Shown: positions 1 through 27,561 of the stretch, one piece after another
How the letters are laid out: each line of letters starts with the position of its first letter
Position numbering within the stretch: position 1 is the stretch's first letter
Origin: a virus
IMG/VR virus record: IMGVR_UViG_3300046559_000051
Span: 1-27,561 of that record
Direction: 5' to 3' (one strand)
Length of the DNA: 27,561 nt
The notes under the pieces: model-generated
Seen by the model: the letters and a program-made list of their open reading frames with translations, nothing else
Told to the model about the DNA's origin: nothing
The model's database searches: none
Position numbers and translations under genes: made by a program

Positions 1-2
1 TA

Positions 3-578
3 TTCGACGACAAACAGCTACCGTTTGCGGTATCGAAAGCGCTTAACGACACGGCGAACCAGGCGCGCGACGCCGTGCGGGCGAAAATGCCGTCCAATTT
101 CACGATTCGCCGCGACTGGGTCGTTAAGGGAATCCAGGTCGTCCCGGCGACAAAGCAAAGCCTGTCGGCGATCGTCTGGTCGCGCGACGATTACATGGCG
201 CTGCAGGAAACGGGCGGCGATAAAACGCCGTTCGGGAAATACCTGGCGATCCCGCTTCCGGCGGTCAAGCCGACGGCCGGATCCATTGTCCGAAAGGAGG
301 ACTATCCGCGCAACATTCCGGCGACGCTGACGGCGCCAGGGAAGGGCGGACAACTGACGGCCGTAGTTACGATGCGCAACGGGAAAAAGTTCATCGCGCG
401 CGCGTCGGCGAACCCGACGAAAGGGAAGCGCCTGGAATTGCTGTATTACCTCATGCCAACGGCGCACCTTAAGCCGCGCCTGAACCTCGAGACAATCACG
501 GACCAGGTTGTCGCGGACAAGTTCGCCGACAATTTCGAAAAGGCAATCGCGCTGGCAATGTCGACAGCGCGTCCGTGA
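3..578 (+). CDS. Virion-associated (minor tail-like) protein, 5' truncated by window edge
   Basis: The reading frame is open from the first complete codon at position 3, so the true start lies outside the window; the GTG at 75 is only an internal codon. About 191 residues are visible. The segment begins with a helix of the type LPFAVSKALNDTANQARDAV. It is followed by a basic stretch (NFTIRRDWVVKGI), a central beta-rich region and a C-terminal helix (ADKFADNFEKAIALAM). This layout resembles phage proteins loosely annotated as minor tail or gpZ/HK97-gp10-like. The family call rests on pattern resemblance only and no catalytic motif is visible. The gene sits away from the main tail block, immediately before a regulated promoter. 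It could be the last gene of the genome's right arm if the cos site lies near 3520. Confidence 0.6.
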   Translation, partial: FDDKQLPFAVSKALNDTANQARDAVRAKMPSNFTIRRDWVVKGIQVVPATKQSLSAIVWSRDDYMALQETGGDKTPFGKYLAIPLPAVKPTAGSIVRKEDYPRNIPATLTAPGKGGQLTAVVTMRNGKKFIARASANPTKGKRLELLYYLMPTAHLKPRLNLETITDQVVADKFADNFEKAIALAMSTARP

Positions 579-593
579 TTTATTCGCCTGGAC

Positions 594-637
594 TGTTGAC
601 GTACTAAAAGCGTTTTAGTATTCTGGTTACGTCAACA
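594..637 (+). promoter_or_regulatory. Promoter with palindromic operator, copy 1
   Basis: A -35 hexamer TTGACG (596-601) and a -10 hexamer TATTCT (619-624) are separated by 17 bp. The spacer carries the palindrome TACTAAAA-GCG-TTTTAGTA (602-620), which partly overlaps the -10. The whole element is bracketed by a second inverted repeat, TGTTGACGT (594-602) and ACGTCAACA (629-637). The arrangement is what a repressor-blocked promoter looks like. The same spacing, -10 and palindrome core recur at 1567-1595. The downstream gene has a good ribosome site (CAGGGGAA) before ATG 655. Confidence 0.75.
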
Positions 638-654
638 AAAAACAGGGGAATAAA

Positions 655-858
655 ATGTCGGCATGGGAAAAGCTGGTCGCGCAGGTCGAAAAGGATCACG
701 GAACGCGCGGACCGATGTTTGACGCGGTCATGGCGGCGGAAGGAAACGCGCCGGCCGGCGACGATAACGCGGCATATGAATCGCTGTCGCTGACGGTAAT
801 TTTCGAAGCGCGCGCCGACGTCCGCGCGTATTTCGAATCGATCGGCTACGCGTATTAA
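655..858 (+). CDS. Small acidic protein of unknown function, first gene of accessory operon 1
   Basis: This 67-residue protein starts at ATG 655, placed about 7 bases after CAGGGGAA, one of the best ribosome-binding sites in the window. It is acidic and probably helical at the N terminus (MSAWEKLVAQVEKDHG) and again near the C terminus (FEARADVRAYFESIG). I recognise no family, signal peptide or membrane segment. It is the promoter-proximal gene of a four-gene unit (655-1490) driven by the palindrome-bearing promoter at 594-637. Its size, acidity and position next to the genome end resemble host-takeover or counter-defence genes of other phages, but nothing in the sequence proves such a role. 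Confidence 0.7.
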   Translation: MSAWEKLVAQVEKDHGTRGPMFDAVMAAEGNAPAGDDNAAYESLSLTVIFEARADVRAYFESIGYAY

Positions 859-871
859 GGGTCGACCGGCC

Positions 872-1057
872 ATGCGCACAAACGAACATGTCGACGCGGC
901 CGAAGTCGCGCACCGCGTCGCCGCATATCCGATGCTTGTCGAGGCGCTCGAGGAATTGCTGTCGTTCCTGGGCGAACCGACCAGCAATGCAGGCGAAGAC
1001 GAAATCCGCTTCGGGCGCTATGCGCTGGCGCGGGCCAAATTCAGAAAGGGGGAATGA
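872..1057 (+). CDS. Small helical protein of unknown function, operon 1
   Basis: This 61-residue protein starts at ATG 872, 13 bases after the preceding stop, with the weak purine tract AAGGG upstream. It is predicted largely helical: an N-terminal helix with VDAAEVAHRVAAYPMLVEALEELLSFL, a short polar loop, then a helix RFGRYALARAKFRKG. Its stop overlaps the next start as ATGA (1054-1057), so it is probably translationally coupled to the next gene. The leucine/alanine pattern could support dimerisation. No family is recognised. Codon use matches neighbouring genes, so it does not look like a recent acquisition. Confidence 0.65.
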   Translation: MRTNEHVDAAEVAHRVAAYPMLVEALEELLSFLGEPTSNAGEDEIRFGRYALARAKFRKGE

Positions 1058-1296
1058 TGGAAGTCGAAAAGGGTCGGCGCCGGACGCTGGTCGGAAACCT
1101 GACCGTCCAGACGCTGCGCACGCCGCGACAATGGCTTCAGATCACGCGCGACCCGTCCCGGCGGACATTCACGCTTGCGCGCGGATACGCCGGCGAGGTC
1201 CTAGCGCATGCGCGGGAAACCTGGTCGTTTGTGTCGGTCCCGCACTGGGACGACGCGGTCGAATTGGCTGTCCAACAATTGAAGGATTGGGAATGA
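1054..1296 (+). CDS. Small protein of unknown function, operon 1
   Basis: This 80-residue protein begins at the doubled start ATGATG (1054 or 1057) after the strong purine run GAAAGGGGGA. The N-terminal third is basic and beta-rich (KGRRRTLVGNLTVQ, RQWLQITRDPSRRTFTLARG). The C-terminal third is an acidic amphipathic helix (HWDDAVELAVQQLKDWE). This suggests one compact alpha/beta domain. No recognised family, membrane segment or metal motif is visible. It overlaps both neighbours by ATGA-type junctions, so the three genes 872-1490 are likely made in fixed proportion from one mRNA. Confidence 0.65.
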   Translation: MMEVEKGRRRTLVGNLTVQTLRTPRQWLQITRDPSRRTFTLARGYAGEVLAHARETWSFVSVPHWDDAVELAVQQLKDWE

Positions 1297-1490
1297 TGGC
1301 GCAAAAAACCTTTAAAGCGCTGACGAAACCGTATTCGACGGACGCGCTGATCGGGATGGGGTTCGCGCGCGACGGCGCGCAAATGGTCAAGCGCGGCGCG
1401 CGGCGCGTCGATTTGGCGATCGCGTACAGCGCGAACGGCGACATATGGCGAATCACGCCGCTGGTCGGTAAGCGGGTCTGGCGACCGTAA
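1293..1490 (+). CDS. Small basic protein of unknown function, last gene of operon 1
   Basis: The start is ATG 1293 (or 1296, again a doubled ATGATG), overlapping the previous stop. The product is 65 residues. A longer open frame runs upstream from 888, but it lies across two better-supported genes, so the short version is chosen. The protein is basic (KALTKPYSTDALIGMGF, VKRGARRVDLAIAYS, PLVGKRVWRP). Its pattern GMGFARDGAQMVKRG..RVDLAIAY..NGDIWRITPL suggests a small beta-rich fold. I do not recognise a family. A terminator follows 43 bases after the stop. Confidence 0.6.
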   Translation: MMAQKTFKALTKPYSTDALIGMGFARDGAQMVKRGARRVDLAIAYSANGDIWRITPLVGKRVWRP

Positions 1491-1532
1491 TCGATAGGCG
1501 TCAAATAATCGACGCGACAATGGCAACACGAC

Positions 1533-1555
1533 GCCGGCGAAATGCCGGCTTTTTT
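1533..1555 (+). terminator. Rho-independent terminator of operon 1
   Basis: Stem GCCGGC (1533-1538) and GCCGGC (1544-1549) with loop GAAAT, directly followed by six T residues (1550-1555). It separates operon 1 from the second palindrome promoter that starts about 12 bases later. Confidence 0.85.
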
Positions 1556-1566
1556 GCGTCAATCGC

Positions 1567-1595
1567 TTGCAACACTAAAATAATTTTAGTATTCT
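1567..1595 (+). promoter_or_regulatory. Promoter with palindromic operator, copy 2
   Basis: A -35-like TTGCAA (1567-1572), a 17-bp spacer and -10 TATTCT (1590-1595). The spacer contains the palindrome ACTAAAA-TAA-TTTTAGT (1574-1590). Palindrome core, spacing and -10 are identical in layout to the promoter at 596-624. The central triplet and flanks differ, which indicates that the arms are the conserved, probably protein-bound part. The outer inverted repeat of copy 1 is absent here. Confidence 0.75.
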
Positions 1596-1626
1596 CTCTA
1601 CATCGACAACGCAACGGGGAAACGAA

Positions 1627-1854
1627 ATGAACGCAGCGCACACGACGACTTTCTTGTTCGACAACGGCGAATATTTCGCGGCGCACCTGGACAACGGCGG
1701 GGCGCGCGTCGGGATGAATTCCATTGTCGCGCTGGACGTTCCGGCCGATCACGATTTGTATCCGGCAATTCTGGCGCTCAACGAATCGACCGTCGAGGAA
1801 TTCATCGACGACCAGATCATGGCCGGCCGAATCGACCCGCGCGTTTTTGGCTAA
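1627..1854 (+). CDS. Small acidic protein of unknown function, first gene of accessory operon 2
   Basis: This 75-residue protein starts at ATG 1627 after the ribosome site ACGGGGAAACGAA. The N-terminal half looks like a beta-hairpin (TTFLFDNGEYFAAHLDNGGARVGMNSIVAL). The C-terminal half is acidic and helical (LYPAILALNESTVEEFIDDQIMAGRIDPRVFG). There is no membrane segment, Cys pair or known motif. It is the promoter-proximal gene of the second unit (1627-2334). Like the first gene of operon 1, it is strongly acidic while the genes behind it are basic. The function is unknown; an early host-modifying or regulatory role is only a guess from size and context. Confidence 0.7.
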   Translation: MNAAHTTTFLFDNGEYFAAHLDNGGARVGMNSIVALDVPADHDLYPAILALNESTVEEFIDDQIMAGRIDPRVFG

Positions 1855-1869
1855 ATCAGCACACCAACC

Positions 1870-1906
1870 GGCCGGCGAAAGCCGGCCAACACTCGAGGGG
1901 AACGAA
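1870..1906 (+). repeat. Intergenic module: GNRA-loop hairpin, CTCGAG and ribosome site, copy 1
   Basis: A perfect hairpin GGCCGGC-GAAA-GCCGGCC (1870-1887) is followed by CTCGAG (1892-1897), GGGGAACGAA and ATG. There is no T-tract, so it is not a classical terminator. A very similar module precedes the next gene at 2111-2148. It could protect or process the mRNA, or be a recombination-prone spacer. Confidence 0.6.
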
Positions 1907-2098
1907 ATGGCGAAGCGCGTACCGATTCGACGGGCGGAAGGCTGGAAGTTTTGCGGCGCGGCCGGAAAGTTTGCCGTATGGCACGCCGGCAAAAACCTGT
2001 ATCACGTCACGGACGGCGACCAGGGCGAAATCATCGGAACGCGCGACCAGTTCGGCCTGGCGTTTAGCATGGCAAGCCGGCTTTACCTGGCGCGATAA
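1907..2098 (+). CDS. Small basic protein of unknown function, operon 2
   Basis: This 63-residue protein starts at ATG 1907, chosen because it directly follows CTCGAGGGGAACGAA; the open frame upstream to 1724 lies across the previous gene. It is basic and appears beta-rich (KFAVWHAGKNLYHVTDGDQGEIIGTRDQ) with a C-terminal helix (FGLAFSMASRLYLAR). It has one cysteine and no metal-binding pair. No family is recognised. It is flanked on both sides by similar hairpin-CTCGAG-ribosome-site modules, so it may be an interchangeable single-gene cassette. Confidence 0.65.
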   Translation: MAKRVPIRRAEGWKFCGAAGKFAVWHAGKNLYHVTDGDQGEIIGTRDQFGLAFSMASRLYLAR

Positions 2099-2110
2099 TC
2101 AGACAACCAG

Positions 2111-2148
2111 GGCCGGCGGACGCCGGTCGACCCTCGAGAGAAACGAAA
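2111..2148 (+). repeat. Intergenic module: GC hairpin, CTCGAG and ribosome site, copy 2
   Basis: Hairpin GGCCGGCG-GA-CGCCGGTC (2111-2128, one G-U pair) is followed by CTCGAG (2133-2138), AGAAACGAAA and ATG 2149. Order and spacing match the module at 1870-1906, and the preceding bases (ACAACCAG versus ACCAACCG) are also alike. No T-tract follows the stem. Confidence 0.55.
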
Positions 2149-2334
2149 ATGGAAAACCAGAAAATCGTCGTCAAATACAATCCGCGTCCCTGGCAATCGT
2201 TCAAGCGTCCCGTTTGGAGTGACAGCAAACCGTTTGTTGTGTACGTCGACGGCCAGGTCGCGCTGGACAAGCAAGGCCGGGAACGCCGGTTCGAAACTGA
2301 GGCTGGCGCTAAAAAGGCGTTCGGCGTCGCTTAA
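2149..2334 (+). CDS. Small basic protein of unknown function, last gene of operon 2
   Basis: This 61-residue protein starts at ATG 2149 behind the ribosome site GAGAGAAACGAAA. Its pattern is KIVVKYNPRPWQSF, then PFVVYVDGQVALDKQGRERRFETEAGAKKAFGVA: a basic strand, a beta-hairpin (YVDGQVALDKQG) and a short C-terminal helix. That layout recalls small single-domain phage proteins with a strand-turn-strand-helix fold, but I cannot name a family. A terminator hairpin follows 24 bases after its stop, closing operon 2. There is no sign of truncation. Confidence 0.65.
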   Translation: MENQKIVVKYNPRPWQSFKRPVWSDSKPFVVYVDGQVALDKQGRERRFETEAGAKKAFGVA

Positions 2335-2357
2335 TTCGACGCACACCAGCAACACAA

Positions 2358-2380
2358 AAAGCCGGCGCAATGCCGGCTTT
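2358..2380 (+). terminator. Terminator-like hairpin closing operon 2
   Basis: Stem AAAGCCGGC (2358-2366) and GCCGGCTTT (2372-2380), loop GCAAT. The U-rich tail is short because the right arm runs directly into the palindrome TGTAGTTTCTACA. The stem has the same GCCGGC core as the terminator at 1533. Confidence 0.65.
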
Positions 2381-2392
2381 GTAGTTTCTACA
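2380..2392 (+). promoter_or_regulatory. Palindrome TGTAG-TTT-CTACA, member of an intergenic operator-like family
   Basis: A perfect 5-bp inverted repeat with a 3-bp spacer lies 14 bases before ATG 2406. Related elements are TGTAA-GTT-TTACA at 9476 and TTTGTA-ATTTC-TACAAA at 26627. Each lies a few bases upstream of a gene that follows a terminator. I see no clear -35/-10 pair at this copy. Confidence 0.5.
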
Positions 2393-2405
2393 GTGTCGAC
2401 GTGGC

Positions 2406-3233
2406 ATGATCGCAAATGTTACAAACTACGTCGACGCCAACATGTCCAAAGCACCCGCAAACCAGCTTTATATTCCGCAGGACCGGCGTCGACTGACGTC
2501 GGATATTTTCGACGGCGCCGTCGTCTGTTTCAGCGACGCGCATTACTGGCCAGACGTCGTCACGGTCGCGCACCAGGCGCTGATCGAAGTCTGTCGCGAG
2601 ATCCAACCGAAAATGGTAATCGCGAACGGCGATATCCTGGACGGCGCGCGTATCGGTCGACATGCGCGAATTGGCTGGGAGCATAAGCCGTCGCTGAAAC
2701 AGGAAATGGACGCCGCGCGCGAACGTATGGCCGAAGTCCAGGTCGCGACGCCGAAGGCGGTCCGCGTCTGGAACTGGGGCAATCACGACATTCGGTTCGA
2801 CAGCTACATCGCCAACAGCGCGCCGGAAACGGAAGGGCTACACGGCGTAAGCCTGGCCGATCATTTCCCGGCCTGGCATTTCGGCTGGTCGCTCATGCTC
2901 AATGAATCGCTGATGGTCAAGCATCGCTATCACGGCGGCATTCACACGGCATACAACAACACCGTTAAAGCCGGCCTGTCCATGATGACAGGGCATACGC
3001 ACGCGCTCGAGGTCAAACCCTGGGGCGACTACAACGGGCGGCGCTACGGGATCCAGGACGGCACACTGACCGATCGCGACGGACCGCAGTTCACATACGC
3101 CGAAGACAGTCCGTCGGCACAGAACAGCGGCTTTGCTGTCGTCACGTTCGACAGCAACGGTTTCATGCTCCCGCCGGAACTGTGCGAGGTCATCGGCGAC
3201 GCCGCGTTCTTTCGCGGCCAGCGGGTCGTCTAA
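2406..3233 (+). CDS. Calcineurin-like metallophosphoesterase
   Basis: This 275-residue protein carries the complete metal-binding signature of the calcineurin-like phosphoesterase superfamily. The motifs are D44-x-H46 (FSDAHYWP), G75-D76 (NGDILD), G125-N-H-D128 (WGNHD), H180 (GGIH) and G196-H-T-H199. The family hydrolyses phosphoester bonds in nucleotides, nucleic acids or proteins using a two-metal centre. The substrate cannot be read from sequence. No signal peptide is seen, so it should act in the host cytoplasm. ATG 2406 lacks a clear ribosome site; ATG 2442 (MSKAPANQ) is an alternative that keeps all motifs. Phages often carry such enzymes near the packaging genes. It abuts the next gene with a TAATG overlap at 3232-3236. 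Confidence 0.9.
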   Translation: MIANVTNYVDANMSKAPANQLYIPQDRRRLTSDIFDGAVVCFSDAHYWPDVVTVAHQALIEVCREIQPKMVIANGDILDGARIGRHARIGWEHKPSLKQEMDAARERMAEVQVATPKAVRVWNWGNHDIRFDSYIANSAPETEGLHGVSLADHFPAWHFGWSLMLNESLMVKHRYHGGIHTAYNNTVKAGLSMMTGHTHALEVKPWGDYNGRRYGIQDGTLTDRDGPQFTYAEDSPSAQNSGFAVVTFDSNGFMLPPELCEVIGDAAFFRGQRVV

Positions 3234-3550
3234 TGCGACGCGTCGTCATCCTGGGCGCCGGCCTGGCGCTGGGCGTCGCGCTGGCGGGCGCGCTGGCCGG
3301 CCAGTCGCACGGCGTATGCATCGGACCAATCGAAGACCGCGTCGCTACCATGCGGCCAGCGATCGCGCAAGGGGAATCGTTCGATTCGTGGTTGATATAT
3401 CAGCGCGACCTAGTGCAAACCCCTATTGACACGGCCGTTTCGCACCAAAAACGGGCGTTTTGGCCCGTTTCTGCACCATTCCTGTGCATTTTGGGTCCCT
3501 CCCCACCCCCGCCCCCCGCGGGTAACGCGCGACCCCCGACGTTTTCCTAG
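3233..3550 (+). CDS. Putative small exported or membrane-anchored protein; C-terminal part doubtful
   Basis: ATG 3233 overlaps the phosphoesterase stop (TAATG). The frame gives 105 residues. The first 23 (MRRVVILGAGLALGVALAGALAG) form a basic N terminus plus hydrophobic core typical of a signal or anchor segment. A polar stretch up to about residue 75 follows. The last third (WPVSAPFLCILGPSPPPPP...) is encoded by a C-run, hairpin-bearing region with composition unlike genuine genes here and overlaps the proposed cos region. The real function may reside only in the first 70 or so residues. No family is recognised; an Rz1- or Imm-like small membrane protein is possible but unproven. Confidence 0.5.
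   Translation: MRRVVILGAGLALGVALAGALAGQSHGVCIGPIEDRVATMRPAIAQGESFDSWLIYQRDLVQTPIDTAVSHQKRAFWPVSAPFLCILGPSPPPPPAGNARPPTFS
3449..3470 (+). terminator. Hairpin, terminator-like, upstream of the putative cos region
   Basis: Stem AAACGGGC (3449-3456), loop GTTTTG, stem GCCCGTTT (3463-3470). The T-tract is limited to TTT. It would end transcription coming from the phosphoesterase operon just before the C-rich region. Confidence 0.55.
3496..3540. other. Candidate cos region (cosN-like)
   Basis: A C-rich, probably non-coding stretch contains CCCGCGGG and the partially two-fold symmetric 16-mer GGGTAACGCGCGACCC (3520-3535). In lambda-type phages with Nu1/GpA terminases, cosN is a GC-rich, partially symmetric site just upstream of the small-subunit gene, followed by terminase-binding repeats. 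That is the arrangement here. The 16-mer also shares the CGACC ending and GGG beginning of lambda cosN. Exact nick positions cannot be told from the sequence. Confidence 0.4.
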
Positions 3551-3567
3551 AGATAAGCGTAAAAGAT

Positions 3568-3609
3568 GGTTGTCAACCTGACAGTTGGCAACCTGTGGAG
3601 TTGTCAACC
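3568..3609. repeat. Three iterated GTTGNCAACC repeats, possible terminase (cosB-like) binding sites
   Basis: GGTTGTCAACC (3568-3578), GTTGGCAACC (3584-3593) and GTTGTCAACC (3600-3609) lie at 15-16 bp spacing. Each unit is itself a near-perfect palindrome. They lie between the putative cosN and the terminase small-subunit gene, where lambda has its three R sites bound by the small subunit. They could instead be operators controlling the gene at 3623. Confidence 0.55.
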
Positions 3610-3622
3610 GGGATAAATTACA

Positions 3623-3769
3623 ATGGCGACGGCGGCACCTGAAAAACGGAAAGACTGGCGCGACTTTTACCCTTGCGCCGGATGCTTCCGAATGCTGAAA
3701 ATTGGCGTTAGAAGCTGTCCGCATTGCTGGCACCTTAACGGCGCCTGTCATCGGGTAATTGGCAAATAA
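3623..3769 (+). CDS. 48-residue Cys-rich (zinc-ribbon-like) miniprotein
   Basis: ATG 3623 to TAA 3769 encodes 48 residues. Two pairs, C18-x2-C21 (PCAGC) and C32-x2-C35 (CPHC), are 10 residues apart, the classical spacing of a small zinc ribbon or knuckle. H34, H37, C42 and H43 are nearby and could join metal binding. The N terminus is basic and polar (PEKRKDWRDFY). Such proteins usually bind nucleic acid or bridge proteins. It lies alone between the GTTGNCAACC repeats and the terminase small subunit, so a part in packaging or in regulating the packaging operon is a fair inference. A weak GGGA lies about 9 bases before the start. An HNH nuclease, common at this position, is not supported because the domain is too short. 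Confidence 0.65.
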   Translation: MATAAPEKRKDWRDFYPCAGCFRMLKIGVRSCPHCWHLNGACHRVIGK

Positions 3770-3799
3770 TCGCGGCGACGCGGCACAAATCGAAACCTA

Positions 3800-4489
3800 A
3801 TGGCGACTGTTTCCCTTCGCGAATTCGGGCGAATGATCGACGTTTCCGGCGAAGCGGTCCGGAAGGCGATCGCGTCCGGCCGCCTGGTCGACAGCGTCCG
3901 CCGGGACGACAAGGGCCGGCCGTCGCTGGATCCCGATATCGCGCTGGTCGAATGGAAGCGGAACACGAATTCCGGCCGCGGATCCGCCAGTCGCGGCGAA
4001 GGCGCGGCGATTCCGGCGCCACCAGCCGGGCCAAAGACTGCGGCGCGTCAAATCCCGAAACCGGACGTTAGCGAGCCGGCCGCGCCGGCACCCGCGCGCG
4101 ACGCGATCGGCGCGGCGGTCGCCGCATGGGCCGGCGCCGACATGGAACCGGACTTCGCGCGGCGCGCGCGGGCCGCGGAACGGCGCGCGGACGCCGGCCA
4201 GGACGACCAGGACGACGGCGCCGGCGATAAGCCGGACCTGAATAACTCGCGCGCGTGGAAAGAGCATTACCAGTCGGAACTGGCGCGGCTACAGGTCGAA
4301 GAAAAGCTGGGAACGCTGATCGACGCGAAGGCCGCGGAGGAACGCTGGTCCGCGCTGATCGCGTCATGCAAAACGAAGCTTTTGGCGATTCCGTCGAAAG
4401 CGCGATCGCGCCTTCCGAAACTGGACAATTCGGACGTCGCGATGCTTGAAAAACTTGTCCGGGAAGCGCTCGAGGAATTGACGCAATGA
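3800..4489 (+). CDS. Terminase small subunit, Nu1-like
   Basis: This 229-residue protein should recognise viral DNA at cos and recruit the large subunit. Residues 1-50 form a winged-helix type DNA-binding domain (VSLREFGRMIDVSGEAVRKAIASGRLV). Residues 55-140 are a low-complexity Ala/Pro/Asp-rich linker. Residues 145-229 contain the conserved C-terminal pattern of the Nu1/packaging family (ELARLQVEEKLGTLIDAKAAEERW, then TKLLAIPSKARSRLPKL). The length is above lambda Nu1 (about 180) because of the linker. The start at 3800 has only a weak purine tract. Its stop overlaps the next start (ATGA), and it begins the packaging operon. Confidence 0.88.
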   Translation: MATVSLREFGRMIDVSGEAVRKAIASGRLVDSVRRDDKGRPSLDPDIALVEWKRNTNSGRGSASRGEGAAIPAPPAGPKTAARQIPKPDVSEPAAPAPARDAIGAAVAAWAGADMEPDFARRARAAERRADAGQDDQDDGAGDKPDLNNSRAWKEHYQSELARLQVEEKLGTLIDAKAAEERWSALIASCKTKLLAIPSKARSRLPKLDNSDVAMLEKLVREALEELTQ

Positions 4490-4848
4490 AAAAATATTAC
4501 TGGCTCCTGGTCGCGGCCGTCGTCCTGATGGTCATCGGTTTTTTGCGTGCGGCGCCGGCGTTTATCCCGGCGGCGCTATGCCTGGCGTTATGGGTCCATG
4601 AATGGGTCCAGGACGGCCCGATTCCGCGCGCGCGCATGCTGGCGCCGCGGGAAGTCCGCGACGCGGACCGCGGCCGGCGCGCGCTCGAGGTCGGACTATG
4701 TCCGCGGATCCGCAAGTCGCAACCGGACGAATTCGCCTGGACGAATCGCGCCGGCGAATTGCTGTCCTGGCGCTGCACTGGCGCGGGCGTCATCGGCCGC
4801 GGGCGCGATCGCGTCGAGGCGTTCGACGACTGGGAGGCGCAACTGTGA
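4486..4848 (+). CDS. Small membrane protein of unknown function in packaging operon
   Basis: This 120-residue protein starts at ATG 4486, overlapping the terminase small-subunit stop. Two hydrophobic segments (about residues 4-21 YWLLVAAVVLMVIGFL and 25-42 PAFIPAALCLALWVHEWV) predict a membrane hairpin. A basic soluble tail follows (PRARMLAPREVRDADRGRRALEVG, ending FDDWEAQL) with cysteines at about residues 73 and 97. I do not recognise a family. A membrane protein between the two terminase genes is not part of the lambda plan. It could be a superinfection-exclusion or early-lysis factor, or a passenger gene. Confidence 0.65.
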   Translation: MKKYYWLLVAAVVLMVIGFLRAAPAFIPAALCLALWVHEWVQDGPIPRARMLAPREVRDADRGRRALEVGLCPRIRKSQPDEFAWTNRAGELLSWRCTGAGVIGRGRDRVEAFDDWEAQL

Positions 4849-4976
4849 AGACGAAACGCACGGTCGTCGCGCTGATTTGGGCCGGCGTCATCGGCGCCGA
4901 TGCGCTGCGGATCCCGCGGCCGGCATTCGTCGGACTGTCGCCGGCGCCGCTTCGCGTCATCGGGGCGCACGGATGA
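4845..4976 (+). CDS. 43-residue hypothetical protein, coupled small gene
   Basis: GTG 4845 overlaps the preceding stop (GTGA), and the frame ends at 4976 overlapping the next start (ATGA). The 43-residue product has a basic N terminus and a short hydrophobic stretch (TVVALIWAGVIGADAL), perhaps a single membrane pass or signal segment, then a proline-containing tail. The evidence for it being a gene is mainly the unbroken chain of four-base overlaps from the small to the large terminase gene; without it there would be a 124-base gap. The function is unknown. Confidence 0.5.
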   Translation: MKTKRTVVALIWAGVIGADALRIPRPAFVGLSPAPLRVIGAHG

Positions 4977-5167
4977 ACAAGCGCATTTGCTGGGGCGTTC
5001 AATTGGCGCCGGCTGACGACGATACGACCTGTCTCGCGGAAACGGCGTCCGCATGCCTGGCGATGCTTGAAAAACGGATGGGCGATCCGGCCGGCATTCG
5101 GACGTTTTTCGAGAATGGCGCGCGCCTGGTCCTGGTCGAAGTAACCGAACGGATCATTTCGAAATGA
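4973..5167 (+). CDS. 64-residue hypothetical protein preceding the large terminase
   Basis: ATG 4973 to TGA 5167, 64 residues, is linked by ATGA overlaps to the genes on both sides. The pattern is a short strand (KRICWGVQLAPADD), a helix (LAETASACLAMLEKRM), then a strand-rich end (GARLVLVEVTERIISK). It contains three cysteines but no CxxC pair. I recognise no family. A longer frame from 4547 extends across the upstream genes and is rejected because its codon choice is out of phase there. It may be a small cytoplasmic accessory of packaging or an unrelated passenger. Confidence 0.6.
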   Translation: MNKRICWGVQLAPADDDTTCLAETASACLAMLEKRMGDPAGIRTFFENGARLVLVEVTERIISK

Positions 5168-7143
5168 CGATCGCGACGGCCGCACCCTGTCGCGAATCGA
5201 CCCTGGACCGGGTTTTCCGGTCCATCGTCGGACGCTGGCTACCGCCGAAGAAACTGTCCCTGTCCCAATGGGCGGACGAATACGCGGTCCTATCCGCCGA
5301 ATCGGCCGCGGAGCCTGGGAAGTGGACGAACATTCCGTATCAAATCGGCATGATGGACGCGCTAACGGATCCGGACGTCGAACGCGTTACGGTCATGAAA
5401 TCGGCGCGGGTCGGATACACGAAAATCCTAAACCATGCGGTCGCGTTCCATATTCACCAGGACCCATGCCCGATTATGGTCGTCCAGCCGACGATCGAGG
5501 ACGCGGAAGGCTATTCGAAAGACGAAATCGACCCGATGTTACGGGACACGCCAGCGCTGGCCGGCGTCGTATCGGAAGCGAAGGCGAAAGACGGCAAAAA
5601 CACGATCCTGAAGAAGTCGTTTCCAGGCGGAAACCTGCTAATGATCGGCGCGAATTCGCCGCGCGGGTTCCGGCGGGTTTCGATTCGATTCGTCGCGTTT
5701 GACGAGGTCGACGGATACCCGTTCGAAGGCGCCGGCAAAGACGGCGACCAGATCCGCCTGGGGATCCGGCGGACGGAATACTACTGGAACCGGAAAATCC
5801 TCGAGGGTTCGACGCCGACCGAAGACGAAATTTCGCGGATCGCGAAGTCGTTCGAAAAGTCGGAACAGCATCGATATTTCGTCCCTTGTCCGCACTGCGG
5901 CGAATTCCAGACGCTGAAATGGGGCGGCAAAGATAAGCCGTACGGGATCAAATGGCCGGAAGGCGAGCCGGCCAAAGCGTATTACGTCTGTGAGCATAAC
6001 GGATGCGTTATCCAGTACGTCGACCAACGGCAAATGGTCGAGCGCGGCCAGTGGCGATGCGTCAACCCGTCCGGCCGCACGACCCGCCGGCATGTCGGTT
6101 ATCACATTTGGGCCGCTTACTCGTTTTCGCCGAATGCGACCTGGGGCCAACTGGCCGAAGAATTCGAGGAATGCCGCGACGACCCGACGCTTTTAAAGAC
6201 GTTCGTTAATACGGTCCTGGGCGAAGTCTGGAAGGTCGACTACTCGAAAAAGCTCGAGGCGGAAGGGCTGGCGTCGCGCGCGCGCGGGTACGCCGAATTT
6301 ACCGCACCCAGCGGGGCCATATTCCTGACTGTGGGAACCGACGTCCAGGACGATCGCGTCGCGGTCGTCGTCCGCGCCTGGGGCGACGGCGAAGAATCCT
6401 GGCTGGTCCATCATTCGGAACTGTACGGCGACACGGCGGAACTGGGCGTCGACCGCGGCGCGGCCGAATATTCCGGAAGCCTGGCGGAAGCGCTGGACGC
6501 GCTTATCGAAACGCCGGTCGTCCGGACCGACGGATTTATTCTTCCGGTCATGGCGGCCGGTATGGACTCGGGCGACGGCGACACGACGCACGCGGTTTAT
6601 TCGTTCGTCCGCCAGCGTCAAAAGGAAAAATGGATCGCGACGAAGGGCGCCAGCGCGTCGAATCGGCCGGCGATCGGGAAACCGTCGCTGCAGGACGTCA
6701 ATTACAAGGGCAAGTCCCACAAAAACGGCGTCCGGCTGTACATGGTCGGAACCGACACGGTCAAAGGCGTTATTTACGCGCGCCTGAAGTCCGAACGCCA
6801 GGCGGGCGCCGGCGTTATGCATTTTCACCAGGAAGCGAGCCAGACCTATTTCGACCAGCTTGTCGCGGAAAAGCAGGTCATTACATACCAGAAAGGTTTC
6901 GCGCGGAAATCCTGGGTCAAAGACAAGACGGCGCGCAATGAAGCGCTGGATTGTGAGGTCTACGCGTACGCCGCACTTCAGCAGGTCTACACCCGAATCA
7001 ATAAGAAAAATGTCTGGTCGATTGTCGCCAAGCGATTGACAAAAAAACCAACATCGGACCCGGTATTTACCGCGCAAAAATTGCAAACGACCCCTGTAAA
7101 AAGTACAATCCAGCGAACGACAAATTTCGTCAACGACTGGTAG
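5164..7143 (+). CDS. Terminase large subunit, lambda GpA-like
   Basis: At 659 residues it is close to lambda gpA (641). It is the packaging ATPase and cos nuclease acting at the portal. The N-terminal ATPase has the deviant Walker A typical of this family (K79-SARVGYTK) and Walker B VAFDEVDG (177-184, catalytic E181). A zinc knuckle follows: C242-x2-C245 ... C276-x4-C281. The C-terminal nuclease shows acidic residues in GTDVQDD (D393), GMDSGDGD (D468) and NEALDCEVYAY near the end. The ATG overlaps the preceding stop. All core motifs are present, so it looks intact. A GpA-type motor predicts cos packaging, in line with the cos-like region upstream of the small subunit. Confidence 0.96.
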   Translation: MTIATAAPCRESTLDRVFRSIVGRWLPPKKLSLSQWADEYAVLSAESAAEPGKWTNIPYQIGMMDALTDPDVERVTVMKSARVGYTKILNHAVAFHIHQDPCPIMVVQPTIEDAEGYSKDEIDPMLRDTPALAGVVSEAKAKDGKNTILKKSFPGGNLLMIGANSPRGFRRVSIRFVAFDEVDGYPFEGAGKDGDQIRLGIRRTEYYWNRKILEGSTPTEDEISRIAKSFEKSEQHRYFVPCPHCGEFQTLKWGGKDKPYGIKWPEGEPAKAYYVCEHNGCVIQYVDQRQMVERGQWRCVNPSGRTTRRHVGYHIWAAYSFSPNATWGQLAEEFEECRDDPTLLKTFVNTVLGEVWKVDYSKKLEAEGLASRARGYAEFTAPSGAIFLTVGTDVQDDRVAVVVRAWGDGEESWLVHHSELYGDTAELGVDRGAAEYSGSLAEALDALIETPVVRTDGFILPVMAAGMDSGDGDTTHAVYSFVRQRQKEKWIATKGASASNRPAIGKPSLQDVNYKGKSHKNGVRLYMVGTDTVKGVIYARLKSERQAGAGVMHFHQEASQTYFDQLVAEKQVITYQKGFARKSWVKDKTARNEALDCEVYAYAALQQVYTRINKKNVWSIVAKRLTKKPTSDPVFTAQKLQTTPVKSTIQRTTNFVNDW

Positions 7144-7148
7144 GCAAA

Positions 7149-7709
7149 ATGAATATTCCGGGACAAATCACGGCCGGCGATTCGGTTAAATGGACCGACG
7201 ACAACGTCCTGGACTCAAACGGCGCCGCGCTGTCGCCGGGCGACTGGACGCTGAATTACGCCATTCGTGGCGCGGTATCGCTGGACCTGGTCGCGACGCC
7301 GTCCGGCGCGCAATTCCAAACCGCAATGTCGACCGCGCAGTCGGCGACGCTGACGCCGGCCGGGACGTTTTACTGGACCGCGTTCGCGACGAACGCCGCC
7401 GGCGAGCGGGTCACGGTCGGACGCGGGACGCTGGTCGTCCTGGCGGACATTACCGCGGCGCCGGCCGGATACGACGGCCGCACGCAGGACGAAAAAGACC
7501 TGGTCGCGGTACGCGCGGCAATCAGCGCGCGCATTACCGGCGGCGTCATTTCCGAATATTCCATTGCGGGCCGGACGTTGAAAAACGAACCGCTTTCCGC
7601 GCTTCGCGACATGGAATCCCGAATCCTGGCGAAGATTTCGCGCGCGCGACAAGCGGAAATGATCGCAAACGGCCAGGGCAACCCGCGTCAAATTTTCGTA
7701 AGGTTCTGA
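7149..7709 (+). CDS. Head-tail connector: N-terminal beta-sandwich fused to gpW-like domain
   Basis: This 186-residue protein sits between large terminase and portal, exactly where lambda has W. Residues 1-110 look like an immunoglobulin-like beta-sandwich (ITAGDSVKWTD, WTLNYAIRG, GTFYWTAFATNAAGERVTVGRGTLVVL). Residues 115-186 match the gpW pattern: a helix (DLVAVRAAISARITG), a beta-hairpin (VISEYSIAGRTLKN) and a second helix (LSALRDMESRILAKISR), then a conserved-looking tail ending in FVRF. Lambda gpW is only about 68 residues, so this is a fusion or extension. gpW closes the portal pore after packaging and receives the tail connector. The domain call is by pattern and not verified by search. 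Confidence 0.65.
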   Translation: MNIPGQITAGDSVKWTDDNVLDSNGAALSPGDWTLNYAIRGAVSLDLVATPSGAQFQTAMSTAQSATLTPAGTFYWTAFATNAAGERVTVGRGTLVVLADITAAPAGYDGRTQDEKDLVAVRAAISARITGGVISEYSIAGRTLKNEPLSALRDMESRILAKISRARQAEMIANGQGNPRQIFVRF

Positions 7710-7710
7710 T

Positions 7711-9387
7711 ATGCGATTCCCGTTTTCCTTTCGCCGCGCGGCGCCGGCGCTGGCCGTCGTCGAACGGACCGAACCGGCCGTCCGGCGTGAAACGACGTCA
7801 TCGGTCCGCATGTACAAAGGCGCGGAATTCTCGCGCCTGACGGCGGATTGGGCGGCGTTCGGGACCAGCCAGGACAGCGAGGTCCGCGGGTCGCTGCGGA
7901 CGCTGCGGAACCGCTCCCGGTCGCTGGTCCGCGATAACGACTACGCGAAAAACGCCGTCCGCCAGGTCCGGCTAAACGTCATCGGGAAAGGCGTCGCGTT
8001 TAAGCCGAAATTTAAGCAATTGCGCGGCGGCAAACTGAACGAAGCGGCCAACGACCAGGCGGCGAAGCTTTGGAAGCGCTGGACGCGCGCGGAAACCTGC
8101 CATACGGGCGGGACGCTGGCATTCGAGGAAATCGAACGCCTGGCTATTTCGTCGCTGGCCGAATCGGGCGAAGTGATTATCCGGAAGGTCTATCGATCGT
8201 TCGGCGGGTCGCGGATCCCGTTCGCGCTCGAGGTCATCGAGTCGGACCAACTGATCGACGAGCATAACGGCATCGCGGACAACGGCGACCAGATCCGAAT
8301 GGGCGTCCAGTCGGACGAATGGGGCCGGCCGACGTATTACTGGTTCTATCCGCGGCACCCTGGCGACTATCAGTTCCAGGGCAACGGGACGGAAAAGTAT
8401 CTGAAGGTCCCGGCGTCGGAAATCATTCACCTGTACATCACGGACCGGCCGGGACAGACCCGCGGGATTCCCTGGATGCATACCGCCATGCAACGCATGC
8501 GGCATATGGGCGGATTCGAGGAAGCCGAAGTCGTCAAGGCGCGGGGCCAGGCGTCAATGATGGGTTTTATCCAGACGCCGGACGGTGAAACGCAGGACGA
8601 CGGCACGGTCGACGGCCAGCGCGTTTCCGCATTCGAGCCGGGAAAAATCGAAGCGCTGGGACCGGGCGAAACCTTTACGCCGTTCGCGCCGACGTCGCCG
8701 GGCGGATCCTATGATCCGTTCGTCCGATCGATGCTTCGCGGCGTCGCGGCCGGCCTGGGCCAGTCTTACGCGCCGTTGAGCGGCGATTACAGCCAGACGA
8801 ATTATTCGTCGTCGCGCCTGGCGCTGATGACGGACCGCGACAACTGGCAAACCTTGCAACAGTGGCTGATCGGCCAGTTTCACCAGCGCGTTTTCGAAGG
8901 CTGGCTGGACGCGGCGGTCCTGTCTGGCGCGCTGAATCTGCCGTATTACGAATTGAACAAGGACGACTATGTCGAGCAAGTCCTATGGTCGCCGCGGTCC
9001 TGGGGCTGGATCGACCCGTACAAAGAGGCGCAAGCGTACCGGACGGCCGTCCGCTCGGGCTTTATGACGCTGGAACAGGCGATCCGCGAAAACTCGAATA
9101 TGTCGCTTGAAGAATACCTGGCGCAACGCGAACGGGAAGTCGAAATGTGTCGGGAACTGGGGATCGTCCTGGATACGGACCCGTCACAGGTCAACGAAAA
9201 GGGCATCGCGCAACGCGCGCCCAATACGATGACGGACCAGGCGGCGACAGATCCCGGCGCGCTCGAGGCCGGCGCGGATCCGGACGACACGGCCGGCGAG
9301 GAAAACGACGACGACAACGGCGCCGGCACGGAATCAGAAAGCGACGCGTCGACACTGGATAAACCGCCGGCCAGCGGCGGAACCTGA
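7711..9387 (+). CDS. Portal protein, lambda family
   Basis: This 558-residue protein forms the twelve-subunit ring at the capsid vertex through which DNA passes. Features typical of the lambda portal family include the early basic region and RSRSLVRDNDYAKNAVRQVRLNVIGKG (residues about 70-95). Others are EIERLAISSLAESGEVIIRKVY, FALEVIESDQLIDEHN, VPASEIIHLYITDRPGQTRGIPW and GLGQSYAPLSGDYSQTNYSSSRLA. The acidic, Asp/Gly-rich C terminus (about 510-558) looks disordered. The start ATG 7711 follows AAGGTTCTGAT one base after the connector gene. A terminator follows the stop at once, so the packaging operon ends here. Confidence 0.95.
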   Translation: MRFPFSFRRAAPALAVVERTEPAVRRETTSSVRMYKGAEFSRLTADWAAFGTSQDSEVRGSLRTLRNRSRSLVRDNDYAKNAVRQVRLNVIGKGVAFKPKFKQLRGGKLNEAANDQAAKLWKRWTRAETCHTGGTLAFEEIERLAISSLAESGEVIIRKVYRSFGGSRIPFALEVIESDQLIDEHNGIADNGDQIRMGVQSDEWGRPTYYWFYPRHPGDYQFQGNGTEKYLKVPASEIIHLYITDRPGQTRGIPWMHTAMQRMRHMGGFEEAEVVKARGQASMMGFIQTPDGETQDDGTVDGQRVSAFEPGKIEALGPGETFTPFAPTSPGGSYDPFVRSMLRGVAAGLGQSYAPLSGDYSQTNYSSSRLALMTDRDNWQTLQQWLIGQFHQRVFEGWLDAAVLSGALNLPYYELNKDDYVEQVLWSPRSWGWIDPYKEAQAYRTAVRSGFMTLEQAIRENSNMSLEEYLAQREREVEMCRELGIVLDTDPSQVNEKGIAQRAPNTMTDQAATDPGALEAGADPDDTAGEENDDDNGAGTESESDASTLDKPPASGGT

Positions 9388-9399
9388 CGCAGAAAAACG

Positions 9400-9424
9400 A
9401 CGGCGCCTTCGGGCGCCGTTTGTA
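9400..9424 (+). terminator. Terminator after portal gene (UUCG tetraloop)
   Basis: Stem ACGGCGCC (9400-9407) and GGCGCCGT (9412-9419) capped by TTCG, a very stable tetraloop, followed by TTTGTAATT. It divides packaging from capsid transcription and is followed within 25 bases by a consensus -35. Confidence 0.75.
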
Positions 9425-9440
9425 ATTATTTAACCTAGTG

Positions 9441-9469
9441 TTGACAGCAGCATATAAAAAATACAAAAT
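9441..9469 (+). promoter_or_regulatory. Probable promoter of the capsid and tail region
   Basis: A consensus -35 TTGACA (9441-9446) lies between the portal terminator and the capsid gene. The -10 is uncertain: TACAAA (9462-9467, 15-bp spacing) or CAAAAT (9464-9469, 17-bp spacing). The AT-rich spacer stands out in this GC-rich sequence. The palindrome at 9476-9488 would overlap the transcription start. Confidence 0.6.
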
Positions 9470-9475
9470 CGCGGC

Positions 9476-9488
9476 TGTAAGTTTTACA
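9476..9488 (+). promoter_or_regulatory. Palindrome TGTAA-GTT-TTACA before the capsid gene
   Basis: A perfect 5-bp inverted repeat with 3-bp spacer is located just downstream of the probable -10 and 17 bases before ATG 9506. It resembles the elements at 2380-2392 and 26627-26643 and is placed where a bound protein would control transcription initiation. Confidence 0.5.
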
Positions 9489-9505
9489 ACGCGACCGGGT
9501 TAAAT

Positions 9506-11434
9506 ATGAAGCTGGGTTTGCTCTATCGCTTCGCGCAATTCGACGGGACGACCGTCGACACTGAACAGCGCACCGCACGACTTTCGTTTTCGAGCGAAAC
9601 GCCTGTCCGTCGCGAATTCGGAAATGAAGTCCTGTCGCACCGCGCCGGCGCCGTTGATTTGGCCCGGCTGAACAGCGGCGCTCCGCTCCTGTTTAACCAT
9701 AATCGCGATGACGTCCTGGGCGTCGTCGAATCGGCCGAAGTCGGCGCCGACGGCCGCGGTTACGCGACCGTACGTTTTGCGAAGACGCAGCGCGGCGACG
9801 AAATCATGGGCCTGGTCGCTGACAAGGTCCTGACGAATGTGTCGACCGGCTACAGCATCGCGACGATGGACAAGACGGCCGGCGAACGCGGCGGACCGGC
9901 GACATTCACGGCGACGAAATGGACGCCGGCGGAAATCTCCATCGTCACGGTTCCGGCGGATCCGTCCGTCGGCATCGGGCGCGCTGAAAGCATCGAAGAA
10001 ATCGAAGTCGCTGTCCGCGACTTGTCCGCGGCACCGGCCGCAATCATTACCACAACAGGGAACACTATGACCCCGGAAGAAATCGCGGCGCAGCAAGCAG
10101 CGGCACGCCTTGAGGCGCGCGACGCCGAACGCGCACGCCAGACGACGCTTAACGTCCTGGCGACGCGCCATGCAAGCGTCGCCGGTATGGGCGACCTGAT
10201 CCGCCAGCTTCGCGAAAGCGACCAGCCGCTGGAAGCCTGTCGCGCTGCCGTGCTCGAGAAGCTCGGCGCCGTCCAGGTCCCGGTCGGCGACGGCCAGCGC
10301 GACGCGCTGGACCTGACGGACAAGGAAAAGCGCGCATATTCGCTGGTTCGCGCACTTCGCGCGCAAGCGGACGGCAACTGGTCGGCGGCTGGATTCGAGC
10401 GCGAATGCTCGGTCGCACTCGCCGGCAAGCGGGGCCAGGAAACCGCGGGCTTTTATTTCCCGACCAACGTCCGTTTCGAAGATCCGACCGGCGATATCAC
10501 CCGCGCGGCATCGGCGAGCGCGTACGCGGCCGGCGCTGGCGTCGGCGCGACGGGCGGTTCGAATTTGGTCGCAACGCAGCTTATGGCCGGTTCGTTCATC
10601 GACATTCTGCGTCACAAGGCGCTGGTAATGCAGATGGGCGCGACCGTGCTTTCGGGCCTGGTCGGCAACATCGCGATCCCGCGTCAAAAGGGCACGTCGC
10701 AGGTGTACTGGATTTCCCCGGAAGGCGCGGACGTCACGGAAAGCGAAGGCCAGTTCGACCTGGTAAGCATGTCGCCGAAGACCGTCGGCGCATACAACCA
10801 GATCACGCGTCAAATGCTGATGCAGTCGACGCCGGATATCGAATTGCTGGTCCGCAATGACGTTGCGCGCGTCATGGGCCTGGGTATCGACTCGGCCGCA
10901 CTGGTCGGCACCGGCACCGCCGGCCAGCCGCTGGGCGTCTTCAACCAGGCGGGAATCGGTTCGGTCGTCGGCGCTGGCGGTAACGGCACGGCGATTTCGA
11001 TCGACGACATGATCGACCTGGAAACGGCCGTTGCGTCGTCGGACGCGGACTTCGGTTCGCTCGCGTATATGACCAATGCGAAGGTCGTCGGCGCGCTCAA
11101 GAAGCTCAAGTCGACGACGGGTCAATACCTGTGGACGAACGCACCTGGCGGCCAGCGCGGCGCCACGCCGGGCGAAATCAACGGCTACACGGTCGCGCGT
11201 ACGAATCAGGTTCCGTCGAATCTGACGAAGGGCACCGGGACCAACCTGTCGGCGGTTTATTACGGCAACTGGTCGGACATTCTGATCGCGGAATGGGGTT
11301 CGATGGAAATCCTGTTGAACCCGTACGGCGCCGGTTTCAAGAGCGGCACGCTTGAAATGCGCGCGCTGCAGGCGGTCGACGTCAACATCCGCCACGCCGC
11401 AAGCTTCGCGGTCAAGTCGGACGCAATCGCCTAA
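9506..11434 (+). CDS. Prohead protease-major capsid protein fusion (HK97 fold)
   Basis: This 642-residue polyprotein-like product has three parts. Residues 1-160 are an HK97-family prohead protease: catalytic-type H65 (LLFNHNRDD), S113 (LTNVSTGYSI) and an acidic partner in WTPAEISIVTVPADPSVGI. Residues 170-300 are a charged helical scaffold-like region (EIAAQQAAARLEARDAERARQ). Residues 320-642 are the HK97-type major capsid domain (TGGSNLVATQLMAGSFIDILRHKALV, IPRQKGTSQVYWISPEGADVTE, LLNPYGAGFKSGTLEMRALQAVDVNIRH). The protease normally removes the scaffold during maturation. An in-frame ATG with a good ribosome site at 10067 could also give capsid without protease. The ATG at 9506 follows GACCGGGTTAAAT and has a weak ribosome site. 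Confidence 0.93.
   Translation: MKLGLLYRFAQFDGTTVDTEQRTARLSFSSETPVRREFGNEVLSHRAGAVDLARLNSGAPLLFNHNRDDVLGVVESAEVGADGRGYATVRFAKTQRGDEIMGLVADKVLTNVSTGYSIATMDKTAGERGGPATFTATKWTPAEISIVTVPADPSVGIGRAESIEEIEVAVRDLSAAPAAIITTTGNTMTPEEIAAQQAAARLEARDAERARQTTLNVLATRHASVAGMGDLIRQLRESDQPLEACRAAVLEKLGAVQVPVGDGQRDALDLTDKEKRAYSLVRALRAQADGNWSAAGFERECSVALAGKRGQETAGFYFPTNVRFEDPTGDITRAASASAYAAGAGVGATGGSNLVATQLMAGSFIDILRHKALVMQMGATVLSGLVGNIAIPRQKGTSQVYWISPEGADVTESEGQFDLVSMSPKTVGAYNQITRQMLMQSTPDIELLVRNDVARVMGLGIDSAALVGTGTAGQPLGVFNQAGIGSVVGAGGNGTAISIDDMIDLETAVASSDADFGSLAYMTNAKVVGALKKLKSTTGQYLWTNAPGGQRGATPGEINGYTVARTNQVPSNLTKGTGTNLSAVYYGNWSDILIAEWGSMEILLNPYGAGFKSGTLEMRALQAVDVNIRHAASFAVKSDAIA
10055..10069 (+). promoter_or_regulatory. 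Internal in-frame ribosome site and start (Met188) within the capsid fusion
   Basis: ACAGGGAACACTATG lies in frame at the protease/scaffold boundary. It closely resembles ACAGGGGAACACCATG, which starts the gene at 27404. The encoded linker (IITTTGNT) is unlike structured protein sequence. It suggests either separate production of scaffold-capsid or a relic of a once separate gene. Confidence 0.6.
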
Positions 11435-11454
11435 GCGACGCCAGGCGAGCCAGG

Positions 11455-11480
11455 AAACGGCCGGGCGACCGGCCGTTTTT
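11455..11480 (+). terminator. Rho-independent terminator after the capsid gene
   Basis: Stem AAACGGCCGG (11455-11464) and CCGGCCGTTT (11469-11478), loop GCGA, running into TTTTT. A terminator directly after the capsid gene would raise capsid output relative to the tail genes if it is partially read through. Confidence 0.85.
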
Positions 11481-11501
11481 CAAACCCTCGAGACACCCAA
11501 C

Positions 11502-11951
11502 ATGAAAGCAATCGAAAGCGCATTTTTCCGCGTCCGTCTGTTTATGGCGGTCGCGCTGAACATGGCCGTACACGGCGCCGGCGACGTCCTGTTTCTGACG
11601 CCGGAAGAAGCGGACGCGCACGGCCACAAGCTGGAAGCGCTGACGGCCGACCAGGCGGCGGCGCTCGGCGTAAGCCAGCACACCGCGGCGAACATCGTCG
11701 CGACCGTCCAGGGCCTACCGTCCGACGCCGTCGTTAAGGGCTTGCAACTCGGAACCATTCACGAAGACACGGCGCGCGCGGCATTCCCCGACGCATTCGC
11801 GAAGCCTGTCGACCCTTCCAAGGATGAAAGTGCAGCGGGCGCAACGGTAGAAGCTGCCGTCGCACCGTCACCGGTCGCCGCTGAAGCAGCGACGCCGGCC
11901 GCGCCGGACTCCAACACCACACCGGCGGCCAGCGATGCGCAAAGCGCCTAA
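11502..11951 (+). CDS. Unknown protein downstream of the capsid gene
   Basis: This 149-residue protein starts at ATG 11502 after CTCGAGACACCCAAC; the frame extends upstream to 11352 but crosses the capsid end and terminator. The N terminus is mildly hydrophobic (FFRVRLFMAVALNMAVHGAGDVLFL). The centre is helical with small-residue repeats (LTADQAAALGVSQHTAANIVATVQGLPSDAVVKGL). The last 45 residues are Ala/Pro/Thr-rich low complexity and probably disordered. Position suggests a head accessory such as a decoration or completion protein, but no motif confirms it. It overlaps the next gene by 17 bases. Confidence 0.6.
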   Translation: MKAIESAFFRVRLFMAVALNMAVHGAGDVLFLTPEEADAHGHKLEALTADQAAALGVSQHTAANIVATVQGLPSDAVVKGLQLGTIHEDTARAAFPDAFAKPVDPSKDESAAGATVEAAVAPSPVAAEAATPAAPDSNTTPAASDAQSA

Positions 11952-12132
11952 ACCGGCCGCGAAACCCGTCGAGGAAACCCGGCGGTTTCGCCTTCGCGAC
12001 GGGTTCGTCCTGCACCAAGGGCGGCACGTACGGCGCGGCGGCGAAGTCGTCGAGGTCACGAAGGCGGAATACATCGCGCACGCGCACAAGTTCGAAGACG
12101 GCGCGCTCGAGGACTCCGACGACGATGCTTAA
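11935..12132 (+). CDS. Small charged protein in head-completion block
   Basis: This 65-residue protein starts at ATG 11935 inside the end of the previous gene. It has a very basic N-terminal half (RKAPKPAAKPVEETRRFRLRDG), a central strand-rich motif (GFVLHQGRHVRRGGEVVEVTKAEYIAHAHKFE) and an acidic tail (LEDSDDDA). The pattern of a short strand module ending in 'GEVVEVTKAEYIAHAHKFE' is common among small phage structural or accessory proteins at this position, but I cannot name the family. It overlaps the following gene by 8 bases. Its function is unknown; a capsid-binding or assembly role is inferred from location. Confidence 0.6.
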   Translation: MRKAPKPAAKPVEETRRFRLRDGFVLHQGRHVRRGGEVVEVTKAEYIAHAHKFEDGALEDSDDDA

Positions 12133-12403
12133 CGAGAACCCCCAGCTTTTCCTGGCGCCGCCGTTCGGCGTCCCGGTTTCCTGGGGCGCGATCGATACGC
12201 GCGGCATTCTGGACATGCCGGCGAACGTCGTCGGCGGCGGAATGGTCATCACGACCGATTACAAGCTGACGTTTGAATCCGCGTCACTGCCGGGCCTGGA
12301 TTTCGACGACCTGATTTACGTCGACGGCGCACCGTTCGCCGTGCGGGAAGTTAAGCCGATGACGGACGGCGTTTTCTCTGAAGCGGAACTGACCAAAAAA
12401 TGA
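12125..12403 (+). CDS. Head-tail joining protein, gpFII-like
   Basis: This 92-residue protein is predicted all beta (TTDYKLTFESASLPGLDFDDLIYVDGAPFAVREVKPMTDGVFSEAELTKK). The pattern FDDLIYVDGAPFAVREVKP..DG is characteristic of small head-tail connectors of the lambda FII group, which close the neck and present the site for the tail terminator. Lambda FII is 117 residues, so this one is slightly short. Position between capsid and tail terminator agrees. It overlaps both neighbours (12125-12132 and the ATGA at 12400-12403). Confidence 0.65.
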   Translation: MLNENPQLFLAPPFGVPVSWGAIDTRGILDMPANVVGGGMVITTDYKLTFESASLPGLDFDDLIYVDGAPFAVREVKPMTDGVFSEAELTKK

Positions 12404-12825
12404 CGTCGATTCGCGAACGCATTATCCAGAACGTCGTCGCCGCGCTGGCGGCGGCGCCTGGCATGCCGGCGGTTTATCGCAGTCGCACGGCGGCACTTTC
12501 GCGCGCGGACTCGGTCGCCGCGGTCATCGTTTCGCCGGCGGCGGACCAGGGCGCGCAGAACGTCGTCCCGAAGGTCGACTGGGACCTGTCGTTACAGGTC
12601 ATCGTCTACACCCGCGGCGACCAGCCGGACGTCCTGGCGGATCCGATTATCGTCGCCGTCACGGCGGCGATTATGGCGGACCAGACGCAGGGTAATTTAG
12701 CGATGGACACGCAACCGGCCAGCGTTCATTTTGGTTTTTCTGACGCCGACGAATCGCTTTGTTTCGCGACATGTCAGTTCGATATAAAATACCGCACAGA
12801 CCAGCGCGATTTAACCATTCAATAG
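12400..12825 (+). CDS. Tail terminator, gpU-like minor tail protein
   Basis: This 141-residue protein has the alpha/beta layout of gpU-type tail terminators. A first helix (SIRERIIQNVVAALAAAPG) is followed by strands with VAAVIVSPAADQ and WDLSLQVIVYTRG. A helix (PIIVAVTAAIMAD) comes next, and the typical ending is DESLCFATCQFDIKYRTDQRDLT. This family forms a hexameric ring on the finished tail tube and joins it to the head. Length is close to lambda gpU (131). ATG 12400 overlaps the previous stop. Ten bases after its stop lies the next start with the ribosome site AGGGGCG. Confidence 0.75.
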   Translation: MTSIRERIIQNVVAALAAAPGMPAVYRSRTAALSRADSVAAVIVSPAADQGAQNVVPKVDWDLSLQVIVYTRGDQPDVLADPIIVAVTAAIMADQTQGNLAMDTQPASVHFGFSDADESLCFATCQFDIKYRTDQRDLTIQ

Positions 12826-12834
12826 GGGCGACAA

Positions 12835-13011
12835 ATGCCTGACGTAATCGATAAATATCACGGCGAAGGCGGAAGCTATACGCGCGACCCTGTAACGGGC
12901 GTGCGGACGCTGGTCGAACGAACCGATTTCGCGCCGGAAGGCGCCGACAAAGCAGCACCGACGGCACCGACGGCACCGACGCCGGCGGACGCGGCAAACG
13001 GACAGGGGTAA
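12835..13011 (+). CDS. 58-residue protein with Ala-Pro-Thr repeat tail
   Basis: ATG 12835 with ribosome site AGGGGCGACAA and TAA at 13009-13011 encode 58 residues. The first 35 form a polar segment (DKYHGEGGSYTRDPVTGVRTLVERTDF). The rest is a proline-rich tail with tandem APT units (residues 41-49) encoded by three exact 9-bp repeats at 12955-12981. It is placed between tail terminator and tube protein. No family is known to me. The repeat tail is likely flexible, as in small neck or tail-tube accessory proteins. The good ribosome site and tight spacing (next ATG 4 bases after the stop) support it as real. Confidence 0.65.
   Translation: MPDVIDKYHGEGGSYTRDPVTGVRTLVERTDFAPEGADKAAPTAPTAPTPADAANGQG
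12955..12981 (+). repeat. Three exact tandem copies of GCACCGACG
   Basis: A 9-bp in-frame tandem repeat encodes Ala-Pro-Thr three times. Copy number could change by slippage without breaking the frame. Confidence 0.9.
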
Positions 13012-13014
13012 ATC

Positions 13015-13956
13015 ATGGTAGCGGCAAACCGCCTTTTGACGCGACGCCGGCTGGTACTGGCGAAAATCGAATCGACGTATGGCGTCGACGCGATCCCGTC
13101 CGGCCTGACGAATGCGATTCTTATCAAGAATCTCAATATCACGCCGATGGAAGCGACGCTGGTCGCGCGCGACCTGGTCCGTCCGTTCCTGGGCAATTTC
13201 GAAAACCTGGTCGCGGACGCGCATGTAAAGGTCGATTTCGAAGTCGAAGTCGCCGGCGCGGGCGCCGCGGGAACGGCGCCGGGTTATGGCGTCTTGCTGC
13301 GGGGCTGTGGGTTCGCTGAAACGCTGACAGTCGGCCAGGACGCGACCTATACGCCGGTTTCGGCGTCGATCGAATCCCTGACGCTCTATTTCCAGCAGGA
13401 CGGCGCACAGCACAGCATTACGGGCGCGCGCGGCGATATGGAAATCACGCTGCAGGCGAAGGCGATCCCGACGTTTAAATTTACATTCACCGGCATTTAC
13501 AACCCGCCGACCGCGACGTCGCTCGCGACGCCGACGTTCGCCGGGTTCCAGACGCCGCTGGTCGCGAATTCGTCCAATACGCCGGCATTCACGGTCGGCG
13601 GATACGCGCCGGTCCTGGACCAGTTTTCCCTGAAGCTGGGGAACCAGGTCGACTTCCGTTCGCTGATCGGCGCGCAGTACACGCAGATCCTGGACCGCAA
13701 AGTCGCCGGCCAGCTTTCATTCGAAGCGGTCACGCCGGACATTCACGACTTTTTTGCGCCGGCGCTGTCTGGCGCGAAGTCGGCGGTATCGCTGACGCAT
13801 GGCACGGCCGCGGGAAATATCGTCAAGCTGGACATGCCGTCCGTCAATCTGCAGAACCCGACTTACACGGATAACAACGGCGTCCAAATGATGCAAATCC
13901 CGTACGCCGGGATCCCGATCGTCGGCAATGACGAATTGACGATCACCGTCAAGTAA
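13015..13956 (+). CDS. Major tail tube protein
   Basis: This 313-residue protein forms the stacked rings of the tail tube. It is beta-rich and has the typical opening of this phage tube family: RRRLVLAKIESTYGVDAIPSGLTNAILIKNLNITPMEA, then RDLVRPFLGNFENLVADAHVKVDFEVEVAGAGAAGTAPGYGVLLRGCGF. A long helix-free body with Gly/Thr-rich loops and the C-terminal AGIPIVGNDELTITVK complete it. It is longer than lambda gpV (246). Start ATG 13015 follows GACAGGGGTAAATC. A GC-rich hairpin follows the stop. Together with the tape measure it supports a long non-contractile tail. Confidence 0.85.
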   Translation: MVAANRLLTRRRLVLAKIESTYGVDAIPSGLTNAILIKNLNITPMEATLVARDLVRPFLGNFENLVADAHVKVDFEVEVAGAGAAGTAPGYGVLLRGCGFAETLTVGQDATYTPVSASIESLTLYFQQDGAQHSITGARGDMEITLQAKAIPTFKFTFTGIYNPPTATSLATPTFAGFQTPLVANSSNTPAFTVGGYAPVLDQFSLKLGNQVDFRSLIGAQYTQILDRKVAGQLSFEAVTPDIHDFFAPALSGAKSAVSLTHGTAAGNIVKLDMPSVNLQNPTYTDNNGVQMMQIPYAGIPIVGNDELTITVK

Positions 13957-13963
13957 CGCCAGG

Positions 13964-13986
13964 GGCCGGCGCCGCGCGCGCCGGCC
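13964..13986 (+). terminator. GC-rich intergenic hairpin after tube gene (no T-tract)
   Basis: Stem GGCCGGCG (13964-13971) and CGCCGGCC (13979-13986) with a 7-base loop. There is no T-run, so it may be an mRNA-stabilising or attenuating structure rather than a full terminator. That would fit a need for more tube protein than chaperone. Confidence 0.5.
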
Positions 13987-14012
13987 GGCCGCACTCTCTC
14001 GAGCAAAATCGC

Positions 14013-14351
14013 ATGTTCAAAATCGTACAAACCGACGGCTATAACTGGCCCGTCGAAGTGAAGATCCCGGCCGACGGCGGCCGTTTCGAAACGGCATCGT
14101 TCGACGTCAAGTTCAAGCGCATGCAGCGGTCGCGCGTCGAAGCGCTTCGCGAAGAATTTTCGAAGCCGGACGGCGATTCCGCGGCGGTCGCGCGCGAAGT
14201 CGTCATCGGCTGGAACGGCGTCGAAGACGACAGCGGGGCCATTCCGTTTTCAGCCGGCGCGCTGGACAAGGTCCTGGAAATTCAAGGCGTCGCGCCGGCG
14301 ATCGTCGGTTCGTTCTTTTCGTCCGCATACGGCGTCGAAAGAAAAAACTAA
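14013..14351 (+). CDS. Tail assembly chaperone, gpG-like
   Basis: This 112-residue protein starts at ATG 14013 after CTCGAGCAAAATCGC. It has a beta-rich beginning (FKIVQTDGYNWPVEVKIPADGGRFETASFDVKFKRM), then helices (RSRVEALREEFSK, SAAVAREVVIGWNGV, SAGALDKVLEIQGVAPAIVGSFFSSAYG). This is the usual layout of gpG-type chaperones, which coat the tape measure before the tube assembles. They are not kept in the virion. The gene ends in the slippery sequence A AAA AAC immediately before the stop. This allows a share of ribosomes to make the GT form. Position between tube and tape measure is exactly that of lambda G. Confidence 0.85.
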   Translation: MFKIVQTDGYNWPVEVKIPADGGRFETASFDVKFKRMQRSRVEALREEFSKPDGDSAAVAREVVIGWNGVEDDSGAIPFSAGALDKVLEIQGVAPAIVGSFFSSAYGVERKN

Positions 14352-14701
14352 TCGAGGCCGCGCAGCACTGGGCGCGCGGCGGCACGCCGGACGACTCGGA
14401 CCTGGCGGCGGACCTGGAGGCATACGGGGCGCCGCCTGAAGTCATCGAGGCATGCAAGGTACAAAACAGGGCCGAAGACTTCGAAGTCCTGGCCGAAAAC
14501 TGGGAAACCTTGTCCCTGTTTTTACGCATGTCGACGCAATGGGTCGCGAGTAATGGCGCGGTCCTGGGGATGAATTACCAGTCCCTGGACTTCCTGTTTC
14601 GGACGTTCCAGGTCATCGACCCAGCGAAGACCCTGGACGATATACAAGCGATGGAAGCGGCGGCCGTCGCGGTTATGAACGATCGGAAGACGACAAGCTA
14701 A
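14013..14701 (+). CDS. Tail assembly chaperone gpGT-like, -1 frameshift fusion
   Basis: After A AAA AAC (14342-14348) a one-base backward slip joins the G frame to the T frame. That frame is open from 14348 (CTA) to the stop at 14699-14701. The fusion would be about 229 residues: 112 from G plus 117 from T. The T part is helical with features seen in other phage T domains (EAAQHWARGGTPDDSDLAADLEAYG, ENWETLSLFLRMSTQWV, LDFLFRTFQVIDPAKTLDD). There is no good independent start for T near the junction; the earliest is TTG 14510, deep inside. The T domain normally recruits tube protein to the tape measure. The stop overlaps the tape-measure start (TAATG). Confidence 0.87.
14342..14348 (+). other. 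Programmed -1 ribosomal frameshift site A AAA AAC
   Basis: The heptamer is in the correct phase (codons AGA AAA AAC TAA) and fits X XXY YYZ. The 0-frame stop follows directly. The GC-rich stretch downstream, including GGCCGCGC (14356-14363) and GCGCGGC (14370-14378), could form a stimulatory stem. Confidence 0.87.
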
Positions 14702-17532
14702 TGGCACTCAATACGACGCGCGCGCAGGTCCAGATTAACGCGACGGTAAGCGGAACGAGCCAGGTCGCGGGCCTGACGCAGACGATTAACGGGACGACGT
14801 CCAGCGTCGCGCAACTGACGCGCCAACAGCAAGCGTTACAGCGTCAAATCGATAACCTGACGCAGACGGTCGGAAAGTCGCGGTCCGAAATCCTGCAGTG
14901 GAAGGCGAACGCCGCCGGGATGGGCGATTCGCTCGGGCCGGCGATCGAAAACCTTCGCCGGCTGGGGATCGACGGCGGCCACGCGATGAACGACCTGTCG
15001 TTTAAGACGGCGGGCGCGAAGCGCGAATTGCTGGTCCTGATGCATGAGGCGTCGCAAGGAAACTGGACGAAGTTCGGCGGGTCGCTGATGGTCCTGGGCG
15101 AACGTATTAACGTCATGTCCCTTTTGTTTAGCGCGACCGGCGCGACGATTATCGGCGTCGTCGCGGCGCTCGGCGGCCTGGTCGTCGCGTTCGCGAAGGG
15201 CGCGTCGGAATCGTCCGCGTTCGCGCATTCGATGGAAATGACCGGCACGTATGCCGGCATCACTGAGGACCGTTTTAACGCGCTGGCGCATGCGGTCGGC
15301 GAACAGTTTCCCGGCGGGATCCATTCCGCGCGCGCGGCACTTCAGGAACTGATTTCGACAGGTAGTTTCACGTCCGAAAACCTTCTGGTCCTGGGGAAAG
15401 ACGTCGAATTGCTGGCGCACCTTAGCGGCGAGTCGTCCGACAAAATCGTCGCGGACTTCGCGAAAATGTCGACCGGCGTCGCGAAATGGGCCGAAGAACA
15501 CAACCGCCAATACCATTTCATTACGGCCGCGCAATACGCCTACATTGTCGCGCTCGAGGAACAAGGCCGCACAGAGGAAGCGGAAAAGGTCGTCGCGGAC
15601 GCGCTCTATAAGCACCTGGGCGGCGACGCGGTCCAGAACCTGGGTTTGCTCGAGCAAGCCTGGCACGGCGTACGGGATGCGATCGGCGACGCCGTCGACG
15701 CGCTTAAGGGTTTCGGCCGCACCGAAACGACCGGCCAGCAAATCGCGAAAATGCTCGCGAAGAAAAACGGCGCGAATTCGGGTCCGACGTTGTTTAACGA
15801 TTACAACGACGGCGCGGACGTCTGGTCGAAAGACGACGAAACGAAGCTGGACGCGCTTCGGAAAAAATTCGCGCAGGAACAAGCGGACGCGCAAAAGAAG
15901 TCCGCCGACGACCAGACCCAGCAAAAGGGGATCGCGGGTATCGAGGCGCTTCGCAGTCACTGGCGCAACATGGCCGGCGACGTCAATCGCGCGGACGAGG
16001 AAATCAAGCGGTTCCATAGGGATTTGGACGCCGCGCTGAAGGCGAACCCGAACGATAAAGACGCGCTGGACGCGCAGGCGCACGCCGGCGAAATTGAAGC
16101 GGCGATCCGCAAGCGCGACGAAAAGCTGAAAAAGCCGAAGGTCGACCATTCCGGCCAGAAGCTGGAAAACGCGTATCAGACGCGGCGCCAGTCGCTGACG
16201 GATGACGGCGGCAAGCTGGACAGCGAAATCGCGCAGGTCGAACGCTTCGGAAAGGTCCTGGACGCGTCGCGTCTGGCGGTCCTGAACCTGGATATTGCGC
16301 AAGGCAAGCTGAAGGGCCTGTCGTCGGATCAAATCGCGACGTTGCGCGCGCTGGCCGGCGCCGATGACGCGAAACAGCAAGCGCTGGCGTCCGCGAAGGC
16401 GTTCCAGGGCGGCGAAGCTCGGGCGAAGCAAATCGCCGCGGAAGCGCAGGCGCGCACGGTAAGCAATCGCGAAGCACAGGTCGCGGTCGAAATGGCGCAG
16501 GTCGAGCAGCAGGGCCTGGCGAAGACGTCCGCACGCTATCAGCAATTGGAAAAGGATATCCGCGCGGCGGTCAACGCGCGCGAAGACGCGAACCTGGCGT
16601 CGACGCTGCAGCAACAAAGCGCGGCGACCGACGTCGAAGTCGCGAAGCTCGAGGACGAAACCGTCCTGATGCGTAAAAACTCGCTCGCGCGCCAGCAGCT
16701 TATCGCCGACATGAAAATCCAGGCGGAAGCGGCGAAACTGATCGTCGCGAACCCGGACCAGGCGGCACAGATCCAGGCGGACGCGGACGCGCGCAAGGCG
16801 AAAATTAATGGCGCGCTCGAGGACAATTACAACGCGTCGCGCTCGAGCGGCCAGGGCCAGACGAAGGCATTCCAGGACTATATCGACCAGTCGACGGACG
16901 CCGCGACGCAGGTGCAAAAGCTTTGGGGCGACACGTTCAAAGGCACAGCGGACGCGATGGAAACGTTCCTGGAAGGCGGCAAGGTCGACTTTAAGGCGTT
17001 CGCCGACAGCATCATTAAAGACCTGTTGCGCATGGCGCTTCAACAAACCGTTATGGCGCCGCTCCTTAAGCTGATCGGCGCCGGCCTGGGCGTCGGCGGC
17101 GGCGGCGGACAGTCGATTAATGGTGCGGGCGTCCAGGTCGGCGCGGCGCCGACGGCGAGCATTACGACGACTGCACTTCCGTTCGCGAACGGCGGCGTCT
17201 TCGGGCCTGGCGGATCCGTTCCGCTGACGAAGTATGCGACGGGCGGCGTCGCGAAGTCGCCGCAATTGGCGCTATTCGGCGAAGGATCGCACAACGAAGC
17301 ATATGTCCCACTGCCGGACGGCCGGTCGATCCCGGTAAGCATGAAAGGCAACCAGCAGCAGGGCGGCCACACGATCCAGACAAACGTAACGGTCAACAGC
17401 GACGGATCGTCCGCAATCGGCGGCGACCAGCAAGGGAAGCGCATGGCCGAAGCGGTTAAAGCGGCGGTCACTCAAGAACTGATGCGCCAGCAGCGCGACG
17501 GCGGCATGTTCTCAAGCACGAGGAATTTTTAA
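14701..17532 (+). CDS. Tape measure protein
   Basis: This 943-residue protein sets tail length and is ejected ahead of the DNA. It is mostly helical and heptad-rich. Residues 15-55 contain a coiled coil (SSVAQLTRQQQALQRQIDNLTQTVGKSR). A hydrophobic segment lies at about 138-165 (MSLLFSATGATIIGVVAALGGLVVAF). Long Ala/Lys/Glu helices follow (380-700). The C terminus has the lambda gpH-family type block (FKGTADAMETFLEGGKVDFKAFADSIIKDLLRMALQQTVMAPLL), a Gly run near 800, then PFANGGVFGPGG and GEGSHNEAYVPLPDGRSIPV. By the usual 0.15 nm per residue, the tail would be about 140 nm. ATG 14701 overlaps the GT stop. Confidence 0.93.
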   Translation: MALNTTRAQVQINATVSGTSQVAGLTQTINGTTSSVAQLTRQQQALQRQIDNLTQTVGKSRSEILQWKANAAGMGDSLGPAIENLRRLGIDGGHAMNDLSFKTAGAKRELLVLMHEASQGNWTKFGGSLMVLGERINVMSLLFSATGATIIGVVAALGGLVVAFAKGASESSAFAHSMEMTGTYAGITEDRFNALAHAVGEQFPGGIHSARAALQELISTGSFTSENLLVLGKDVELLAHLSGESSDKIVADFAKMSTGVAKWAEEHNRQYHFITAAQYAYIVALEEQGRTEEAEKVVADALYKHLGGDAVQNLGLLEQAWHGVRDAIGDAVDALKGFGRTETTGQQIAKMLAKKNGANSGPTLFNDYNDGADVWSKDDETKLDALRKKFAQEQADAQKKSADDQTQQKGIAGIEALRSHWRNMAGDVNRADEEIKRFHRDLDAALKANPNDKDALDAQAHAGEIEAAIRKRDEKLKKPKVDHSGQKLENAYQTRRQSLTDDGGKLDSEIAQVERFGKVLDASRLAVLNLDIAQGKLKGLSSDQIATLRALAGADDAKQQALASAKAFQGGEARAKQIAAEAQARTVSNREAQVAVEMAQVEQQGLAKTSARYQQLEKDIRAAVNAREDANLASTLQQQSAATDVEVAKLEDETVLMRKNSLARQQLIADMKIQAEAAKLIVANPDQAAQIQADADARKAKINGALEDNYNASRSSGQGQTKAFQDYIDQSTDAATQVQKLWGDTFKGTADAMETFLEGGKVDFKAFADSIIKDLLRMALQQTVMAPLLKLIGAGLGVGGGGGQSINGAGVQVGAAPTASITTTALPFANGGVFGPGGSVPLTKYATGGVAKSPQLALFGEGSHNEAYVPLPDGRSIPVSMKGNQQQGGHTIQTNVTVNSDGSSAIGGDQQGKRMAEAVKAAVTQELMRQQRDGGMFSSTRNF

Positions 17533-17906
17533 TGGCGAACGTCTTTACCTGGGCGCCGGACTTCGGCGCGCAAGGCAACTATAAGCCGAATATTCACGTC
17601 GCCGCGATGGGCGACGGATACGAGCAGCGGACGCAATTCGGGCTGAATGCGAACCCGGCCGGCTGGTCGCTGCAATTCACGAAGCGCACCGACGCGGAAG
17701 CTGCGGCGATATACGGATTCCTAACGAGTATGGGCGCGCTTCAGTCGTTCCAGTGGACGCCGCCGGGCGAATCGTTCGCGCTGACGTTCGTTTGTCGCCA
17801 GTTCACGAAGGCGCCGGTAAACGGGAACGGCGTCGACGCAGCGACCGGCCGCGCGAAATATCTGTGGGATATCAGCGCGCAATTCGACCAGGTTTTCGAG
17901 CCTTAA
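17532..17906 (+). CDS. Minor tail protein M
   Basis: This 124-residue protein is close to lambda gpM (109). It has the family pattern: an opening with the WAPDFGAQGNYKP motif, then VAAMGDGYEQRTQFGLNANPAGWSLQFTKR, a middle helix (DAEAAAIYGFLTSMGALQSFQW) and the C-terminal strands TPPGESFALTFVCRQF. gpM takes part in forming the tail tip between tape measure and hub. ATG 17532 overlaps the tape-measure stop (TAATG), and a stop is followed by gpL four bases later. It looks complete. Confidence 0.88.
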   Translation: MANVFTWAPDFGAQGNYKPNIHVAAMGDGYEQRTQFGLNANPAGWSLQFTKRTDAEAAAIYGFLTSMGALQSFQWTPPGESFALTFVCRQFTKAPVNGNGVDAATGRAKYLWDISAQFDQVFEP

Positions 17907-17909
17907 ACC

Positions 17910-18869
17910 ATGCCAGCAAATACCCCGATTTCGATCGTTTCGGAACTGCAAAAGCTCGCGCCGTCGGCAATCATCGAACTGTACGTCCTGGACCTGACGA
18001 GCATAGGCGGGCCGGTCGTCAATTACCACGGTGGCACGAACGAGCTATTACAGCCGATCGTCTGGCAAGGCGTCACGTATTACCCGTTTCCCGTAAGCGC
18101 GACCGGGTTCGAATACAACGGCAAGGGCACATTACCGCGGCCGAAGCTGCAGGCGGCGAACGTGAGCAGCGCTATAACGGCGCTTCTGATCCAGTACGGC
18201 GACTTTGTCGGATGCAAGCTCACGCGAAAGCGGACGCTGGTTAAGTACCTGGACCCTATCAATTTCATTCTGACGCCGGCGAAGCATTACGAGCGCGCCG
18301 GATACCTCGAGGGGCGCGTAATCAACGCCGGCGGCGTTTTCGACCGCGCTTACTATGCGACGACTTATCCGGACGTCGCGACGGCGTACGCCGGCCAGGA
18401 CGTTATCCAGCACTTTATCGCGTTCGGGATCGCGGAAGGTCGCAACGGCAACGCAGCGGGGCCATTTGACAGCGGTTATTACCTGGGCGCCTATGCGGAT
18501 ATCGCGACCGCGCAAAACGCCGGTATCAACCCGACGGCGGATCCGACGGCGTCGTTTCCGGATGACGTCTTCTACATTGAGCAGCGCACCGCGGAAAATC
18601 GCGACGTCGTCGAATTTTCGCTGGCGGCGTCGTTCGATTTCCAGGGCCTGCAACTACCGCGCCGGCCGATCATCCAGAACGTTTGCCTTTGGAAATACCG
18701 CGGGCCGGAATGCGGCTGGACGGGCGGGCCGGCCACAATCGACGACGTCCCGACGTCGGACTGGTCCCTGGACGTCTGTAGTAAGCGCCTGGCCGGCTGT
18801 CGCTGCCGGTTCGGGGCGAATAACCCAATCCCTTACGGCGGGTTTCCTGGCGCTTCGGTATCGCACTAA
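17910..18869 (+). CDS. Minor tail protein L with an inserted repeat module
   Basis: This 319-residue protein is clearly longer than lambda gpL (232). Residues 1-119 and 207-319 show the L pattern (LYVLDLTSIGG, ADPTASFPDDVFYIEQRTAENRDVVEFSL, LQLPRRPIIQNVCLWKYRGPECGW, GGFPG). The four cysteines C259, C268, C290 and C297 fit the positions that ligate a [4Fe-4S] cluster in lambda gpL. Residues about 120-206 are an extra module. It has two repeats starting FDRAYYATTYPDVATAY and FDSGYYLGAYADIATAQ, resembling the FDxxYYLxxNPDVA repeats of bacterial secreted proteins. The protein belongs to the tail-tip hub. ATG 17910 follows the gpM stop; its TAATG end overlaps gpK. Confidence 0.87.
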   Translation: MPANTPISIVSELQKLAPSAIIELYVLDLTSIGGPVVNYHGGTNELLQPIVWQGVTYYPFPVSATGFEYNGKGTLPRPKLQAANVSSAITALLIQYGDFVGCKLTRKRTLVKYLDPINFILTPAKHYERAGYLEGRVINAGGVFDRAYYATTYPDVATAYAGQDVIQHFIAFGIAEGRNGNAAGPFDSGYYLGAYADIATAQNAGINPTADPTASFPDDVFYIEQRTAENRDVVEFSLAASFDFQGLQLPRRPIIQNVCLWKYRGPECGWTGGPATIDDVPTSDWSLDVCSKRLAGCRCRFGANNPIPYGGFPGASVSH

Positions 18870-19594
18870 TGAACGACGACACTCGAGCAAAAGCACTGGC
18901 GCACGCGAAGCGCGAAGCACCGCGCGAAGCATGCGGCCTGGTCGTCGTCATCGGCCGGCGCGAAGACTATGTCGCATGCCGCAACATCGCGCCAGGCGCG
19001 GACCAGTTCGCGATCGACCCGCACGACTGGGCCGCGGCCGAAGACCGCGGCGATATTGTCGCGATTTTCCATTCGCACCCTGGCGCCGGTCCGGAACCGT
19101 CGGAAGCGGATCGCGCGGCATGCGAGGAAACCGGCCTGGCCTGGCATATCGTCGGACTTCCGACCGAACGCTGGGCGACGCTCGAGCCGTCCGGCTACGT
19201 TACGCCGCTGATCGGTCGCGAGTTCTCACACGGCGTCCTGGACTGCTACGGGCTGATTCGGGATTATTACAAGCAGGAATGCGGCGTCGCTTTGCGCGAT
19301 TTCCAGCGGCTAAATGATTGGTGGTCGCAAGGCGGAAACCTGTACCTGGAAAACTTCGCGGCGGCCGGGTTTGTTCGCGTCGATTTGGATAAAGACTTTT
19401 CGATGCGTCAACACGACGTTTTGCTAATGCAGATAGCGGCGCCGGTCCCTAATCATGGGGCGGTGTATGCGGGCGATGGTACAATCCTGCATCATCTATA
19501 CGGCCAATTATCCAGCCGTGTTGTCTACGGCGGATATTATCGAAAGCATACGACGCATGTCCTACGCTACACGGGCGGAAACGCCGCAACTTAG
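18869..19594 (+). CDS. Minor tail protein K: JAMM and NlpC/P60 domains
   Basis: This 241-residue protein carries two enzymatic domains. Residues 1-110 are a JAB1/MPN metalloprotease with E20 and the motif H68-S-H70-P ... S78-x2-D81. Residues 115-241 are an NlpC/P60 cysteine peptidase with C126 (GVLDCYGLIRDYY) and H196 (PNHGAVYAG), plus further histidines near 208. In lambda-like phages K is needed for tail-tip assembly. The peptidase probably cleaves cell-wall peptides or processes tip proteins. All expected catalytic residues are visible. Its end overlaps gpI by 38 bases. Confidence 0.9.
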   Translation: MNDDTRAKALAHAKREAPREACGLVVVIGRREDYVACRNIAPGADQFAIDPHDWAAAEDRGDIVAIFHSHPGAGPEPSEADRAACEETGLAWHIVGLPTERWATLEPSGYVTPLIGREFSHGVLDCYGLIRDYYKQECGVALRDFQRLNDWWSQGGNLYLENFAAAGFVRVDLDKDFSMRQHDVLLMQIAAPVPNHGAVYAGDGTILHHLYGQLSSRVVYGGYYRKHTTHVLRYTGGNAAT

Positions 19595-20483
19595 AAACGT
19601 TTTGTTGTCCGGCGAACTGGGGAAAAAGTTCGGCCGGCGTCATCGGTTCGCCGTCAATTCACCCGCGGAAGCTGTCCGCGCGCTGTGCGCTAATTTTCCA
19701 GGGTTCCAGGAACACGTCGTCGCCAGCGGCGAACGCGGCGTCGGATATCGCGTCCTGGCCGGGAAAAGCGCGGTCGCGCTGGATGAAATCGGGCACCCTA
19801 CAGGCGGAAGCGACATTCGAATCGTGCCGATTGTGTCCGGCGGAAAGGGCGGTATCTGGATGGTCGTCGCCGGCGTCGCGCTGATCGCGGCGTCGTTCAT
19901 TCCTGGTCTTAACGTCGCGGTATGGGCCGCGGCCGGCGGCGCCGCCGGCGCGATTACCTATTCCGGGATCGCGCTGGGGATCGGCATGTCGCTTTTGCTG
20001 GGCGGCATTACGCAAATGCTGTCGCCGCAACCGAAGACCAGCAACACGACGAAACAGACGTCCTATGAGTTTTCCGGCGCGGTCAATTCAACGCAGCAGG
20101 GCCTACCGGTCCCGGTCGGTTACGGCGAACTGATCGTCGGAAGCGCGGTAATCAGCGGCGGCGTTACGGTCGACCAGATCCCGACCAACGTTACGGGACC
20201 GCAAAACCTGGCGGCGATCGTTACGCAGAACATCGGCGCCGGCGGCGTCGTTTCCTATGTTCTGACGTCGACCTGGACCGCGGCCGGCCAGGCGACCGCA
20301 TACGACGTCACAGTCCAGGGTCCAGGGTTCGGTCCTGTCACGCTGGCGCGCACGACGGGAACGACCGTGCTCGAGGCGGTTCCGGGTCCTGGCCCGTATT
20401 CCGTCGTCGTAAATCCGGTCGAATCAAACGGGAAGTATGGTCCGACCGCGTCCTGTCTCTCTCAATACGTCCCGGCGGGCTAA
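19557..20483 (+). CDS. Tail assembly protein I with C-terminal extension
   Basis: This 308-residue protein starts at ATG 19557, inside the end of gpK; an open frame upstream to 19455 is ignored because it only overlaps gpK. The N-terminal domain follows the I-family pattern (RNVLLSGELGKKFGRRHRFAV, AVRALCANFPGFQEHV). Hydrophobic segments lie at about 100-160 (IWMVVAGVALIAASFIPGL, AITYSGIALGIGMSLLLGGI). The conserved QQGLPVPVGYGELIVGSAVISG follows. Lambda gpI is 223 residues; here about 90 extra residues (from about 218) form a strand-rich, Gly/Thr-rich domain with Ig-like character (AYDVTVQGPGF, GPYSVVVNPVE). I assists folding and assembly of the J hub. Confidence 0.85.
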   Translation: MSYATRAETPQLRNVLLSGELGKKFGRRHRFAVNSPAEAVRALCANFPGFQEHVVASGERGVGYRVLAGKSAVALDEIGHPTGGSDIRIVPIVSGGKGGIWMVVAGVALIAASFIPGLNVAVWAAAGGAAGAITYSGIALGIGMSLLLGGITQMLSPQPKTSNTTKQTSYEFSGAVNSTQQGLPVPVGYGELIVGSAVISGGVTVDQIPTNVTGPQNLAAIVTQNIGAGGVVSYVLTSTWTAAGQATAYDVTVQGPGFGPVTLARTTGTTVLEAVPGPGPYSVVVNPVESNGKYGPTASCLSQYVPAG

Positions 20484-20487
20484 AAAT

Positions 20488-23400
20488 ATGGCACGAGATA
20501 AAGGCGTCCCGCTGGTCATCGGCGCGAAAGGCGGCAAAGGCGGCGGAAGCGGCGCGATCGAGGATTCCGATACGCTCGCCAGCCGGGCCTATGCTCAGGT
20601 CCTGGACCTGATTTGCGAAGGCGAGGTCGAAGGGCTGGTCGGCGGAATGCAGGGCGTCTATTTGGACGGAACGCCGCTTCAAAACCCGGACGGGTCGTTC
20701 AATTTTTCCGGCGTTTCGTTCGCGTTCCAGCCGGGTTCGCAAGGCCAGAACTATATCGCCGGCTTTTCCGAAATCGACACGGAATACAGCGTCGGACTAG
20801 TCGTCCATCAATCGTCGCCGATCGTCCGCACGATCACGAATACGGACGTCGACGCGGTCCGCGTCGTTATCGGCGTCCCGCAACTGACAAGCCAGGACGT
20901 TAAGACCGGCGACATTCACGGAACGTCTTTCGACGTGGCGATCGACGTCCAGACGGCCGGCGGCGGATACGTCCAGCGGCTATACGACACGGTTTCCGGA
21001 AAGACGTCGAACTATCAGCGCGCCTATCGGATCGAGCTATACGGCGCCGGTCCCTGGGATATCCGCGTTCGCCGGATCACGGCCGACAGCGTCGTTTCGG
21101 CGCTGACGAACGCCTTTAACTGGGCGACCTATACGGAAATCATCGACGCGAAACTGACCTATCCGAACAGCGCGATTGTCGCGCTTCGCATGGATAGCGC
21201 ACAGTTCCAGTCGATTCCCCAGCGCGCCTATCGGATGCGCCTGTTACGCGTCCAGGTTCCGAGCAATTACGACCCGGTCACGCGCGCTTATTCGGGCGCC
21301 TGGGACGGGACGTTCAAAATCGCCTGGACCAACAATCCGGCATGGTGCTTTTACGACCTGTTGACCAACGAGCGTTACGGCCTGGGCGAATTCGTTTCCG
21401 CCGGCCAGGTCGACAAATGGGCGCTGTATCAGATCGGCCAGTATTGCGACGTCATGGTCCCGAACGGGTTCGGCACGCAGGAACCGCGCTTCGCGCTTAA
21501 CTGCTATATCCAGAATTACGCCGATGCGTTTAAGGTCGTCCAGGACCTGGCGTCCTGTTTTCGCGGAATGCCATTTTGGACGACGGGCACGGTTACGGCG
21601 GTCCAGGACGCGCCGTCGTCGCCGGTCGCGCTATTCACGCAGGCGAACGTCTTAAACGGCGCGTTTAGCTATTCGGGAAGCAGTCTAAAAGCGCGACACA
21701 CGGTCGCACTTGTTACCTGGTTCAATATGGACGACATGGCGCGTCCATATGTCGAATACGTCGAAGATACGGAAGGCATCGCGCGGTATGGCGTCATCCA
21801 GACGCAGGTAACGGCGTTCGGATGCACTTCGCGGGGCCAGGCGCACCGCGTCGGGAAATGGCTCCTGTACAGCGAGCGGTCGGAAGCTGAAACGGTCACG
21901 TTCCGGACGGGCCTCGAGGGCGTCCCTGTGCGTCCCGGCGACGTTATCAAGGTTTCCGACGCCATGCGCGCCGGCCAAAGCCTGGGCGGCCGGATTTCGG
22001 CGTCTGACGGGCTAAACACGGTCACGATTGACCGGGACCTGGTCGACGTCAACAAGGCCGCCGTCAATCCGATCGGCGCGTCCATCAACATTGTTTCGAT
22101 CGACGGCGCCGTCCGGACCGGAAGCATTACCGGCGTCAACGGCCGGAAACTGACGGTCGCGAGTAATCAGGGCCTGGCGAACATGCTGTCCGGCGTCCAG
22201 GCGCAAGCGCTTTGGGTCATCGAGACGAGCGGAATCGCCGCGCAACTATTCCGCGTCATCCAGGTAACGGAAGCGGACCGCGGCCAATACGACATAACGG
22301 CCGTCGCGCACAATCCGAGCAAATACGACGCGATCGAATACGGCCTGGCGCTCGAGGTCCGCGACATTTCCGACCTGTCGACGCGGCCGTCGGCGCCGAC
22401 GTCCGTCCAGGTTTCGGAAAACCTGTACCTGTACCAGTCGAACGTCTTTTCGCTGATGACGATTTCCTGGCCGTCCGTCATCGGCGCGACCGCGTACAAA
22501 GTCGGATACAGCAAAGACGGCGCCAACTGGGTTTTCGAAAACACGCCGGCGAACGAACTGGAAATCCGCATGGCGGCGCCGGGATCCTATGACGTCCGCG
22601 TATGGACGATCGGCGCTTCGCAGCTTACGTCATCGGCGTACGCCGAAACGGTCCAGTCGATCCTGGGGAAGTTTGCGCCGCCGGCGGACGTCCAGGGCCT
22701 GACGTTCGGGATCGACCAGAACGCCGGCGCGAAGCTGGCCTGGGCGCCGAATACGGACGTCGACCTGTACGCGTACGAAGTCCGCAAGGCGACCAGCGGG
22801 ACCGATTGGGCCAGCGCTACGTCGCTGGGTCAAATCAAGGCGACCGCCTTTACGATCGGCGTCCAGGGATGCGTCGGAACGTACCTGGTCAAAGCGATCG
22901 ATACAAGCGGGAACTACAGCGTCAACGCGGCAACGGTCGCTGTAACTATGCCGGTCGCGCCGGCGCCGGTCGTCGCGGGCGTTTTCAGCGGTCCTAACTA
23001 CAATCTGACCTGGAATCAGGTCTTAGGGAACCTGGCGACGGACCATTACGAGATCCGCACGGACCTGAATTTCGGCCAGACGGCCGGGCTTATCACGACC
23101 CAAAAAGGGACGTCCTATTCGGCGAAGGTCAACTGGTCCGGAACGGTCGTTTTCTACGTCGCCGCGGTCGACATTGGCGGGAACTACGGCGGCGCCGGCC
23201 AGGCGACGCTGGTCGTCAACGCGCCTATTCTGCCGGTCATCACCCAGCAGGTTATCGACAATAACGTTTTGCTTCGCTGGACCGCGGCGAATGCGACGCT
23301 ACCGCTAGACCATTACATCGTCGCGCGCGGGACGACGTTCGCCGGCGCGACCGTGCTCGGGACGATTTCCGGGACGTTCGACGTCATTTTCGAAACGACG

Positions 23401-24645
23401 CCGGGAAGCTTTACATACTGGATCGCAGGCGTCGATTCGGCGGGCAACCAGGGACCGGCGGCCAGCGTTACGGCGTTCGTCAATCAACCGCCGGACTATG
23501 TCTTGCGGTACAACTACGACGCATTTTTCGACGGGCTGATCGACGACTTTCGCGCCGGCGCAATCAATGCTGATTTCACCGTAAGCGGGGCCACGATGGC
23601 GGCCGGCGCCGGGATGACGCTGACCAGCACCGGCACGAATCCGCAACTGATCCGCACCTGGCAACTGATCGAGAATCACCCGAACGGATGCGAATATCCG
23701 ATCGTCCGCGTCAAGCTGACGCGCGTCGCCGGATCCGGCTGGACCGGGAAGGCCTACTGGTCGACGGCCGGTCACGGATTCACGACTGGCTATTACCAGA
23801 CGAACGCGACAAACCCGGCGATCGGCGCGCAGGTCACTATAGATTGGGACATGCGCGCACCGACGGCCGGCGGCACGGACTACATGATGAACGCGCTGTC
23901 CGGGATCCGCCTGGACCTGGGCGCGACCGCGGCCGACGTCTTCAGAATCGACTATATCGAGCTGGTCCCGTTCCTGTCGACGAACGTCGTCGAGGACGTC
24001 GACAGGTCGCTGGTTATGCCGGTCAACACGACGGAAACATTCCAGCAGCATTTCGACAGTCACACCTGGGCGGCGCCGTCGAACCAGGTCGCCGCCGGCT
24101 ATCCGATTTTCATCGAGCCGGGCCTGACGACGTCGACGTATGTCGAATACATCGATTACGGAACCGTTTTGCCGGCGACGCGCGTTTCGGTCACGCCGAC
24201 GTATGTCGTCATCGACGGGGCGCCGTCGCTGTCCGTCACGATCGAAGTATCGACGGACGGCGTAACCTGGACGACGTACGCCAACACGACGGCCGTCTAT
24301 GTCACCAATTTCCGTTACGCGCGATATACCGTCACAGTTACAGGCGCCGGTCACGATTTGTTGCGCCTGCAGGGCATCAATTACCGTTACGACGTCAAGC
24401 TGAAAAACGACGCCGGCACCGTCCAGGCGCTGTCGACAGATACGAACGGAACGCCGGTAACATTCGCCGTCGGATTTATCGCTGTAACATCGATCACGGT
24501 AACGGCGAACACGACGTCGCCAGTTTTCGCGGTTTATAATTTCGACGGTAGCAAACCAAATCCGACCGGTTTTACGGTCATGATTTTCGACAAAAACGGA
24601 AACCGCGTCGCCGGGCAAGTGTCCTGGTCCGCGAAGGGAGTTTAA
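20488..24645 (+). CDS. Host-specificity tail tip protein J
   Basis: This 1385-residue protein starts at ATG 20488, chosen because it follows the gpI stop by 4 bases; the frame from 20437 overlaps gpI. Residues 1-620 hold the J core (GGKGGGSGAIEDSDTLASRAYAQVLDLICEGEVEGLV, WCFYDLLTNERYGLG, YVEYVEDTEGIARYG). Residues about 630-1010 hold about four Fn3-like domains with recurring endings such as DTSGNYSVNAA, DIGGNYGGAG and DSAGNQGPAA. Residues 1010-1180 look like a jelly-roll, carbohydrate-binding type domain (ending VFRIDYIELVPF). The last 200 residues form further beta domains. J forms the trimeric hub and tail tip that touches the host receptor. It is larger than lambda J (1132), mainly in this distal part. 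Confidence 0.93.
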   Translation: MARDKGVPLVIGAKGGKGGGSGAIEDSDTLASRAYAQVLDLICEGEVEGLVGGMQGVYLDGTPLQNPDGSFNFSGVSFAFQPGSQGQNYIAGFSEIDTEYSVGLVVHQSSPIVRTITNTDVDAVRVVIGVPQLTSQDVKTGDIHGTSFDVAIDVQTAGGGYVQRLYDTVSGKTSNYQRAYRIELYGAGPWDIRVRRITADSVVSALTNAFNWATYTEIIDAKLTYPNSAIVALRMDSAQFQSIPQRAYRMRLLRVQVPSNYDPVTRAYSGAWDGTFKIAWTNNPAWCFYDLLTNERYGLGEFVSAGQVDKWALYQIGQYCDVMVPNGFGTQEPRFALNCYIQNYADAFKVVQDLASCFRGMPFWTTGTVTAVQDAPSSPVALFTQANVLNGAFSYSGSSLKARHTVALVTWFNMDDMARPYVEYVEDTEGIARYGVIQTQVTAFGCTSRGQAHRVGKWLLYSERSEAETVTFRTGLEGVPVRPGDVIKVSDAMRAGQSLGGRISASDGLNTVTIDRDLVDVNKAAVNPIGASINIVSIDGAVRTGSITGVNGRKLTVASNQGLANMLSGVQAQALWVIETSGIAAQLFRVIQVTEADRGQYDITAVAHNPSKYDAIEYGLALEVRDISDLSTRPSAPTSVQVSENLYLYQSNVFSLMTISWPSVIGATAYKVGYSKDGANWVFENTPANELEIRMAAPGSYDVRVWTIGASQLTSSAYAETVQSILGKFAPPADVQGLTFGIDQNAGAKLAWAPNTDVDLYAYEVRKATSGTDWASATSLGQIKATAFTIGVQGCVGTYLVKAIDTSGNYSVNAATVAVTMPVAPAPVVAGVFSGPNYNLTWNQVLGNLATDHYEIRTDLNFGQTAGLITTQKGTSYSAKVNWSGTVVFYVAAVDIGGNYGGAGQATLVVNAPILPVITQQVIDNNVLLRWTAANATLPLDHYIVARGTTFAGATVLGTISGTFDVIFETTPGSFTYWIAGVDSAGNQGPAASVTAFVNQPPDYVLRYNYDAFFDGLIDDFRAGAINADFTVSGATMAAGAGMTLTSTGTNPQLIRTWQLIENHPNGCEYPIVRVKLTRVAGSGWTGKAYWSTAGHGFTTGYYQTNATNPAIGAQVTIDWDMRAPTAGGTDYMMNALSGIRLDLGATAADVFRIDYIELVPFLSTNVVEDVDRSLVMPVNTTETFQQHFDSHTWAAPSNQVAAGYPIFIEPGLTTSTYVEYIDYGTVLPATRVSVTPTYVVIDGAPSLSVTIEVSTDGVTWTTYANTTAVYVTNFRYARYTVTVTGAGHDLLRLQGINYRYDVKLKNDAGTVQALSTDTNGTPVTFAVGFIAVTSITVTANTTSPVFAVYNFDGSKPNPTGFTVMIFDKNGNRVAGQVSWSAKGV

Positions 24646-24649
24646 AGCT

Positions 24650-25894
24650 ATGGCGGCGGATTGGAGCCAACCAACAATAGGGACGCCGTACGCGACATTG
24701 CTCGCCGCATTGCTCGCGCGCGACGTCGACAGCGCGACGATGTATCAGTCCGGCGGGACGGCGACAAACGTCCCGGATAAAGCGGTTCGCTGGAACCCGG
24801 CGACGAATTCATTCGAGCAATACAGCCTGGCCGGCGGGACCTGGTCGCAAATGATGGCAAACGGCCTGGCCGTTCCGTCCGTCACGGTCGCGAACGCGCC
24901 GACGACCGCGGCGCATGCGACGCGGAAAGACTACGTCGACGGCCAGGTTACGGCCGTTTCGACCGTCGCGAATGCGGCGCTTCCGAGGTCCGGCGGCACG
25001 ATGAACGGGTCGCTTTACGTGCAGTCCGGCGGCACGACAAACGGATTTGAAAACGGTAACGGCGACGCGGCAAGTTACGGAACCTATAACTTCGCGATGC
25101 GCGGCTGGAATGGTATGGGGATGCGATCGTTTGATAATACGATCAATGGTTATTACGATTTCCGCGCCGGAAAATGGGACACGAAGGGCGGATTTTACGT
25201 TAATGGCGTTCGCACCTGGGATTACACGAATTTTAATCCGGCGAATTATATCCCTACCTGGGGCGGATCGATCACCGGCCAGCTTACTATGGCGAATTCG
25301 CAGAGTCTGGCGCTACAGGGAACTGGATACACCGGATATATGCGAGGCGACCAAGCCGGCCTGGTCGGATTTATCAACCAGGCGCAAAACGCGTGGAATT
25401 TCCAGATTACGGACGGCGGGAACGTCAACGCGCGCGGCGTCGTATATGCCGGCGGAAGCGGCGGCGCCTATCTGAATACCGACGGGAATATTTGGGGCAC
25501 CGCATGGGGCGGCTGGCTGAGTAATTCAATAGCGGCAAAGGCGAACGCCTGGCATTCTGGCTGGGGTAATTCCGGGTATGTCGTAACGGATACGTCGAAT
25601 ATCGCGAAAATCAATTGGGACGGGTCGAATACGCTTCTGTACATCGATTCGACTTACCAGGGCGCATTGATTAACCATAACAATTATGGAAGTTGGTGCG
25701 CACCGCGATCGATTATGGACCAGGGCGGCGTCGGGTCTTATGCGATTCGCGGGACTGTAAGTTCATACGACACGCCGAACAAAGCGTCGGATAGCGGCTG
25801 GTCGGCTTATGCCGGCGGCTGGCGCGCACAAGACCAGGTCAACGTCGGCGGGAATAACACTCAATACGTAAGACTTTGGCAGAGGACGTCATGA
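24650..25894 (+). CDS. Tail fibre or receptor-binding protein
   Basis: This 414-residue protein starts at ATG 24650, just after J. The first 100 residues resemble a fibre attachment domain (SQPTIGTPYATLLAALLARDVDSATMYQSGG..VRWNPATNSFEQYSLAGGTW). A repeated fibre motif follows (PRSGGTMNGSLYVQSGG; WGGSITGQLTM). The distal half is rich in Gly, Trp, Tyr and Asn (NIWGTAWGGWLSNSI, WHSGWGNSGYVV) as in receptor-binding tips. No endosialidase or S74 chaperone motif is visible. Codons here are less GC-biased than in flanking genes, which fits exchange of host-range genes. The last base overlaps the following gene's start (ATGA). Confidence 0.8.
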   Translation: MAADWSQPTIGTPYATLLAALLARDVDSATMYQSGGTATNVPDKAVRWNPATNSFEQYSLAGGTWSQMMANGLAVPSVTVANAPTTAAHATRKDYVDGQVTAVSTVANAALPRSGGTMNGSLYVQSGGTTNGFENGNGDAASYGTYNFAMRGWNGMGMRSFDNTINGYYDFRAGKWDTKGGFYVNGVRTWDYTNFNPANYIPTWGGSITGQLTMANSQSLALQGTGYTGYMRGDQAGLVGFINQAQNAWNFQITDGGNVNARGVVYAGGSGGAYLNTDGNIWGTAWGGWLSNSIAAKANAWHSGWGNSGYVVTDTSNIAKINWDGSNTLLYIDSTYQGALINHNNYGSWCAPRSIMDQGGVGSYAIRGTVSSYDTPNKASDSGWSAYAGGWRAQDQVNVGGNNTQYVRLWQRTS

Positions 25895-26445
25895 TTACCG
25901 TACCAACACAGGCAGAAATCGCCGCGGCCGAAGCACTGAGCAAAGCCGCGTCCGAAGCGGTCGCGGCCGTTCCGGCCGGACCCGCCGTCGCGCCCGCGGT
26001 CGACCAACCGGCCGCGATCGAGGCGAAGGCGCCGGCGAAGCCGTTTGAAATCGGCGTCGTCACTAATCCGCGCTGGGCCGACACGGCGCAAACCGCGATT
26101 ATCTGTACCGTCACGTTTCCGAATCACCCGATGGGGTACACAGAGCCGCACCAGTTCCTGGCCTGGCCGGGCGACGTCGAAGCGCACGGCCGCGAACTAT
26201 TCGCGCGCTGCAAGGCTGGCGAATTCGGCACCGTCGCGCCGTATGTCGTCGACCTGGTCGCGCTGGACGCGCAGATGCGACACGATCGCGACATGCTTTT
26301 GCGGCAAACCGACTGGTCGCAATTGCCGGACGTCGGCGAAGCGCGCCGGGCCGCATACGCTGGCTATCGCCAGGCGCTTCGCGACTTGCCAGCGACGGCC
26401 GGCTGGCCGACGTCGATCGTCTGGCCGGACCTGCCGAAAGTCTAG
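25891..26445 (+). CDS. Tail fibre assembly (chaperone) protein
   Basis: This 184-residue protein starts at ATG 25891, overlapping the fibre gene's stop. Residues 1-55 are Ala/Pro-rich and disordered-looking. Residues 60-110 hold a strand-rich region (AIICTVTFPNHPMGYTEPHQFLAWPGD). The C terminus shows the widely shared fibre-chaperone pattern MRHDRDMLLRQTDWSQLPDV ... AAYAGYRQALRDLP..AGWPTSIVWPDLP. Such proteins help fibres trimerise and may not stay in the virion. Its position directly behind the fibre supports the call. A strong terminator follows about 50 bases later. Confidence 0.8.
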   Translation: MITVPTQAEIAAAEALSKAASEAVAAVPAGPAVAPAVDQPAAIEAKAPAKPFEIGVVTNPRWADTAQTAIICTVTFPNHPMGYTEPHQFLAWPGDVEAHGRELFARCKAGEFGTVAPYVVDLVALDAQMRHDRDMLLRQTDWSQLPDVGEARRAAYAGYRQALRDLPATAGWPTSIVWPDLPKV

Positions 26446-26497
26446 CCGGCGCGCGCGGCGCACTTCGCGCAGCGAACAAGCTATCCAGACGAGAACG

Positions 26498-26540
26498 AAA
26501 AATCCCGGACCGCATGTCGACGCGGTTCCGGGATTTTTTA
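26498..26540. terminator. Strong terminator closing the tail operon
   Basis: Stem AATCCCGGA-CCGC (26501-26513) and GCGG-T-TCCGGGATT (26522-26535, one bulged T), loop of 8 bases, followed by TTTT. A run of A residues upstream (26498-26502) means it could also act on the opposite strand. Confidence 0.9.
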
Positions 26541-26613
26541 TTGGTCCGCCGTCGCCGAACGACAACAGCAATCCAGAGGGACGAAACACCGCCGGCATTT
26601 TGTAAATTATGCG

Positions 26614-26643
26614 TGCTAACATCGCGTTTGTAATTTCTACAAA
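26614..26643 (+). promoter_or_regulatory. Possible lysis promoter with TTTGTA-ATTTC-TACAAA palindrome
   Basis: An extended -10 (TGC-TAACAT, 26614-26622) without a clear -35 is followed at once by a perfect 6-bp inverted repeat with 5-bp spacer (26627-26643). The palindrome would overlap the transcription start. It lies between the tail terminator and the lysis genes and resembles the elements at 2380 and 9476. Confidence 0.5.
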
Positions 26644-26654
26644 GGCCGCATGCC

Positions 26655-26876
26655 ATGCCGGATAAAGAAAACGTCGTCGAACACGCTGTCGCATTCGCAT
26701 TGCTTCGCCAGGAAGTCGCCGCGCTGACGGAAGCGCACAGGAAAACGGACGAGCAAATCCAGGGCCTTCTGGACGCCTGGAACGCGTCGAAATGGGTCGT
26801 CCGATCCGTCGCCGCGATCGCGGGTTTCGCCGCCACTGTGGGCGGCATTTACGCCGCCTGGCGGGGCATCAAATGA
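26655..26876 (+). CDS. XhlA-like small membrane protein, lysis accessory or holin
   Basis: This 73-residue protein starts at ATG 26655 in the first position of the lysis block. Residues 5-42 form an amphipathic, coiled-coil-like helix (AFALLRQEVAALTEAHRKTDEQIQGLLDAW). Residues 48-68 form one transmembrane segment (VVRSVAAIAGFAATVGGIYAAW). This coil-then-single-membrane-helix layout is that of haemolysin XhlA-type proteins, which work with holin and endolysin in lysis. Its stop overlaps the endolysin start by ATGA. It may be the holin itself or a helper if the gene at 27404 is the holin. Confidence 0.7.
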   Translation: MPDKENVVEHAVAFALLRQEVAALTEAHRKTDEQIQGLLDAWNASKWVVRSVAAIAGFAATVGGIYAAWRGIK

Positions 26877-27388
26877 CGACGTTTTCCGATGCATTCGCGA
26901 TCGTCGTCGGCGTCGAAGGCGGGTTCCAGAACGACCCGCGGGACAATGGCAACTGGACCGGCGGAAAGGTCAACGTCGGCGCCTGCAAAGGCACGAAATA
27001 CGGTATCAGCGCGGCGGCATTTCCGAACGAAGATATCGCCGGCCTGACGCTCGAGCGCGCGCAAGCGCTCGCGAAGACGCGTTACTGGGATCCGCTGAAG
27101 CTGGACCAGGTCGACCCGCGGATCGCGTTCCAGGCGTTCGACACTGCATACAACGGCGGATACACCGCCAAATGGCTACAGCAAGCGGCCGGGATGACGG
27201 GATCGCAGGTCGACGGAAACATTGGCCCGGCTACGCTGGCGGCGCTTAACGCATTGGATCCGGACAAAGTAATCATGCGGTTCGACGCGTCCCGGCTGGA
27301 ATACCTGACGGACTGTCAGACCTGGCCGACCTATTCGCGCGGCTGGACCAAGCGCGTCGCCGCAAACCTTCGCCGCGCAGCGGCATAA
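26873..27388 (+). CDS. Endolysin, GH108-type N-acetylmuramidase
   Basis: This 171-residue protein starts at ATG 26873. It has the N-terminal motif VGVEGGFQNDPRDNGNWTGG, in which E15 is the expected catalytic acid of glycoside hydrolase 108 muramidases. KYGISAAAFP follows. The C-terminal part has the family's helical end (FDTAYNGGYTAKWLQQAAG, DGNIGPATLAALNAL, RLEYLTDCQTWPTYSRGWTKRVAANLRRA). It would cut the glycan strands of peptidoglycan at the end of infection. No signal-anchor sequence is visible, so it should depend on a holin for release. It overlaps the membrane-protein gene upstream. Confidence 0.9.
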   Translation: MTTFSDAFAIVVGVEGGFQNDPRDNGNWTGGKVNVGACKGTKYGISAAAFPNEDIAGLTLERAQALAKTRYWDPLKLDQVDPRIAFQAFDTAYNGGYTAKWLQQAAGMTGSQVDGNIGPATLAALNALDPDKVIMRFDASRLEYLTDCQTWPTYSRGWTKRVAANLRRAAA

Positions 27389-27403
27389 CAACAGGGGAAC
27401 ACC

Positions 27404-27561
27404 ATGTCGGGAATTCAGACCGCGATATCGACCGTCGCGAAGTTTGCGCCGACCGTCGCAAGCATGCTGGGCGGGCCGCTGGCCGGGACCGCCATTTCGG
27501 CGCTGGAATCGCTCCTGGGCCTGTCGCCGGCGCCTGACGCGTCGACCGACGACCGGGCGAG
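27404..27561 (+). CDS. Putative holin-like or lysis-block protein, 3' truncated by window edge
   Basis: ATG 27404 follows the ideal ribosome site ACAGGGGAACACC, 15 bases after the endolysin stop. The visible 52 residues contain a hydrophobic, small-residue-rich segment (KFAPTVASMLGGPLAGTAISALESLLGLSPA) followed by a polar acidic stretch (DASTDDRA). This resembles a group of short phage proteins found beside endolysins and often labelled holins, but only the first third is visible, so the class is uncertain. Confidence 0.6.
   Translation, partial: MSGIQTAISTVAKFAPTVASMLGGPLAGTAISALESLLGLSPAPDASTDDRA

Follow-up and report, generated by a model that had tools for sequence, protein, structure and literature searches.

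Near the left end of a phage genome fragment, two neighbouring operons of small genes are preceded by promoters that hold the same palindrome, which raises the question of whether one regulator serves both operons, which protein that would be and which other genes it would reach. The window analyzed here, the whole stretch of 27,561 nucleotides in record IMGVR_UViG_3300046559_000051, is an IMG/VR fragment of a phage of about 42.1 kb. A sequence-only reading had proposed that the palindrome, ACTAAAA-N3-TTTTAGT, is a conserved operator, through which a dedicated regulator encoded outside the window switches both operons as an accessory regulon.

Two Promoters of One Design in the Window

An exact-match search finds the palindrome at 603-619 and 1574-1590, and the two same-design promoters claimed at 596-624 and 1567-1595 are exact in coordinates and arms (Table 1). 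Each palindrome lies between sigma70-like -35 and -10 boxes set 17 bp apart, and at both sites the -10 box begins with the palindrome's final T. Operator 1 reads ACTAAAAGCGTTTTAGT and extends to the longer palindrome TACTAAAA-GCG-TTTTAGTA; operator 2 reads ACTAAAATAATTTTAGT. The consensus promoter scan calls site 1 and the third site described below, and gives site 2 a score of 8/12, which is under its cut. No further match with up to three mismatches lies in the 27,561-base window beyond these two sites, where 0.26 matches are expected at this threshold and two or more occur in 4 of 100 shuffles.

Table 1. Coordinates of operators, promoters, genes and terminators (window positions, unless a locus is named).
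Feature	Position	Strand	Remarks
Promoter 1	596..624	+	-35 TTGACG 596-601, 17-bp spacer, -10 TATTCT 619-624; consensus scan 9/12
Operator 1	603..619	+	exact match
Operon 1 gene 1, 67 aa	655..858	+	soil-phage homologs, 61-73% identity
Operon 1, 61-aa protein	872..1057	+	ORF; no Pfam family, PHROG match weak only
Operon 1, 80-aa protein, overlapping start	1054..1296	+	ORF; no Pfam family, PHROG match weak only
Operon 1, 65-aa protein	1293..1490	+	frame open to 1490
Intrinsic terminator GCCGGCGAAATGCCGGC-TTTTTT	1533..1558	+	scan; closes operon 1 directly before promoter 2
Promoter 2	1567..1595	+	-35 TTGCAA 1567-1572, 17-bp spacer, -10 TATTCT 1590-1595; register checked
Operator 2	1574..1590	+	exact match
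Operon 2 gene 1, 75 aa	1627..1854	+	homologs in Bordetella phage PBb001 (65%) and contig G003 (68%)
Operon 2, 63-aa protein	1907..2098	+	in-frame ORF; no Pfam family
Operon 2, 61-aa protein	2149..2334	+	ORF; no PHROG family
Terminator-like hairpin 3' of operon 2	2358..2386	+	scan
Promoter 3	L003:8638-8666		TTGACG-17-TACCAT around operator 3
Operator 3	L003:8645-8661		exact match
71-aa XRE-type HTH gene	L003:8916-9131		second gene behind operator 3, just before primase
103-aa HTH protein	L003:3017-3328		at divergent gene boundary
95-aa Acb2/Tad1 hairpin-domain protein	L012:16724-17011		just past the right end of the window

The small operon proteins that were searched gave no informative family match. 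The first protein of operon 1 has a predicted compact all-helical fold (pLDDT 94.7), for which the PDB and viral structure libraries hold no match, and its homologs in other soil phages each stand under a different promoter. ACTAAAA-N3-TTTTAGT is absent from the relatives of both lead genes (655-858 and 1627-1854), PBb001 and G003 included, and therefore the operator was not inherited with those genes.

Contigs G003 and G004 carry other shared promoter/operator repeats in its place. In G003 (locus L074), the sequence TTGACTGTT-N-AATCTC...TATGATTC is common to three promoters, at 10496, 12326 and 14031, and the first of them drives the homolog of window gene 1627-1854. G004 (locus L076), from another phage with a homolog of 655-858, has 12 sites like TAGTGGTCCACTA, among them five pairs exactly 21 bp apart (483/504, 4309/4330, 6176/6197, 11075/11096 and 11119/11140), and two such pairs stand directly before a ParA-like gene. 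This contig may be a phage-plasmid in which a larger regulon is controlled from dispersed operators.

A Third Site in the Complete Phage Genome

An IMG/VR pattern search returned two more contigs that belong to this phage, G001 (32,130 bp) and G002 (33,701 bp), and these join up with the window with 2-5 mismatches over overlaps of 1.3-16 kb. The G001 contig overlaps the window at both its ends, and the joined contigs close a circularly permuted genome of about 42.1 kb. The sequence-only reading had asked for the palindrome to be searched across the complete phage, and this search yields one additional exact copy, about 4.7 kb before the start of the window and again embedded in a promoter, with no fourth copy within three mismatches in the rest of the phage (two overlapping contigs). 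All three copies in about 42 kb are intergenic and lie within -35/17 bp/-10 promoters; the many copies inside coding regions that had been named as evidence against an operator are not there.

The palindrome appears in none of 100 dinucleotide shuffles of the 42,103-base composite. Some palindrome with 7-bp arms recurs three times in 3 of these shuffles, so that the three-fold recurrence by itself is only modestly unlikely. The strength of the case lies in the AT-rich nature of the site in DNA of 62% GC, its intergenic placement, the identical promoter register and its recurrence in unrelated phages.

The third promoter is followed by a 70-aa gene, a 71-aa helix-turn-helix (HTH) gene and a Prim-Pol primase/helicase gene; genes near this operon encode SSB, a helicase, a deoxynucleotide kinase, an exonuclease and an AAA protein. 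No gene diverges from site 3. No match to the integrase family PF00589 was obtained in the phage, the control being positive in 14 of 14 genomes. Elsewhere in the same phage, a 95-aa protein has a Pfam match (E 1e-11) to the Acb2/Tad1 hairpin domain; proteins of this family act against CBASS/Thoeris defence by sponging up cyclic nucleotides.

The Operator Recurs Beside a Family of 55-aa HTH Proteins

A DNA scan of IMG/VR with the pattern TTG-N4-ACTAAAA-N3-TTTTAGTA matched 15 contigs. In two of them (loci L085 and L092), which have about 50% GC and show no relation to the window phage, this promoter-operator combination stands before one small gene, after which comes a gene for a 55-aa HTH protein. 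A protein search with this phrog_409-like protein gave 51 loci, equal to 39 distinct proteins (here called HTH55). The operator, with at most one mismatch, lies within 900 bp upstream at 12 of the 39 distinct loci, against a mean of 0.025 and a maximum of 2 for 200 control palindromes; downstream of the gene, and with the reversed pattern, the count is 0. Two of the 12 carriers (L136 and L142) are on contigs that the DNA pattern had already brought up, and the other ten come from the protein search alone. Most carriers found without the DNA pattern keep the identical -35/operator/-10 register. When ten operator-carrying genomes were scanned, the operator stood almost exclusively at the HTH operon itself, with 0 control matches. 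Several carriers have a tandem second copy 30-41 bp upstream, and one or two small, seemingly mutually unrelated genes separate the operator from the HTH gene in these loci. An operator that serves more than one promoter, as had been claimed, is thus well supported by its few intergenic copies and by the same register recurring in unrelated phages beside an HTH regulator.

The recognition helix (helix 3) of the carriers follows the pattern S-[VEI]-Q-[TH]-L-[NI]-N, which separates them from the rest of the HTH55 family. The sole non-carrier with a carrier-type helix (L137) has a version of the operator with three mismatches at the right place. Such tracking between helix and operator, seen in sequence comparison, is the pattern expected if the HTH55 protein reads the operator. 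Non-carrier members often have other inverted repeats at this place, for example CAAAC-A-GTTTG, GAAAC-T-GTTTC or GGCG-N5-CGCC. In HTH55 phage isolates of Vibrio, Alteromonas and Plesiomonas, the spacers hold other, partly weak repeats. One contig, IMGVR_UViG_3300033148_002171 (L137 and L138), encodes two close 55-aa HTH paralogs separated by about 3 kb, and the diverged operator precedes the first. A literature search found no described operator with the palindrome ACTAAAA-N3-TTTTAGT; the UmuDAb box was considered as a known counterpart and set aside, as its sequence differs.

A Candidate Regulator in the Same Phage

The regulator is not encoded in the window, as had been stated; a candidate, the 71-aa XRE-type HTH protein, is encoded in the same phage, about 4.4 kb upstream of where the window begins. 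When the HTH55 family profile was run unfiltered against all 783 phage ORFs of at least 30 aa, this protein was the sole match at E<=5 (E=0.013, a weak value), and the match lies on the recognition helix (GVSEATLCNW in the 71-aa protein, gvSeqtLinW in the family). A profile built from the operator carriers alone reports it at E=0.11, and hhalign to the operator-linked family assigns it a probability of 65%, against 4% for the second HTH protein of the phage. Furthermore, the place of its gene behind operator 3 is that of the 55-aa gene behind the operator elsewhere. The protein has a predicted XRE fold (pLDDT 83.5), with helices 22-29 and 33-40 above pLDDT 90, and the nearest PDB folds to the model are Aca2, HigA2, C.Kpn2I and P2 C, none of them at E<=0.001.

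The phrog_409 profile has no match at E<=1 in G000, G001 or G002, and the 71-aa protein is thus not a member of that family. Its homologs at further loci (L016-L025), which also precede primase genes, have no such operator and no recurrent palindrome. Because its recognition helix departs from that of the carriers at two specificity-varying positions (Q to A, and N/I to C), we hold the 71-aa protein to be the binder with confidence only somewhat above even.

Weighing Other Explanations

The phage's other HTH protein, of 103 aa, HTH_3-like and with a possible zinc ribbon, might instead bind the palindrome. It is a real HTH candidate, no other protein of the phage matches HTH_3, and it has a distant homolog in Bordetella phage PBb001. 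However, that phage has no such operator, the promoter of the 103-aa gene itself bears no copy, and besides the low hhalign value the HTH55 family HMM did not report the protein, which makes it quite an unlikely binder. A regulator supplied by the host, a resident prophage or a plasmid, with phage promoters that bear its operator and so, for example, sense the resident element, would fit the recurrence of the operator across unrelated phages with phrog_409-like regulators and the lack of a phrog_409 member in the window phage. This, too, we think unlikely: a search of 84,980 bacterial and archaeal genomes returned only 19 pattern matches, mostly in AT-rich Firmicutes, cyanobacteria and MAGs, which apparently arose by chance and seem to point to no evident host family, and a phage-encoded HTH protein sits in the operon of operator 3 itself. 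Similarity to a Bordetella phage alone suggests that the host could be betaproteobacterial.

The fixed register between -35 and -10 could also mean that the palindrome belongs to the core promoter, forms a cruciform or serves as an element for a phage-specific sigma factor or RNA polymerase, and is not a repressor operator. However, both boxes, -35 and -10, are of the ordinary sigma70-like kind, the second palindrome of the relatives lies outside the core promoter, related HTH55 loci show other inverted repeats at the same place, and a non-exhaustive search identified no phage RNA polymerase or sigma gene, so that such an element is very improbable. That unrelated AT-rich promoter spacers came to agree by coincidence is scarcely credible. 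The shuffles that yield some thrice-repeated palindrome of this arm length never yield this one, whose three copies all stand in register in promoters, and the independent recurrence of the operator beside HTH genes refutes coincidence in practice.

Proposed Mode of Action

The reading we favour as the probable one is that the phage encodes a small XRE-type (Cro/Aca-like) autorepressor, the 71-aa protein, which closes three promoters with ACTAAAA-N3-TTTTAGT as its operator. Each operator fills the spacer of a sigma70 promoter, and a dimer bound there would exclude RNA polymerase. After entry of the phage DNA, the host polymerase would fire all three promoters strongly in an early burst, and the accumulating HTH protein would then close them together, shutting the replication operon, its own gene included, and two operons of small proteins. 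A palindrome in a spacer of the optimal 17 bp suits steric repression, and a MerR-type activator is expected to require a longer one. The position of the operator therefore favours repression over two-way switching. The single dedicated regulator proposed for both small-gene operons keeps the support of the shared operator, with its probable action narrowed from a switch in two directions to repression. The proposed co-regulated regulon likewise rests on the shared operator and would not be limited to small accessory operons, as the third operon holds the HTH gene and the replication primase. Very probably, the virus turns down three gene sets together via its own small repressor.

Comparison With Known Systems

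Aca autorepressors (PMC9410906, PMC9410881) offer the closest comparison in operon layout. The core of an acr-aca promoter always contains an inverted repeat, and some of these promoters carry another one beyond the core (PMC9410906). The phage studied here likewise encodes a small HTH protein behind a small gene (70 aa, then 71 aa), and has an inverted repeat within the core promoter of the HTH operon (site 3); a second repeat outside the core promoter is seen in HTH55 relatives (L085, L145, L148, L152 and L169). The predicted fold of the 71-aa protein is nearest Aca2 and HigA2; in a comparison with PDB chains, its matches to HigA2 (E 2e-8) and Aca2 (E 7e-4) are confined to the HTH, and Aca1, Aca7 and Aca10 gave none at E<=1. 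Over its length it is not recognisably Aca1, 2, 7 or 10, none of the operon genes concerned here is known to block CRISPR-Cas or other defence, and one repressor would here serve three dispersed promoters, the primase operon included. The 71-aa protein thus appears to resemble Aca repressors in mechanism and modelled fold, and we do not call it an Aca.

In an archaeal virus, early genes have been proposed to be under Aca8, with a shared regulatory sequence (PMC11065993). As here, several small early genes and the repressor gene of one virus share a promoter-embedded sequence; that virus has TATA/BRE promoters and a wHTH Aca8, whereas a bacterial tailed phage is concerned here, with sigma70-like promoters, an XRE-type HTH protein and three sites. 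The phrog_409-like 55-aa regulators (e.g., of Pseudoalteromonas H6/1, Marinomonas P12026 and Vibrio phages) share the operator and its register at the 12 loci described, that is, an operator in the promoter spacer of the regulator's own operon is true for about one third of the family, and it is found at site 3 as well. In contrast, the 71-aa protein matches this family only in the recognition helix, and the operator that is almost confined to one operon in their genomes is used at three promoters in the window phage.

The stoperators of mycobacteriophages are numerous asymmetric sites across the genomes of temperate phages, where they also stop elongation (PMC9283540, PMC6550527). They share with the present system one repressor with sites dispersed over a phage genome, but the sites here are three symmetric palindromes, all in promoters, in a phage in which no integrase was found. 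Lambda-type Cro/CI control also combines a Cro-like HTH protein beside replication genes with palindromic operators inside promoters. It differs from the present case, where no divergent CI gene and no integrase, and hence no immunity region of this kind, was found, each promoter has a single operator, and the regulon reaches two distant operons.

Meaning for Phage Regulation

Repressors with dispersed operators are already known. According to the literature searched, the new elements are the operator sequence, its association with a family of very small HTH proteins and the fact that a single phage employs it at three promoters. An operator sequence, a promoter geometry and a recognition-helix pattern are tied here to a common family of very small phage repressors, which makes specificity readable across phages. 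Promoter-embedded operators of this kind mark small genes that would be turned on early and then off, a class to which anti-CRISPR genes belong in systems that have been studied, and they offer a homology-free and testable choice of candidate counter-defence genes. It is possible, if speculative, that a tailed phage with no recognised integrase runs a dispersed anti-defence regulon, in which an Aca-like repressor encoded in the replication operon turns off both this operon and two distant operons of small anti-defence genes, through one operator embedded in each promoter. If this is true, the operator could be used as a probe for new counter-defence genes in phages.
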